Origin: Flavobacteriaceae bacterium
GTDB lineage: Bacteria; Bacteroidota; Bacteroidia; Flavobacteriales; Flavobacteriaceae
Direction of reading: 5' to 3'
Assembly (NCBI GenBank): GCA_013043685.1
Contig: JABDNT010000046.1
Span: 92,439-156,438, forward strand
Length of the DNA: 64,000 nucleotides
This document shows, one piece after another, positions 1 to 64,000 of this stretch (position 1 is the first letter of the stretch; each line of letters begins with the position of its first letter). The translations under genes were made by a program, and so were the position numbers. The notes beneath the pieces are model-generated. The model searched no databases and had not been told where the DNA came from. It saw nothing but the letters and a program-made list of their open reading frames with translations.

Positions 1-207
1 GTATCGCTTGGAGGCTCTTTTAAGGGTTTTACCTTAACACTGGATGAAGGGAACAATCAAATAGTATTCCAGGCATTGAATCAGGGTAGTTCCGGGCCAA
101 ATACTGCCGAATTACATGTATATAACGACAAGGGTCAGCTAATCTCAGCTGCCGAATGGAATCTGCTTACCGGAAATAAAGCGACCATAGAGGTACTAAA
201 GCAATAG
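1..207 (+). CDS. C-terminal fragment of an unknown protein (5' end outside window)
   Basis: Frame 1 is open from base 1 to TAG at 205-207: VSLGGSFKGFTLTLDEGNNQIVFQALNQGSSGPNTAELHVYNDKGQLISAAEWNLLTGNKATIEVLKQ. Confidence 0.7.
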   Translation, partial: VSLGGSFKGFTLTLDEGNNQIVFQALNQGSSGPNTAELHVYNDKGQLISAAEWNLLTGNKATIEVLKQ

Positions 208-240
208 GTAATTGTAAAGATTATAGGGAGCTGTGGACTG

Positions 241-903
241 CTAGTTCTTTTTTTCTTCGGTTTCGTCCTCTTCCTTCATCTCACTCTCATCTGCATTCAG
301 TTTTTCCAAAAGCTGATCGTAATTCTCAATTTCAGAATAAAGCGTACCTCCCAGGCTTACGATTGGATTTGTAATTGAATCGTATGGAGTTTTGGTATAT
401 TTAAAAGTTCGAACGAGAAAATCTTTCACTTCCGGTTTTTCCTGCAGGTTCATCGTGCGATACTTATAATAACTCTTATCCAGTTTACTCACAAGACTGT
501 CACAGGTGCTGCAGCCATCTTTCAGATAGACGAGTATATTCTTTTTAGGATCTATCTTCACCTGCGTTGATGGTTTGCGCACGACACGGCGGGATAAGCT
601 ATCATTTACAGTGAGTTCGTAGGTATAGACCGGAACACGGCCTCGCTCCACAACCAGGCTGGCAATGTTGATCTTTGAAGCCTTCGGAACTCTGTGTAGT
701 CTGGGGGTACCAGCTCTTTGACGAAATCCGGATCCCTTGACCTTGATAGAGACATCCAGGTCATGTTCGTTCTCATTTATGGCATATATCATTAATCTGT
801 TGTTCACTCTTTCGTCCACGATCTTTATAGGACGGTCTTGTGCAGACAAAGTAAGTTGAACGGCAAATACCAGTAGGATAAATACGTTGAGCGGTTTTTT
901 CAT
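241..903 (-). CDS. Exported hypothetical protein with glutaredoxin/thioredoxin-like CSTC motif
   Basis: ORF with signal peptide if started at MKKPLNVFILLVFAVQLTLSAQ (cat 901-903); YLKDGCSTCDSL resembles a CxxC glutaredoxin motif. Confidence 0.7.
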   Translation of the reverse strand: MKKPLNVFILLVFAVQLTLSAQDRPIKIVDERVNNRLMIYAINENEHDLDVSIKVKGSGFRQRAGTPRLHRVPKASKINIASLVVERGRVPVYTYELTVNDSLSRRVVRKPSTQVKIDPKKNILVYLKDGCSTCDSLVSKLDKSYYKYRTMNLQEKPEVKDFLVRTFKYTKTPYDSITNPIVSLGGTLYSEIENYDQLLEKLNADESEMKEEDETEEKKN

Positions 904-1020
904 AATACGGGGTTTAACGAGGCACAATATATGTATATTCTTACAAATATTCGATTATTTTATATCTGCTTCGGAGCTTAAGAAATGGTATTCTTTAATT
1001 AAGAAAATAAATTTCACGAA

Positions 1021-1596
1021 ATGGTTATCTTTAAATCTCTGAAAAGAATTCGAACATACATGAAAAAAAAGTTTTGGACTTCAGATAAGGTTGTAAGTTT
1101 TGTAGCAATATGTATTAGTTTATTCACACTTTATATTTTCGTAAAACAAACAAATATTATCGAGGAGCAAAGTAGGCGTTCCGTAATGCCCTATCTCATG
1201 CTGGAATCTTCTAATAATAGTGAGAATAACACATATTCCATTAGCATAGTAAACTACGGGGTGGGCCCGGCAATTGTAGAAAGCAGAGTGATCCATTATA
1301 AAGAGAAGGTCTATGATATGGAACTCTATGAATTCCTTCAAAAACAAATCCCTGAAATGGATAGTGTGGAATTACTAAACACGACAACGCTGCAAGTTGG
1401 GGTAGCAATCCCTTCATCCAGCGAACGCAATGTTATAACTGCAGGAGGTGATAAGAGTAGTTATATTAATTTTCTTAGGATCATGAGTAAATTATCCGAA
1501 GAAGGATTCAACTATGAAATTAAATACAGGTCCATTTACGACGAACACTGGATGATTTCGGGAAAAGACCAAGTGCCTGTTTTGCAGGAGGATTAA
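1021..1596 (+). CDS. Hypothetical membrane-anchored protein
   Basis: 191 aa ORF with one N-terminal TM (VVSFVAICISLFTLYIFV) and an extracytoplasmic-looking remainder. Confidence 0.65.
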   Translation: MVIFKSLKRIRTYMKKKFWTSDKVVSFVAICISLFTLYIFVKQTNIIEEQSRRSVMPYLMLESSNNSENNTYSISIVNYGVGPAIVESRVIHYKEKVYDMELYEFLQKQIPEMDSVELLNTTTLQVGVAIPSSSERNVITAGGDKSSYINFLRIMSKLSEEGFNYEIKYRSIYDEHWMISGKDQVPVLQED

Positions 1597-1700
1597 ATGT
1601 AGGTCAATTTATAAATCAAGACCTATATCATATATGAATACCCATCTTGTATAGGATTAACTATTATCTTTAAACCTCTCTCATTATAATTCAAAAAACT

Positions 1701-3395
1701 ATGAAATCGAATAGAATACTCACATTACTATTTCTTTTTAGTCTGTCTTATTTCTTTGGGAATGCACAAACTATCGAGCAAATCCGTGAGATGCACAACG
1801 AAGTTCCCGACGATCCCTATACAACTGTCGACAAAAGCCGGCAAGCTCGCACACCAGCCTATAAGGTGCGTACCGCGTATTTCTTTACCACACAGGTGAA
1901 TGTGGATGCTGATGGCAATAACATTGTTGGAGATGCAGGAAATGAAACTTCGATCGCCATAGATCCAACAAATCCAAACAGGATCGCTATTGGTTGGAGA
2001 CAATTTGATGATGTCGGCAGTAATTTTAGACAAGCAGGTTACGGATACTCTTTGGACGGAGGATATAATTTCACTTTTCCGGGCGTATTGAACCCTGGTG
2101 TCTTCAGGTCCGATCCAGTCCTTGACTTTGATTCGGACGGAAATTTCTATTATAATAGTCTTCGCGGAACTTTCGATTGTGATGTCTTTAAAATCACAGA
2201 CGGAGGAACAGACTGGGGGAGCCCCGTGCCTGCCCGGGGAGGGGATAAGCAGTGGATGACCCTCGATAAAAGCGGTGGGTCGAGCGCCGGGCATAATTAC
2301 TCTTACTGGAATACTTCTTTCACCACCTGTGCTCCGGGGGCATTTACGAGATCTACCGATGGTAGCAATTCCTTTGAAGATTGTGAAGTTATAGATAATG
2401 AACCATTTTGGGGAACGATGAAAGTTGATGGTAATGGAGACCTGTACATGGTAGGTCGAAATGGTGCCGGAAGCGGTATGGTAGTTGTAAAATCAACCAA
2501 TGCCAAGGATCCGGGTGAAGTAGTGGACTGGGACTTTGTAACACCCGTCGATCTGGATGGGGTAGTGTACGCTCAGGGTGATGTGAATCCCGCTGGTTTG
2601 GTAGGTCAGGCATGGATAGATACAGATAATTCCGGCGGATCGGGGGATGGTAATGTTTACGTGCTGGGTTCTGTATTGCGATCGGGTGGTGATCCGGCGG
2701 ATGTGATGTTCGCTCGAAGTACCGATGGCGGACTTAGCTTCGAACCACCGGTTCGGGTTAACATCGATACCGGAAATACCTATCAGTGGTTCGGAACCAT
2801 GTCGGTTGCGCCCAATGGAAGAATAGACGTGGTTTATCTGGATACAAGCAGTGCAGGGACCGGTTCGGTGGACTCTCGATTAATTTACTGCTGGTCCGAT
2901 GATCAGGGAGATACATGGAATGATTATTTGATGATATCGGAAATGTTCGATCCGACCATCGGATATCCCAATCAGAATAAAATGGGTGATTATTACGATA
3001 TGAAATCCGACAATGATTATGCGCACCTAGCCTGGTGCAACACTCTAAATGGCGGACAGGACGCCTATTACACCCGCATTTCACCCGAAGGCATACTTGG
3101 AGTTGATGATATTGCCTTAGCAGAAGGATATGGCTTTATTAGCTATCCCAATCCTTTTTCAGAAGAAACCACACTCCAATTCTATACGGGTGATGATCAG
3201 GCAGCACGAATGGACGTTTACAATATGCAAGGCCAATTAGTGAACACTTTGTTCGATGATATTAACTCGGGAACTACAAAAGTTCGCTGGGATGGCACGA
3301 ACGGAGCCGGGCAGCGCATGGCCGAAGGGCTTTATTTTGTTGCTTTGGAAGTAGAAGGAACCAGAAGTCTTCAAAAAGTTATTTTGAAAAAGTAG
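1701..3395 (+). CDS. Secreted sialidase/BNR-repeat beta-propeller protein with T9SS type A sorting domain
   Basis: Signal peptide; S.DGG/ STDGG Asp-box repeats; C-terminus YPNPFSEETTLQF...GLYFVALEVEGTRSLQKVILKK typical of T9SS CTD. Confidence 0.85.
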   Translation: MKSNRILTLLFLFSLSYFFGNAQTIEQIREMHNEVPDDPYTTVDKSRQARTPAYKVRTAYFFTTQVNVDADGNNIVGDAGNETSIAIDPTNPNRIAIGWRQFDDVGSNFRQAGYGYSLDGGYNFTFPGVLNPGVFRSDPVLDFDSDGNFYYNSLRGTFDCDVFKITDGGTDWGSPVPARGGDKQWMTLDKSGGSSAGHNYSYWNTSFTTCAPGAFTRSTDGSNSFEDCEVIDNEPFWGTMKVDGNGDLYMVGRNGAGSGMVVVKSTNAKDPGEVVDWDFVTPVDLDGVVYAQGDVNPAGLVGQAWIDTDNSGGSGDGNVYVLGSVLRSGGDPADVMFARSTDGGLSFEPPVRVNIDTGNTYQWFGTMSVAPNGRIDVVYLDTSSAGTGSVDSRLIYCWSDDQGDTWNDYLMISEMFDPTIGYPNQNKMGDYYDMKSDNDYAHLAWCNTLNGGQDAYYTRISPEGILGVDDIALAEGYGFISYPNPFSEETTLQFYTGDDQAARMDVYNMQGQLVNTLFDDINSGTTKVRWDGTNGAGQRMAEGLYFVALEVEGTRSLQKVILKK

Positions 3396-3397
3396 AC

Positions 3398-3826
3398 CTA
3401 TCGATTTCTCAGGGATTTCATGGCACCAGAATTCAATTGAAAGTCAAGGTCTGGAATGAATGAAGTTATCTTATTTCGCTTGAAGTAAGCCTTGAACTTC
3501 GGAATGATCCGTACTGTATCCTGGTAATAATTTCGTATTACTTCAGAATTCGCTTCAATTCCCATCATGGTGCACCAATTCAGGTAATCTGTGGATTCTT
3601 CAATCAATTCAAATTCTCTGAGCGCAAGAACCACCTTAACGCAGGGATCGTTTAATTGCAAATCATCGTATTCATCCTGAATATAACAATGCTGTTTTTT
3701 ATTCTGAATTGTGAAAATTACAGGAACAAGGTTGAAAATATCCTGGTTGTCTGGCGAAGCATCAACGCTGACGGAATGCTGCCGAATAAAATCTTTTAGT
3801 GCCCTGATTTCGGGATAATCAGGCAT
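3398..3826 (-). CDS. Hypothetical protein
   Basis: 142 aa ORF, good length, convergent with 1701..3395. Confidence 0.6.
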   Translation of the reverse strand: MPDYPEIRALKDFIRQHSVSVDASPDNQDIFNLVPVIFTIQNKKQHCYIQDEYDDLQLNDPCVKVVLALREFELIEESTDYLNWCTMMGIEANSEVIRNYYQDTVRIIPKFKAYFKRNKITSFIPDLDFQLNSGAMKSLRNR

Positions 3827-3829
3827 GAC

Positions 3830-3943
3830 CTATTTCTTCTTGTCGTTTTTCCCCTTGATGATCAAATACAATACGGGACCCAACATGAATAAGATGAGAA
3901 CAATGATAATGACAGCTTGCCAGATTCCAATAGCCAGGGACAT
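3830..3943 (-). CDS. Small single-pass membrane protein, 37 aa
   Basis: Read directly: MSLAIGIWQAVIIIVLILFMLGPVLYLIIKGKNDKKK*; directly upstream of 3398..3826; one hydrophobic helix plus basic tail. Not in supplied track. Confidence 0.6.
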   Translation of the reverse strand: MSLAIGIWQAVIIIVLILFMLGPVLYLIIKGKNDKKK

Positions 3944-3983
3944 GGATTAAGTTTTGGTAAATATAACCCTTTGGTTTTTATAC

Positions 3984-4643
3984 CTAGAATCCTGCGGGCA
4001 ATGTGGCTGTACCAGTAGCTGAATTGGACATGTCCACAGTAATATTGTTTTGCTCTTTAGCGATAAATCCTTTACGATAAATCATGATATTAAGCCACAT
4101 GTCAATTTCCGTGTTAATATAAGAGGTAGCCCCGGATTTTTGCCATTCTGAATTATTTACGAATGCCCTTAGAAACCAGGTTTTGGTCGTTAAATTCGGA
4201 TATGCATAAATCTGATATCCTTCAATATTATCGTCTGATATAAGACTATGAGGCATAATACTTCCGGTTCTTCCAGCTCCCGCGATTCCGCAGGAATAAC
4301 CCTGTACACTTACTAAATAATCTGTGGTTGAGATCTTGGTATCATAGTCGAGCAAACCGTCGGCCGATAAATTACTGAATTTAAATTCGACATAATTAAT
4401 AGGCCCGTATTTACTTAGGTTAATGTCATATCGCGATAGCTCGTTAGCCACTGTATTTACAAGGAATTTGGATCCTCGAATATTAGTATTATCACCCGGA
4501 TCTTCAAGATACAGGCCATCGTCCAACAGAACATCACCATCTACCTCCAGGTCTGCGGAAGGTTCACTTGAATTTATACCGACCTGAGCCATGGTTGCCG
4601 AAATGCAACAAACAAAAACAAGAAGTAGGGTAATTTTTTTCAT
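3984..4643 (-). CDS. Secreted QVGI-family protein (paralog 3 of a tandem triplet)
   Basis: Signal peptide then QVGINSSEPSADLEVDGDV; C-terminus similar to the two upstream ORFs. Confidence 0.75.
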   Translation of the reverse strand: MKKITLLLVFVCCISATMAQVGINSSEPSADLEVDGDVLLDDGLYLEDPGDNTNIRGSKFLVNTVANELSRYDINLSKYGPINYVEFKFSNLSADGLLDYDTKISTTDYLVSVQGYSCGIAGAGRTGSIMPHSLISDDNIEGYQIYAYPNLTTKTWFLRAFVNNSEWQKSGATSYINTEIDMWLNIMIYRKGFIAKEQNNITVDMSNSATGTATLPAGF

Positions 4644-4654
4644 TAGTTCGTTTA

Positions 4655-5281
4655 TTATTCAAAAACTGGAATTGATGAAGCTGTCCCGACATTGGAACCA
4701 CCAAGATTACTCAAGATGGTAGGAAGATCCCTGAAATAGGATTTGTCGTAAACGATAAGTTGGATGTAATATTCCAAACTGTCTGTCGGATCCAGGTCTA
4801 GTTCTACATTTCGTATTTCGAGATGCCAGGTACCACCACTTTTAAAGGTACGCACCACGAAATGGCCGATAGAGAAATTATCGCCGCCAGGCACTTTTTT
4901 AATTGCATCCCCAACATATCTGAAATTTGCTACTCCAACCACATACTTATTGATATCGTATTGGAGGTCGACATCGTTTAGGTTGTCCAAATACACATTA
5001 GTGAAATGATAATTTACCGTGTTGACTGGGGCCACATTTAGTTGATCAACATCTAATAAAGTGATTTGTCCAACGGGTGTGGAATTGGTAACTCTTGTTA
5101 CCAATTTAAAGTCTTCGTCAACGGGGGACACCGTATTCAGGTTACCAGTAACAAATTTTTTCTGAACCAACATCTCTCCGGCAACATGTAAATCTGCCAT
5201 TGGTGTGGTCGTGCCTATACCAACTTGTCCAATTGTTAATCCACAAACCATGAAGAAAATAGAAAGAATACTATGTCTCAT
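4655..5281 (-). CDS. Secreted QVGI-family protein (paralog 2 of a tandem triplet)
   Basis: Signal peptide then QVGIGTTTPMADLHVAGEM. Confidence 0.75.
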   Translation of the reverse strand: MRHSILSIFFMVCGLTIGQVGIGTTTPMADLHVAGEMLVQKKFVTGNLNTVSPVDEDFKLVTRVTNSTPVGQITLLDVDQLNVAPVNTVNYHFTNVYLDNLNDVDLQYDINKYVVGVANFRYVGDAIKKVPGGDNFSIGHFVVRTFKSGGTWHLEIRNVELDLDPTDSLEYYIQLIVYDKSYFRDLPTILSNLGGSNVGTASSIPVFE

Positions 5282-5291
5282 AATGTTTTCT

Positions 5292-5924
5292 TTAATTTAT
5301 GATTGGTGAGGCAGCTGCACCACTGCTAGTATTAGCCATTGGGATATTAACTGTTCCAAACTGTTTGGAAACATCATTCGAGAAAATGAGGGTACTAATT
5401 GTCCAGATACCCATTTGAGTTTCATCGAGATTTGCAGCCTGGGGATAATCTGCCACCAGATGCCATGTTCCATTGTCAATAAATGCAGAGGCGAACGGTA
5501 TACTTGAATTCGTCTCTACACCGGGATTTGAGGTTAAGTCTAATTCCTGGTTAAAACTGGCTGAAGTCACGATGACCACATAATTACTTGCATCTATTCC
5601 GGTGTCGAAATCTTTAACCCAATCAAGATCTGGATCCTCAATCACATATTCCTGGATATAGGCAAGGGCAACTCCTGTTGGATTACTAACATCTAAGGAT
5701 TTTATGGAATTATCTCCTTCCTGAATAAGAAATGTCGTCGTGTCTGTGTCTCGTTGAGGAGTAAAATTGGTGATCTCCAAGCCATTTAAAATGGTCATAT
5801 CACCTGCAACTTCTAATGTTTTCCTTGGATTGGTAGTATTAATACCAACTTGCGAATAGATATTGCCGCTTATAACGAAACAGGCAAGTAAGAAAATCGC
5901 AGCGGGGGCTTTATACGATTTCAT
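5292..5924 (-). CDS. Secreted QVGI-family protein (paralog 1 of a tandem triplet)
   Basis: Signal peptide starting MKSYKAPAAIFLLACFV, then QVGINTTNPRKTLEVAGDM. Confidence 0.75.
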   Translation of the reverse strand: MKSYKAPAAIFLLACFVISGNIYSQVGINTTNPRKTLEVAGDMTILNGLEITNFTPQRDTDTTTFLIQEGDNSIKSLDVSNPTGVALAYIQEYVIEDPDLDWVKDFDTGIDASNYVVIVTSASFNQELDLTSNPGVETNSSIPFASAFIDNGTWHLVADYPQAANLDETQMGIWTISTLIFSNDVSKQFGTVNIPMANTSSGAAASPIIN

Positions 5925-6195
5925 AATTAACAAATTTGGGTTGTACAAATATATAAGGTAATCGTGTAAGTAATTGTTAAAGAGTAGGCTGGAACAGTGA
6001 CGTATAACGAATAAAATTGTATTTCAACGAAAAAAATTAAATTATACGTGTAAACACGTAGGAAAAAAATCAAAATTGTAAGAAATATTCACAGCTACTA
6101 ACACCTTTTCTAAATCTCAAAAAATAATAAATGTTGCTGAAAAGTGTAATATTTATTTATTGTAAGCGACTGATTTTCAAAATAACCACACCATT

Positions 6196-6780
6196 ATGAA
6201 AGCAATTCTATTTTCTTTATTGACGATCTCATTTCTTTTACCAACTAAATCAATTTCACAGACCTACAAGGTCGACCCAACTCACACTGCGGTACTAATG
6301 AAAGTACAGCGATTCGGAGTTGTAAATGTAATAGGGCGTTTTGGCGATGTTACCGGAACAATTACCCTCGATTCGGAGAACAGCGATGCTCTTGATATGG
6401 ATATGAGAGTGGGCGTGGAAAGTTATAGTGCAAATAATCAAGGAGGTGAAGATTCGGCTAAGAGCCGTGCCTTTATGGATTCAATGAATTTTCCTGAGAT
6501 CACCTTCAAATTATCAAATGCAAAAGAAGATGACGGAACGTATACCATAACGGGTGACTTAACCTTGCATGGAGTTACCAAAGAAGTGGAATTTACTGCC
6601 GAGGTAACAGGCCCCAAAATGGATCTTCCTACCCGTAAACAATCGATCGCTATTAGCGGCATGCTGGTGATTAATCGTCTGGACTTTGGTGTAGGGCCGG
6701 AGATGACCCTGCCGGACGGTACAGAAGTAATAAGCAATCGCACAGAAATCATGATGGAAATTCTCGGTATTGCTGAATAA
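6196..6780 (+). CDS. YceI family protein
   Basis: Signal peptide; YKVDPTHTAVLMKVQRFGVVNVIGRFGDVTGTI and FPEITFKLS...LTLHGVTKEVEF are diagnostic of YceI. Confidence 0.92.
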   Translation: MKAILFSLLTISFLLPTKSISQTYKVDPTHTAVLMKVQRFGVVNVIGRFGDVTGTITLDSENSDALDMDMRVGVESYSANNQGGEDSAKSRAFMDSMNFPEITFKLSNAKEDDGTYTITGDLTLHGVTKEVEFTAEVTGPKMDLPTRKQSIAISGMLVINRLDFGVGPEMTLPDGTEVISNRTEIMMEILGIAE

Positions 6781-6789
6781 TCCGGTAAA

Positions 6790-8982
6790 CTAGGCTAAAA
6801 TACTCTCGTGTCCGGAATCCTTTACGAAGAGACAGGAACTGTTGGTCTTTTCTGTCATTTCCTGAACGAACTCAAATTGCAGGTCGGCATGCATCCCGAA
6901 GATATTTAGATCGGCTTGAGGTGCTTTTACCACGACATCCTTAAAATCTCCAACGAAAACCTGGGTTAGAGTTTCGGGAAGCCTGGCCAAATTGGTTAAA
7001 GAATTAAGGAAAATAGTTGCATTCTCTAATTCGGAATCATCATCGATAACCGTGATGAGCCGTATTCTTGCCTTCCAGTTCCGTTTAAGTTTATATGCGA
7101 TCAAAGTAGAAAGATCCAAATTTCCTATGTCCCATCCCAGGCTCCAGTTATTCTTTCTATTGCTAACCCATACATTAATCGTATTTCTTTGCCCTAGTAA
7201 TGCCTTAGCATGCGATTGATAAAGCAGTACCCCAATTTCCAGCCGGATACATTCCCGGATCACCGGCCTCAGCTCTGTTTCGTAATCATCATGCTGCTGC
7301 AAGTTCAGAAATACAATATTAGGCCTGAAGAAAGCTCCTCGTAAAGCCTGATTTCCGTAGTTAACCCCTTTTGCGAATTCAGTGGTATTAATTACTGTCC
7401 AGGACGAGAAGACCCCTCGTTGCCTGAACGATTCCGCAAGGGTATCCAATTCGGAGGTCATACTGCTATTTTCGGAATCTGGTTCAATCCCCAGTAGTTT
7501 TATAGATCCTTTCGGAGCCGCAATATTCCGAAGAAACTCAAAATTCCCGCGTGCACCGGTTAAATCCCGAACTGGAACCATAAGATTTGGTTTCCATGCG
7601 CGCTGTTGCATATTTTTCATTCCCCAGGTATGCTTTGCCGCCCATTCAGCAAAGGAGACAAAAAGCCCGGACCGAACGTCCTCGAATGGTGTTTCCAGAT
7701 TTTGACGGGACAAATACCAATAAACGGCAAGGACAATAGCAATTGTGATCAGGCTAATGGTCGGGTTTATAATGAACATGGCAAGAACTGATGATATCAG
7801 GCCAAGCCAAGGGATCCAGCGTTTTACCTTAAAGATAGGTCGATAACTTATCAATCCTAAATTTTGTTCTATGATCACCACGATATTGATCATGGCATAG
7901 GTTACAAGGAAAAATAAAGTTACTAAAGGGGCCACGGCATTCAGGTTACGTAACAGCATAGTTCCGAAAATCAGTATACCTGTAACCAGCATCGCATTTC
8001 GAGGCTGGCCATTCTTACTCTGACCGGCAAGGAATCCGGAATACGGCAAGACATTGTGCTGCCCCATGGCAAATAGTATTCGCGATGAGCCTACAATAGA
8101 GGCCAGGGCAGAGGAGAAGGTTGCTCCCAGCACTCCCGCAATGATCAACGGCCCCACATACGCCTTATCAATTATAATATTGTAATTGGATATTAACTCT
8201 TGCTCTGTAGCAGTACGGGCCAGCCAAAAGGCCAGAAGCATATAGATCACGAAGCTAACCCCAATGGCCCAAAGTGTACCAATGGGAATACTTTTCCGCG
8301 GACTTTTTAGCTCACCGGACATATTAGCGCCCGCCATTATCCCGGTGGCTGCCGGGAAAAATACAGCAAATACCAGCCAGAAATCACTTCCCTTAAAATC
8401 ATTTTCAGGGGCACCTTTGAAGGTACCCCATTTAAGTGCTTCATCGGAAGCAATTACCATGGAGCCATCATAAGCTGCCAATACGATCGACACAAGTGAT
8501 GCGATAATTACCACCATAATAAGGTATTGTGTTTTTATGGCAAGATTCGCACTTATGTACGCGATGGTAAATAGTCCTATAAAAGCAGAAACATCCACCA
8601 AAAAGGCGTTATGATCGGGAAAAATACCAAGCCATCCTTCCCGGAAACCAAAAATGTACATGGTTACTGCCAGGCCCTGGGAAATGTACCTTGGAATACC
8701 AAGACTACCTCCAACTTCCAGGCCCAGGGATTGTGAGATGATCGCATAAGCTCCGCCTGCACCTATACGGATATTAGTAGTGATCGCCGACATGGAGAGG
8801 GCTGTGCAAAGGGTGATTAGAAAGGAGATGATAATAATGAGCCAGGCACCAATAAGACCGGCATTACCAACAACCCAACCCAATCGCAAATACATAATAA
8901 CACCGAGTATAGTTAGGAGGGTGGGTGTGAATACTCCTCCGAAAGTCCCGAATTTCTTAATTTGCGGTTGGTTGGTCTCCAT
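6790..8982 (-). CDS. SLC12-like (cation-chloride cotransporter) APC-superfamily permease
   Basis: FGTFGGVFTPTLLTILGVIMYLRLGWVVGNAG..., 12-TM N-terminal half and soluble C-terminal domain. Confidence 0.88.
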   Translation of the reverse strand: METNQPQIKKFGTFGGVFTPTLLTILGVIMYLRLGWVVGNAGLIGAWLIIIISFLITLCTALSMSAITTNIRIGAGGAYAIISQSLGLEVGGSLGIPRYISQGLAVTMYIFGFREGWLGIFPDHNAFLVDVSAFIGLFTIAYISANLAIKTQYLIMVVIIASLVSIVLAAYDGSMVIASDEALKWGTFKGAPENDFKGSDFWLVFAVFFPAATGIMAGANMSGELKSPRKSIPIGTLWAIGVSFVIYMLLAFWLARTATEQELISNYNIIIDKAYVGPLIIAGVLGATFSSALASIVGSSRILFAMGQHNVLPYSGFLAGQSKNGQPRNAMLVTGILIFGTMLLRNLNAVAPLVTLFFLVTYAMINIVVIIEQNLGLISYRPIFKVKRWIPWLGLISSVLAMFIINPTISLITIAIVLAVYWYLSRQNLETPFEDVRSGLFVSFAEWAAKHTWGMKNMQQRAWKPNLMVPVRDLTGARGNFEFLRNIAAPKGSIKLLGIEPDSENSSMTSELDTLAESFRQRGVFSSWTVINTTEFAKGVNYGNQALRGAFFRPNIVFLNLQQHDDYETELRPVIRECIRLEIGVLLYQSHAKALLGQRNTINVWVSNRKNNWSLGWDIGNLDLSTLIAYKLKRNWKARIRLITVIDDDSELENATIFLNSLTNLARLPETLTQVFVGDFKDVVVKAPQADLNIFGMHADLQFEFVQEMTEKTNSSCLFVKDSGHESILA

Positions 8983-9041
8983 GGGCGATACAATAATAAG
9001 ACATTTGTAGAATTATTGCACAATACCAGTGGCGGTCATTC

Positions 9042-9305
9042 CTATTTTTTTCTCAGGTCTATTAGTTTATAGGTTAGTATTGTCCCGGCAAATAAAAAGG
9101 TAATGCCATTACCTAAAATAATAGGAAGCTGATTGTTGGATAATCCATAAAGAATCCAAAGCAGAACACCGCTCACAAAGAGTAAATACATTGGCAGCGA
9201 TAATTGTTTCGTATTTCCCGATCGGATCGTTTTAATTGCCTGAGGCAAAAAACTAATGGTTGTAAGAAATGCCGCAACATTTCCAAGTAGGTTTGTTAAG
9301 TCCAT
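9042..9305 (-). CDS. SemiSWEET / PQ-loop sugar transporter
   Basis: 87 aa three-TM ORF with LGNVAAFLTTISFLPQAIKTIRSGNTKQLS. Confidence 0.88.
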   Translation of the reverse strand: MDLTNLLGNVAAFLTTISFLPQAIKTIRSGNTKQLSLPMYLLFVSGVLLWILYGLSNNQLPIILGNGITFLFAGTILTYKLIDLRKK

Positions 9306-9417
9306 AGCACAATTCTTATTTCAAAACAAATTTCCGCCTATTCAACAAAACAGATATCCACTTAAAAGGCAAGTTTTTGTGCTAATTTGATCTGTAAGCT
9401 ACTCGTTATAAGACTGT

Positions 9418-11337
9418 TTATCTGCCTCGCTTAATGAGTTTTAATTGCCCGGCACCGTTATCCGAATCCAGAGATACTACATATAATCCGTTGGCCAGTT
9501 GGTCACTTAGTTCAAAATTAAGTTCATTACGACCTCTGTTCAGCTGAACGGCTTGTTGCGAAATAATTTGTCCGCTTACACCGTATATACTTAATGTAGC
9601 ACTGGACGGCCTGCTGCTTTCAATTACGAGGTTGAAATATTTCTGAACCGGGTTAGGATATGCAGTGAGCTCGATCGATTTAACTTCCGGAAAAGGAAAG
9701 AATTCTACAGCTAAGAGATCCCGAGGCACGGCAATGAAAACATCTTCCTGAAGTGTTTCAATACTTGAATTACGCAGAATGATCTCTGAAAGCTTCGTGC
9801 TCTTTAATTCATCGATTTCCCCCGTAGTAAAAGCAGGGTCATTCTCATAGTAATAACGATCACCGTCACGAAGTGCCTGGAACTGTAATTTAAGTATTTC
9901 ATGCAATCCTTCACCCACAAGTGCATTCGGTAAGTGGTCCTCACTCATAAAGCCGATCCATGGATCCAGTTTTCCAATATCACCTTCGTATACGGTAGCT
10001 AAATTACCACTCAGGACCGGGTCTGAAGTCAAGCTATTGAAATCAGCATGAGGTGTCAGTGAAAGGTCGGTTCGGAACGTATTATAATCGGGAATCCCAC
10101 GTTCGCGTGCACGCGCAAGGTTTATGGACAGAAGGTCTATACCACCAGAACCGGGTTGACCGAAAAGGAAGTTTCGTATATCATCCATGATCAGTGGATC
10201 TACCAGCTGATGTTCCTGGGCCGCCAGTCCCCTGAAAAAAGGTTCAATACCGCCTTCATCTTTCAGGATGGCAGGATTAAAAAAGCCATCTCTAAGATCA
10301 ACGGCACCAAAAACCCAGTCGTCACCATTCTCTTCATAGCGAACCAGGCGTCCGTTCACCATAGTATGACCAAAACGATAGCCTGCAGCAGAAAAAGTAT
10401 TGAGGATGTTAGGCTCAACAGTGTCATCATATCCTGCATAAGGATCTATCTGGATACCAATGTGAGGTAAGAACTCTTCGTAAGTCACTACCTGAATCAG
10501 TGCTCCAACTATTTTTCTTACTCTCTGAAAGATCTCTTCATCATTCCAAGAAGGATTCTGATCCTTGATTTCGTCACAAAGCCTGTTGTGTTCACGAACC
10601 CACAGCGTGTGGAAACAGGAGAGTCCAGGCTGCTCGTTAACTCGAATATCCCCTCCCACAAAGAATTTCTCGGGCAGTGGAAATCCATCCAGAACCATAA
10701 ACGGAGCAGCAGGGTCAATTGCACTGTCAAATTCCCCATCTACGGTATTCCACGGTAAAAGATCTCCGGAGGAGGTCTTCAGCTTTCCATCCACAAATGT
10801 GCGCAGCCAGTTGGCTCGATTGATGTCGCTTCCATATACTGCCGAGCCATCAATATAGCTGGTGATATCGTTGATGTGTTTTCTCGGATTGTTAATAGAA
10901 GTACCCGTTGCAGGATCGGACTTAGATCTGAACATACGCAGAGTCTCGTTCCCCGTGCAGTTCGGGTCGAACAGAGGTTCACACATGGGAACCGGAATAT
11001 CGTTGGGTTCGTCGAAATTATCATCGTTCAAATTAACATCGTGATCTATAAACTGGCCCCAGCCCCAGATAAAGTCACTTAATTCCAACTCGTTGGCAAT
11101 GAATTCGGTCTGGCTTCCAATAGCATTACTTATCTCCCTGGGATTAGGTCTGTCCTGGCCTCCTGGCTCGCTTATAAGATCGCCAAAGGCATTGGTCGCA
11201 AAATTTCTGAAATGCGCATCAGCAGCACCCCACTCGGGATTGTTTAAATTGTTGTTCGTTCCGTCATAGCTTCGGTTTAGCTGAGCAAAACCTTGTATGG
11301 AAATAAAGAAAGCGGTGATAAGTATTAATGTTTTCAT
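9418..11337 (-). CDS. Animal-type heme peroxidase (peroxinectin-like) with T9SS sorting domain
   Basis: FIWGWGQFIDHDVNL, DGSAVYGSD, WVREHNRLCDEI, FSAAGYRFGHTMVNG; C-terminal YPNPVQKYFNLVIESS T9SS domain. Likely start MKTLILITAFF at 11337, not 11466. Confidence 0.88.
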   Translation of the reverse strand: MKTLILITAFFISIQGFAQLNRSYDGTNNNLNNPEWGAADAHFRNFATNAFGDLISEPGGQDRPNPREISNAIGSQTEFIANELELSDFIWGWGQFIDHDVNLNDDNFDEPNDIPVPMCEPLFDPNCTGNETLRMFRSKSDPATGTSINNPRKHINDITSYIDGSAVYGSDINRANWLRTFVDGKLKTSSGDLLPWNTVDGEFDSAIDPAAPFMVLDGFPLPEKFFVGGDIRVNEQPGLSCFHTLWVREHNRLCDEIKDQNPSWNDEEIFQRVRKIVGALIQVVTYEEFLPHIGIQIDPYAGYDDTVEPNILNTFSAAGYRFGHTMVNGRLVRYEENGDDWVFGAVDLRDGFFNPAILKDEGGIEPFFRGLAAQEHQLVDPLIMDDIRNFLFGQPGSGGIDLLSINLARARERGIPDYNTFRTDLSLTPHADFNSLTSDPVLSGNLATVYEGDIGKLDPWIGFMSEDHLPNALVGEGLHEILKLQFQALRDGDRYYYENDPAFTTGEIDELKSTKLSEIILRNSSIETLQEDVFIAVPRDLLAVEFFPFPEVKSIELTAYPNPVQKYFNLVIESSRPSSATLSIYGVSGQIISQQAVQLNRGRNELNFELSDQLANGLYVVSLDSDNGAGQLKLIKRGR

Positions 11338-11384
11338 AAAAGCTAATATAAAAGTTAATCGGAAATCATCACAATTTGTCGTCT

Positions 11385-12116
11385 TTAATTTATTAACCGG
11401 TATACCTCTTTGAAAGGAATTCTGAAACGTGGCCCATAGATCCCTTTTTCGTCGCGGATGCCGCACCCTATCACCATGTTGATCTCTGCACGATAAGGTA
11501 TCTTTAAAATCCGCTTCACTCTCAGGGTATCACTTCCTTCCATCGGACAAGTATCATAACCGATGGACGCCATACTGATCATAAAATTCTGTGCTGCCAG
11601 GCCGGCACTTTTATGTGCGACCACCCGCATATCACTGGTCCTGGCCTGCCGGTATATGGGCCTGAATAGCCCTACGAGCTGAAAAGCCAGGAATTTCAGC
11701 CATCCGAAGATACCCAGGAAATCGAAATAAGTAACTGGAATTAGCTTACCATAATAGTTTTGGGCCATTTTTCTCCGTTTCTCAAGGCGCGGAGTCATTT
11801 CGGTATTGTTGAATCCTTCTTCGATAAACTTAAGATTAGCCCTGGCCCGTTGTCTCCAAAGATCTTTTCTTGCAACAACAACTACCAGTTGTTTTGCCGT
11901 TTTCGATGCATTTTGATTGAAACACGCAACAGCTATTCTACGAATGATCTCCGGATTGGTAATGTGATAGAATTCCCAAAGTTGAAGGTTACTGCTTGTG
12001 GCAGCTAAAGTGGCATTTTTAAGACATTGTTCAACCTTTTGGGTGTCGATGGGCTCCTCCTTGAAAACTCGAACCGCACGACGGTAGGCAATTGCCTCTG
12101 AAACCGTTTTTTCCAT
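11385..12116 (-). CDS. Nitroreductase family protein
   Basis: AIAYRRAVRVFKEEPIDTQKVEQCL..AATSSNLQLWEF, ASIGYDTCPMEG. Confidence 0.9.
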   Translation of the reverse strand: MEKTVSEAIAYRRAVRVFKEEPIDTQKVEQCLKNATLAATSSNLQLWEFYHITNPEIIRRIAVACFNQNASKTAKQLVVVVARKDLWRQRARANLKFIEEGFNNTEMTPRLEKRRKMAQNYYGKLIPVTYFDFLGIFGWLKFLAFQLVGLFRPIYRQARTSDMRVVAHKSAGLAAQNFMISMASIGYDTCPMEGSDTLRVKRILKIPYRAEINMVIGCGIRDEKGIYGPRFRIPFKEVYRLIN

Positions 12117-12213
12117 TAATGTGTAATAGTTTGAAAAACGGAAGATAAGATATTAAACCTGTACCGTTCTATAACGTAGGTTCGATTTATTCAAATTTAA
12201 TCTGTTGATTCTT

Positions 12214-12954
12214 TTATTCCTTCTTTTTCTTCACCGGTAAAACTTCTTCAGGGAAAGGGAAGAGGATGGTCGAATTCTTTTCAGAAGCAATATTAGATAA
12301 GGTTTGGTAAAGCCTTAATTTTATAGCTGAAGGTGATTGATCAATGATCTGTCCGGCCTCGAATAATTTTTGTGCGGCTTGTTCTTCAGCTTCAGCAAGA
12401 ATTATCCTGGCTCTACGCGAGCGTTCTGCCTCGGCCTGATTGGCCATCATTCTTCTCATATTTTCAGGAAGCTGAATGTCTTTGATCTTGACATCATTTA
12501 TTTCGATACCCCATTCCATGGTTTCCATTTCTACAATTTCCTTTATGTTTTTACCCATTTCTTCGCGCTTCGAAAGAATGGTATCCAGTTCTACCTTACC
12601 ACAAACATCTCTCAATGCAGCTTGCGCTAATTGTGAGATGGCGAATTTATATTCTTCTACTTCGAGTACGGCTTTTTCAGGGTCATTTATTCTGAAAAAG
12701 ACCACTCCGTCTATACTACAGGGTACGTTATCTTCAGTCATTACTTCCTGGGAAACTATGTTGATTGTAATAACCCGAATGTCCACAACCTGGATGGTTT
12801 CAACCACAGGGATGATCCAACGGAAACCGGGTTGCAGGGTTTTTATATACTTTCCAAATCGAAATTTTAGTGCTCTTTTGTATTCAAAGACCACGCGAAT
12901 CCCCAATAATAGGAATACAACAAAAACTATACTGAATAATACAATTGGATTCAT
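12214..12954 (-). CDS. SPFH/Band 7 (stomatin/slipin-like) protein
   Basis: N-terminal TM, EYKRALKFRFGKYIKTLQPGFRWIIPVVETIQVVDIRVITINI, QAEAERSRRARIILAEAEEQAA. Confidence 0.92.
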   Translation of the reverse strand: MNPIVLFSIVFVVFLLLGIRVVFEYKRALKFRFGKYIKTLQPGFRWIIPVVETIQVVDIRVITINIVSQEVMTEDNVPCSIDGVVFFRINDPEKAVLEVEEYKFAISQLAQAALRDVCGKVELDTILSKREEMGKNIKEIVEMETMEWGIEINDVKIKDIQLPENMRRMMANQAEAERSRRARIILAEAEEQAAQKLFEAGQIIDQSPSAIKLRLYQTLSNIASEKNSTILFPFPEEVLPVKKKKE

Positions 12955-13051
12955 AACAAATATTTTAAAGTTGAATATTATACGTACTGAATGACAGCGT
13001 TTTAAAGATACGATTCCTTACAGGTTCTGGAATGATAAATATCATGTAAGA

Positions 13052-13087
13052 GCACAAAAAAACCTCCCGTTATTTCAGCGGGAGGTT
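13052..13087 (-). terminator. Rho-independent terminator downstream of the 32 aa ORF
   Basis: AACCTCCCG (13061-13069)/CGGGAGGTT (13079-13087) stem, preceded on + by AAAAAA (poly-T on minus strand). Confidence 0.8.
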
Positions 13088-13115
13088 TTATGGATTCCGG
13101 TTGGTGTGGAGAAGA

Positions 13116-13214
13116 CTATCTGTGGATTGCATAACTACTGGCTTTCGCAAATTCAGCTAATTTTACATTCCACTTACTAAGTTTCTCACTCCAAAGTTGT
13201 TTCCAATTTTTCAT
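13116..13214 (-). CDS. Small basic protein, 32 aa, ASSYAIHR family (copy A)
   Basis: MKNWKQLWSEKLSKWNVKLAEFAKASSYAIHR*; shares its C-terminal half with 18742..18855. Not in ORF track because of length. Confidence 0.78.
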   Translation of the reverse strand: MKNWKQLWSEKLSKWNVKLAEFAKASSYAIHR

Positions 13215-13442
13215 AACTCGAATTTTAGGGTTATGCCATCAGAAATCCAACAAGCGTGCCATTAGTTGAAGCAATTCTCTAACTGTTTGAAATTGAATAG
13301 AATAAAACTATTTTGAACATATATCCTAAACTATATTATGTAAGAATATGATGCCGACCTATTCCTCTCAATTCACTCCATTTAATTTCATTTTAACAGC
13401 CGGATTTTGTATCTTTTTAAGAACAATTCAAATACTCATAAC

Positions 13443-14135
13443 TTGAAACGTCTGGTGCTGATTATGGCTATATTTCTTACGGCTTTTGCGAATTGCCAGT
13501 CCGATTATTCAGAACGTCGTGCCAAAATGGTAAGGGGACAACTGGAATCACGTGGAATAAAGGATAAAGCAACATTGGAGGCAATGCGCAAAGTACCCCG
13601 GCATATGTTTGTGCCAGAAAATGCAAAAGGCAAGGCTTATATCGACGCACCACTTACCATTGGGAAAGGCCAGACCATTTCTCAGCCATATATTGTCGGC
13701 TATATGACAGAACAGCTCCAGCTAAAGCCAACAGATAAGGTACTGGAGATAGGGACAGGTTCTGGTTACCAGGCTGCGGTCCTGGCTGAAATTGTTTCCG
13801 AGGTCTACTCCATAGAGATCATTGAATCCCTGGGTGAGACTGCGGCAAACCGACTGAAAAGTCTTGGTTACGATAACGTCGAGGTGAGAATTGGTGATGG
13901 CTACCTGGGATGGCCGGAAAAAGCGCCGTTCGATGCTATTATTATAACCGCCGGTATAGATCATGTTCCTCAGCCTCTAATAGACCAGTTGGCGGAAGGC
14001 GGCCGGCTAATTGTTCCTGAAGGGGCCAGGCGAAGTACACGCGACCTTATGTTGCTTAGGAAAAAGAAAGGTAAGATCAAACGTAAATTCCTTATCCCTG
14101 TTGTTTTTGTTGAATTTCAGCGGAAGAACGATTAA
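13443..14135 (+). CDS. pcm: Protein-L-isoaspartate(D-aspartate) O-methyltransferase, putative lipoprotein
   Basis: RAKMVRGQLESRGIKD...VPRHMFVPE...IGKGQTISQPYIVGYMTEQL...VLEIGTGSGYQAAVLAEI. Likely TTG start at 13443 gives LKRLVLIMAIFLTAFANC lipobox-like leader. Confidence 0.9.
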   Translation: MKRLVLIMAIFLTAFANCQSDYSERRAKMVRGQLESRGIKDKATLEAMRKVPRHMFVPENAKGKAYIDAPLTIGKGQTISQPYIVGYMTEQLQLKPTDKVLEIGTGSGYQAAVLAEIVSEVYSIEIIESLGETAANRLKSLGYDNVEVRIGDGYLGWPEKAPFDAIIITAGIDHVPQPLIDQLAEGGRLIVPEGARRSTRDLMLLRKKKGKIKRKFLIPVVFVEFQRKND

Positions 14136-14272
14136 ACTGATTCAGTGTTTTTGGGGCATTAATTGATCATTCTTTATTCAGAATCATTATTTATTTCATT
14201 AAAATGTGACGGCAATGATGCAGGTCATAGGAATCTATATCGTTGATTATTTACTTTGCAGAAAGTTAAGTT

Positions 14273-14794
14273 ATGGCCGCTTTGCTCGTCATAATTATCC
14301 TCTTATTACTTCTGTTAGGCTATCTTTTGTGGATGCCGGTTGTATTGAAAATTGATACTGACACCAACGAATATTATCTTCAATTGAAAGGCCTGGCGAA
14401 GGCATCGGTATTAGGGGACGATAAGGAAGTATTAAAGGTTAAACTTAATGTACTGTTTTTGAATTTCAACTTTTACCCGCTTCGAAAAAGAAAGGCTTCG
14501 AAAAAGAAAAAGCTAAAGGCTAAAAAAGGGGAAGAAGATGCGGAAAAGAAGAAGAGAAATTGGACCAATGAAGGGCGCAGAGCCTGGCGGGTACTTAAAA
14601 CGTTTGAAATTAAACAGTTGCTGGTGGAACTGGACACCGGTGATTATGTATTGAATGCGAAACTATATCCGGTCTTTTTCATGCTGAACAGGTGGCAAGG
14701 GAGTTTCGCCATTAATTTTACGAATAGAAATCGATTAGCACTAATTGTACAAAATCGACCCATATATATACTTAAATCTATTATTAATATTTAA
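14273..14794 (+). CDS. DUF2953 / YtfI-like membrane protein
   Basis: N-terminal TM, Lys-rich linker, C-terminal NRPIYILKSIINI; immediately upstream of a YtfJ/GerW homolog. Confidence 0.6.
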   Translation: MAALLVIIILLLLLLGYLLWMPVVLKIDTDTNEYYLQLKGLAKASVLGDDKEVLKVKLNVLFLNFNFYPLRKRKASKKKKLKAKKGEEDAEKKKRNWTNEGRRAWRVLKTFEIKQLLVELDTGDYVLNAKLYPVFFMLNRWQGSFAINFTNRNRLALIVQNRPIYILKSIINI

Positions 14795-14804
14795 AACTTT
14801 TGTG

Positions 14805-15179
14805 ATGGTCTTACATTTTGAAGAATTATTAAAACAAATAACTGAATTTATCAGGAATGAAGCGAAAACAGAAACCGTTGTAGGCGAACAATTTAAATTG
14901 GGAGAATTCATATGTGTTCCTGTAATTAAAATCGGAATGGGATTTGGTTCCGGTGAAGGAGAAGGTATTGAGAAGAAAACAAAAACTAAAACCGGTTACG
15001 GAATGGGAGCTGGTGCCGGAATGGGCATTGAACCACTTGGATTCCTAGTAACCAAAGGTGAGGAAATTAGCTTCGTCGAAGCAGGAAAGGCTCATGGATT
15101 AGCCGCTGCATTCGAGAAGGTACCGGAAATGATCGAGAAGATCTATGAAAACCGAGGCAAAGAAACAGAAACTGCTTAG
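14805..15179 (+). CDS. GerW/YtfJ family protein
   Basis: VVGEQFKLGEFICVPVIKIGMGFGSGEGEG...GYGMGAGAGMGIEPLGFLVTKGEEISFVE matches the YtfJ signature. ATG at 14805 preferred over track start. Confidence 0.82.
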   Translation: MVLHFEELLKQITEFIRNEAKTETVVGEQFKLGEFICVPVIKIGMGFGSGEGEGIEKKTKTKTGYGMGAGAGMGIEPLGFLVTKGEEISFVEAGKAHGLAAAFEKVPEMIEKIYENRGKETETA

Positions 15180-15221
15180 GTGATTGGAGGAGTTCTGTAG
15201 ATCAACTCGAATTTTAGGCGT

Positions 15222-15262
15222 GCCGCAAGGTCGGATTATATCACTAATTCCGGTCTTGCGGC
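15222..15262. terminator. Strong hairpin between convergent genes
   Basis: GCCGCAAGGTCGGA (15222-15235) pairs with TCCGGTCTTGCGGC (15249-15262), 14 bp with two G-U pairs; no clear T tract. Confidence 0.5.
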
Positions 15263-15275
15263 GATATATTTCCAA

Positions 15276-16820
15276 CTAGTTTCCCTTGCGATCCGGAGAT
15301 CTGGGCGTAGGCCACTCCATTTGTTTCCCTGTCCTACTGCTCACCGGTAATACGGCGCGATCCCTGGATGTGGTTTCGGGATCTTCACTGGCCATGTAGG
15401 TTAAAATAGTCGTTAAGATCACGTTATTTCTCACATCATCAAACACAATTTTATCGTAAGTATCACGGTTGGTATGCCAGGTGTAATTCCAGTATGCCCA
15501 GCTTAGCGAACTCAAGCTGAACGCAGGAGCACCTGCGGCCTGGAATGAAGCATAATCCGAACCACCTCGGGCAGGCCTCCCGGGGAAGGTTGTTTCAATT
15601 TCCGAAGTTATTTCACCTGGAACCGCATTTAGCCAGCGGGACAGGTAATCGTATGAATGCAAGAAACCACCACCCGACAAACGCACAACACGCCCGGTTC
15701 CGTTATCCTGATTAAAAACTGCCTGCACCCCATTAACGATCTCCGGATGATCCTCTACAAAAGCGCGTGAACCGTTCAGGCCTTGCTCTTCGCTTCCCCA
15801 TAAGCCCACGAGTATTGTCCGCTTCGGATTAGGGTAATGTTTTTTCAGGATTCGCAATGCTTCCATCATTACTAAAGTTCCTGTTCCATTATCTGTGGCT
15901 CCGGTAGCGCCATCCCAAGAGTCGAAATGTGCTGAAAGGATAACGTATTCATCGGGTTTTTCAGAACCTTTTATCTCAGCAATAGTATTGAAAGTTGGCA
16001 TGGAGCCAAGCTCTTTCGATTCTGCCACAATATGTATCCTGGGTTTCTGGCCAGATTCCACAAGCCTGTATAACAGACCGTAATCCTCCAGTTCAAGGTC
16101 CACTGTAGGTATGGATTTGGTCCTTGCTCCAAAGATCTTATTTACTCCGAAACCTCTTGACCAGTTCGACATAACAATACCGGCAGCACCGGCTTCCTCT
16201 AGGGCGGCAGGCAAAGTTCTCCTGTTATGCCCGGTATTCTGCATATTGGTCCGCCAGTCTTTGGTTAATGCGTCCCTTTCATCTTTCATCTTCTGAAAGG
16301 ATTCCTCTGTAGCGTACTCTTCCCAGTTATAATCAGGCCTTCCTGTGGGTTGTTGCATGGAGATCATAACTAATTTTCCTTTAACGCTGGGCAACCATTT
16401 TGCGAAATCGGCAGAATCCTTTACACGAGGTAAAATAGCAAGTTCGGCCATTACACCTTCCTTGCCGGTTCCCGGGCTCCACGCCAGTTGCATTCCTCTT
16501 AAGCTTTGCACCCTGGGATAAACCATATCTATATGAGTAACACCTCGTTCCCATCCGCGCCATTCACCATATTGTTCATTGCGGGCGCTAACGCCCCATT
16601 CGGCGTACTTGGCTACGGCCCAGTCATGTGCATTTTTCATCTGTGGCGTCCCCACTAGTCTCGGGCCTATCTGATCCATGAGTTCATGCCCAAGTTGTTT
16701 TAGTTGTGAGTTTTCGTTCGCTTCGCTGATCATAGCTTCGATCACAGGGTCTTTTTCCTGGGCAAAAATGGAAGTACAGCCTATTAATAGTACGAATCCA
16801 AGGGAGAGAAATCTTTTCAT
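15276..16820 (-). CDS. M28 family metallopeptidase
   Basis: VILSAHFDSWDGATGATDNGTGTLVMMEALRIL, LWGSEEQGLNGSRAFV; signal peptide; PA-like insert. Confidence 0.92.
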   Translation of the reverse strand: MKRFLSLGFVLLIGCTSIFAQEKDPVIEAMISEANENSQLKQLGHELMDQIGPRLVGTPQMKNAHDWAVAKYAEWGVSARNEQYGEWRGWERGVTHIDMVYPRVQSLRGMQLAWSPGTGKEGVMAELAILPRVKDSADFAKWLPSVKGKLVMISMQQPTGRPDYNWEEYATEESFQKMKDERDALTKDWRTNMQNTGHNRRTLPAALEEAGAAGIVMSNWSRGFGVNKIFGARTKSIPTVDLELEDYGLLYRLVESGQKPRIHIVAESKELGSMPTFNTIAEIKGSEKPDEYVILSAHFDSWDGATGATDNGTGTLVMMEALRILKKHYPNPKRTILVGLWGSEEQGLNGSRAFVEDHPEIVNGVQAVFNQDNGTGRVVRLSGGGFLHSYDYLSRWLNAVPGEITSEIETTFPGRPARGGSDYASFQAAGAPAFSLSSLSWAYWNYTWHTNRDTYDKIVFDDVRNNVILTTILTYMASEDPETTSRDRAVLPVSSRTGKQMEWPTPRSPDRKGN

Positions 16821-17012
16821 TTGTAAGAAGTTGTAATTTTAATAAATTGATTCTTTAAAAATACAGCTTCTTGGCGGAACGGTTTCCCAACATCTTAAAT
16901 TTAATAATTGATAATGTGATAAATATTTCAGAACCAACAAAATAATAAGACGAATGTGTAACATTTTCATAAAAGTTTACTCTTGTATATATAACTAGTT
17001 ATCAATCAAAAA

Positions 17013-18665
17013 ATGAAAAAAATCATCTTACTCTTCATCAGTTTCCTGATGTTACAGGCAACTGCACAATCGACTTTTACCGCCCAACAATGGCAGGACG
17101 ACCTCAAATTTCTTCAACATACGGTTCATAAGGACTATCCATTTCTCTTCAAAAAAGTTACTTCGGAAGCCTTTGATGCGGCTGTCGAGAAACTCCACAA
17201 ACAGATTCCAAATCTGGCGCAACATGAGATCAGTATAGGATTTGCCCGGATAATAGGAATGTTCAAATACGGACATACCCGTATGGGATGGCATGGCAAT
17301 CCCACAGCTTTAAGACAATTCCCTGTTAATCTCTATCGTTTCTCAGACGGAGTCTATGTTCAGGGAGTCCATAAGGACTACTCTCAAGCTTTAGGAGCTA
17401 AGGTCCTCAGGGTAGGGAATATGTCTGTTGAAGAAGCATTAAAAGCTGTGTATCCAGTGGTACCTGTAGAAAATGAGCAATTCTTTAAAGCATACGGATT
17501 CCTTTATCTTATGAGTCCCGAAGTATTACATGCTCAGGGGGTTGTTTCGGAATTATCAGACCAGCTTGAGCTGACCCTTGAAAAGGAAGGAAAGACCTTT
17601 AAGACCACATTTGAAGTACTTCCTGCAGGGAAGATGCCACCCAGAACCTACGGATATATACAAACTTCAGATGAGTGGCTTGATGTGCGTGCCTCAGGGG
17701 AAACACCACTATATCTAAAACAACTTGACAAAATATACTACTACGAATACCTGCCGGATTCTAAAACCGTATACGTTCGGCAGAGCCAGATTCAGGATGA
17801 TCCAACTGAACCGATCCCTGCATTTTATACCCGGGTGTTCGATTTCATCGAAAAGAATGATGTGCAACGCCTTGTACTGGATGTGCGGTTGAACGGGGGA
17901 GGGAACAATTACAAGAACAAAGCGGTGGTGACCAGGATCATAGAATCTAAGAAGATAAACCAGGTTGGAAATTTTGTTGTTGTTCTGGGCCGGAGAACAT
18001 TTTCGGCATGTCAGAACCTTGTGAATGAACTGGACAATTACACCAATGCTGTATTTGTTGGGGAGCCCACAGGTGAGAATATCAATTTTTACGGTGATAA
18101 TAATGAGGTGATCCTTCCCAACACTAAAACCCCGGTTTATCTCTCCTTTGCCTGGTGGCAGGACAAACCACAATGGGAAAACGACGATTGGCTGGCCCCG
18201 CATATAGCCATCGATATGAGTTTTGAAGAATATAAAACCAATAAGGATCCGGTATTGGAAGCTGCGCTCAGCTTTGACGATTCTGATTTTGTACTCGATC
18301 CAATGCAGTATATGACGGAGCTATATACCTCGGGACAACAGGAAAAACTGGCTACCGAAGTACCTAAAATGGTAAGAGACCCCAGGTATAAGTTTTTTAA
18401 CTTCGAAGGAGAACTGAATGAAGCAGGGTATAATTCTATACAACGTGGTGACCCTCAAACGGCTATTGCTATTTTCACCTTTATAACTCAATTATTCCCG
18501 GAATCGGCAAATGCATGGGATAGTTTAGCCGAAGGTTATTTAGAGGCTGGAGACAAGGAAAAGGCGACAGAATACTATCAAAAAGCGCTGAAGATGGATC
18601 CTGATGGACCCACTGGTAAGAATGCGAGCGGTATGTTGCGGAAAATTGAAGTCGGCTCTCATTAA
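17013..18665 (+). CDS. Exported S41-like peptidase with C-terminal TPR
   Basis: LVLDVRLNGGGNNYKNKAVV, RRTFSACQNLVNELDNYTNAVFVGEPTG; C-terminal ANAWDSLAEGYLEAGDKEKATEYYQKALKMDP. Confidence 0.82.
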   Translation: MKKIILLFISFLMLQATAQSTFTAQQWQDDLKFLQHTVHKDYPFLFKKVTSEAFDAAVEKLHKQIPNLAQHEISIGFARIIGMFKYGHTRMGWHGNPTALRQFPVNLYRFSDGVYVQGVHKDYSQALGAKVLRVGNMSVEEALKAVYPVVPVENEQFFKAYGFLYLMSPEVLHAQGVVSELSDQLELTLEKEGKTFKTTFEVLPAGKMPPRTYGYIQTSDEWLDVRASGETPLYLKQLDKIYYYEYLPDSKTVYVRQSQIQDDPTEPIPAFYTRVFDFIEKNDVQRLVLDVRLNGGGNNYKNKAVVTRIIESKKINQVGNFVVVLGRRTFSACQNLVNELDNYTNAVFVGEPTGENINFYGDNNEVILPNTKTPVYLSFAWWQDKPQWENDDWLAPHIAIDMSFEEYKTNKDPVLEAALSFDDSDFVLDPMQYMTELYTSGQQEKLATEVPKMVRDPRYKFFNFEGELNEAGYNSIQRGDPQTAIAIFTFITQLFPESANAWDSLAEGYLEAGDKEKATEYYQKALKMDPDGPTGKNASGMLRKIEVGSH

Positions 18666-18684
18666 CCTGTCCCATGGTTAATGG

Positions 18685-18724
18685 TAAAAAATAACCCCTC
18701 ATGGAAGTGAGGGGTTTTTCTTTT
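18685..18724. terminator. Bidirectional Rho-independent terminator
   Basis: AACCCCTCA (18693-18701)/TGAGGGGTT (18708-18716) flanked by A run and T run; serves 17013..18665 (+) and 18742..18855 (-). Confidence 0.85.
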
Positions 18725-18741
18725 CTCTAAACAAAAAAGAA

Positions 18742-18855
18742 CTATCTGTGAATGGCATAGCTACTGGCTCTTGCGTATACGGCCAATTTGGCTTTCCAAA
18801 CTTTTAGTTTTTCATCCCAATTGTTAAAGAATTTTTTGCGTAGTTTTTTCATCAT
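18742..18855 (-). CDS. Small basic protein, 37 aa, ASSYAIHR family (copy B)
   Basis: MMKKLRKKFFNNWDEKLKVWKAKLAVYARASSYAIHR*; paralog of 13116..13214. Not in ORF track because of length. Confidence 0.78.
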   Translation of the reverse strand: MMKKLRKKFFNNWDEKLKVWKAKLAVYARASSYAIHR

Positions 18856-19291
18856 ATATCATTGTTTTATGGGTTATTAAATCATTTAATGCGTCCTTAA
18901 ACAATAGATAAGAGGAAAGTGTAATTTATAATCGAAAATCGATTAAAAGAGGTAAGATAAGGGGGTATAGTATAAATGTAAGAAATTTCTGGTTATTACA
19001 ATTACACTTTTCAAACTATTCGATGAAATGTATAGAAAATCAGATGTTCATTAGTGGCTAGTTGTAATTTATATCATGGCAAACACGCTTATCTACCATG
19101 TTCAAAATCAACACCCTCATTATCAATATTTTAAATACTAATTATCGTCAATATCAGTGTTTCAGGCTGATTTATGTTCACACGCTTTTACATGTTCTGT
19201 CCTCAACTTATCTTTCAAATTCTTAAATGAAAAAATAAAAAACTGTGATTTTTTCAGTACCATGTTAACTAATAGAGTAGAACATCATTGA

Positions 19292-19774
19292 ATGAGCAAG
19301 GAAGAAAGCTTTACAAGGATTATTAGAGACAACGAAGGGATCATTTACAAGATCACGAGGATCTATACCAGTACTGTTGAAGATCAGAACGATCTCTACC
19401 AGGAAATAGTTTTTCAGCTTTGGAAAAGTTTCGACTCATTTCGAGGAGATGCCAAGGTAAGTACCTGGATGTATCGCATCGCATTAAATACGGCCCTGTT
19501 TCATTCCAAAAGAGCTAAAAAGAGAGGGTATAATGTGAGCCTGGACGGAGTTGTGCTTCAGCATGAAAATTACGATCCGGTGTTTGAAGAACGTCTAAAG
19601 GTAGTCTACGAACAGATCAGAAGCTTAAATGATATTGAAAAGGGAATCATACTCTTATTCCTGGAAGGAAAGAAACACGAAGAGATTGCTTCGATTACCG
19701 GATTTAGCAAATCTAATATCGGTACTCGAATAGGAAGGATAAAAGAAAAGCTTAGAAAACAAATAATTAAATAA
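19292..19774 (+). CDS. ECF-type RNA polymerase sigma factor
   Basis: DQNDLYQEIVFQLWKSFDSFRGDAKVSTWMYRIALNTAL; KHEEIASITGFSKSNIGTRIGRIKEKLR. Confidence 0.92.
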   Translation: MSKEESFTRIIRDNEGIIYKITRIYTSTVEDQNDLYQEIVFQLWKSFDSFRGDAKVSTWMYRIALNTALFHSKRAKKRGYNVSLDGVVLQHENYDPVFEERLKVVYEQIRSLNDIEKGIILLFLEGKKHEEIASITGFSKSNIGTRIGRIKEKLRKQIIK

Positions 19775-19780
19775 TTGACT

Positions 19781-20395
19781 ATGGAACTTGAAGAAATGCA
19801 AACACTTTGGACTCAGATGAGTAGTCAGATTGAAAGTCAGAAAAAACTAACAAACAAACTTATTATGGAAATGACTCAGCAAAAATTCAGGAATCGTTTT
19901 TACACTTTGTCCATATACGAAACGATCGGAGCGGTGATCTGTTTTGTCTTTGCGTTTTTTATACTGCTCAACCTGGATAAAATGAACAGCTGGTATCTTA
20001 TGGCCTGCAGCCTGGTAACTTTATTGTTCTTAATTATACTGCCGGTACTGTCCCTCCGTGCTATTCACGGCATGAGGACTCTGGATTTGTCGAATCGTAG
20101 TTATAAGGAAACGATGGTGGATTTCACCCGTAAAAGAAAGAATATGTTATTATTTCAAAGGATTGCAGTTATGTTAAGTGTAGTAATGATGTGGGTGTCT
20201 ATCCCAGTATTTTCAATGATTATGAATAACAAAGATTTCTTTGCTATGAAACACAATCCCTGGTTATGGGTATTTACTGCAGCTGTGACGGTTGGAGTGG
20301 TCCTATTTTCAAGATATGGCTACAGGGGGTATCGGAAGGTGACTGCCTCGGCAGAAAATGTCTTGAAGGATCTGGAAGATCAGACAGGTAATTAA
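19781..20395 (+). CDS. Membrane protein, possible regulator of the adjacent ECF sigma factor
   Basis: Follows the sigma gene by a few bases; soluble N-terminus then paired TM segments. Confidence 0.65.
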   Translation: MELEEMQTLWTQMSSQIESQKKLTNKLIMEMTQQKFRNRFYTLSIYETIGAVICFVFAFFILLNLDKMNSWYLMACSLVTLLFLIILPVLSLRAIHGMRTLDLSNRSYKETMVDFTRKRKNMLLFQRIAVMLSVVMMWVSIPVFSMIMNNKDFFAMKHNPWLWVFTAAVTVGVVLFSRYGYRGYRKVTASAENVLKDLEDQTGN

Positions 20396-20401
20396 AACAA
20401 A

Positions 20402-20432
20402 AAAACCACGAAGTAAATTCGTGGTTTTGTTT
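20402..20432. terminator. Bidirectional Rho-independent terminator
   Basis: AAAACCACGAA (20402-20412)/TTCGTGGTTTT (20418-20428) between convergent genes. Confidence 0.85.
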
Positions 20433-20446
20433 GTCTTAACGTATTA

Positions 20447-23400
20447 TTATTCTTCTACGTAAGGTGCGCCCGCAGCCTTCAGTTCAGTGTAGATCCCATC
20501 GAGTTTTTGTTTTGCGGCATTTAATTTGGAAACCGCTGTGTTCAATTCTTTCTCAACGATTTGCATTTGAGATTTGTTCAAACTTGTCGGCCCATAAGTG
20601 GCTCGTTCTACACCGCGATAGATGGCAAACATTCGTTCGCCAACGGTTGGCCTGTCTTTTTCACCAATTTCACCTTTTGCCGGGTTTCCGTAAAAATCCC
20701 CGGATAGATCCTGCAGGCTTTTTATTACGCTTTTTAGTTCGTTGTCAGTGGTACCTGGTTTTGCTGCACTCCTGGCTAAGGCGATCTTCATTGCTTTAGC
20801 GCGCTTCATTGCTTTATTCATATCCATATTAAACCTGGAAACAGACTTCGAAGTAGCTTCATATGAACGCCAGAAAGCAGAAACATCATCCATTGAGGAA
20901 CCCGGGAGTGAGTTTTTATAAAGCTGCTTCACACTGAAGGATACAGGACCATCGAGTTTTCTCGTCTGTCCTTTTTCAGAAAGATACATTTCAACCGAAT
21001 AATTACCCGGTGGTGCCAGGAATGCAGATCTTCCGGTATCATTTTTATCGTTAAGTCCAATAGCATCAAGATCCGGGTATCGCAGGTCCCAGCTAATCCT
21101 ATTCATACCTTTCATGGGTTTTGTATGAATCTTTCTCACAACAGCGCCATTCGCATCACTCACTACAAAGAGTAACTGGGGATCGTCTTCGTTTACCTCT
21201 TCTGCCAGAGCATCCCAACCGGGGAACGAAACTGCTTCGGTATCCTTGTTTTTTTCTGAATCTTTGCGTTGCTGCTCCATTGTTTTAGGTGCATCCTTCA
21301 GATAGTATGTAAAAGTTGCCCCAAATTCCGGATTAGGGGCCAGATAATGCGAATCACCCTGACTCCCTTTACCGGGACCAAAGCTTAGCTGTGGCCGCGG
21401 TACATACCACCAGGCATCACGAACCGAGAATAATTTGGCTTCTTGTTGAAGAGTTGCATCGCTCATTTCCCTTAAGGCAGTATAATCGTCCAATATGTAA
21501 AATCCTCTTCCGAAGGTGGCACCCACAAGATCATTCTCCCTTTTCTGAATCGCCAGATCCCTGAACGAAATAGTAGGGACACCACCTTCCAGTTTGGTCC
21601 ATTTCCCGCCACCATTGATCGTAAAATATACTCCGAATTCTGTTCCAAGGAACATCAGCCCTGGTTTAACATGATCCTGTACAAGACGCCATACCACTGT
21701 TCTTTTCGGGATGTTGCTAGCGATAGAAGACCAGGTCCGGCCCTTATCGGTACTCTTCAGCAGATAAGGATTTAAATCGCCGTATTTATGATTGTCAAGT
21801 GCCACATATACTGTATTGGCATTGAACATATCCGCTTTAATATCGTTAACAAATGCGGTAGATGGTACACCGGGTAAGTTCCCAACAGCAATCCTCCTCC
21901 AGTTATTTCCTCCGTCCTCAGTAACCTGTATTAGTCCGTCGTCTGTTCCGGCATAGATCAATCCTTGTTGTTTAGGCGATTCTGCCAGTGATGTTATCGT
22001 ATTATATGTAGACATCGCATACATGTCCCAGGGGGCATCCCAACTTTGCTGTTTTCCCATAATGGGTAATGTGATACGCTCTTCATCTTTTGTAAGATCA
22101 CCGGATATAGCTGTCCAATCGTCACCGCGATTCTCACTTTTCCATACACGTTGCGAAGCAAAAAAGATAGTAGTAGGGGAGTGCGGACTCACCAGTATGG
22201 GAGAATCCCAGTTAAAACGTTCGTGATCTTCATTTTCACCCGGCTGTGGCATGATATCTACTACTTCACCGGTACTCATATCAATACGTGATAAAGTTCC
22301 CTGCTGTCTTTCTGCATAGACGATATTAGGATTTCCGGGTTCCGTAGCCGGTTGGTGGCCATCCCAATTAAGGATGACACTCCAGTCGCTGCTTTGTATA
22401 CCATGTACATTGTCGGTGCGGGAAGGTCCGCGTTGCGTACTGTTATCCTGTGTTCCGCCATAAATGTTGTAGAATGGTTCAGAATCGTCCACGGCCATTT
22501 TGTAATACTGGGTAACAGGCAGATTCTCCACGTATTTCCATGTTTTCGTAAGATCAAAAGATTCATATAATCCACCGTCGGAACCTACGATCAGGTAATT
22601 AGGATCACTTTTTCTGAACGCAATGGCGTGATTATCTCCATGCTTGTTCTTTTCATTCATGCGGTAGAAGGTCTTTCCGCCATCCTCCGAGATCTGAAGA
22701 TTGTTATCCATCAGGTATAAACGGCCTTCCTGGTGGGGCGAAGCATATAGCTCCTGGTAGTAATGCGGTCCTGTTCCGCCGGAAATTGTTTCCGACATTT
22801 TATTCCAGGAACCACCTCCATCCTCCGAACGATATAAACCACCTTTCCGGCGATCCAGTTCTATTGCAGCATAGATCACATTGGGATTGTGATAAGAGAT
22901 CGCTAAACCGGTTTTACCTTTCCAGGATGTAGGGATGCCATTGGTAAGCTTGGTCCAATTATTACCCCCATCGGTACTTTTATACAGTGCTGTTCCAGGG
23001 CCTCCACCCATATAGGCAGCTACAGTACGGTGACGCTGCCATGTTGCGGCATACAGTACATCCGGATCACGCGGATCCATGACCAGGTCTGTAGCACCTG
23101 TCCATTCGTTGTCACCTAAAGTCTTCTTCCAGGTTTGGCCGCCATCGGTTGTTTTATATACTCCGCGATCTCCTCCCTTCCTCCATAGTGGTCCTTGTGC
23201 GGTTACCCAAACCACATTGCTGTCGAAGGGGTGAACAAGAATTCGCGAGATGTGTTGAGAATCTTTAAGACCCATATTCTTCCAGGTCTTGCCGCCATCT
23301 TCGCTCTTATAGACACCATCTCCATAACCTACGTGACGTCCTCCCGAGTCTTCACCCGATCCAACCCAAACTGTATCGGGATTATTAGGGTCTATTGTTA

Positions 23401-23692
23401 CGGCCCCAATTGAATACGAAGGTTGTTCGTCGAAAATTGGGGTCCACGTAGTTCCTGAATTCACGGTCTTCCAAACTCCACCGGAGCCCACGGCGACATA
23501 CCAAACACTTTCATTGTCTGGATGAATCTCAATATCCGCTATTCGCCCACTCATAAAAGCTGGGCCAATGCTTCGGAGTTTTAATCCGTTATAGATGTTG
23601 TCTGATTCCTTTGATTTTTCTTGTGCTGAAGTCGTAAAAGTCGCCCCGAAAATAAATGAAGCAACTAGTAGCAAGGGATAAAATGATCTCAT
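20447..23692 (-). CDS. Large secreted VPS10/sortilin-like BNR beta-propeller protein (subtype I)
   Basis: LRSIGPAFMSGRIADIEIHP, repeated YKSEDGGKTWK / TDGGQTWKK motifs, C-terminal RISWDLRYPD. Confidence 0.9.
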   Translation of the reverse strand: MRSFYPLLLVASFIFGATFTTSAQEKSKESDNIYNGLKLRSIGPAFMSGRIADIEIHPDNESVWYVAVGSGGVWKTVNSGTTWTPIFDEQPSYSIGAVTIDPNNPDTVWVGSGEDSGGRHVGYGDGVYKSEDGGKTWKNMGLKDSQHISRILVHPFDSNVVWVTAQGPLWRKGGDRGVYKTTDGGQTWKKTLGDNEWTGATDLVMDPRDPDVLYAATWQRHRTVAAYMGGGPGTALYKSTDGGNNWTKLTNGIPTSWKGKTGLAISYHNPNVIYAAIELDRRKGGLYRSEDGGGSWNKMSETISGGTGPHYYQELYASPHQEGRLYLMDNNLQISEDGGKTFYRMNEKNKHGDNHAIAFRKSDPNYLIVGSDGGLYESFDLTKTWKYVENLPVTQYYKMAVDDSEPFYNIYGGTQDNSTQRGPSRTDNVHGIQSSDWSVILNWDGHQPATEPGNPNIVYAERQQGTLSRIDMSTGEVVDIMPQPGENEDHERFNWDSPILVSPHSPTTIFFASQRVWKSENRGDDWTAISGDLTKDEERITLPIMGKQQSWDAPWDMYAMSTYNTITSLAESPKQQGLIYAGTDDGLIQVTEDGGNNWRRIAVGNLPGVPSTAFVNDIKADMFNANTVYVALDNHKYGDLNPYLLKSTDKGRTWSSIASNIPKRTVVWRLVQDHVKPGLMFLGTEFGVYFTINGGGKWTKLEGGVPTISFRDLAIQKRENDLVGATFGRGFYILDDYTALREMSDATLQQEAKLFSVRDAWWYVPRPQLSFGPGKGSQGDSHYLAPNPEFGATFTYYLKDAPKTMEQQRKDSEKNKDTEAVSFPGWDALAEEVNEDDPQLLFVVSDANGAVVRKIHTKPMKGMNRISWDLRYPDLDAIGLNDKNDTGRSAFLAPPGNYSVEMYLSEKGQTRKLDGPVSFSVKQLYKNSLPGSSMDDVSAFWRSYEATSKSVSRFNMDMNKAMKRAKAMKIALARSAAKPGTTDNELKSVIKSLQDLSGDFYGNPAKGEIGEKDRPTVGERMFAIYRGVERATYGPTSLNKSQMQIVEKELNTAVSKLNAAKQKLDGIYTELKAAGAPYVEE

Positions 23693-23814
23693 AATACGAG
23701 TTGATATATAGTGGTTAGTACTATTTAATAAAGGATTTTAAAGATACTGATAAAATGAATTGATTTAAACCTAAGGATATATATTTTGAAGGTGCACGGA
23801 AAATTGAGTTTAGG

Positions 23815-23844
23815 GTATAAAAAAATCCCGCTGTAAGCGGGATT
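23815..23844 (-). terminator. Rho-independent terminator of 23868..24095
   Basis: AATCCCGCT (23824-23832)/AGCGGGATT (23836-23844) with A run on + (T on -). Confidence 0.8.
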
Positions 23845-23867
23845 ATAGCTATATAGTTTGTGTTCGA

Positions 23868-24095
23868 TCAAGTTGTAGCCTTATCGAATACTTCTTTCGC
23901 CTTGTCCGAGAGTTTATCAAGTCCCTCGCTAATGGTTTGTTCGGCATCCAGAGTGGCTTCTTTCACATCTTTGCCTACTTTCCTGGCTTTTTGTTTGAGC
24001 TCTTCTTTTTGTTCAGGGCTTAAATTTTTGTATTTCCAGTAAGCAAAAGCACCACCGGCTAATCCTAATAAGGCTAATAATCTTCCTTTTTTCAT
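23868..24095 (-). CDS. YtxH-like small membrane protein
   Basis: MKKGRLLALLGLAGGAFAYWKYKNLSPEQKEELKQKARKVGKDVKEATLDAEQ. Confidence 0.7.
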   Translation of the reverse strand: MKKGRLLALLGLAGGAFAYWKYKNLSPEQKEELKQKARKVGKDVKEATLDAEQTISEGLDKLSDKAKEVFDKATT

Positions 24096-24189
24096 TTAAA
24101 GTAATTTAAGTTATTCTACGTTCTGCAATATTCAGAACTACCTTATTAGTGTCATTGTTTTGAATTTGTTACGAAATCATATTCATAGG

Positions 24190-24831
24190 TCAATTATTAT
24201 CAATTTTATATTTTTTCAGTAGAAGTATATTCAAGATCACAAACCAGCTTAAGCAACTAATAAAAGTAACCTTTTGAATTAGCGGTAATCTTTCAATTAG
24301 AACACCGGTTTCGTATATATAATAATTAGCCAGAAATAAGACCAACGAAACGATTCCCAGAAACAGAAGCTTTCCATAATGGGCCTTATACAGTTCCCTG
24401 AATGTTAGTAACAATGCGATCGCACCAAAGAACCCTGCAATGCGCACCACAATATCATGTGCTCCTAAAGCAAGGAAAACAGTGATCAACATGGACAGGA
24501 TACCGCATGCACTTATCAGGACATGAATCCTGCGTTTTACATCGAACAACCAGGGAAGGTAAGCCCATAGTAAAATGAGACTTCCGCAAAGGATTCCTAA
24601 TGATATTCGTGAATATAAACGTGCTGTATTGATCTCTCCGTTGACGGCAACATCGTCCAACAGGTCGCATAAATAATTGTGTTCAAAACTAAATCCAATC
24701 TGTTCAGGGGCAACATAGGAGCCACCCGGATAATAAAGAGCCGCAATTACGTAGAACACTACGAATAGCAGTATCCCCGCCAATGGGAGCGTTATTAAAA
24801 TTTTATTGACATTATTTCGCGATCCTCTCAT
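24190..24831 (-). CDS. Multi-pass membrane protein (possibly DUF998-like)
   Basis: About six TM segments; FSFEHNYLCDLLDDVAVNG resembles the extracellular loop of DUF998-type proteins. Confidence 0.55.
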   Translation of the reverse strand: MRGSRNNVNKILITLPLAGILLFVVFYVIAALYYPGGSYVAPEQIGFSFEHNYLCDLLDDVAVNGEINTARLYSRISLGILCGSLILLWAYLPWLFDVKRRIHVLISACGILSMLITVFLALGAHDIVVRIAGFFGAIALLLTFRELYKAHYGKLLFLGIVSLVLFLANYYIYETGVLIERLPLIQKVTFISCLSWFVILNILLLKKYKIDNN

Positions 24832-24951
24832 AACAGAGGGTTAGGTGAATTATTTAATGTTGGTTGCGGGTCATAGATACTCTTGAGCTAACTTAATAAT
24901 AATTAGTAATTTAGGCTAACAAATAATAGTGTAATACAACAACCTCACCTT

Positions 24952-25386
24952 ATGAAATCGATATTGTTCATTTGTCTATTCATTTTATTTGGAATTTGTA
25001 ATACGCAGACTATGGAAGCTCAAACAAATCCATCGGTAGAAGAACTGCATAACTTCTTTAACGGACAGCAATTGCTTATAACCTATCGGGAAGGGGAGGT
25101 TTTATACGGCACTTACTATTTCCTTGAAATACATTATTGTCCGAATGGATATTACGGTCTGTACGGGAATACAGTAAAAAGGACGGTACTGGACAACGAA
25201 CAACGATCCAACTGGCAGGAGTTCGGAACCTGGAAAATTACTACTCAAAACGGGTTAAATGGAATTTACTATGCTGCCACGAACGGCGGACAACAATTCT
25301 ATCCGATGTACAAATTACAGAACGGGGATATGTTCATAAGCGAAGGAATTTCCATTGTAAATCAAGGAGCGGCTATATGTCGGTGA
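24952..25386 (+). CDS. Exported hypothetical protein
   Basis: Signal peptide MKSILFICLFILFGICN, 144 aa. Confidence 0.65.
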   Translation: MKSILFICLFILFGICNTQTMEAQTNPSVEELHNFFNGQQLLITYREGEVLYGTYYFLEIHYCPNGYYGLYGNTVKRTVLDNEQRSNWQEFGTWKITTQNGLNGIYYAATNGGQQFYPMYKLQNGDMFISEGISIVNQGAAICR

Positions 25387-25497
25387 CTATTATCGTAATG
25401 AAGGTTATGAAGATCTATGAAATGGCTGACCTTGCCCGACAATTGATCTTTCCTAATATATTGATTTAAATTACTAACTTGATAAAAATTCCAAATT

Positions 25498-26604
25498 ATG
25501 CCATTGTACATGGATCGTCACGAATTACCTGATGGAGTTACCTCAGAGCATGTTGCATCAATGCATCAGGCGGATCTCAAAGTACAGCATTTATATGGAT
25601 GCAGGGGAATGACCTATTGGTGTGATGAAAAAAGGAGAACGGCGTTCTGCCTTATAGAAGCACCAAATGAGGAGGCCATACAGGAGATGCATGATCATGC
25701 GCACGGAGATCTACCGCACAGTATTATAAAGGTCAATGAAAACATAGTGGAGTCGTTTCTAGGGAGGATAGAGGACCCCGTCAATGTGGATGATGAAATA
25801 TTTGCGTCCATTAATGAGGATACCTACAGGGTGATAATGGTTGTTGAGATCAGCAATTATTTCGATCGGGTGGAAGCTGAGCAATACACTATTTTCACAC
25901 AGAAGTTTCACAACAGTACATCTAAAACCATAAAGCAGTTTAACGGAAGTATTGTAAGAAAGGATAACAATAGTTATTTGGTTTCTTTCGAATCGGTTTC
26001 AGACGCGGTGCGCTGCGCTTTAAAAATACAGTACAAATTTAAATATGTAACACCCAAGCAAGATTCTTTTAACCGTCGTCTGAATATAGGTTTGAGTATT
26101 GGTACGCCTGTTAACGGTAACGCAACTATATTTGAAGATGGTATTTCCCTGGCTACCAGAATGTGTGAGATCCTTAAATATCCGTTTGTTATTTCTGCTG
26201 AAGTAAATGCGATGTTCGAGAATGAGAACAGGAATGCGGTCATTGATAAAACACTGGTCAAGGCCTTAACTCCGGCTGAAGAGAAATTCCTTACACATTT
26301 AATGGACCATACCGAATTGAAATGGAAAAGCCCATCCTTAAATGTGCAAACATTTAGTAAAGACCTGGGATATAGTAAATCTCAATTATATCGAAAATTG
26401 ATGAAGCTAACAGGGAAATCTCCCAATCATTTTATAAGGGAATTCAGATTACATAAAGCACTGGATCTATTACATAGGCAAGAAGGTAATATATCTGAAA
26501 TAGCCTATGAAACTGGATTTAACAGCCCAACATACTTCTCGAAATGCTTTTTAGACAAATACGGCATTCTACCATCTAAATACTTGCAGCAACATATCAA
26601 TTAA
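25498..26604 (+). CDS. DUF4242 + class III cyclase-like + AraC-type HTH fusion protein
   Basis: MPLYMDRHELPDGVTSEHVASMHQADLKVQHLYGCRGMTYWCDEKRRTAFCLIEAP (DUF4242); YRVIMVVEISNYFDRVEA...RLNIGLSIGTPVNGNATIFEDGISLATRMCEIL (cyclase fold); ISEIAYETGFNSPTYFSKCFLDKYGILPSKYL (AraC HTH). Confidence 0.8.
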   Translation: MPLYMDRHELPDGVTSEHVASMHQADLKVQHLYGCRGMTYWCDEKRRTAFCLIEAPNEEAIQEMHDHAHGDLPHSIIKVNENIVESFLGRIEDPVNVDDEIFASINEDTYRVIMVVEISNYFDRVEAEQYTIFTQKFHNSTSKTIKQFNGSIVRKDNNSYLVSFESVSDAVRCALKIQYKFKYVTPKQDSFNRRLNIGLSIGTPVNGNATIFEDGISLATRMCEILKYPFVISAEVNAMFENENRNAVIDKTLVKALTPAEEKFLTHLMDHTELKWKSPSLNVQTFSKDLGYSKSQLYRKLMKLTGKSPNHFIREFRLHKALDLLHRQEGNISEIAYETGFNSPTYFSKCFLDKYGILPSKYLQQHIN

Positions 26605-26735
26605 GTCATTTCTTCACTCAGAAACTCCATGCATTAAATTTAGGGTTTATTGACCTGAATGTGTTATTCTACTGTTTAATTTCCCTCTAATTTTGAGCTA
26701 TAGAAAACTCATACAACTAACTAAACCTTATTATT

Positions 26736-28127
26736 ATGACCAATTCAATTAAAGATCTTGATGCTTCTGTAATAGAGGAATTTGCAGCTCAATTAAGAGG
26801 GAGACTTGTTAACCCTCAAGATTCCGATTATAACGAAACGAGGAAAGTGTATAACGGGATGATAGATAAACATCCTGGTTTATTTGCTATGTGTGAAGAC
26901 GTAGCAGATGTGATGGCAGCGGTAAATTTTGGACGAGAAAATAATGTGCTGGTTGCAGTCCGGGGCGGTGGGCATAATGGAGGAGGACTAGGGCTTTGTG
27001 ATGAAGGATTGGTTATCGATCTATCCGGAATTAAATTTGTACGTGTTGACACCTCGAACCATACCGTAAGGGTAGGGGGAGGTAACCTTTGGGGAGAAGT
27101 AGATCATGCTACACACCCATTTGGATTAGCAGTTCCGGCGGGAATTATTTCTACTACGGGAGTGGGAGGGTTGACGCTCGGTGGCGGTGTTGGCCATTTA
27201 TCAAGAAAGTATGGATTGACCATAGATAATCTTTTGGAAGCCGATATGGTTTTAGCCGATGGTTCTTTCGTAACAGTAAATTCAACAGAGCACTCAGATC
27301 TTTTTTGGGCTATTCGCGGGGGTGGCGGAAACTTTGGTATTGTAACATCCTTTAAATTTCAAGCTCACCCGGTAAAGAATGTTTTTGGAGGACCAACCTT
27401 ATGGCCTATAGAGCAAACTGAGGAAATTATGAAATGGTATCATGATTTTATCAATAATGCCCCCGATGAATTAAACGGATTTATAGCAACCATGGTTATA
27501 CCAGGTGCACCATTTCCCGAGGAATTACATAACAAACAATTTTGTGGTATCGTTTGGTGTTATGCCGGAGACATGAACATGGCGGAAGAAGCGTTTAAAC
27601 CTATTCTTGCCAAAAATCCATTATTCGCGCATGTTGGTGAAATGCCTTATCCAGCCATTCAGACATTGTTCGATGGATTGCTGCCTCATGGCTTGCAATG
27701 GTATTGGCGAGCAGATTTCTTTAAAGAACTGGGGCCGGAGGTAAGAGCAAAGCATTTAGAGTTTGGTTCTACTATTCCAACGCCTCTTTCGCAAATGCAC
27801 CTGTATCCTATTAGTGGTGCTGCCGCCAGAGTAGGTGCCGATGAGACCCCATGGGCTTATAGAGACGCCAAGTATGCCGGGGTGATAGTAGGTGTAGACC
27901 CGGATCCGGAAAATGCCGAAAAAATCACTAATTGGTGCAAAGACTATTGGGAGGCATTACACCCGTATTCTTCCGGCGGAGCTTACTCAAACTTTATGAT
28001 GGAAGAAGGGCAAGAGCGAGTTCAGGCCAGTTATAAACACAATTACGATCGCCTGGCATCGATTAAGCAGAAATACGATGGCAACAACTTTTTCAGGGTG
28101 AACCAAAATATTAAGCCCAAAAGTTAA
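26736..28127 (+). CDS. FAD-binding (BBE-type) oxidoreductase
   Basis: VLVAVRGGGHNGGGLGLCDEGLVIDLSGIK, TLGGGVGHLSRKYGLTIDNLLEADMVLADG; C-terminal FFRVNQNIKP. Confidence 0.92.
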   Translation: MTNSIKDLDASVIEEFAAQLRGRLVNPQDSDYNETRKVYNGMIDKHPGLFAMCEDVADVMAAVNFGRENNVLVAVRGGGHNGGGLGLCDEGLVIDLSGIKFVRVDTSNHTVRVGGGNLWGEVDHATHPFGLAVPAGIISTTGVGGLTLGGGVGHLSRKYGLTIDNLLEADMVLADGSFVTVNSTEHSDLFWAIRGGGGNFGIVTSFKFQAHPVKNVFGGPTLWPIEQTEEIMKWYHDFINNAPDELNGFIATMVIPGAPFPEELHNKQFCGIVWCYAGDMNMAEEAFKPILAKNPLFAHVGEMPYPAIQTLFDGLLPHGLQWYWRADFFKELGPEVRAKHLEFGSTIPTPLSQMHLYPISGAAARVGADETPWAYRDAKYAGVIVGVDPDPENAEKITNWCKDYWEALHPYSSGGAYSNFMMEEGQERVQASYKHNYDRLASIKQKYDGNNFFRVNQNIKPKS

Positions 28128-28242
28128 TTTATCTGGTTTTTCTTAGAGGTTTTATTTTTGAATGTGCCGGAAGTTATTAATGATTTTCATCATATTTATT
28201 CTAAGGGTTGTTCTTTAGTTTTATTTCGTTAAAACAAAAGAT

Positions 28243-28860
28243 ATGAAAACCGTCAAATTCCTTACGAAACCTGCATTCCTATTAATGTCATTAACCATTT
28301 TATTGATGTTGCCCGTTATCGGATACGCTCAGATACCCGATAAGAACCAATCGGATCTCATCAAGCCGGAAACCGAGATCACAGATGATATTTACTGGGC
28401 GGTGAAAGCCTATCATCCCCAGGTAAAATTGCTAAAGGTCAAGGCCATAGATAAAGATGGAAATATTCACGATGTAAAGGCCATTCAGGATTCATACAGC
28501 ACAAGTGTTCTCAATGTGAAGGCACTTGTAGACGGGAATCGTTTGCCAATTAAATTGATCGTGCATGGAGAAGATAGATATTACCCGGTAAAAGCGATCA
28601 ACACCGACGGAACAATTATGGATATCAAAGCCATAACCGATGAGGGATTTATGCTTGATGTGAAAGGTGTTAGCAAAACCGGAAATATTATTCATATAAG
28701 GGCTTTAGACAAAGATGGTGCCCAATATAGTGTCCTGGCAGTTTCACCCCTGGGTGAAATTAACGAAGTGCAAGGTTTAAAAATGCTCTCTGCTCCCGTA
28801 GAGATGGTTATTAAAGGTGTAAAGATCTTTGCACACGTAAAAGCCATGAAACCCGACTAG
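28243..28860 (+). CDS. Exported protein with internal VKAI..DG repeats
   Basis: Signal peptide; repeated VKAIDKDGNIHDVKAI / VKAINTDGTIMDIKAI / VKGVSKTGNIIHIRALDKDG. Confidence 0.7.
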   Translation: MKTVKFLTKPAFLLMSLTILLMLPVIGYAQIPDKNQSDLIKPETEITDDIYWAVKAYHPQVKLLKVKAIDKDGNIHDVKAIQDSYSTSVLNVKALVDGNRLPIKLIVHGEDRYYPVKAINTDGTIMDIKAITDEGFMLDVKGVSKTGNIIHIRALDKDGAQYSVLAVSPLGEINEVQGLKMLSAPVEMVIKGVKIFAHVKAMKPD

Positions 28861-29076
28861 TAAAAGCAATTAAACGGTTATCTATTTCTACAGAATTACA
28901 TTATACGTTGATGCCTATAATGTGTGTCAATGCATGTTTGTATTTCACAAGATTTTATTCAATCCAAGCTAACATTTCGACGAATTAATATTCGAATATG
29001 CCTATAATCACCAGTCCGAAATTGTTCACTATCTTTATGTTTCCGCTAAAAACACCAACCAACCAATATTAAAAAT

Positions 29077-32000
29077 ATGAAAAAGCATTTCTTACTCTTT
29101 GTTCTATCTCTGTTCCTTATTACAAGTTTCTCACATGCTCAGAAAAAGAAAACCGAAGACAAACAGGCGCTCGACACTCTTAATATAAGCGGTCTAAGCT
29201 GGCGTTCCGTTGGTCCTGCGCTAACTTCAGGACGTATATCTGATATAGCGGTAAACCCCGTGAATCCTTTCGAATATTATGTAGCTTCATCTTCCGGAGG
29301 GATTTGGAAAACTGTGAATTCTGGTGTGGATTTCACCCCTATTTTCGATAATGAGGGCTCTTATTCTATTGGCTGTATAACAATGGATCCCAATAATCCA
29401 AATGTGATCTGGGTGGGAACTGGTGAGAACAATAACCAGCGTTCTGTTGCCTATGGGGACGGCGTGTATAAATCGGAGGATGGTGGTGCTTCATGGCAAC
29501 ACATGGGGCTTAAAACTTCAGAACATATTGGAAAGATCATTGTCCATCCAGATAATTCCGATGTGATTTATGTCGCTGCTATTGGTCCCTTGTGGAGCAA
29601 AGGGGGTGATCGCGGCTTGTACAAATCGGAAGACGGTGGGAAGAACTGGAAGGCTGTTCTCACGGTCGACGAACATACTGGGGTAAACGACGTGGTGATG
29701 AGCCCGGCCAACCCTGATGTTTTATATGCTTCTACTCATCAGCGCAGACGACACGTATTTACTTATGTTGGAGGAGGGCCCGGTTCGGGAATTCACAAAA
29801 GTACTGATTCGGGAGAAACCTGGACAAAGATCCATACCGGTTTGCCCGGAGTAGAACTAGGCCGCATTGGTCTGGCAGTAACGCCGGCCGATCCGCATTT
29901 GGTCTATGCGATAGTTGAGGCTGCAGATGGTAAGGGAGGGGTATTTGCAACAACCAATCGAGGTGCCAGCTGGCAGAAACGCGGTAGTCACGTTACAAGT
30001 GGGAATTATTACCAGGAGATCATTGTCGATCCCGTGGATGCGAATACGCTATATTCCATGGACACCTGGATGTCGGTAAGCCACGATGGTGGTAAATCAT
30101 TCAAAGTAGTGGGAGAGACCTATAAGCACGTGGATAATCATTCTATGTGGATCAATCCGAAGAACACAGCTCACTGGCTAGTGGGATGCGACGGCGGGAT
30201 ATATGAAACTTTCGATTCGGGGAAGCAATGGGATTTCAAGGAAAATCTGCCGGTTACCCAGTTTTATAAGGTTACTGTAGATAACGATGAACCCTTTTAT
30301 AATATTTACGGCGGAACTCAGGATAACTTTAGTATAGGAGGGCCTTCACGGGTGCTAACCAATCACGGTATCACTAACCTCGACTGGTTTATCACGAATG
30401 GAGGCGATGGTTTTGAATCGCAGGTCGATCCAAATAATCCGGACATCGTATATTCCCAGTCCCAATATGGCTTCTTAGTACGGTACGACAGAAAAAGTGG
30501 AGAGATTGTGGGAATTCAACCCAAAGAGCGCAAAGGTGAGGATGCCTACAATTTCAACTGGGATTCGCCTTTGGTTGTAAGTCGACATTCTCCTGGCCGA
30601 CTTTATTTCGCGGCAAATAAGTTATTCCGTTCCAATGATTATGGGAATAGTTGGGAGGTGATCAGTGAAGATCTGTCCCGACAGATAGATCGCAATACCC
30701 TAAAAGTTTTCGATCGTGTGTTGAGTATTGATGCGGTAATGAAAAATGGTTCGACTTCCTTATATGGAAGTATTGTAGCCCTTTCTGAATCTCCTTTAGA
30801 TGAAAATCTCCTAGCCGTAGGTACGGATGACGGCCTTATTCATATAAGTGAAAACGGGGGACAAACCTGGAGAAAGATCGACAATGTTCCCGGAGTACCG
30901 AATAGATCCTATGTGAATAGTATTTACCTGTCCCGACATGATGCCAATGTTGTTTATGTGGCCTTCAATCATCATAAATATGGCGATTTCAAACCTTATG
31001 TATTCAAGTCGGAAAATAAGGGAAACACCTGGACCCGTATAAGTGGAAATTTACCGGAACGAGGGAGTGTTTATGCGATAGAGGAGGACCCAGTGGACAA
31101 GGATCTTCTTTTCGTGGGAACGGAGTTTGGAGCTTTCTTTTCGCCTAATGGAGGAATGCGATGGAAAGAGCTTGCTAAAGGCTTACCAACGATCGCAGTG
31201 CGTGATATTGCTATTCAGGAAAGAGAGAATGATCTGGTTTTGGGGACGTTTGGAAGAGGTTTCTATGTTATGGATGATTATTCGGCACTTCGCTCGGTAG
31301 AGAATAGTGTGCCTAAAGAAAAAGCAAAGATCTTTCCAATAAGGGAAGCACTTGTCTGGGAGCAGAGTTCGCCATTAGGATTACCCGGAAAGGCATTTCA
31401 GGGGGACAATTTTTATACCGCCGATAACCTCGGGCCCGAAGCGATTATCACCTATTATTATGGTGATGAGTATAAATCGATTGAAGATACCCGGAAGAAA
31501 AGGGAGCAGGAGCTTATAAAAGAGAAGAAAGATGTTCGCTATCCTACCTACAATGAGCTTAAAGCCGAACGAGAAGAAGCCAAACCTCAATTAGTATTTA
31601 CTATACGGGATGCGAAGGGCCAGGTTGTGAAAAAGGAATTTCAGAAGCCAACACGGGGGGTTCAACGTTTTCATTGGAATCTGCGATATACTTTACAGGA
31701 CCCAATTAGTTTTTACGAGCCCTCGTTTTATAATCCATGGATGCCAAAAGATGAAGGTACCCTGGTAGAACCTGGGATGTATACTATCGATATGCAGATG
31801 GAACAAGATGGAGAGTTCACACCATTGGTTCCACCACAAAGCTTTTCAGTAAAAGCTCTTGACAATACGGTTATGCCTGCCGAGAATCGGGCAGAGAAAG
31901 TTGCATTTCAGCGTCAGATCATGCAGTTGGAATCCGGTGTTGGTGAGATGCAGAACAAAATGGGCGAACTCAACGAGAAGTTGAAGTTCATGAAAGCCGC

Positions 32001-32352
32001 ATTAAAACGATCGGAGCAACCTCTGGGAGGCCTTCTGAAGCAGGTGATCTCCATTGAGGATCAACTGCGGGATATTAATAAATCCTTGTATGGTGATTCT
32101 GTGAAGAGATCTCTAGATATGGACCAGCCGCCGTCACCTGCAAGCAGATTGGGGACTATTAGTTATGAACAGAAATATACAACGTCCACTATCACAAAAA
32201 CGCACAGGGACAGCTATAGCATCGCTAAATCTGAACTGGATGGCATCAAGCAACGATTGGAGACCCTAATTGAAGGAGATGTAAAGCAATTGGAAACTTT
32301 AATGAAACAGGCAGGTATGCCGTATACTCCGGGTAGAGGTACGAAGCAGTAG
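29077..32352 (+). CDS. Large secreted VPS10/sortilin-like BNR beta-propeller protein (subtype I)
   Basis: SWRSVGPALTSGRISDIAVNPVNP, YKSEDGGASWQHMGLK; RFHWNLRYTL C-terminal domain. Confidence 0.9.
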   Translation: MKKHFLLFVLSLFLITSFSHAQKKKTEDKQALDTLNISGLSWRSVGPALTSGRISDIAVNPVNPFEYYVASSSGGIWKTVNSGVDFTPIFDNEGSYSIGCITMDPNNPNVIWVGTGENNNQRSVAYGDGVYKSEDGGASWQHMGLKTSEHIGKIIVHPDNSDVIYVAAIGPLWSKGGDRGLYKSEDGGKNWKAVLTVDEHTGVNDVVMSPANPDVLYASTHQRRRHVFTYVGGGPGSGIHKSTDSGETWTKIHTGLPGVELGRIGLAVTPADPHLVYAIVEAADGKGGVFATTNRGASWQKRGSHVTSGNYYQEIIVDPVDANTLYSMDTWMSVSHDGGKSFKVVGETYKHVDNHSMWINPKNTAHWLVGCDGGIYETFDSGKQWDFKENLPVTQFYKVTVDNDEPFYNIYGGTQDNFSIGGPSRVLTNHGITNLDWFITNGGDGFESQVDPNNPDIVYSQSQYGFLVRYDRKSGEIVGIQPKERKGEDAYNFNWDSPLVVSRHSPGRLYFAANKLFRSNDYGNSWEVISEDLSRQIDRNTLKVFDRVLSIDAVMKNGSTSLYGSIVALSESPLDENLLAVGTDDGLIHISENGGQTWRKIDNVPGVPNRSYVNSIYLSRHDANVVYVAFNHHKYGDFKPYVFKSENKGNTWTRISGNLPERGSVYAIEEDPVDKDLLFVGTEFGAFFSPNGGMRWKELAKGLPTIAVRDIAIQERENDLVLGTFGRGFYVMDDYSALRSVENSVPKEKAKIFPIREALVWEQSSPLGLPGKAFQGDNFYTADNLGPEAIITYYYGDEYKSIEDTRKKREQELIKEKKDVRYPTYNELKAEREEAKPQLVFTIRDAKGQVVKKEFQKPTRGVQRFHWNLRYTLQDPISFYEPSFYNPWMPKDEGTLVEPGMYTIDMQMEQDGEFTPLVPPQSFSVKALDNTVMPAENRAEKVAFQRQIMQLESGVGEMQNKMGELNEKLKFMKAALKRSEQPLGGLLKQVISIEDQLRDINKSLYGDSVKRSLDMDQPPSPASRLGTISYEQKYTTSTITKTHRDSYSIAKSELDGIKQRLETLIEGDVKQLETLMKQAGMPYTPGRGTKQ

Positions 32353-32381
32353 TCCTTATATCTGTAAAATTAAAATATGAG

Positions 32382-32414
32382 CGTTTCGTCTTTATGGCGA
32401 AACGTTTTGTTTTC
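32382..32414 (+). terminator. Rho-independent terminator of 29077..32352
   Basis: CGTTTCG (32382-32388)/CGAAACG (32398-32404) followed by TTTTGTTTTC. Confidence 0.65.
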
Positions 32415-32500
32415 TCTGTGAATTACTGTTTATGACCATAGTCATAGTAACAATTGGATTCTCAAACTACTTTTGATGGATTCTAAAACAGTACAATGTC

Positions 32501-33388
32501 ATGAGAAATATATTTATTTGTGTCGTGACCCTTATTGCATTTGGGTCACAATTAATTGGACAAGAGATTTCACCCTATATCAAAATAGGGGAGACCCAGG
32601 AAACTATTCAGCAGGCATCCGATAAGATCATTGCTACTCTAAAGGATAATTCCTTTGCCATTCTAGGGGCATATCACCCTTCAAACAAAAGCAACCTGAA
32701 AGTAATTACATTCACACGCTCCGACTTAAAATACACAGTGATCAAGGTTAAGGATCGTGGAGCACTGGCGGCGATATACAAGATTGGTCTTATAAAAGAT
32801 GGTGACAAGGTGATCATGTCTTATACAAACCCTGAATATATACTAAGAGCTTATTTGGGGGATCATTATAACCGCTATAAATCAACTTTTGTAAAATTTA
32901 GTTCAGACCTAGAGGCTGCCCTGTCTAATGTGGGTACCGAATTTAAACCTTTCGGTGGAACTGTAGCTGCTGATAAACTTAAGAAGTATCATTACAAGAT
33001 CATGATGCCTTATTTTACAGATCCTGTTGAATTGAGAGAATTTGCTTCTTTTGAGGAAGGTCTCGCGACTATAGAATCTAACTTGAAAGCCAAAAAAGGG
33101 AATACCAAAATGGTATATAAACTGGTTTACAAATCTTCGGAAGTAGCCGTATTTGGTGTTGGGCTGCAGTCCAGGGAAGACGGAGAGCCGCATTTTCTAC
33201 CGAAAATCGGAGAAGCTCATGTAGCCGCATTACCCTATGAAATTATCTTACAAGGAAACAAGGCAACCATCTTACACGGTAAGTACAGGATCGCACTGCA
33301 TTGGCCGGATCTTTCCATGGGAACCTTTATGAAAATAATGAGTACTCCAGGTGATATCGAAGACACTATGGAGGCGCTATGCCAATAA
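32501..33388 (+). CDS. Exported DUF302 domain protein
   Basis: Signal peptide; SDKIIATLKDNSFAILGAYHPSNKSNLKVITFTRSD, AALPYEIILQGNKATILHGKYRIALHWPDLSMGTFMKIMSTPGDIEDTM. Confidence 0.75.
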   Translation: MRNIFICVVTLIAFGSQLIGQEISPYIKIGETQETIQQASDKIIATLKDNSFAILGAYHPSNKSNLKVITFTRSDLKYTVIKVKDRGALAAIYKIGLIKDGDKVIMSYTNPEYILRAYLGDHYNRYKSTFVKFSSDLEAALSNVGTEFKPFGGTVAADKLKKYHYKIMMPYFTDPVELREFASFEEGLATIESNLKAKKGNTKMVYKLVYKSSEVAVFGVGLQSREDGEPHFLPKIGEAHVAALPYEIILQGNKATILHGKYRIALHWPDLSMGTFMKIMSTPGDIEDTMEALCQ

Positions 33389-33395
33389 AAACAGA

Positions 33396-33427
33396 AAACT
33401 CTGAGGCTATTGCTTCAGAGTTTTTTT
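33396..33427. terminator. Bidirectional Rho-independent terminator
   Basis: AAACTCTGA (33396-33404)/TCAGAGTTT (33415-33423) plus T run, between convergent genes. Confidence 0.8.
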
Positions 33428-33444
33428 GTTCTTGTAATAATCAA

Positions 33445-34632
33445 TCAATTCACTGCCTGAACCACCAGGTCGAACAAGCCCATATCATCATGATTTGTTC
33501 CAGGTACAGGGTGTTGCGGGTAAACGGCTTCATACTTTAATACGACTACCAGATCCAAAGATGGGACCACCCCTATGATCTGGCCACCCCAGCCACTTGC
33601 TAAGAATGCCGGGTGCCCGTCCACCAGGGAGATGTACCATTGGTATCCGTAACTGTACCGTCCGTATATGTCAGTTTCATGTTCTGCGGTTGAATCCAAA
33701 ACCCAGCTTTCTGAAATCAATTGCTTGTTTTCCCATCTTCCCCGGTTTAAATAAAGATACCCGAATTTTGCCATGTCACGGGCAGTAAGATAAAGTCCGA
33801 AACTGGCACATTCAACATCTTTCGGATCACGTCTCCAGGTTTGATGCAGCGGTTCTCTAAACTGGTTCCAGTCGATATAATCAAATGGTCTTGTATAAAG
33901 ATTGAACTCAATACCCATTGGTTCAAATAGCCGTTCTTTGGCAATCACTCCCGGGAATTCTCCGGTATGATAGTATATCAGGGAATTCAGGAAATGTGTA
34001 TTGCCAGAACTGTATTTCCAACGTTTTCCCGGTCGAGAATTAAATCCCCTGTCCAGAGCCGATTGCACCCAGTCATCGGAAAAAATCCACTCTACCCAAC
34101 GGGGGCCTTCCTCATCCCAGTCCAATCCCGTAGTATGTGTGAGCGTATGATGCAATGTGATTGTTTCAAAATCGGAATATTGTGGCATGAATTCGGTCAT
34201 GAATTGGTGGGTAGAAGCAATATCGCTATCGTCCTTAACAATTCCTACCAGTGCAGAACTCACACTTTTGGTAACCGACCACAGGTTGCTGCTCTTTTCT
34301 TCATTGCCGCCATGATAATAGTTCTCAAACACCAGGTATCCGTCTTTTACCACCAATAGTGCCTTAGCCAGTTTGTCATTTTTTGCAAACTGATCTGCAA
34401 CATCCATTTTAGCAGGATCTATCTGGTGCTCATCCATTGGAGCTGTCCTCCACCCGTCAGTGGGCCAGTAGCTCCTGTCGGTACTGGGCCAGTTATAACC
34501 TGTATCCGGTACAATGGGCGGCACATCCTCCTTGCTGCATTGTGTACTTAACAACAACATAAGCAGCATGGGTAAACCGAATAATAAATAATTGGTTTTT
34601 CGCATCACATATATTTTATCGTATGAAATCAA
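33445..34632 (-). CDS. Serine hydrolase (class C beta-lactamase-like), lipoprotein
   Basis: LWSVTKSVSSALVGI (SxxK), KYSSGNTHFLNSLIYY (YSxxN-like), lipobox LLLSTQC. Confidence 0.88.
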   Translation of the reverse strand: MISYDKIYVMRKTNYLLFGLPMLLMLLLSTQCSKEDVPPIVPDTGYNWPSTDRSYWPTDGWRTAPMDEHQIDPAKMDVADQFAKNDKLAKALLVVKDGYLVFENYYHGGNEEKSSNLWSVTKSVSSALVGIVKDDSDIASTHQFMTEFMPQYSDFETITLHHTLTHTTGLDWDEEGPRWVEWIFSDDWVQSALDRGFNSRPGKRWKYSSGNTHFLNSLIYYHTGEFPGVIAKERLFEPMGIEFNLYTRPFDYIDWNQFREPLHQTWRRDPKDVECASFGLYLTARDMAKFGYLYLNRGRWENKQLISESWVLDSTAEHETDIYGRYSYGYQWYISLVDGHPAFLASGWGGQIIGVVPSLDLVVVLKYEAVYPQHPVPGTNHDDMGLFDLVVQAVN

Positions 34633-34705
34633 TATTTGGCCTGTGCCATAACATTTTTGTCACGACATTTGATCGTGCTTAAGATTAAACTTGATCGGAA
34701 TATTC

Positions 34706-35200
34706 TTACTTCATTCCAACACATATATCCACTATATGCCTGCCTTCAGGATGAGTATCAGGATCGTTCTTGTACAATTCGAAATTCAGGTTTGTGGTCT
34801 GTATACCTTCGTTTAAGATGAAATTATGAACTTCCATCCAGGCATCTCCATATTCATGTGGAAGTAGCTCATAAGATCCCACCACATATTTTCCGGCAGG
34901 AATTTCCATGATCCTTATATTATTATTTGCTACGGTTCCTTCAGGAACTGTAAAACCAACACTGATACGTTGTTTTTCAATGGGTACGGTATAGGGATCG
35001 TCGTGGTATACGCTTATAGCTTCGGTTGCCTCGGTCATGTGGCCTTTGGGTGTCGCCCATTCCATGACCTGATTAAACAATCGGCCAAAAAGTTCGGTGT
35101 CGCCCATATAAGGGCCTACGTTACGGACATATGCCAAGGTGAGTTTTGGGAGGTCCGCAATTCTGATGTTAGATACTGCAGTTACCATTACATAGTACAT
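34706..35200 (-). CDS. GyrI-like small-molecule-binding domain protein
   Basis: VSNIRIADLPKLTLAYVRNVGPYMGDTELFGRLFNQVMEWA...EYGDAWMEVHNFILNEG. Confidence 0.82.
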   Translation of the reverse strand: MYYVMVTAVSNIRIADLPKLTLAYVRNVGPYMGDTELFGRLFNQVMEWATPKGHMTEATEAISVYHDDPYTVPIEKQRISVGFTVPEGTVANNNIRIMEIPAGKYVVGSYELLPHEYGDAWMEVHNFILNEGIQTTNLNFELYKNDPDTHPEGRHIVDICVGMK

Positions 35201-35519
35201 TTATGATTAACGAAATAAGATAAGGCAGTACGATTTGTAACGCAATGATTAGTGTCAGGTTTAAAAGAATTATATAAACACAGAAAAGCCAGTACTTAAA
35301 AATTGGTTGGGCTATAAAGGGCGTATTACAAGTATGAATTTCATGGATAGGATGTGTCTTTAACAGTATGGATATATGCCGTTCTTCAAAAGAGTCACAG
35401 TGTTCAGAAATCGCTGATGCATACATTATTATCGTTGTAATAAACTGAAAAGCACATTACTAAACATAATTTTTTGATTGAACAGTTAAAGAATTATAAA
35501 TTAGCAAAAAGCATTTTTC

Positions 35520-37451
35520 ATGGCAAAACTGATCCATTTTACGCTGGCGATCCTAACTTTTACTCAGTTTTACGGGCAAAATATTGACAGTCTGAAGCAA
35601 ATCATCCAATCCTCTAATGACATTGAAGCAAAATCAAGCGCCTACAAGGCCATTACGAACTACTATCGCCGTGGAGATTCTGTAATATTTAAAAGATACC
35701 TGACTGAGGGAATAATCTATGCACATGAAATAAATGATACGGAGACAGAACTGCAACTAGGGTTTTTGAATTGTAAAAGACTTTATTCATTAGGAGCGTA
35801 CAAAAAAATGATCACCGGGATAGATTCCCTAATACCCATGTCGAAGCAGCTTGGATTAAACGAATTACAAGGGGATCTGCTTAATTATAAAGGCAATGCC
35901 TATTCCAACCTGTCAGATTACACCAATGCTGCCGTAACATTTATTGAATACCTCGCTGTGGCTCAGGCATTGCCGGATAACACCAGGCCTGTAGCAATGG
36001 CTAACAACAACATTGGAATGGCCTTTTTGAATATGGAACGCTTCGATCAGGCTATTCTTTACCTAAACAGATCTCTGGAGAATCAGTCGGAATTTGATTC
36101 GGATTTTAAAGCACATACTTACTGGAATCTCGGAATATGTTATATGGAAAAGGAAATGTATGAGGAAGCATTGGATATTCTTAAGTTAGGTGTTGCCGAA
36201 GCAGAACGAAAAGGCGATAGGTATGCAGCGGCAGGAAACCAACTATGTGTTGGCTCCGTCTATTTAAGACAGGATTCATTCGAAAAAGGAATAACAGCTT
36301 ATAGAGAGGCGTATGAGATGAGTACCAAATCCAACCTGGAACCTTTTAAGGTCATAGAAGCACTAAACGGCCTGATCCACGCCTATAATCAACTATCACG
36401 TCCTCTGGAAGCACAGCAATATATACGGCTGGCTGATAGTATAACCGATCACCATAATCTATCTGACCTGAGAAACCGGGAATTTTTGTTTCAAAAGGGT
36501 GCAAATCTATTGCAATTAGGAAGGCCTCAGGAAGCGGATGCTGTGTTCAAGCGTTATTCAAGAGCCGTTGACAGCCTGCAGAACAAGGAGAACATGCAAA
36601 TCATTCAGACCAAGGAGACCGAGTTCAGAACTAAGGAAAAAGAGCGGATGTTAGAACTGCAGCAGGCAGACCTGGATTTCCAGCGATTGTTAAATATTCT
36701 CTTAGGAGTAGGAACAGTTTTCCTTGTCCTAATAGCCTTCCTGGTATTACGACAACAAAGACTTAAAATAAGGCATCAGAAGCAAGAACAAGAACTTAAA
36801 GAGGCATTACAAACCGTTGCGATGAATAAGAAACTGGAAGATCAGCGCTTGAGAATTGCGAAGGAGCTACACGATAATATTGGGTCGCAATTAACGTATC
36901 TCGCCAGTGCAGCCCAAAACATTGGAATTGGAATGAAGAAAGTGCCTTCAGAAGTAACAGAAAATAAGTTAAAGGATCTATCCGATTTTAGCCAGGAGGC
37001 CATTGCCGATCTTCGCGATACCATCTGGGTGATGAACCGGAGTCTAATTTCCTGGGAGGACCTGGCAGAACGCATTAGATATTTAGCCCATAAGGTTTCT
37101 AACACAACAGGTATTCAAGTCAACGTAAAAAAAGAAGGAGATAATGATACTGCACTAAATCCCGCCCAAACCATGAACATTTTTCGTATCATACAGGAAG
37201 CAGTAAATAACGCTGTGAAGCACGCTCAGGCTAAGGAAATTTGTATAAGGTTAGAAGTAGGCCCCCCTTCCTTTATTGAAATTCAAGATGACGGTAAAGG
37301 CTACGATTCTCAAAATATCAGCTCGAGTAGCAGTGGATTGCGAAATATGCAATCAAGAGCCGATAAATTAGATGCCTCCCTGGACATTACGAGTTCTGAA
37401 AAAGGCACTAAAGTAAGATTAGAGATCTCCGATTTACAGGATGCGGTTTAA
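35520..37451 (+). CDS. TPR-containing sensor histidine kinase (NarX/HPK7 type)
   Basis: TPR N-terminus, one TM, RLRIAKELHDNIGSQLTYLASAAQNI H-box, QDDGKGYD...SSSGLRNMQSRADKL ATPase. Confidence 0.93.
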   Translation: MAKLIHFTLAILTFTQFYGQNIDSLKQIIQSSNDIEAKSSAYKAITNYYRRGDSVIFKRYLTEGIIYAHEINDTETELQLGFLNCKRLYSLGAYKKMITGIDSLIPMSKQLGLNELQGDLLNYKGNAYSNLSDYTNAAVTFIEYLAVAQALPDNTRPVAMANNNIGMAFLNMERFDQAILYLNRSLENQSEFDSDFKAHTYWNLGICYMEKEMYEEALDILKLGVAEAERKGDRYAAAGNQLCVGSVYLRQDSFEKGITAYREAYEMSTKSNLEPFKVIEALNGLIHAYNQLSRPLEAQQYIRLADSITDHHNLSDLRNREFLFQKGANLLQLGRPQEADAVFKRYSRAVDSLQNKENMQIIQTKETEFRTKEKERMLELQQADLDFQRLLNILLGVGTVFLVLIAFLVLRQQRLKIRHQKQEQELKEALQTVAMNKKLEDQRLRIAKELHDNIGSQLTYLASAAQNIGIGMKKVPSEVTENKLKDLSDFSQEAIADLRDTIWVMNRSLISWEDLAERIRYLAHKVSNTTGIQVNVKKEGDNDTALNPAQTMNIFRIIQEAVNNAVKHAQAKEICIRLEVGPPSFIEIQDDGKGYDSQNISSSSSGLRNMQSRADKLDASLDITSSEKGTKVRLEISDLQDAV

Positions 37452-37533
37452 GACCAGAGTGTATAACGCCTGAAACAAATTATATTACATCTTACAAGAA
37501 GTCTTATAGATAGAGGAACCCCATATAAAGTCA

Positions 37534-40500
37534 TTACTCGAGGCTAATAGCCCCGTAACCTGCATCCCATAACTTCTTATTAAAGAGGGGCAGTTTGGTT
37601 TTCAGTAAAGCATTGGCTGTTGCCCGCAATCCCTGCCATTGGGCATCCAGTTCGGATTTACGGTCCTTATTCGGTTGATTCACGCGAGGCAAGCTGCTGC
37701 TTGTTTGGTTCATAAGGAATAAATACTCCGCAGTAAACTTATTCTCAAAATTTTCCACATCATCGTACGCCTGGGATCTTCGCTGCACCATTTTCTCATC
37801 CCAGTTTTTAAGTTCTTTTACAAGAGCTTCTCCTTCTGAAACCAAATCCGGGTGAATTCCTTTACTTTTAAATTCTTTCAACAGCCCTGAAATTTCAGTT
37901 TCAGCCTTTTTTAAAAGATTCACCCTGTCATGCATTTCGGTAACATTTCCTTCCACTTCACTCATAAAAGCATCGTACTCCTGGTAAACGGCAGGAGCGA
38001 TGTTGTATTTTGGATTTGGGTTTATAACAGCCTGACTAGAAAGGACTTGACCATTATAATTAAAAGTAACAGTATAAGTACCTGGAATGACTTTATGACC
38101 TCTGAATCCAGCTTCAATATAAACACCCGGAACACCAGGAACTATTTCATGTCGCATATTCCAAACGAAGCGGTTCAGTCCTTTTTTATAGGACAATGTA
38201 GGAGCTCGTGGAGCGCCACCACCTTGGTGTGGAATGTAATTCTCATCTTTTTTAGAACTGTAACTATTGATCACTTTGCCTTCGGAGTTTGTAACCGTCA
38301 TTGTAAGTTCTGAATCTTCTGGGACTTCGGGGAGATAGTAATATAATTCTATGCCATTAGCCGGATTGATCCCCTCAAAATCCTGCATCCCCGTAAAAGC
38401 ATCATTGTTGCCACTTAATGAACTACCCCAGTTACCGTAGTAGATAGGTTCGGGCTCGTATAGTTTAGCCGACTGATTACCCGGGTCATATTGCGACAGT
38501 AAAGAAAGATTATCCAGTATCCAAAAAGACCTGCCTGAAGTAGCGACTACAAGGTCGTTGTCATGTACTTTCAGATCTGTGATAGGTGTGACAGGCAGGT
38601 TACGCTGAAATGATTCCCATGATCTTCCGTCATTGAAAGAAATATAGACGCCCAATTCTGTACCGGCGTATAACATTCCTTTTTTAGTTTCGTCCTCCCG
38701 AACTACACGGGTATAGGCACCATTGGGTATACCGGAACTTATGTTTGTCCAGGAATTGCCATAATCATTGCTCTTGTATAAAGCTGGCGTATAATCCCCC
38801 AACTTGTATTTGGTTGTCGCTATATACACCGTTGCCGGGTCGTGAGGGGAGACCTCAATCGCATTTACCAGGGTCTCACCCAGGTTCTTTGGGGTGATAT
38901 TTTGCCAGCTTTGGCCGTTGTTACGTGTAATGTATACATAGCCATCATCACTTCCTGTGTAAAAAACGCCTTTTTCGTGTTGCGACTCCACCATATAACT
39001 AATGGTACCATAATTCTCTGCTCCTACAGCCTCATTGGTATAGGGGCCACCGCCTTTCCCCTGTTTTTCGTCCAGGTTCCTGGTAAGGTCGGGGGAAATT
39101 TCACTCCATGACTTACCGAAATCCGTTGATTTCAACACCAGTTGAGCACAATGATAAATAGTATTTGGTTCATGCTGTGACCAGATAATAGGAGCATTCC
39201 AGTTATAAAGGTATTTCATATCTCGGGCGGCCTTGCCGAGGTATTGGATTGGAGCTGCCATTATCTTATTGCTGGCTTTTGTTTCCATATGGAGTACTTC
39301 GATAGTACCTAAATAACTGCCTCCGATGGTGACCTTAGGATCGTCTTTATCAAAGGCCAGGAAAGCACTTTCGCCTCCGGCCGCCCGGGTCCAGTCACTT
39401 ACGGAAATACTGTAATTGCCCATGCTCATGCTCGCTATTCTAACCGAGCTATTATCCTGTTGCCCGCCATAGATATTGTAAGGGTATAAATTGTCTGTAT
39501 TGATCCTGTAGAACTGTGCTGTAGGCATGATGTCCTGGGAGGACCAGCTTTTACCGAAATTAAAAGAAATGGCGGCACCTCCGTCGTTGGCAATCACCAT
39601 ATTGTTGGAATTATTCGGATTGATCCATAAATCGTGATAATCCCCGTGGGTTCCTGTAATTCGTTCCCATGTCTTTCCGGAATCTTTCGATCGCAGGGAA
39701 GGGGCACTTAGCACATATACTGTTTCGTCATCATTCGGATCGGTAAACACCTCTGTATAATACCATGCACGTTGCGTGAGTCTGTTATCACCGCTTACCT
39801 GGGACCAGCTTTTCCCCGCATTGTTCGACAGGTACAGTCCGCTTTGGTCGGTCTGCGTATCACTTTCTATTAGGGCATATACCTTGTCACTGTTACTCCG
39901 GCACACAGAGATTGCCATTTTCCCTAATTCCTTTGGAAGACCCTTTTCAAGACGTTCCCAGGTTTCGCCGGCATCGGTCGATTTGTAAAGTCCGCTGCCA
40001 TCGCCACCACTGATAATTTTCCATGGTGTGCGCTGATGATGCCAGAGAGCAGCATAAAGGACATTAGGATTATTATAATCGATCGATAATTCGGAAGCGC
40101 CCGCGAATGAGTTTACATAAAGTGTCTTTTTCCAGGTAAATCCGCCATCCGTCGATTTATAGACACCCCGCTCTGTGGTAGGAGAAGGATACTTTCCCTG
40201 TGCCGCTACATATACGATATCGGGGTTGGTGGGATGGATCACAATTCGGGAGATCTGTTCCGTAGCTTCTAAACCCATATGATCCCATGTCTTTCCACCA
40301 TCGTTCGATTTGTATACCCCATCGCCATAGGAAGTCATCACACCCCGAATAGCGTGTTCACCCATTCCGCAATACAAAATATTAGGATTGCTTTCTGAAA
40401 CCGCCACGGCACCTACCGAACCTGTTTTGAAGAAACCATCACTAATATTCTTCCAGTGGGATCCGGCATCTTCGGTCTTCCATAAACCACCTCCTGTAGT

Positions 40501-40674
40501 ACCCATATAATAGGTGAGAGGATCGTTCACAACACCGGTAGCTGAAACTGAACGCCCGCCGCGATAGGGACCAATGTTTCTGTATTTCATAGATGAGAAG
40601 TATTCGTTTGCTTCCTGGCCAAATAGCGCGACCGTAGTGAGAAATGTTATGAATAGGGTTGTGGTCAGTTTCAT
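37534..40674 (-). CDS. Large secreted VPS10/sortilin-like BNR beta-propeller protein (subtype II)
   Basis: [59 protein letters not shown]. Confidence 0.9.
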
Positions 40675-40800
40675 TGAGATAAAATTTTGAAGCCTAAAAA
40701 TACGGGAAAAGAGCGAATATGTTCATATAATAACAAAATCTAAATTACATGATTTGACAGTTACAACGAATGAGGCAATTTTAATTATCTTTAAGAACGA

Positions 40801-43800
40801 ATGAATTCACATTGCCATCTTATGAAATTTAGACCGAACACTGTTCAATTTCTTCTATCATTATTTTTTGCAACCACTTTAACAGCTCAGGATTTCGAGG
40901 CCTTACAGTACCGAACCGTAGGGCCGGAACGGGGAGGCCGTGTTACCACGGTAACCGGAACACCTATGGAGCCTGGTACATTCTATCTTGGTGCCACTGG
41001 AGGTGGGGTCTGGAAATCGGAAGACTACGGGACTACATGGAACAATGTATCCGATGGTTTTTTTGAAACCCCTTCCATTGGCGCCATTGAAGTAGCTGTT
41101 AACGATCCGAACATAGTGTATGTAGGGACAGGGTCGGACGGTTTACGTTCCAATGTGATCAGTGGTAAAGGTGTGTATAGGTCTATAGATTCGGGGAAGA
41201 CCTGGGAGCATATCGGACTTAGAGAAGTTGGACAGATAGGCGCGCTGGAAATAGATCCTACGAATAACAATGTTGTCTGGGTAGCGGCTATTGGTAATGC
41301 CTTCAGGTCTAATCCCGAAAGAGGTATTTATAAAACCATGGATGGTGGTAAGAACTGGGAGAAGGTATTGTTTGTTTCGGACAAGGTTGGATTTTCAGAC
41401 CTGGAACTACTTCCCGGAAATCCAAATATAGTGTATGCTGCGGCCTGGAAAGCAGAGCGAAAACCCTGGACGATCATTTCGGGAGGAAAAAATAATGAAG
41501 GCGGCATCTATAAATCTATTAATGGTGGAAAGGATTGGATAAAACTTGAAAACGGATTACCCCAGGGTCTCATCGGCAAGATCGATCTGGCCGTATCCCC
41601 GGTAGACTCCAGCATTCTTTATGCTGTGATCGAAGCGCCCGATGATGAAGGAGGCCTTTATAAATCGGTGGACCAGGGAAAGACCTTTAAACAAATCTCT
41701 GATAACAAAGGGCTGGTGAACCGTCCTTTTTATTATACCAACATTGAATTAGATCCTACGAATCCGGACATAGTATACTCTAATGCAAATCCACTATTAA
41801 AATCTGTAGATGGTGGAAAGACCTGGGACCGAATGAGCGTTCCGCATGGAGATAACCATGATATCTGGATCAATCCAAACAATACTGATTTGCTAATTCA
41901 ATGTAATGACGGCGGAGCGAATGTGAGTATGAATGGAGGCGAGACCTGGTCTACACAATTCAATCAGCCCACCGCAGAATTATACCAGGTGGAAGTAGAC
42001 GATCAATACCCTTACTGGTTATATGCAGGGATGCAGGATAACTCATCCACCATCGCTGTTCCCAGTTTTCCTCCCTATTCGATTCAGTATCCCGGGAGAG
42101 GTTGGATCCTCAATACAGGGGGCTGTGAAACAGGTCCGGGAGTGCCTAAACCAGGTAATCATAATATTGTTTATGCCAATTGCAAAGGACGATTCAGTGT
42201 TTTTGATAAACGTACCGGAACCGAGAAAGGATACTACGTAGGGGCTTCCAACATTTACGGCCACAATCCGAAGGACCTGGAATACCGTTTCCAGCGAGTA
42301 GCACCTATACATGTGTCTCCTCACGATCCTGATGTGGTGTATCACGGCTCACAATTCGTCCATAAAACGGTAAATGACGGATTGGCCTGGGAAACTATTT
42401 CTCCCGATCTCACTGCATTTGAAGCCGATAAGCAGGTTATTTCAGGAAGTCCGATTACGAGGGATATCACCGGGGAAGAATACTATAGCACCATCTATTC
42501 AATCCGTGAATCGAAATTGGTTCCGGGTTTGATCTGGGTAGGATCTAACGATGGCGTAGTATCCTTAACAAAGGATGGTGGCAAAACATGGAGCACCATA
42601 ACCCCAAAAAAGTTACCAAAGGGCGGAAGAGTGGAATCCATTGAACCGTCTCATTTCGATCCTGCCAAAGCCTATATCGTAGTAGACAGGCATTTAATGG
42701 GAGATCCAAAGCCTTATCTATACAAGACCAGCAATTATGGGGAGAACTGGGAGTTGATTTCAGAAGGGATCCCGTCCGATTTCAATGCACGGGTGCTGCG
42801 GGAAGATCCTGCACGACCGGGGTTATTGTTCGCCGGAACCGAATACGGTGTTTTCGTTACATTCGATGACGGAAAAAGCTGGAAGGCATTTCAGCAGAAT
42901 TTACCGGTCACGCCTATTACTGATTTAAAGATTCACAGGGGTGATCTCGTGATAAGTACTATGGGACGTGGTTTCTGGATACTTGATAATATAACTACAC
43001 TTCGTCAGGCACAGGTGAATAATTTGACCGACGCTGCTGTATTATTCAAACCGGATAATACCATACGTTATCGATATCCAAAATCGAGCTGGGGTACTTT
43101 TCCGGAATATCCCAGGCCCGGGGTGATCATCGATTATTATATCCCTGAATCGATTAACGGAGCTGTGCAATTGGAAATCCTGAATGAAAGAGGAGAGGCT
43201 GTAGCCAGTATCTCTGGTGACAGTACTCAGTTAAGATCTTCCGAAGAAAAAGTAGTGGATATGAATATGAGTCAGACCTTCCGCTTTGTAGATAAAAAAC
43301 TGGAATCGAAACCGGGCTTACACCGTTTTCTCTGGGACCTGCGTCAAAAAGGCGCCTGGTCCAAAGAAGAAAAAAGACGATATAAGAATGGGCCCATAGT
43401 CGCGCCGGGGAAATATTCTGTTAAGCTGATGATAGCAGAGAATACCTTAGAACAGTCCTTTGATCTGTTGATGGACCCTCGAGTAATTGCACAGGGTATT
43501 ACCAAAAACGATATTCAAAAGCAATTAACCCTTCAGAATAAAGTGATCGACCTGCTTTCCGAAGCGAGAAAACTACAGGCAGATTTAGAGGATGAATCCA
43601 AGGAGTTAAAAGGAAAGAAAGCCAAAGTAAAAAAAGAACGCCTGGCGAAGGTGGATGCTGTTTTAGAGCAGCTTAAGAATGCTGAAGGCGCGTATCCGCA
43701 GCAAATGCTCGTTTCTCAAATAGGCTATCTGTTGAATATGATAAGCGGAGCCGATCAGCTTCCTGGAAAGGATGCAGAACAGCGTTTTACGGATTTACTA

Positions 43801-43842
43801 TCTGAATTTCAGGGAATTAAGGAAAAGTTGAGAATGCCGTAA
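40801..43842 (+). CDS. Large secreted VPS10/sortilin-like BNR beta-propeller protein (subtype II)
   Basis: LQYRTVGPERGGRVTTVTGTPMEPGTFYLGATGGGVWKSEDYG; YRSIDSGKTWEHIGLR. Confidence 0.9.
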   Translation: MNSHCHLMKFRPNTVQFLLSLFFATTLTAQDFEALQYRTVGPERGGRVTTVTGTPMEPGTFYLGATGGGVWKSEDYGTTWNNVSDGFFETPSIGAIEVAVNDPNIVYVGTGSDGLRSNVISGKGVYRSIDSGKTWEHIGLREVGQIGALEIDPTNNNVVWVAAIGNAFRSNPERGIYKTMDGGKNWEKVLFVSDKVGFSDLELLPGNPNIVYAAAWKAERKPWTIISGGKNNEGGIYKSINGGKDWIKLENGLPQGLIGKIDLAVSPVDSSILYAVIEAPDDEGGLYKSVDQGKTFKQISDNKGLVNRPFYYTNIELDPTNPDIVYSNANPLLKSVDGGKTWDRMSVPHGDNHDIWINPNNTDLLIQCNDGGANVSMNGGETWSTQFNQPTAELYQVEVDDQYPYWLYAGMQDNSSTIAVPSFPPYSIQYPGRGWILNTGGCETGPGVPKPGNHNIVYANCKGRFSVFDKRTGTEKGYYVGASNIYGHNPKDLEYRFQRVAPIHVSPHDPDVVYHGSQFVHKTVNDGLAWETISPDLTAFEADKQVISGSPITRDITGEEYYSTIYSIRESKLVPGLIWVGSNDGVVSLTKDGGKTWSTITPKKLPKGGRVESIEPSHFDPAKAYIVVDRHLMGDPKPYLYKTSNYGENWELISEGIPSDFNARVLREDPARPGLLFAGTEYGVFVTFDDGKSWKAFQQNLPVTPITDLKIHRGDLVISTMGRGFWILDNITTLRQAQVNNLTDAAVLFKPDNTIRYRYPKSSWGTFPEYPRPGVIIDYYIPESINGAVQLEILNERGEAVASISGDSTQLRSSEEKVVDMNMSQTFRFVDKKLESKPGLHRFLWDLRQKGAWSKEEKRRYKNGPIVAPGKYSVKLMIAENTLEQSFDLLMDPRVIAQGITKNDIQKQLTLQNKVIDLLSEARKLQADLEDESKELKGKKAKVKKERLAKVDAVLEQLKNAEGAYPQQMLVSQIGYLLNMISGADQLPGKDAEQRFTDLLSEFQGIKEKLRMP

Positions 43843-43951
43843 GAGGTATCCTACCATTTTCTAAAATAGCTTTACAAATCGAATACTTTATTATACTGAG
43901 TAAAGTCTTTTTTCGGTAACTTTAGCGTTTACCAATCAACATACTTCTTTA

Positions 43952-45832
43952 ATGAAAATATTCCGTTTCACCTCACTTGTCATTTTTTTAATATTCACCC
44001 AAATATTTCTCGGCCAGGCGCCGAACGATATTCTCGAAAAGCTTGAAGAAATTGCCATCGTCGATCAAAAAGTCATGATGCCTATGCGGGATGGGGTCCG
44101 ACTTGCGACCGATATCTATCGTCCTAAAACAGATAATCAGGTCCCGATCATTTTTTCTCGCACACCCTACAATTTCAATTCCTGGGGTGACGGCAAACAG
44201 CGTACCTGGACCGCTACTCGTGCATATGAAGCTGTTAAACGTGGCTATGCCTATGTGGTTCAGAATGAACGGGGGCGATATTATTCGGAAGGGGAGTGGG
44301 ATATACTGGGTGTCCCGCTAACTGATGGTTATGACGCGTTTAGCTGGATGAAAGATCAGTCCTGGTCCAACGGAAAAATTGGCACTTATGGTTGTTCCTC
44401 TACAGCAGAATGGCAAATGGCGGTCGCTGCCCTCGATCATCCCTCACATGCGGCCATGGTGCCTCAGGGTTATGGTGCCGGGGTAGGACGAGTTGGCGAT
44501 ATCATGGAACAGGGGAACTGGTACAGGGGTGGAGTAGAACAAATGTTGTTCTTTGCCTGGTTATATGGGGTAGAGCATGATAAATTTAAACCCAGGATCC
44601 CGGCCGGTGCGAGCCAGCAGGACCTTATACGGATTTCGAGATTCTACGACCTGGCGCCCGAGAATCCGCCAGTGGATATGTCGGAAGCCTTGAACCATTT
44701 ACCCATCCAGGATATTCTGAAGAATGTTGGTGGGAAAAAAGAGATCTTTGACAAGATGGTAAGGCGGAAGCCAAACCACCCCGATTGGTACTCAGGTGGT
44801 TTGTATCATGATGATATGGAATTTGGTGTACCCAGCTTTTGGTTTGCCTCCTGGTATGATGTTTCCATTACCCCGAATCTTGCCTTGTTCAATCATGTGC
44901 GAAATAATGCTAAAGATGCCGAGGTCAGGGATAATCAGTACATGGTTATAGCACCAACCTTGCATTGCGGGTATACCCGAGCTGGTAAAAATACGATCGT
45001 AGGGGAGCGCAGCGTAGGCGATGCGCGTTTAAATTATAACGAACAGATCATGGCGTGGTGGGATTACTGGTTGAAGGGTGAGGAGAACGATTTCAAGGAG
45101 AAAACAGCGCGGGTACAATATTATACCATGGGGAGCAACAAGTGGCAGTCGGCAGAGCAATGGCCTCCTGCAGATAGCAAGTTGGTTACCTACTATTTGA
45201 ATAGTAGCGGAGATGCGAATACACTAAATGGAGACGGTACGCTGAGTAAAAAGAAACCTTCCGGGGATAATCCTGATTCTTTCGTGTACGATCCTATGAA
45301 TCCCGTTACTTCCTGGGGAGGGAATGTTTGCTGTACCGGAAATGCGGTAAAAGGAGGCGCTTTCGACCAGCAGGATATGGAGGAACGTGAAGATATATTG
45401 GTGTATACTACAGAGGTACTTTCCGAAGGCGTTGAAGTGACTGGCTTTATCGAATCTACGCTTTATGTTTCGTCAGATGTGAAAGATACCGATTTCACTA
45501 TTAAGCTGATCGATGTATATCCCGACGGAAGGGCTTACAACCTGGATGAAACCATACAAAGGGTGCGCTACAGAGAGGGTTACGACAAGGAAGTTTTTAT
45601 GGAGGAGGGAGAAGTTTATCAAGTGGACCTAACACCCATGGCAACCAGTAATTACTTTGAAAAGGGCCATCGTATCCGAATCGAGGTTTCCAGTAGTAAT
45701 TTCCCGCGTTTTGCTCGTAATTTAAACACAGGGGGTAACAATTATGATGAATCTGAGGGCATTAAAGCCAACAATAAGGTGCATCATTCCAGGAAGTACC
45801 CGTCTCAAATACGGTTACCGATACGGCAATAA
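43952..45832 (+). CDS. CocE/NonD family hydrolase (X-Pro dipeptidyl-peptidase-like)
   Basis: [37 protein letters not shown], jelly-roll C-terminal domain. Confidence 0.9.
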
Positions 45833-45833
45833 G

Positions 45834-46406
45834 CTAACAGCCTCTAACGTGAAATTTCAGGTAACCCCCCTGGTTCACAATAATTAGCGGGATCTTTTCC
45901 AGGGTACATCTTGGTTCAATTACGAATTGAAGATTACCGCTTATGCCGAAATCATCGGTCTTGTTTCGTTTTACTTTTAGGACATAACGGGTTGCCTTAC
46001 GAACCCAGTTCACATATCCATCCACGAACGGATCCTCATCGAATTCCTCTACCGAAAGCGGAATTTCTTCCATGTCTGCTAAAAAACTAAGATCTTCTGA
46101 ATCATCAAATTCAACGAAAAATTTGCCTTTGAAGTCACGCTTCGCGTTTGGTGAAATGTAATGCGATTCTCTGAACAATTTCATACTGATCACCAGTTCA
46201 AATTCGTCATTGCTAAGTTCGAGCACGCCAAGTTTAATCTGATAGTCATCGCGGGAAATCGAGTCGTAATAATAGGTATAGTCTTTCTCATTTTCTACTA
46301 TGCGCTCAGATTCGCTCAAGAGCGCCAGTTCTTTAAGTGGTTCTGAATTACTTTGGTTACAACTTAATAAAAGCAGGATTCCGAAACAGGATAATAGATA
46401 TTTCAT
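45834..46406 (-). CDS. Hypothetical lipoprotein
   Basis: MKYLLSCFGILLLLSCNQS lipobox; divergent from 46565..47431. Confidence 0.65.
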   Translation of the reverse strand: MKYLLSCFGILLLLSCNQSNSEPLKELALLSESERIVENEKDYTYYYDSISRDDYQIKLGVLELSNDEFELVISMKLFRESHYISPNAKRDFKGKFFVEFDDSEDLSFLADMEEIPLSVEEFDEDPFVDGYVNWVRKATRYVLKVKRNKTDDFGISGNLQFVIEPRCTLEKIPLIIVNQGGYLKFHVRGC

Positions 46407-46564
46407 GATTGTTCGTTTTTCGATTCGTACTGAATTAGATGATCTGATTTATTTGGATCACGAAGTAAAACTATGGTAAGTACCGCTTAAAACTGTCAAA
46501 AGAATGTAAAAGAAGTGTAAACCTTTTCAAAAAGTCGTCAATTTAACGGTTATTTGTACGAGCT

Positions 46565-47431
46565 ATGTTAAGAATCCGATATATTATATATGCCTTACTC
46601 ATCACCCTGCTTCTTTATGCTTACGGAAGTGCCGTATCGAAAGTAGAGAAACAGGAGTTTTCTGAAACGGTAAAGGTTGCCTTGCGGGCAGCAGGAAATG
46701 AGGTCTTGCTCTCCAATAACGATTCTACTTCCGTCATACAGCCTGTGGTCGAACTCGAATCACAGAAATACCGAATGTCGTTTGAAAGCGATCTGTCCTT
46801 CAGACCCGGCGAATTGGTTACAGCAGTTTCAAAGAATTTTCTCATCGCCTCACTTCCCGATACCTACCGAGTGGAAGTGATACAGTGTGGCGATGGTGAA
46901 GTGGCGTATAGTTTCCAGATGGATTTCCTGGAGGAGAGTACCATCGTCGCTTGCCAGGGACGGAAGGTGCCTAAATCATGCTATACCATAGACGTGAAGT
47001 TTCTTAATGCCCGGACGCCCTTCCTGGGAAGGCAAACCCTTATGTATCTCATTCTTGTATTGGTTTTGGGCATATTTTTCATTGAATTTTTTCTTCGGAA
47101 ACGTGCACAACGTACTGCAGCTTTAAACGATACAAATTATGCAGCCGTAGGAAAATTTCATTTCTACCCGGAGCAGAACAAACTTGTGAAGGAAGCTGTG
47201 GAGATCCCTTTATCGAAGAAGGAGTGTGAATTACTAGCCATTTTTGCAGCAAGTCCTAACCAGGTGGTCAAGCGGGAAGAGCTCACCAAAAAGGTTTGGG
47301 AAGACAATGGCGTAGTGGTAGGCAGAAGCCTGGATACCTATATTTCCAAACTCCGGAAAAAACTTCAGGAGGACGATTCCATAAAACTTACCAATATCCA
47401 TGGAGTGGGTTATAAACTGGAGGTTGGTTGA
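46565..47431 (+). CDS. Membrane-anchored winged-helix (OmpR/PhoB-type) one-component regulator
   Basis: N-terminal TM, extracytoplasmic segment, second TM (LMYLILVLVLGIFFIEFFL), then LSKKECELLAIFAASPNQVVKREELTKKVWEDNGVVVGRSLDTYISKLRKKLQED. Confidence 0.85.
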   Translation: MLRIRYIIYALLITLLLYAYGSAVSKVEKQEFSETVKVALRAAGNEVLLSNNDSTSVIQPVVELESQKYRMSFESDLSFRPGELVTAVSKNFLIASLPDTYRVEVIQCGDGEVAYSFQMDFLEESTIVACQGRKVPKSCYTIDVKFLNARTPFLGRQTLMYLILVLVLGIFFIEFFLRKRAQRTAALNDTNYAAVGKFHFYPEQNKLVKEAVEIPLSKKECELLAIFAASPNQVVKREELTKKVWEDNGVVVGRSLDTYISKLRKKLQEDDSIKLTNIHGVGYKLEVG

Positions 47432-47565
47432 TGCTAACATACTTCATCAGAGGATGTAAACACAACTTTGATTGATTTTAGTTTGTTGATTTTTGAAATT
47501 GATCCTGATAATAGTAGGTCTTTCGATAAAAATGTTTATTTTGAGGTCAATACTTAAAAACACAT

Positions 47566-48024
47566 ATGGCAAAATCGCAGCAAACCTATAGTAAGAAAGA
47601 AAAAGAAAAAAAGCGTCGTAAAAAACGCGAAGAAAAACAAAAGAAAAAAGAAGCGCGCAAAGCTGCAGCAAAGGAAAGAGGAAATACCATCGAATTTGCC
47701 TATGTAGGGCATGATGGCCAGCTCACGGATACGCCTCCGGATCCAAATCTCAAAGTAGAAGTAGATGTTGAAAGCATAGAAATAAACATTCCCAGGATGG
47801 AAGACAGCGATATCGAGCCTGTTGACCCGGTTAGGAAAGGCAAAGTTTCATTTTATGACAGCTCCAAAGGATTCGGATTTATAATCGATGCTGAAAACCA
47901 GGAGAAATACTTTACCCACGTTAGTGGCCTCATTGATGAAATTGCTGAAAATGACAAGGTATCCTTCGAATTGGAAAAAGGATTGAAAGGAATGAATGCC
48001 GTGAAAGTTACCCTGATTAAATAA
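47566..48024 (+). CDS. Cold-shock-domain protein with long Lys/Arg-rich N-terminus
   Basis: KKEKEKKRRKKREEKQKKKEARKAAAKERG then GKVSFYDSSKGFGFIIDAENQEKYFTHVSGL. Confidence 0.85.
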   Translation: MAKSQQTYSKKEKEKKRRKKREEKQKKKEARKAAAKERGNTIEFAYVGHDGQLTDTPPDPNLKVEVDVESIEINIPRMEDSDIEPVDPVRKGKVSFYDSSKGFGFIIDAENQEKYFTHVSGLIDEIAENDKVSFELEKGLKGMNAVKVTLIK

Positions 48025-48276
48025 TATATCTTTTTAATTAGCCTCCTCTTAATTTAGTTAGCCTCGAGCAGATTATTTCACTACGATCTGTGATCGGCTG
48101 CACCCATAATTAGGAAAAACCCTCCTGAAAATTCAGTTGTTTCCCTGTACATATTCAGGTTTTTATTGTAACTTACTGATATATAAGTCTTTATTTTTAT
48201 CGCTGATGATATCATATCGATATATCACGTATATCAGCTCCCGCAAACCTGTTTAGTAACCATAAACCTAATCAAT

Positions 48277-49764
48277 ATGAAAAGTCTATTGAAATACCTG
48301 CTTGGCACATTCGCCATTACTGTATTGTTCTTTAGCTGTGACCCCGGGAAAACCGACCCAGTTGATCCTTGCGACGATCCCTGTGAATACAGCGAACCAC
48401 TAAAAAGAGGGACCGTGGAGCCAAGGGAGGCCAAAGGTGGAGAGTACCCGGCCTTCGAACCTGTTTACGACACCTTGAACAAGGAAACAAAACCGTACTA
48501 CGTCCCTATCGGGCCAGTACGCGGGAATCTATCGCCGGCCAACCCGGAATACAAAGTGGATAAGCAAGATGACGGAGCAAGCCAGGCAGTGTCCTTCGAA
48601 GAATACGATGAGATTGGTGACGCTATCAATGTAAGTGCTGTATTACCAGAACCCAGTGTTGCCGAGAATGGCCAAACCGTTATGACCACTGGGAACACCT
48701 GGATGTCCTTGTCATTGGATGGCGGACAAACCTTCACCTCTGTGAATCCTACAACTATATTCCCGAATGATTATGGCGGACTCTGTTGCGACCAGGTACT
48801 TCAGTATGTCCCGGAATACGACCTGTTTGTATGGCTTCTGCAATACTGGACCTCAGGTGGTCAAAACGCCATTCGTATAGCCGTTCAGGACACACAAGGT
48901 GTACGCAACAGCAACGGAACTTCCTGGACCTACTGGGATTTCACCAATGGCGCCCTGGCTTCATCGGGGACTTTGGATTATAACGATATGAGCTTTGGAA
49001 ATCAGTTTCTGTACTGGACCAGCAGCATTGGAGGCGGAGCCAATCGTTATGTGATTCGCGTTCCTCTGCAGGAGCTGCAGGCTAAAGGAACGGTAAATTA
49101 TCAATATACCGGGGCTACGACCGCCTTCTGGTCACATGTTACCCAAAACGGGAGGAATGCCGTATTCTGGGCAGGTCACCAGAACAATAGCACTATGCTG
49201 GTCTACAGTATGCGGGATAATGAGAATTTTTATAGCTGGCGGGAGGTGAATATCAATTCCTGGCCCAACGGCACAATGTCTTCTATAGCTGCCGATGGGA
49301 ACGACTGGCTCACCGATGCTTCGTGGAAGACTTATGTACGAGCGGCGACTATGCGGGATAACAATGCCATCTTTGCATGGAATGCTTCAAACAATGCTAA
49401 TTTCCCGAATACCCATGTTCAGATCGCCGAGATCAATACTAATAGCTGGACCCTGGTGAACCAGATGCAGATCTGGAATCCGGATTTTGCCTTTGCTTAT
49501 CCGTATTTTGAAACCAATAACAAAGGGCAGATTGGTATCATTACCGCCTTTGGAGGCGATATTTACGATGCTAGCAGTGGAGTAGGAGTCTGGGGAGATT
49601 TTGTGATCTACTATCCCAGGTTGAGTTCCAGGAGCTATATGAATTATGGACATTACCATACTGTTCGAAAATCGGGAACCAACGGAGACGAATGGGTTTC
49701 TGCAGGTTTTACTTATGAAACCGATGGTTCCGTAACACCCTATTATGTTAGGTTTAAACATTAG
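48277..49764 (+). CDS. Secreted lipoprotein, beta-propeller-like hypothetical
   Basis: Lipobox AITVLFFSCDPG; LSLDGGQTFTSVNP, GLCCDQVLQYVPEYDLFVWLLQYW. Confidence 0.7.
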   Translation: MKSLLKYLLGTFAITVLFFSCDPGKTDPVDPCDDPCEYSEPLKRGTVEPREAKGGEYPAFEPVYDTLNKETKPYYVPIGPVRGNLSPANPEYKVDKQDDGASQAVSFEEYDEIGDAINVSAVLPEPSVAENGQTVMTTGNTWMSLSLDGGQTFTSVNPTTIFPNDYGGLCCDQVLQYVPEYDLFVWLLQYWTSGGQNAIRIAVQDTQGVRNSNGTSWTYWDFTNGALASSGTLDYNDMSFGNQFLYWTSSIGGGANRYVIRVPLQELQAKGTVNYQYTGATTAFWSHVTQNGRNAVFWAGHQNNSTMLVYSMRDNENFYSWREVNINSWPNGTMSSIAADGNDWLTDASWKTYVRAATMRDNNAIFAWNASNNANFPNTHVQIAEINTNSWTLVNQMQIWNPDFAFAYPYFETNNKGQIGIITAFGGDIYDASSGVGVWGDFVIYYPRLSSRSYMNYGHYHTVRKSGTNGDEWVSAGFTYETDGSVTPYYVRFKH

Positions 49765-49792
49765 TGATTAGAACAAAACCTGACTAACCAGG

Positions 49793-49821
49793 AACCCGGT
49801 CTGCAAAGGCCGGGTTTTTGG
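49793..49821 (+). terminator. Rho-independent terminator
   Basis: AACCCGG (49793-49799)/CCGGGTT (49810-49816) then TTTGGTTT. Confidence 0.75.
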
Positions 49822-49934
49822 TTTATAGTAGTTTACTTCAGTTTTTAGTCTTCATAAGGAATACTCCATTTGATATATCGAAAATAAAAGTCGTAGCTTT
49901 AGTAACAAATAATCTAACCTCTATACATTACATT

Positions 49935-50240
49935 ATGACTTATTATTCCGTATTGAATGTCACCCCAAATTCCGAAGAATGGATCCCTAATTACATACCT
50001 ACAGCTTCACAGCTAGTGGCCAAACACGGTGGTAAATACCTCTCCCGGACCCTCACTCACGAACAGCTTGAAGGGGCCGAAGCTCCTGCCGGGGTGCGCG
50101 TGATCATCGAATGGCCGTCCAAAGAGGCTGCCACTTCTTTTATGAACGACCCGGATTACGCTCCTTACCTAAAGATGCGAACCGATGGCTCAAGCAGTGA
50201 ACATTTCCTGATGCTAGGACAGGACGATATGGCTCAATAA
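49935..50240 (+). CDS. DUF1330-like protein
   Basis: MTYYSVLNVTPNSEEWIPNYIPTASQLVAKHGGKYLSRT...VIIEWPSKEAATSFMNDPDYAPYLKMR. ATG at 49935 preferred. Confidence 0.75.
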   Translation: MTYYSVLNVTPNSEEWIPNYIPTASQLVAKHGGKYLSRTLTHEQLEGAEAPAGVRVIIEWPSKEAATSFMNDPDYAPYLKMRTDGSSSEHFLMLGQDDMAQ

Positions 50241-50267
50241 TTTTTAAATACTATAATCAATACTAAA

Positions 50268-51323
50268 ATGAATACTACATCAATAAAGGCATACGGCACA
50301 GAAGCTGCCGATGCAGATCTGAAGCAATTGCAAATTGAAAGACGTGTACCACTAACGAAGGATATTGAAATTGATATATTATACTGCGGGGTGTGTCACT
50401 CAGACCTTCATTTTGCACGTAACGACTGGGGTATGACTGAATACCCAGTAGTGCCTGGCCACGAGATCGTAGGTCGCGTGACCCGCGTAGGGGAAGGAGT
50501 GAGCAAATATAAAGCTGGCGACCTGGTAGCTGTAGGCTGTCTCGTAGATTCCTGTAGAAGTTGTAATAACTGTAAGAACGACCTGGAACAGTATTGCCCG
50601 GAATGGGTGGGAACCTATGGCGGCTTCGATAACCATTTACAGACCAACACCCATGGGGGTTATTCTGAAACTATTGTAGTGGATGAAGAATTTGTGATGA
50701 GCGTTCCCGAGAACCTCGATCCGGCCGGTGTGGCACCCATACTTTGTGCCGGGATCACGACATGGTCACCATTACGACACTGGAAGGTGGATGCAAATAG
50801 CAAAGTGGCGGTAGTTGGATTAGGAGGTTTAGGACATATGGCCATTAAACTGGCGCACGCCTTAGGCGCTCATGTCACTTTGTTTTCGAGATCCCCCAAT
50901 AAGATAGAAGATGCCAAAGCACTAGGGGCAAATGAAGTGATTATTTCTACCGATGAGGCTCAAATGGAAGCAGCCATGGGACGATTCGACCTTATTATAG
51001 ACACCGTTCCGTATGAGCATGACCTAAATCCTTATGTGGGTACACTGTCGACCGACGGGACACTGGTAGTAGTTGGATACCTTGGGCCTTTAGACCCTAT
51101 GCTGGTTACCGTACCTATGATCATGGGGCGTAAATCGGTGGCTGGATCACTCATTGGAGGAATTGCTGAAACTCAGGAATTACTTGACTTCTGCGGAAAG
51201 CATAATATCACTTCGGATATCGAAGTGATCGATATGCAAAATATCAATGATGCCTATGAACGCATGTTAAAGGCAGATGTAAAGTACCGCTTTGTGATCG
51301 ATATGAAGTCGTTGAAGAGTTAG
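50268..51323 (+). CDS. Zinc-dependent alcohol dehydrogenase (YahK/cinnamyl-ADH type)
   Basis: YCGVCHSDLHFARNDWGMTEYPVVPGHEIVGRV, C-rich structural zinc site, VVGLGGLGHMAIKLAHALGAHV. Confidence 0.93.
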   Translation: MNTTSIKAYGTEAADADLKQLQIERRVPLTKDIEIDILYCGVCHSDLHFARNDWGMTEYPVVPGHEIVGRVTRVGEGVSKYKAGDLVAVGCLVDSCRSCNNCKNDLEQYCPEWVGTYGGFDNHLQTNTHGGYSETIVVDEEFVMSVPENLDPAGVAPILCAGITTWSPLRHWKVDANSKVAVVGLGGLGHMAIKLAHALGAHVTLFSRSPNKIEDAKALGANEVIISTDEAQMEAAMGRFDLIIDTVPYEHDLNPYVGTLSTDGTLVVVGYLGPLDPMLVTVPMIMGRKSVAGSLIGGIAETQELLDFCGKHNITSDIEVIDMQNINDAYERMLKADVKYRFVIDMKSLKS

Positions 51324-51360
51324 GGATTTAATTTCTGAATATCCATGAGAAATTAACGAT

Positions 51361-51400
51361 CTATGCCCCTTGGTTATTCCAGGGGGCATAGATTTTTTTT
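51361..51400 (+). terminator. Rho-independent terminator
   Basis: CTATGCCCCTTGG/CCAGGGGGCATAG (one G-U) followed by TTTTTTTT. Confidence 0.85.
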
Positions 51401-51467
51401 GTATCTAACTTCTTACCAGACGGCAAATAGTGTACAGATTACCTGAGCTTTCAATTTACGAAATAGG

Positions 51468-52406
51468 TTAATTCCCTTTTTTCTTTTCAGACGCTTCCTT
51501 GGCCATCCTCAGGTATAATACAGCTTCCTTGAACTGGCGATCATTTAATTCGTCATGCTCCTTTTCAGTCATGCTGCCCTTTACCATTATAGCCATCTTC
51601 GCACTCGGTGTGGTACGATATTCAGTTTTCGGATTTTCCGACTCTATCGCCTGCACAATAAAACCAACGGTTCCATCCGTACTCTCGGCGTTGTATTCGT
51701 ATGTTCCTTCTACGACCAGCTTGAAATCGGCCGCCAGTTGTTTGTAATCATCCGGAATATCAGCGTCATCGAGTTTCGCCAACGCTACATTGGGAAAATT
51801 CGTCTTCACAGCACCGGGCTGGATCTTCACCACATCAATACCAAAAGGTGCTACTTCCTGGCGAAGTGCATCGGCCATAGCTTCAACAGCATGCTTGGTG
51901 GCAGCATACCATCCCAGCATAGGGTAGGATATTTCACCTACAACAGAAGAGACTTCAATTACCAGTCCCGATCTCTGCTTACGCATATGCGGAAGCACAG
52001 CTTGCTGTAAGCGCGCGTAACCAAAAACATTTACATCGAATTGATTCTGTAACTCAGCGATGTCGATGTTTTCAATAGTAGAAAAGGAGCCATAGCCCGC
52101 ATTGTTGATCAATACGTCAATACGCCCTTGTTCATCGATCACTTTTTGTACACCGGTTTTAACCTGGTCGTCTTTGGTAACGTCCATAATGAGTGCATGG
52201 CCACCGATATCATTGAGGTAAAGGTTCGCTTCCACCTGGATGTCGCCGCCGTAGACTGTGTGACCTTTTTCGATCAATGTTTCAGCTGTCGCTTTACCGA
52301 TCCCGGAGGCGGTTCCGGTGATAAGAATAACTTTCTGTTCCTGGGCATTCGCTAAAAAGATCGTCATGCAGAAAATGGCGATAAGTATAGAGGATAGTCG
52401 TCTCAT
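51468..52406 (-). CDS. SDR family oxidoreductase with N-terminal signal-peptide-like segment
   Basis: MRRLSSILIAIFCMTIFLANAQEQKVILITGTASGIGKATAETL; NNAGYG; YAATKHAVEAMADALRQEV. Confidence 0.88.
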   Translation of the reverse strand: MRRLSSILIAIFCMTIFLANAQEQKVILITGTASGIGKATAETLIEKGHTVYGGDIQVEANLYLNDIGGHALIMDVTKDDQVKTGVQKVIDEQGRIDVLINNAGYGSFSTIENIDIAELQNQFDVNVFGYARLQQAVLPHMRKQRSGLVIEVSSVVGEISYPMLGWYAATKHAVEAMADALRQEVAPFGIDVVKIQPGAVKTNFPNVALAKLDDADIPDDYKQLAADFKLVVEGTYEYNAESTDGTVGFIVQAIESENPKTEYRTTPSAKMAIMVKGSMTEKEHDELNDRQFKEAVLYLRMAKEASEKKKGN

Positions 52407-52694
52407 GATTTGAATTTTATTAGTTACTTAAAGTTACCTAATAGGTCTATGGATGAGGGGAATACGGTGTTAAAAAAATCTTAATTAACACGCTGAATTA
52501 AGTATAGCTAAAGTGACATCAACGTATATGTTTAAGGAAAATACCTATGTAAAAATGAAGTGGATACCTCACCGATTTTACGGGTTTTCACTTACGTAGA
52601 TTTATGATAGGGTATTTAACTTTGAAGGAATCATTATCGGAGTTGTGAAACGATTTTGAACCACAACTTTTCGAAACCTCATAACCAAACCAAT

Positions 52695-52883
52695 ATGAAA
52701 AATCTATTAAAATATTTCCTTGGCGTCTTCATCCTGGGGGTATTGTGTGGCAATTTTATTGTGCTTTTCAGCAATAACGATACGGGAGCAGTAAAGTGCG
52801 AAGAGATTACTTCGGAAGAACCTTCTGAAGGTGATGCAAATCGCGGTAAGGTGAAACTTATAGTCGCGAAAGGCCGTTATTAG
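52695..52883 (+). CDS. Short exported/membrane protein, 62 aa
   Basis: MKNLLKYFLGVFILGVLCGNFIVLFSNNDTGAVKCEEITSEEPSEGDANRGKVKLIVAKGRY; leader resembles that of 48277..49764. Confidence 0.55.
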   Translation: MKNLLKYFLGVFILGVLCGNFIVLFSNNDTGAVKCEEITSEEPSEGDANRGKVKLIVAKGRY

Positions 52884-52942
52884 GCAGCCGTAATTGCTAT
52901 AGGAAGCGCTCCGTAAAAAATAAAGATCCTCACGCTACGAGG

Positions 52943-53749
52943 TTACACGTTTTTGGCTTTTGCTTTTTTCATTTGCCCGCGTTCCCATGTGGTGGGGCTT
53001 CCAAAGAGTATAGTCCAGGTTTTCAGCGGACGTTTCCATACATCTTGTAACAGATCACCCCAGGCATGGAATACCAGGTATACAGGATTGTATGAATTAA
53101 CTGGCTTGGTGATGCCATAGATGGCTTGTTCTTTTTCTTCCTTAAAGGTGCCAAAGATCCGGTCCCAGATAATAAGTGTTGAACCGAAATTCTTATCAAT
53201 ATAATCTTCGTTCACAGCATGATGCACCCGATGATGGGAGGGTGTTACAAAAATATATTCGATGGGCCTGGGGAGCTTACGGATCAATTCGGTGTGGATC
53301 CAGAACTGGTATAATATTTCCAATTGATGCACAATTATAAATACCACGGGGTCAAAACTCAGCATGAATACGGGTATAAAAAACACCAATTTCAGATTCT
53401 GAACCCAGGATAACCGAAAGGAAGTAGAGAAATTATAATATTTAGAACTATGGTGTACCACATGCGTAGACCACCAGAAACGCTGCATATGTGAGATCTT
53501 ATGAGACCAGTACCGAACAAAATCGAGAGCGAAAAAGCACAATATATAAGACCACCAGGTGTGGGGAATATTCCAGGGGGTTATATTATAACAGATCACG
53601 ACGATATAGAAGATGCCTACTTTGGTGAGTGCATTCACAAACAGGTTGCCGAAACCTATAGCCGAAGAGGCTAAAAAGTCTTTGCCGTGATACAGATTTG
53701 ATTGCTTTCTGTAAGACAGATAATATTCCAGGGCCACCAGTGTAAACAT
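52943..53749 (-). CDS. Sterol desaturase / fatty acid hydroxylase family membrane protein
   Basis: HKISHMQRFWWSTHVVHHSSKYYNFSTSFRLS and HHRVHHAVNEDYIDKNFG histidine boxes. Frame stays open upstream of the ATG, so a non-ATG start is possible. Confidence 0.9.
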   Translation of the reverse strand: MFTLVALEYYLSYRKQSNLYHGKDFLASSAIGFGNLFVNALTKVGIFYIVVICYNITPWNIPHTWWSYILCFFALDFVRYWSHKISHMQRFWWSTHVVHHSSKYYNFSTSFRLSWVQNLKLVFFIPVFMLSFDPVVFIIVHQLEILYQFWIHTELIRKLPRPIEYIFVTPSHHRVHHAVNEDYIDKNFGSTLIIWDRIFGTFKEEKEQAIYGITKPVNSYNPVYLVFHAWGDLLQDVWKRPLKTWTILFGSPTTWERGQMKKAKAKNV

Positions 53750-53948
53750 TATAGGGGCAGCTATCCAGATAATTTTATTAAAATCTAATTGGAGAAGTGT
53801 TTCTAGGGTAAGTGATTTGCTTTCGATGGAAGTTATTGGATTTTGTGCAAACCTACCATAAATAATAATAAGAATTCGAAGTTTGCGCTAATTAAATCGG
53901 AGAGTCCGTAATGTGGTATAACGGAGAAAGGCAACTTTAATTGCATAA

Positions 53949-54698
53949 TTACGGCTCAATCACCGTTTCCAAAATGTCCCATACTGTATTAGCCACAACT
54001 TTATGGCCTTCAAGGGTAGGGTGTATGCCGTCACCCTGGTTTAACTCCGGAATGCCCCCTACATTTTTTAGTATAAAGGGAATAAACAATACGTCATTCT
54101 TTTTGGCCAGGTCGGCAAAGATCGACCTGAATTCCGAAGTGTAATCCTGTCCCATATTAGAGGGTAATTCCATCCCTGCTAAAATTATTTTCGTCTCGGG
54201 GTTCTTTTCCCTAACGGCATCAATGATCGCCTGCAGGTTGGCCCGGGTCTCAGATAAAGGAACTCCTCTCAGGCCATCATTGCCTCCGAGTTCCAAAAGA
54301 AAAATATCAATATCCTGGTTGAGCACCCACTTAATTCTGCTTCTGCCACCCGCGGTGGTTTCCCCGCTTAATCCAGAGTTCACCACCACATAGTCATGGC
54401 CCAGCGAGTCTATCTTAGTTTGAAGTAATCCGGGGTAGGCATCGTTGCTGTCCTCCAGGCCATAACCGGCTGTAATACTATCTCCAAAACACAATATGGT
54501 CTTTGTGGATGTTGCTTCAGCAGTGGTAGCTTCAGAAGTAATAGGGGTGTCGAGTTCCGTCTTTTCTTTGGTGCTATTCCCATTGCCACAGGAAAGAATA
54601 ACGAATGCAAATATAAAATAACAAAACTTTAAGAAGTTCCATTCCGAATAATGCACTGCATGTAAAATCGTTTGTATATTTTTAGGCAAGTGCTTCAA
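53949..54698 (-). CDS. tesA: SGNH arylesterase/thioesterase, lipoprotein
   Basis: ILCFGDSITAGYGLEDSNDAYPGLLQTKID, LLELGGNDGLRG, GDGIHPTLEGHKVVA; lipobox FVILSCGNG; divergent from ABC genes. Confidence 0.88.
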   Translation of the reverse strand: MKHLPKNIQTILHAVHYSEWNFLKFCYFIFAFVILSCGNGNSTKEKTELDTPITSEATTAEATSTKTILCFGDSITAGYGLEDSNDAYPGLLQTKIDSLGHDYVVVNSGLSGETTAGGRSRIKWVLNQDIDIFLLELGGNDGLRGVPLSETRANLQAIIDAVREKNPETKIILAGMELPSNMGQDYTSEFRSIFADLAKKNDVLFIPFILKNVGGIPELNQGDGIHPTLEGHKVVANTVWDILETVIEP

Positions 54699-54721
54699 TT
54701 GTAAAATGAATTTAAAGGTTT

Positions 54722-55411
54722 ATGCCAAAGATATTAAAGATTAACGGGCTGGAAAAAAGATATTCCAGTGGTTCCAAACAATTAACGGTCTTACAGGATG
54801 TCTCTTTTGAAGTGGAAAAGGGACAAACCTTTTCCATCGTAGGACCTTCGGGAAGCGGGAAAACAACCTTGCTGGGTTTATGTGCCGGGTTAGACAAGCC
54901 CGAAAGTGGTACCGTAGAATTATGTGGCTACGATTTAAATTCACTGAACGAAGACGAACGGGCCCAATTGCGCAATAAGGAAGTGGGATTTATTTTTCAG
55001 AACTTTCAATTGTTGCCAACCCTTACTGCCCTGGAAAATGTAAGTGTGCCTTTGGAGTTACAGGGTGCAAGGGATGCATCTGAAAGTGCTAAAATGTTAT
55101 TAGAGAAAGTTGGCCTGGCAGATCGCTTAGATCATTATCCATCCCAGTTATCGGGAGGAGAACAACAGCGAGTAGCCCTGGCAAGAGCTTTTTCGAACAG
55201 GCCTTCAATTCTGTTTGCCGATGAGCCCACCGGAAATTTAGATGAAGAGACCGGGGAAAAAGTGATACAGCTATTGTTCGAACTCAATAAAGAGGCAGGA
55301 ACCACTTTAGTAATTATTTCTCACGACCTGGACCTGGCCAACAGAACACAACAAATACTGAGACTGAAAGGCGGGCGAATACTAACCAACGAACCCACAA
55401 CGACAGTTTGA
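54722..55411 (+). CDS. ybbA: ABC transporter ATP-binding protein (YbbA-like)
   Basis: GPSGSGKTTLLGLCAGLDKP, LSGGEQQRVALARAFSNRPSILFADEPTGNLDEETG. Confidence 0.92.
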   Translation: MPKILKINGLEKRYSSGSKQLTVLQDVSFEVEKGQTFSIVGPSGSGKTTLLGLCAGLDKPESGTVELCGYDLNSLNEDERAQLRNKEVGFIFQNFQLLPTLTALENVSVPLELQGARDASESAKMLLEKVGLADRLDHYPSQLSGGEQQRVALARAFSNRPSILFADEPTGNLDEETGEKVIQLLFELNKEAGTTLVIISHDLDLANRTQQILRLKGGRILTNEPTTTV

Positions 55412-57951
55412 GTAAGTCCCAATTCACATCGAAAGGCAACACTGCGTGGTTGTTAAGAATGGCCTGGCGTGACGCAAAAGCTAGCAGGGTTCGCCTCTTT
55501 CTTTTCGTGGCGTCCATTATACTGGGTATCGCGGCTGTGGTTTCCATTCAATTATTCAGCCAGAATCTTAAGGATAATATTCAGCGACAATCCAAAGCCC
55601 TGATGGGAGCCGATTTTATCATTGATAGCCGGCAGGTCCCCAACGAAAGAGCACAGGCAATAATCGATTCTCTTGAGCCTGACGCGAAAGAGGTAAATTT
55701 TGTGTCTATGATCGCTTTTCCGAAGAACGGAGGTACCAAACTGGTGCGTGTACGAGGCCTGGAAGGAGCGTTTCCGTTTTATGGGACCATCGATACTCAA
55801 CCTGAATCAGCCGCTGCAAACTACCAGGAATCCGGGGGGGCGCTTGTAGATGCCACCCTTATGTTGCAGTTTGATGTGAGCCCGGGAGATTCTATAAAAA
55901 TTGGAGAAATAACCCTGCCCATTTCCGGCTCCTTAAAAGCCATACCCGGCAGTACAGCCATTTCCACTTCGGTAGCACCGCCGGTGGTTATCCCGTATCG
56001 GTATATTGAAGCGACCGAACTTTTACAGTTAGGAAGCCGTAAGGAGTATCAGTATTTCTACAAAGCTCCGGAGATGGATCTGGAAGCATTAGATAAGACC
56101 CTGGATCCCATGCTGGATACAGAAAACGCCGATCTGGATACTCATACAAGTACTAGTCAGCGCTTGGGGCGAAGTTATGAGAATGTGAGTAAGTTCTTAA
56201 ACCTGGCAGCATTTATTGCCTTGTTACTGGGTTGTGTGGGTATTGCAAGTTCCGTGAATATTTACATCAAGGAAAAACTAAAAGCCATAGCTGTGCTGAA
56301 ATGCATGGGAGCTTCAAGACGGCAAAGCTTTCTAATTTTTCTTCTTCAGATATCGGGAATAGGGATCCTTGGGGGTATCATTGGTACCGGGATCGGGGTA
56401 GGCCTTCAGGAACTGTTTCCCTATATTTTAAAGGAATTCCTGCCGTTCGATGTGGAGGTGAGGATCACCCTGCCACCCCTGATCATGGGAGTTCTGCTTG
56501 GATTCTTTATGTCGGTGTTGTTTGCCTTATTACCCCTGATGCGTACCTGGTATGTGTCGCCATTGGAAGTCCTGCGCATAGGGGGAGCACCCCAGGTAAA
56601 ACCTAAGAAAGCAAGATTGGTAGTATTTATATTGATCGTCTTGTTCTTATATGGGTTCTCTTTATGGTTACTGAGGGATGTACAGTATGCGTTCGCCTTT
56701 GCTATAGGTGTTTTGGTGACATTTGCCATTTTGGCCGGCATTTCAGAATTGTCAATGAGAGGGGTTAAAAGGTATTTCCCGAAGCGTGCGGGGTATACCC
56801 TTCGGCAAAGTTTATTAAACTTATTTCGCCCAAATAATCAAACCTTGGTGTTGATCGTAGCGATCGGTTTAGGTACATTCTTGATAAGCACCTTATATTT
56901 TACCAAAGATATTCTATTAGCCAAAACAAGCCTTGGCCAGACTTCTGAAAATGCAAATCTCATCGCATTGGATGTGCAAACCAACCAGGTGGATGGTGTA
57001 TTAAGGACCTTTGATGCGAACGATCTGACAGCCATTGATAATATTCCGCTGGTGACCATGCGCATGCACAGTATAAAGGGAAAACTTGTCAATGCCCTCA
57101 GGCAGGACAGTACACGGCAGGTACGAGGCTGGATCTTAAATCACGAATTCAGAACCACTTACCGGGATTCCCTTATCGCATCTGAAACCCTGGTAGGAGG
57201 GGAGTGGACCCCTGCCCAGGCCCCCGATGAACCCATTAAAATATCTATTTCCGATAATATCGCTGCAGACGCCAGGGTAACGGTTGGGGATACCATTGTT
57301 TTCAATGTGCAGGGAGTGCTTATGGAAACCATAGTGGGGAGCATTCGGCAGGTTGACTGGGCCAGACTGCAACTCAATTTCTCCATCGTATTTCCCAAAG
57401 GGGTGTTAGAAAATGCTCCGCAATTCAATGTGCTGACCACCTATGCCGCCAACGAAGAAACTTCTGCGGCGTTCCAGCGTGACCTGGTGGCGGAATTCCC
57501 AAATGTGTCGGTGATCGATCTCAGGCAGGTATATTACATTATTGAGGACATTTTGAACAAGATCACATGGATCATCAACTTTATGGCATTCTTTAGTATT
57601 CTTACCGGGATCATTGTGTTGATAGGATCGGTGCGAACCAGTAAATACCAGCGTATCCGGGAAAGTGTGTTGTTGCGAACCCTGGGCGCTACAAACAATC
57701 AAATATTAAGGATCTCAGCACTGGAATATTTGTTCCTAGGTGTCCTGGGAAGCCTGGTTGGAATTCTCCTGGCTTTGCTTAGCAGCCTGCTGCTGGCCGT
57801 ATTGGTTTTTAAGGAACCTTTTGTCCCTTCAGTCATTCCGTTCCTGATGTTCTTGCCTGGGATCTCCCTACTGGTGCTTGGGATCGGGCTGAGCAATATA
57901 CAGAGTGTGTTGCGAAGTTCACCCCTGGAAGTATTGCGGAAGGAAGTTTAG
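55408..57951 (+). CDS. ybbP: FtsX-like ABC transporter permease (YbbP-like)
   Basis: Overlaps the ATPase stop by 4 nt; duplicated FtsX domains; IKEKLKAIAVLKCMGASRRQSFLIFLLQ. Confidence 0.9.
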   Translation: MSKSQFTSKGNTAWLLRMAWRDAKASRVRLFLFVASIILGIAAVVSIQLFSQNLKDNIQRQSKALMGADFIIDSRQVPNERAQAIIDSLEPDAKEVNFVSMIAFPKNGGTKLVRVRGLEGAFPFYGTIDTQPESAAANYQESGGALVDATLMLQFDVSPGDSIKIGEITLPISGSLKAIPGSTAISTSVAPPVVIPYRYIEATELLQLGSRKEYQYFYKAPEMDLEALDKTLDPMLDTENADLDTHTSTSQRLGRSYENVSKFLNLAAFIALLLGCVGIASSVNIYIKEKLKAIAVLKCMGASRRQSFLIFLLQISGIGILGGIIGTGIGVGLQELFPYILKEFLPFDVEVRITLPPLIMGVLLGFFMSVLFALLPLMRTWYVSPLEVLRIGGAPQVKPKKARLVVFILIVLFLYGFSLWLLRDVQYAFAFAIGVLVTFAILAGISELSMRGVKRYFPKRAGYTLRQSLLNLFRPNNQTLVLIVAIGLGTFLISTLYFTKDILLAKTSLGQTSENANLIALDVQTNQVDGVLRTFDANDLTAIDNIPLVTMRMHSIKGKLVNALRQDSTRQVRGWILNHEFRTTYRDSLIASETLVGGEWTPAQAPDEPIKISISDNIAADARVTVGDTIVFNVQGVLMETIVGSIRQVDWARLQLNFSIVFPKGVLENAPQFNVLTTYAANEETSAAFQRDLVAEFPNVSVIDLRQVYYIIEDILNKITWIINFMAFFSILTGIIVLIGSVRTSKYQRIRESVLLRTLGATNNQILRISALEYLFLGVLGSLVGILLALLSSLLLAVLVFKEPFVPSVIPFLMFLPGISLLVLGIGLSNIQSVLRSSPLEVLRKEV

Positions 57952-58100
57952 TTTAGGTTGTGCGGAGTGCGCAAACAAAAACTACTGGCTTTTACGGAGC
58001 GCTGAGTTTGCCGTTCCATCACTTGTCTTTGCTCACTACTGTATTTGGCCAACGGGCATATAATTAAGTGGTATATTTATGTTATAATTTTTCTATAGTT

Positions 58101-58937
58101 ATGGATTCGATACAGGATATTCTGGATTACGTACTATTTAGTATTGGAAGTTTTTCATTTAAGGTACATATGGTGGTTATGATTCTATTAATCTTAATCA
58201 TCACAAGATTTATATTGTGGATAATCAAGAAAATGCTTTTCAGACGGTCCTATGTTGATGAGCATGAAAAAGGAAATATTCATGCCGTTTATCAAATTAT
58301 CCGTTATGTACTGTGGATAGTAGCTTTTGGATTGATATTAGAAACTCTTGGTATAAAATTAACCTTATTACTAGCTGGATCGGCCGCCTTATTAGTTGGA
58401 ATTGGTTTAGGTTTACAGCAAACCTTCAACGATATAATTTCCGGATTTATTTTACTTACGGAACGTTCTATTAGAATTGGTGATGTGCTGGAAGTCGAGG
58501 GGAATGTAATTAAAATACAATCCATAGGTATTAGAACCTCTAAAGGGTTAAATACGGACGATATCTCCATAATTATCCCGAATTCACTAATTACTACAAA
58601 TAAAGTAATTAACTGGAGCCATCAAAGCGATAAGACCCGCTTCAGGATTGATGTTGGTGTTGCCTATGGGAGTAATGTGGACCAGGTTATACAAATTATG
58701 GAAGAAAGTGCTTTTGAACATCCCGATGTGTATGATCGTGAACTCACAGAAGGCAGGTTAATGAGATTTGGTAGTTCTTCACTCGATTTTCAATTGTTGT
58801 TTTTCAGTAAAAATATTTTCAGAATTGGTTCAGTAAAAAGTGATATCAGAAGGATCATTGTCCGTAAGTTTAATGAGAATGGTATTACCATTGCTTTCCC
58901 ACAGCTCGACGTTCATATAAAACAGAATGAAACGTAG
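58101..58937 (+). CDS. MscS family mechanosensitive ion channel
   Basis: LLLAGSAALLVGIGLGLQQTFNDIISGFILLTERSIRIGDVLEVEGNVIKIQSIGIRTS. Confidence 0.92.
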   Translation: MDSIQDILDYVLFSIGSFSFKVHMVVMILLILIITRFILWIIKKMLFRRSYVDEHEKGNIHAVYQIIRYVLWIVAFGLILETLGIKLTLLLAGSAALLVGIGLGLQQTFNDIISGFILLTERSIRIGDVLEVEGNVIKIQSIGIRTSKGLNTDDISIIIPNSLITTNKVINWSHQSDKTRFRIDVGVAYGSNVDQVIQIMEESAFEHPDVYDRELTEGRLMRFGSSSLDFQLLFFSKNIFRIGSVKSDIRRIIVRKFNENGITIAFPQLDVHIKQNET

Positions 58938-59096
58938 TTGATTTTATTTGTAAAAAGTATAGCTATGCGCGAATTGCTCCAATAAATACTTTTGTATCAC
59001 AATGTTCTGCTTGAAGTTTAGCCTGATTAAAGCCCAAGCGTCACATGTGTTTTTGTTAAAACGAAAGTTGAGTCGCATAACCTTTATAAAAAGTTC

Positions 59097-59972
59097 CTAT
59101 AAAAATCTCCAGGCTACTATCCTGCTTTGTTTATGGCCTTGTTCCATTTTAATGGTTCGGTGCGTCGCCTTCAGTTTATCCAGTTGCTTATAAATTTTAT
59201 TCAGATTGTCTTTTTTTGAAACTAAAGTGGTAAACCACCCGATCTGAGTTTTAAAAGCGACACTTTGTTTTATCATTCTTTTAATAAAAAGTGCTTCCCC
59301 GCCGTTGCACCAAAGTTCATTGGCCTGTCCTCCGAAATTATGCACGATTTCCTTTTTCGTCTGGCGTGGCGAATCATTGCCGAGATTCCTTAACTTTCTC
59401 AATGTGCCCTTCACGGCTTCTTCTTCTGAAGTGTGAAAGGGAGGATTACACATGCTGAAGTCGAAATATTCCCTTACAGATATAATACCTTCAAAGATGT
59501 TTGCCCTGTTGTGTTGACGTCGTATCTCAATACTGTCTTTAAGAACTTCAGCTGCTTTTACATTTACCCTGGCCGATGCGATTGCCGCAGGGTCGGTATC
59601 TGCGCCCACCATTTTCCAATCGTAAATTTTGTTGGCGAGAAGTGGATAGATGCAGTTGGCACCCACACCTATATCAAGGCCTTTAATATTTTCAGGACTT
59701 TCCGTTTCAGTGATAAGGTCCTTCAGATAATGAATATAATCTGCTCTTCCCGGAATGGGAGGGCATAGATAGTTGGGAGGAATATTCCATTCGGGAACTT
59801 CGTAATGATGCTTTAACAGCGCTTTATTCAGATGTAATACCGCTTCGCTAATGGCAAAATTAATTGTTTGTCGGCCTGATTCGCCCTGATAAACGAAATC
59901 AGCTAATGGAGCATGCGCTTTCGTTAAAGCGTCAAAATCATAAGAGTCGTTGTGAATATTACGTGGATGCAA
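59097..59972 (-). CDS. rlmF: 23S rRNA (adenine(1618)-N(6))-methyltransferase
   Basis: MHPRNIHNDSYDFDALTKAHAPLADFVY; GLDIGVGANCIYPLL; CNPPFHTSEEEA. Confidence 0.93.
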   Translation of the reverse strand: MHPRNIHNDSYDFDALTKAHAPLADFVYQGESGRQTINFAISEAVLHLNKALLKHHYEVPEWNIPPNYLCPPIPGRADYIHYLKDLITETESPENIKGLDIGVGANCIYPLLANKIYDWKMVGADTDPAAIASARVNVKAAEVLKDSIEIRRQHNRANIFEGIISVREYFDFSMCNPPFHTSEEEAVKGTLRKLRNLGNDSPRQTKKEIVHNFGGQANELWCNGGEALFIKRMIKQSVAFKTQIGWFTTLVSKKDNLNKIYKQLDKLKATHRTIKMEQGHKQSRIVAWRFL

Positions 59973-60106
59973 AGCGAGAATTTAGTGATTTGTGAAGCTA
60001 CGATATTGTACTGAAAACGCAGGTATTCTCATGCTGTTTTATATATGATTTCTCAAATCGCCCTGACTTTATGGCTGAAGTAGTATCTATATTGGTTTTG
60101 TGGCAT

Positions 60107-60114
60107 TATCTTTG
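60107..60114 (+). promoter_or_regulatory. Bacteroidota -7 element upstream of cold-shock gene
   Basis: TATCTTTG, exact match to TAnnTTTG, 36 nt before the ATG. Confidence 0.4.
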
Positions 60115-60150
60115 ACCTGTAATACGTAATTATTAATTAAATATAGTATA

Positions 60151-60342
60151 ATGAATACAGGAACAGTAAAATTCTTCAACAACGCCAAAGGTTTTGGTTT
60201 TATCACTGAAGAAGGTTCAGACAAAGAACATTTTGTACATGTCACCGGATGTATCGATGAAATTCGAGAAGGCGATACTGTTGAATTTGATCTGAAAGAA
60301 GGTAACAAAGGATTAAATGCCGTAAACGTAAAAGTGGTATAG
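60151..60342 (+). CDS. Cold-shock protein (CspA family)
   Basis: MNTGTVKFFNNAKGFGFITEEGSDKEHFVHVTGC. Confidence 0.95.
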   Translation: MNTGTVKFFNNAKGFGFITEEGSDKEHFVHVTGCIDEIREGDTVEFDLKEGNKGLNAVNVKVV

Positions 60343-60364
60343 CATATCCGAAAAAAATTTTCTC

Positions 60365-60396
60365 AAAAGCCCGTCAATATTTTGACGGGCTTTTTG
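60365..60396. terminator. Rho-independent terminator
   Basis: AAAAGCCCGTCAA (60365-60377)/TTGACGGGCTTTT (60382-60394). Confidence 0.9.
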
Positions 60397-60616
60397 TTTC
60401 GAGCTATTCACTCTGTGCTAAAAGGAACCCTCTTTTTGCGATCCCAAGGGGCTACTGATCATGCCAATTCATAGCACAGTCGGCGTGTCGAATGTCAGGA
60501 GGCCGGCATAATACGCAGCACACCCAAGCTATTTATCATCCATCGTTTTGTAATGATCCCGGTCATTGTGCTGTAAGGAGTAATGATATATATTATTAGG
60601 TTAATATTGAAGTATC

Positions 60617-61309
60617 ATGAAAAAGATCATTACGTTCATAGTGTGTTTTGTTTATATGACGGGCTTTGCCCAGGACGATTTTGCAGAAGAACGAAAACAG
60701 ATGGTTAAGACGCAGTTGGAAGCCAGGGATATTACCGATCCCGCTACGCTTCAGGCGATGCTCAAGGTACCCAGGCATTTATTCGTACCGGAAAAGATAA
60801 AAAAGTATGCGTATAGAGATGGTGCCTTGCCCATTGGTAACGATCAGACCATATCGCAGCCCTATATAGTGGCCTATATGACGCAGGCCTTGCAGCTAAA
60901 GCCACAGGATAAAGTGTTAGAAATTGGCACAGGATCCGGCTACCAGGCAGCCGTGCTTGCCGAAATAGTCGACTCGGTCTATACTATAGAAATAGTAAAA
61001 CCATTGGGTATTATCGCCGATAAGCTATTAAAGCGTTTGGGCTATACAAATATTTATACCCGGATAGGGGATGGGTATCACGGTTGGCCAGAGCAGGCTC
61101 CCTTTGATGCGATAATTGTTACTGCAGCTGTGCAGGAGATCCCTCCTAAATTATTAGAACAATTAGGCGAAGGCGGAAGGATGATCATTCCGGTGGGCGA
61201 AACCAGGGTACAACGAAACCTGATCCTTGCTACTAAGAAAGACGGAAAAATAAACAGGAAAAAACTAATTCCTGTTGTGTTTGTTCCTTTCACCAGGGAT
61301 AAGAACTAA
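60617..61309 (+). CDS. pcm: Protein-L-isoaspartate O-methyltransferase, second exported paralog
   Basis: Signal peptide MKKIITFIVCFVYMTGFAQ; RKQMVKTQLEARDITD...VPRHLFVPE...LEIGTGSGYQAAVLAEI. Confidence 0.92.
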   Translation: MKKIITFIVCFVYMTGFAQDDFAEERKQMVKTQLEARDITDPATLQAMLKVPRHLFVPEKIKKYAYRDGALPIGNDQTISQPYIVAYMTQALQLKPQDKVLEIGTGSGYQAAVLAEIVDSVYTIEIVKPLGIIADKLLKRLGYTNIYTRIGDGYHGWPEQAPFDAIIVTAAVQEIPPKLLEQLGEGGRMIIPVGETRVQRNLILATKKDGKINRKKLIPVVFVPFTRDKN

Positions 61310-61330
61310 TCCTAAAATCACTTTCACCCT

Positions 61331-62632
61331 GTGAAAAAGAATAATTCCATAGGTGTGTTCACTGCTACCGCAATCGTGGTAGCCAATATGATTGGTGCCG
61401 GGATCTTCACCAGTTTAGGTTTTCAATTAGTCGATACAGTAAATACCTGGTCCATAGCCATCTTATGGTCGCTGGGAGCTTTAATGGCTTTATGTGGCGC
61501 CGTTAGCTATGCCGAACTTGGAACCCATTGGAAAAGATCCGGTGGAGAATACCATTTTATCAGTAAGGCTTTTAACCCGCTGCTAGGGTATCTATCGGGA
61601 TGGGTTTCTTTAACCATAGGGTTTTCGGCTCCGGTGGCCTTATCGGCCATGGCCATGGGTGCATATATAGGGCCTTATATGGAGATCTCCGAAATAGTAC
61701 TGGCCATTGCTGCCATTTTAGTTATATCCATGATTCATTCCATAAGCCTTAAAAGGAGCAGTGTCCTTCAAAATATCACAACCACGCTCAAAGTAGTGCT
61801 GATACTGGCCTTTATCGTGGCCGGGTTGACAAAATCCCCGGAGACCTCTGCCTTTATAATGGATGCGGGTTGGAAGAACGAGATCTTACTGCCTGCCTTT
61901 GCGGTATCTTTCGTCTATGTCACCTTCTCTTATTCAGGATGGAATGCCGCTGCTTATATCGTAGATGAGATTCGCGACGCACGGAAGAATTTACCCGCAG
62001 CCCTGTTACTGGGAACGGTGATAGTAAGCGTGCTATACCTGCTGTTGAACTTTGTATTTCTATTCCAGAATCCGCTGGACGCGATACAGGGGGAATTGGA
62101 AATTGGTCAGATAACCGCCATTGCTATTTTCGGACTCACAGGAGGGAAGCTTATTAGTTTTGCCATAGCCCTTATGCTGATCTCCAGTGTAAGTGCCATG
62201 GTCTGGGCGGGCCCCCGGGTAACCCAGGTGATGGCAGAGGATCATAGCCTTTGGCGTTGGTTCTCTATAAAAACCCGGAATCAGATCCCGTTGCGGGCCA
62301 TTTGGTTGCAAACTACCATAACCCTCATTCTTGTATTTACCGGAACCTTCGAACAGGTATTGATCTACAGTGGTTTTGTATTGCAACTATTCGCAGCTAT
62401 AGCAGTGCTGGGTGTATTTGTGGTGAGGCGTAAAAACCGCGGTGTTACCAATGGATTCAGAAGCCCGCTGTATCCTATACCGCAATTGATCTTTCTTTTG
62501 TTAAGCGGTTGGGTGCTGGTGTATTTATTTGTGGCACAACCTCTTGAATCCTGTTTGGGGTTGTTGAACTTGCTGCTGGGTTTTATTATTTATAGGGTTG
62601 ATAAGAGGGTTTTTGGGGTTACGCATGACTAG
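61331..62632 (+). CDS. APC family amino acid permease
   Basis: IGVFTATAIVVANMIGAGIFTSLGFQL; 12 TM pattern. Confidence 0.9.
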   Translation: MKKNNSIGVFTATAIVVANMIGAGIFTSLGFQLVDTVNTWSIAILWSLGALMALCGAVSYAELGTHWKRSGGEYHFISKAFNPLLGYLSGWVSLTIGFSAPVALSAMAMGAYIGPYMEISEIVLAIAAILVISMIHSISLKRSSVLQNITTTLKVVLILAFIVAGLTKSPETSAFIMDAGWKNEILLPAFAVSFVYVTFSYSGWNAAAYIVDEIRDARKNLPAALLLGTVIVSVLYLLLNFVFLFQNPLDAIQGELEIGQITAIAIFGLTGGKLISFAIALMLISSVSAMVWAGPRVTQVMAEDHSLWRWFSIKTRNQIPLRAIWLQTTITLILVFTGTFEQVLIYSGFVLQLFAAIAVLGVFVVRRKNRGVTNGFRSPLYPIPQLIFLLLSGWVLVYLFVAQPLESCLGLLNLLLGFIIYRVDKRVFGVTHD

Positions 62633-62785
62633 AATATCTTTAAAAATTAAATGAAATGCTCTTTATTGCCTGGGAAGGAGTGGCGGGATGCAATTTGTAT
62701 GGAACAGCACTAAATTTTTTGAAAGACTGGTATTTAGGAATGCAATGTTTTTACGAATTCCTTTTTTAAACCATTTCATACCCCA

Positions 62786-62793
62786 TATCTTTG
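62786..62793 (+). promoter_or_regulatory. Bacteroidota -7 element upstream of FKBP gene
   Basis: TATCTTTG, exact match to TAnnTTTG, 34 nt before the ATG. Confidence 0.4.
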
Positions 62794-62827
62794 CACCGTT
62801 TTATAATAACATGATAAACAAATAATT

Positions 62828-63256
62828 ATGAGTAAAGTAAAAGAAAATGATGTTGTAAAGGTGCATTACACAGGTAAATTAAGTAATGGACAGGTTTTTG
62901 ACAGCTCATTAGAAAGAGAACCATTGGAAGTGCAGCTTGGTCAGGGGCAACTTATACCGGGATTTGAAAACGGACTTATCGACATGGCCGTAAATGAAAA
63001 GAAGACGATAACCATAGAAAAGAAAGACGCCTACGGAGACATTCATGAAGCGCTTTTTCATAAAGTCCCTAAATCGGATCTGCCTCAAGACATTAAGCCG
63101 GAAGTTGGAATGGGCCTTGTGGGTTCTAATCCGGATGGATCTCAACAACAATTCAGAATTGCAAAAGTGGAAGCTGACGATATTATAATCGATGCCAACC
63201 ATCCTTTAGCAGGCCAGGATCTTGTATTTGATCTAGAGTTGGTTGAAATACTATAA
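62828..63256 (+). CDS. FKBP-type peptidyl-prolyl isomerase (SlyD/FkpB-like)
   Basis: VKVHYTGKLSNGQVFDSSLEREPLEVQLGQGQLIPGFENGLIDM plus IF-domain insert. Confidence 0.93.
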   Translation: MSKVKENDVVKVHYTGKLSNGQVFDSSLEREPLEVQLGQGQLIPGFENGLIDMAVNEKKTITIEKKDAYGDIHEALFHKVPKSDLPQDIKPEVGMGLVGSNPDGSQQQFRIAKVEADDIIIDANHPLAGQDLVFDLELVEIL

Positions 63257-63281
63257 CACAGTCAATCCTAATTATAAACCA

Positions 63282-63314
63282 AACGTCTTATCCTAAGGGT
63301 AAGGCGTTTTTTGT
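63282..63314 (+). terminator. Rho-independent terminator
   Basis: AACGTCTTATCC/GGGTAAGGCGTT (one G-U) followed by TTTT. Confidence 0.75.
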
Positions 63315-63381
63315 TTTGGGTATTTAAATTGTTGGTGCTTTAAAAATATCTCATTATTTCCTTTGACATAATATCTGTACC

Positions 63382-63480
63382 GATATAATTCACTTACGTG
63401 AAGTTATATCTGATAATATATCAAATAGCAGAGCTATTCGGAAATCCTGATATATAGCAGATATTGGCCTATTTGCTATG
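63382..63480. repeat. Cluster of short inverted repeats in convergent intergenic region
   Basis: GATATAATTCAC-ttac-GTGAA(g)TTATATC at 63382-63410; AATAGC-aga-GCTATT and ATAGCA...TGCTAT further on. Confidence 0.5.
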
Positions 63481-63486
63481 AATGTA

Positions 63487-63518
<32 letters not shown>

Positions 63519-63555
63519 TACAGCTCATACCTTATCCCTCCCATTTGCAGCTGTG

Positions 63556-64000
63556 CTATTGTTTTATCTTCAGGTCCCCCTGGTTCATGCGTTGCAGTAT
63601 CCAAGTGTCTTTTAAAATATCCGACCGTTGTTTCAGGTCGGCATTGGATTCCAGGATCTTTGTAAACTGCGCATTCAGCATTACAGAACTTTCTTTGGCC
63701 TCCGGACAATTCTCGATGTCCTGTTGTAATTGCTCTCTTAATCCTTCCAACTCCTGTATGCGTTCCTGCTGCATAGCAACCTGTTCGCTGAATCCATTGA
63801 TCTTGTCTTTATAGCCCTGTATGGCTATCTCAAGTTTTGCTGCTTGTTCTTTTCCTACTTTCAGCTCAATGCCAAAAAGAGACACTTCACTGGCGCGGCT
63901 CAACAAGCCACCCACTTCTATCTTAAACAAAAACAAAGCGATGAGCGCCAGCGTCGCCCGGATCAGCGTTTTGTATGGGAAATTGGATTTGTTTTTTTTC
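63556..64000 (-). CDS. Membrane-anchored coiled-coil protein, 5' end outside window
   Basis: Frame open to window edge: KKNKSNFPYKTLIRATLALIALFLFKIEVGG... (TM) then coiled coil EQAAKLEIAIQGYKDKINGFSEQVAMQQERIQELEGLREQLQQD. Track start at 63936 is a TTG inside the TM. Confidence 0.65.
   Translation of the reverse strand, partial: KKNKSNFPYKTLIRATLALIALFLFKIEVGGLLSRASEVSLFGIELKVGKEQAAKLEIAIQGYKDKINGFSEQVAMQQERIQELEGLREQLQQDIENCPEAKESSVMLNAQFTKILESNADLKQRSDILKDTWILQRMNQGDLKIKQ

Follow-up and report, generated by a model that had tools for sequence, protein, structure and literature searches.

Small accessory proteins such as SpoVM and AzuC, about 26 to 30 residues long, are basic amphipathic helices that are made under specific conditions and act at the membrane surface or on one enzyme. 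A related layout is found in the leaderless bacteriocins LsbB and EntK1, short peptides without a leader in which an amphiphilic N-terminal helix is followed by a C-terminal part (PMC5413573), the tail of LsbB being its receptor-binding part (PMC5413573, as cited there). As to regulation in the Flavobacteriaceae, sigma-54 of Flavobacterium psychrophilum acts at promoters of the -24/-12 type and controls chaperones, proteases and envelope functions (GroESL, DnaK, GrpE, DnaJ, HtpG, ClpB, Lon and Skp), together with gliding genes and one putative small regulatory RNA, Rfp36 (PMC9723704).

Copies A and B, the two genes described here, are paralogues and belong to a microprotein family of marine Flavobacteriaceae that has not been described before. 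They can be likened to AzuC and SpoVM by shape, although the latter belong to other phyla and the family also differs by its long, conserved tail at the C-terminus and its two classes of promoter. Unlike LsbB and EntK1, its members lack adjacent immunity or transporter genes, are conserved over many genera and form stand-alone intergenic units. Both copies lie in the window, that is, the whole stretch of 64,000 nucleotides that was analyzed, and they are the only members in this 3.0 Mb genome. Their features are the following:

13116..13214, minus strand: coding sequence of copy A, 32 aa, MKNWKQLWSEKLSKWNVKLAEFAKASSYAIHR
13246..13262, minus strand: sigma-54-like promoter for copy A, TGGCACGCTTGTTGG, lying 47 nt 5' of the ATG
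13223..13234, minus strand: leader element of copy A before the ATG, ATAACCCTAAAA, a flavobacterial translation-initiation signal
13054..13091, minus strand: intrinsic terminator of copy A, AACCTCCCG...CGGGAGGTT plus a T-run
18742..18855, minus strand: coding sequence of copy B, 37 aa, MMKKLRKKFFNNWDEKLKVWKAKLAVYARASSYAIHR
18973..18990, minus strand: class-B upstream element of copy B, AGAAATTTCTTACATTTA, about 134 nt upstream of the ATG
19015..19029, minus strand: second conserved box, ATTTCATCGAATAGT, 5' of the class-B element and present in part of the class-B copies
18865..18877, minus strand: leader element of copy B before the ATG, ATAACCCATAAAA
18688..18719, minus strand: terminator of copy B, common to the convergent S41/TPR gene (17013-18665, plus strand)

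The translations of both open reading frames given in an earlier, sequence-only reading of this DNA were reproduced exactly. Copy A does stand alone in its gap, as had been stated there, between a Band-7/SPFH gene (12214-12954, minus strand) and the open reading frame of a protein-isoaspartate methyltransferase (PCMT) gene (13407-14135, plus strand). Copy B is flanked by the convergent S41/TPR gene and by a divergent gene of the sigma-70 family (ECF-like). The window also encodes, at 9418-11466 on the minus strand, an animal-type haem peroxidase bearing a sorting domain for type IX secretion; in eight related loci, both a haem peroxidase and a Band-7 gene lie downstream of the family member.

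Each copy forms a short unit of its own, consisting of a promoter element, an initiation signal, a coding sequence of 32 to 37 codons and a terminator. The ATAACCC(A)TAAAA leaders noticed earlier are indeed present 8-9 nt 5' of each ATG, and their AAAA (-13 to -10) is conserved family-wide, more than expected by chance. Positions -15 to -10 read TTAAAA; 86% of the copies have A at -12, and 93% have it at -11. Such a start region accords with flavobacterial translation initiation. The strong minus-strand terminator announced after copy A begins about 25 nt past the stop codon. Across the family, a terminator-like hairpin with a T-run occurs within 120 nt past the stop in 69 of 97 copies (16 of 97 after shuffling), typically about 50-57 nt after it, near +53. 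The leaders fold barely better than shuffled ones (mean z -1.0, with a hairpin in several class-B leaders), and a structured leader RNA was rejected on this weak signal.

How widespread is this family? The tail pattern A-S-S-Y-A-I-H-R-stop was found in 57 stretches when 85,488 species genomes were searched. All of them belong, judging by title, to Flavobacteriaceae genera or Bacteroidota MAGs, the genera being Aquimarina, Dokdonia, Gilvibacter, Altibacter, Ulvibacter, Flavivirga, Zobellia, Aureisphaera, Aureitalea and Pukyongia. The pattern was absent from viral contigs, and tblastn with copy B as query returned no relatives in plasmids or phages. A profile search at E <= 0.02 identified members in 37 of 400 Flavobacteriaceae genomes and 28 of 238 genera, with full-length relatives at E values down to 1e-16 or better and a few doubtful matches above 0.001; in a phylum-wide sample, the profile retrieved nothing convincing outside the family. 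Homologs of the two copies thus exist in other genomes of Flavobacteriaceae and Bacteroidota MAGs, and our working set holds 99 distinct family coding sequences, 66 of them with exactly 32 codons. The C-terminus, previously called invariant, proved strongly conserved but not fixed, since the profile brought in members with diverged tails (SYAIRK, SYAINR, ASYALNH, AAYVLNH, SNYAFRH, SNAIHR and TSHAIHR), which rule out a fully invariant tail; its apparent constancy is partly due to the first collection having been biased by the search pattern. One subgroup with the tails ASYALNH, ASYALKH or ASYALRK (L170, L173, L178 and L181, three genera) lies divergent from rplU-rpmA at 190-730 nt.

That no named family covers these peptides was borne out by Pfam-A and NCBIfam, where no profile matched below E 0.02, and the motif was found printed in no paper. 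Among 50 members compared with PHROG, a single one, MKKIVKKLSKVIKVIHRYLEELGRATNYAMNR (L134), matches phrog_37960, a profile of 66 positions and of unknown function, at 2.9e-5 and over its first 29 residues only; this match may be compositional or may reflect a phage relative.

We then come to the level at which selection acts. Over 131 pairs of 32-codon members, pN/pS in the family frame is 0.25 for the first 24 codons and 0.01 for the last 8, the latter value (but not the former) being in part an effect of ascertainment, for the pattern searched was the tail itself. The two other frames gave 1.15 and 0.91, so that purifying selection is seen in the family frame only, in line with the selection on protein that had been suspected from conservative changes between the two copies. 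Third positions within the tail codons are free to vary. Moreover, among copies whose N-terminal coding parts share 60-80% identity, the 3' UTR agrees no better than after shuffling (0.41 v 0.41), and therefore the protein rather than the RNA is under selection. Outside close relatives, conservation of the 5' UTR is limited to the initiation signal; among close relatives, CACCAACCGGAA is conserved 3' of copy A. Rfam has no match within the window. A chance open reading frame is ruled out by codon selection and taxonomic spread, and it is virtually certain that we are dealing with a real coding gene. Altogether, the existence of the family, its coding status and the layout of its units are well supported.

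The peptide had been described from its sequence as basic and amphipathic-helical, and this description stands: the variable N-terminal part has a mean net charge of +3.9 and a mean hydrophobic-moment z of 1.76, while AlphaFold2 predicts one helix spanning residues 3-31 with a mean pLDDT of 81.5. This part is on average too polar for a transmembrane segment. Comparison with solved structures and a fold search gave nothing significant, as expected for a single helix.

Upstream of the coding sequences, the copies carrying a recognizable element fall into two mutually exclusive promoter classes, which are new here; no copy has both elements, and the housekeeping TTG-N-TAnnTTTG promoter was found in neither class. 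The earlier single family holds as a small-protein family, but copies A and B belong to differently regulated classes that had gone unseen. Class A, which includes copy A and members from Dokdonia, Aquimarina and Gilvibacter, is defined by TGGCAC-N5-TTG, present at 8 or more of 9 positions in 24 copies with a reverse-complement control near zero; with a longer consensus, 25 copies reach 8 or 9 of 10 positions against one in the control. The N5 spacer differs among genera, which suggests that only the two half-sites are conserved. Copy A has the -24 element TGGCAC. In the -12 element, the TTG is kept and is followed by A, G or T, unlike the canonical TTGC of the F. psychrophilum regulon (PMC9723704); as copy A reads TTGG, the use of sigma-54 is deduced from half of the motif. 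The genome encodes RpoN, and a similar site, TTGGCATAATTTCTG, precedes its groES. Six other TTGGCAC-N5-TTG sites were found in this genome, most of them intragenic, so that the regulon cannot be derived from the motif alone. Two of these sites are candidate sigma-54 promoters located 100 and 48 nt before lipoprotein-like genes (L207 1501 and L210 1501, on C20 and C66, respectively). The published sigma-54 table of F. psychrophilum lists no member of the peptide family (PMC9723704). Given that sigma-54 controls chaperones and envelope stress functions in that species, copy A is probably stress-induced as well.

Class B is characterized by the consensus AGAAWTTTCKTACATTTA: 17 copies, copy B among them, agree with it at no fewer than 14 of 17 positions and controls at no more than 13, and 95-189 nt separate the element from the ATG. 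Exact copies of it were seen, among all fetched loci, only in family-bearing ones, and the window's own genome has one exact site. This undescribed 18-nt element was noted at 18973-18990 (minus strand) as well as in L044, L048, L065, L068, L080, L088, L141 and L187; a further box, TCAWCGAWTAGT, is found about 40 nt 5' of it in part of the class-B loci. Neither element is present in 58 of the 99 copies, four of which have a housekeeping-type promoter (0.6 expected), indicating that stress control is not universal.

Loci with at least two members always have them on a single strand; when both classes could be identified, B is upstream of A at a distance of 0.37 to 14 kb. B and A are adjacent in one MAG (L086), which suggests an old tandem pair that was later separated by insertions. 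In relatives from Aquimarina, 2 to 4 diverged copies form an array, within which the tails have diversified. No neighbor gene common to distant genera was found, downstream genes being same-strand or convergent, and a conserved neighbor function was rejected since the commonest neighbors (S41/TPR, Band-7, haem peroxidase and M28) are each seen again in no more than 9 of 78 loci. Type IV secretion loci of the conjugation type that carry a family member were also observed (L182, L062, L072 and L177, including Flavivirga and Aquimarina). Also encoded there are a protein with leucine-rich repeats, a coiled-coil protein with a DnaJ domain, and proteins with KRQLG[QK]GRY repeats that might be effectors.

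What could these peptides do? The sequence-only reading offered an open-ended list, namely a regulator, a toxin-like or signaling peptide, or a ribosome- or membrane-associated factor. A toxin or antimicrobial peptide (leaderless bacteriocin, phenol-soluble-modulin-like peptide or membrane toxin of a toxin-antitoxin system) would perturb membranes with its helix and bind a receptor with its tail, as LsbB and EntK1 do with RseP. The cationic amphipathic helix, the helix-plus-conserved-tail architecture shared with EntK1/LsbB (PMC5413573), the tandem arrays of Aquimarina relatives, the diversification of tails within single arrays and a weak, insignificant resemblance to the phenol-soluble modulins of NCBIfam (E 0.06) would fit this idea. 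We nevertheless consider it unlikely, as no fixed immunity, transporter or antitoxin gene adjoins the copies, tblastn with copy B found none in plasmids or phages, and the tail is much better conserved than the helix across many genera, which is not the habit of arms-race peptides. A type I toxin would moreover call for a hydrophobic transmembrane segment in place of the polar, +3.9 N-terminal part. Antisense control of a toxin is not favored either, antisense housekeeping promoters being at or below the shuffled level. Still less probable is a precursor of a signaling or modified peptide, whose conserved C-terminal core would be released from a variable leader and exported: many precursors have this very layout, but neither a conserved maturation enzyme, transporter or receptor adjoining the copies nor, by eye, an evident secretion signal goes with it, and we give this idea very little credit.

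Two other explanations place the function in the RNA or in cis. As in arrest peptides, conservation peaks at the last codons, and the terminator keeps a near-constant distance. This could mean that translation of the C-terminus stalls the ribosome, which would govern the terminator close by and, with it, a gene further downstream, and in three Aquimarina/Flavivirga loci the family open reading frame does end 53-65 nt before a same-strand gene for a conjugative coupling protein (TraG/YWFCY). Such a leader is nonetheless improbable: a conserved same-strand downstream gene was not found, beyond the terminator of copy B and of many relatives comes a gene in convergent orientation, and the primary sequence of the 3' UTR is not conserved. 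An attenuator for the Band-7 gene in particular was rejected, for this gene lies downstream in just 8 related loci and copy B has none. As for a small RNA acting mainly by base pairing with the peptide as its second product, the transcript would be of suitable size, class-B leaders are long and several contain a hairpin, CACCAACCGGAA is kept 3' of copy A in close relatives, and sigma-54 drives Rfp36 in F. psychrophilum. Selection is, however, plainly on codons, the UTRs beyond close relatives are at chance or conserved at the initiation signal only, the folding signal is slight and Rfam is silent on the window, so that we view this possibility as quite improbable, if marginally less so than the leader. 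An attenuator, an antisense-controlled toxin and a function at the RNA level are thus disfavored.

The promoter class, the same-strand tandems, the absence of a fixed neighbor and the lack of an antisense-promoter signal speak for a stress-regulated microprotein acting in trans, rather than for a leader in cis or a toxin under antisense control. We tentatively propose that the family consists of stress-regulated, cationic amphipathic-helix microproteins that act in trans and use their conserved tail to bind a single partner, probably at the inner membrane. Copies A and B would be switched on under different conditions, copy A as part of a sigma-54 proteostasis and envelope-stress response. The variable helix would bring the peptide to the inner-membrane surface or into a groove of its partner, and the small-residue, C-terminally basic tail [AG]-[SCA]-S-Y-A-[IL]-[HN]-[RH]-COOH would be recognized by one conserved cellular partner, the activity of which would be modulated in trans. 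The diversified tails of the Aquimarina arrays fit one fixed partner less well. We infer this mechanism, and with it the sigma factor, the stress, the membrane and the partner, from the features above. A bolder version, in which Flavobacteriaceae-specific trans-acting regulators encoded by paralogues under sigma-54 and under the undescribed element deliver one C-terminal ligand to the same receptor under different stresses, is more doubtful.

The small proteins of Bacteroidota are scarcely catalogued and the stress regulons of these bacteria are poorly known. The present family offers a ready handle: selection acts on the codons of its peptide, the tail is nearly fixed, and from the two promoter classes one can predict when either copy would be produced. 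Its hosts Dokdonia, Aquimarina, Gilvibacter, Zobellia and Aureisphaera can be cultured. The class-B element, for its part, may mark an unrecognized transcription factor or sigma factor.

Follow-up and report, generated by a model that had tools for sequence, protein, structure and literature searches.

Copy B and its paralog in the host genome

Does the short open reading frame at positions 18742–18855 (minus strand) of the window encode a genuine protein, and what could so small a product do in the cell? The window, i.e., the whole 64,000-nt stretch of DNA analyzed, is part of contig 18 of a 3.0-Mb Flavobacteriaceae genome that is 97.7% complete. Translation of the frame, MMKKLRKKFFNNWDEKLKVWKAKLAVYARASSYAIHR (stop included), agrees letter for letter with the first-pass annotation and gives 37 aa followed by TAG, and its assignment as a micro-protein gene (copy B) draws on translation, homologs, and dN/dS. 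About 25 nt past the stop codon we located the stem (18693–18716) of a bidirectional intrinsic terminator with T runs on both strands, which had been placed before at 18685–18724 and is common to copy B and the convergent S41-like gene (17013–18665, plus strand). This neighbor, a peptidase with Peptidase_S41 and TPR matches, belongs to the context and lies outside the copy B unit. At 19292–20395 a gene for a sigma-70 family factor (regions 2 and 4) is divergent from copy B and is followed by that of a predicted membrane protein; the same pair adjoins copy B also in genome G006 (locus L068) and is absent from this place in most others.

The paralog, copy A, was found at 13116–13214 (minus strand). 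It encodes a 32-aa product, MKNWKQLWSEKLSKWNVKLAEFAKASSYAIHR (stop included), and has its own intrinsic terminator at about 13060–13088 (minus strand). The starts of the two genes are 5,641 bp apart, in line with the earlier description of two copies about 5.6 kb from each other, in one orientation and with the same gene-terminator layout. That description went on to predict a dispersed multicopy family with more copies elsewhere in the genome, which our searches contradict. A protein search of the whole 3.0-Mb genome and a degenerate C-terminal pattern (exactly 2 matches, 0 when reversed) returned no copies beyond A and B. With only two copies in a genome of such completeness, the genes do not constitute a dispersed multicopy family here.

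A micro-protein family of marine flavobacteria

In total, 58 distinct genes of the ASSYAIHR family were gathered, all from Flavobacteriaceae, with products of 32–40 residues that end in a nearly invariant ASSYAIHR; by the assigned start, 41 of the 58 are exactly 32 codons long. Rather than two isolated occurrences, or frames shifted in relatives, we found clear homologs in all six congeners and in many other genera, so the proposal of a genuine small-protein family with a common tail stands. Profile searches of 400 genomes of the family Flavobacteriaceae gave confident members in about 20 genera and weaker members in additional genera, while a scan of named genomes yielded 40 loci, in Aureitalea, Aureisphaera, Altibacter, Ulvibacter, Gilvibacter, Dokdonia, Pukyongia, and many Flavobacteriaceae MAGs. 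Outside Flavobacteriaceae no clear match was obtained in 395 genomes of the class (profile A3) or 398 genomes of the order (profile A4); the weak class-level matches L090, L091, L092, and L094 (E 0.01–0.05) turned out to be unrelated frames. A phage or mobile origin was also considered and set aside, as no relative was found among viral contigs.

Searches of Pfam, NCBIfam, and PADLOC gave no family match to the micro-protein at E ≤ 0.001, which bears out its earlier description as unannotated. Neither a meaningful relative among solved structures nor a paper containing SSYAIHR or dealing with such genes was found. Copies A and B belong to a real, strongly conserved micro-protein family of marine flavobacteria, usually present as a neighboring pair whose members end in the same eight residues, and thereby add to the Flavobacteriaceae a family missed by the libraries used (Pfam, NCBIfam, PADLOC).

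Coding selection and predicted structure

Among congeneric orthologs dN/dS was 0.10 for copy A and 0.12 for copy B. In the last 8 codons, compared over all members, synonymous differences amounted to 0.84 per site and nonsynonymous ones to 0.04, with changes almost all at the third position; across genera the synonymous sites are near saturation and the protein tail is fixed. As read from the sequence, the ORF at 18742–18855 is a protein-coding gene. The start region bears an A-rich tract at −13 to −10 (A at −12/−11) and a T at −1, far above what is seen for other ORFs of the same loci, and a terminator lies at most 120 nt downstream in 44 of 57 family genes vs. 36 of 500 random positions. Of the leaders and terminators that the first-pass annotation had proposed to compare between copies, the gene-terminator layout proved to be common to both, whereas the leaders mostly did not: the promoters are different and only the A-rich translation start region is in common.

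The consensus of the family is MKxLxxxWxEKLKxWNxKLxEYAKASSYAIHR, with L at −14, A at −8, and SYA at −6 to −4 invariant in the collected set; as members were gathered with search patterns containing the tail, its invariance is partly a selection effect. A wider profile recovered the tails GASYALQH, AASYAINH, ACSYSIHR, and GASYALKH from more distant genera, indicating that the deep constraint is looser than ASSYAIHR and reads roughly (S/A/C/G)SY(A/S)(I/L)x(H/R/K). The hydrophobic positions −29, −25, −21, −18, −14, and −11 (L/W/L/W/L/Y) follow a 4-4-3-4-3 spacing, the helix moment has a mean z of 1.7, and the product is basic, with a mean net charge of +5. AlphaFold2 predicted a single helix for residues 3–36 (pLDDT 79, pTM 0.36), although a helix prediction for 37 residues is weak evidence. 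No transmembrane stretch was detected, the maximal 17-residue Kyte-Doolittle mean being below 1.6 in 58 of 58 members, and none of the 58 contains a double glycine.

Order and age of the paralog pair

In the two-copy stretches fetched, copy B comes first and copy A second on the same strand in 15 out of 15 cases, which represent about 11 genomes of several genera, some of them counted twice. The B-to-A distance ranges from 369 bp to 14 kb and the intervening genes differ; this arrangement is consistent with an old tandem duplication that may later have been split by other genes. Residue −9 follows the promoter class (described below), with 16 K and 0 R in class A vs. 4 K and 16 R in class B (Fisher p = 7e-7, a nominal value for related sequences), and this linkage indicates that the paralogs are old. 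The neighboring S41 and M28 peptidases were considered as functional partners and rejected, because the neighbors vary between genera while the A/B pair persists.

The two copies are preceded by different promoters

Upstream of copy A, 47 nt before its ATG, we identified a sigma54-type −24/−12 site, TGGCACGCTTGTTGGA (13246–13261, minus strand). The published consensus for such sites is TGGCAC-N5-7-TTGCT (PMC12316311). The corresponding class A motif, TGGCA(C/T)-N5-TTG, occurs 47–129 nt before the start in 16 distinct genes, and a sigma54-type site is carried by the divergent member L085 too. The motif is specific: 23 matches were counted in 1.8 Mb of strands, with 22 ORFs carrying it at most 260 nt upstream. 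TGGCACG-N4-TTG has five matches in the host genome, and the form TGGCACGCTTGTTG is seen only at the site before copy A. RpoN is encoded in this genome. Several class A members share, besides the promoter, stretches of the 5′ UTR (TTAAACC..CTAG, AGTCAAAGAATnAAAA; upstream regions of L105, L107, and L036), possibly an RNA element.

No sigma54-type −24/−12 site is present before copy B. This gene has instead a class B promoter element, AGAAATTTCTTACATTTA (18973–18990, minus strand), whose core lies 130 nt before the ATG and which is conserved in 20 homologs. The element private to this class is AGAAATTTCKTACATTTA; in the form AGAAATTTC(G/T)TACATTTA or a close variant it is found 87–185 nt before the start in 20 genes, with a specificity equal to that of the class A motif. 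Its core, AAWTTTCKTACATTT, has a single occurrence in the genome, at copy B. Further upstream lie a proximal half-site, CATCGAATAG (19016–19025, minus strand), and a distal half-site, CATCTGATTT (19037–19046, minus strand), of one 21-bp direct repeat. A CGA-centered half-site is fixed at −36/−37 from the core in 12 of the 20 class B genes, and in an aligned leave-one-out matrix of this class the best second half-site falls 21 bp further upstream (lag −21), as it does at copy B. From the 21-bp geometry we infer direct repeats of the LytTR type. About 20 members carry neither a class A nor a class B promoter.

A link to LytTR signaling was seen directly in one distant genus only. In genome G351 and its congener G977, 3 and 4 divergent tandem copies, respectively, stand directly behind genes for a His_kinase and a LytTR response regulator (L198 5115–5837 in G351; L196 3500–4487 in G977), and each genome has 1 further single copy elsewhere. 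Array copies are preceded by TACGGAAA...TTGCGGWTWTCC direct repeats spaced 22 bp apart, with three such sites in the L196 array. The window genome encodes six LytTR genes, none of which adjoins the A/B pair. For marine Flavobacteriaceae, copy A is a candidate target of RpoN and copy B one of a LytTR regulator. An operon-like arrangement, unlike that of other members, was noted at L178 1660–1788, where the gene of the divergent member MKTINAIIKELKKVIEFIKEMPASASYAIHR is followed, after about 30 nt and on the same strand, by a gene for 406 aa.

Possible function

The genomic leads to function are unusually strong: the two paralogs have distinct conserved promoters and keep their order, most products have one length, and the tail is constant. 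The reading that we hold most likely, at an even chance, is that the product is a signal-induced micro-protein acting in trans, whose helix positions the C-terminal tail as a docking tag for a conserved partner. Each copy is a stand-alone unit, in which a separate, regulated promoter and a strong flavobacterial start region for translation precede an ORF of 32–40 codons, usually followed by a terminator of its own. A sigma54 activator would turn on copy A and a LytTR-type response regulator copy B, and two different signals would thereby deliver one tail. The helix may be a variable handle, used for self-pairing or at a membrane surface, while the C-terminal octapeptide with its free carboxylate could dock into a pocket that is conserved in its cytosolic partner, as suggested purely by where conservation is placed. 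Such a partner, e.g., a protease/chaperone or a regulator, would be adapted or inhibited in the way known for anti-adaptor or kinase-modulating micro-proteins. The mixed orientation of the downstream gene among homologs, together with the convergent gene that copy B faces, was counted in favor of action in trans.

The E. coli Ira proteins, MgrB, and SafA are stress-induced micro-proteins with anti-adaptor or kinase-modulating roles, and MgrB and SafA span the membrane. The ASSYAIHR products resemble them in being tiny, stand-alone, and presumably signal-induced, with paralogs under different regulators. Unlike MgrB and SafA, they are without a transmembrane segment, and unlike all three their conservation is concentrated in the C-terminal octapeptide; no sequence relation between them is known. 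Predicted sigma54 control in Flavobacteriia is enriched for chaperones and proteases (PMC12316311), so a search for the partner could sensibly begin with proteostasis, though this is a lead only.

Another reading, which we hold to be rather unlikely, sees in the family a peptide by which a flavobacterial signaling circuit gives its output or feeds back on itself. In this circuit a LytTR two-component system and sigma54 would drive one paralog each, and the constant tail would be a novel type of peptide signal, acting inside the cell (or released), with a common receptor.

We see little chance that the units make a regulatory small RNA (for copy A a sigma54-driven, Qrr-like, terminated transcript of about 200 nt) in which the short ORF is incidental or additional. 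Sigma54-dependent small RNAs, Qrr among others, are short, intrinsically terminated, and present in multiple copies; copy A is similar in its sigma54-type promoter, its short, intrinsically terminated transcript unit, and the existence of more than one copy, and pieces of the 5′ UTR are conserved in part of class A. Codon-level selection (dN/dS about 0.1, third-position changes) is what disfavors a non-coding function: unlike Qrr, the family is selected at the protein level, with near-saturated synonymous sites around a fixed tail. Moreover, UTR length and sequence vary widely, and Rfam gave no family match above the gathering score. A dual-function RNA is conceivable nonetheless.

A role as the secreted signal of a histidine kinase-LytTR circuit, in which the conserved C-terminus would be the mature pheromone, would fit the 3–4-copy arrays behind the His_kinase and LytTR pair and the 22-bp direct repeats before their copies. 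In this the distant-genus copies recall the Gram-positive com/blp/agr loci, which are LytTR-linked peptide genes; next to the pair in the window there is no such system. Yet this function, too, is improbable given the lack of a double-glycine leader in the 58 members and a tail that stays constant across genera instead of diverging strain by strain. In addition, no exporter was seen in the G351 and G977 array gene tables, and copy A has a sigma54-type promoter.

The basic amphipathic helix could also suggest a membrane-active peptide, either type I toxin-like or antimicrobial. We consider this quite unlikely, as conservation peaks in the polar tail rather than in the helix, the sequence is too weakly hydrophobic for a toxin that spans the membrane, neither an immunity gene nor a conserved neighbor was found outside close relatives, and PADLOC gave no match.

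Finally, conservation runs right up to the stop codon and ends there, and a length of 32 aa comes near what fits into the ribosome exit tunnel. A leader peptide whose last residues arrest the ribosome at the stop codon to control a downstream gene in cis is nevertheless highly improbable, because a terminator separates the ORF from whatever gene lies downstream and neighbor orientation is mixed, with the next gene oppositely oriented for copy B and many homologs and no constant co-directional gene downstream.

Apart from the sites described above, a second sigma54-like site, TGGCACGGCTATTGG, was noted at L139 1501 (G000:C17:22291). It lies 82 nt before a gene whose product, about 200 aa long, is predicted to be secreted; this gene may be a further RpoN target in the genome.
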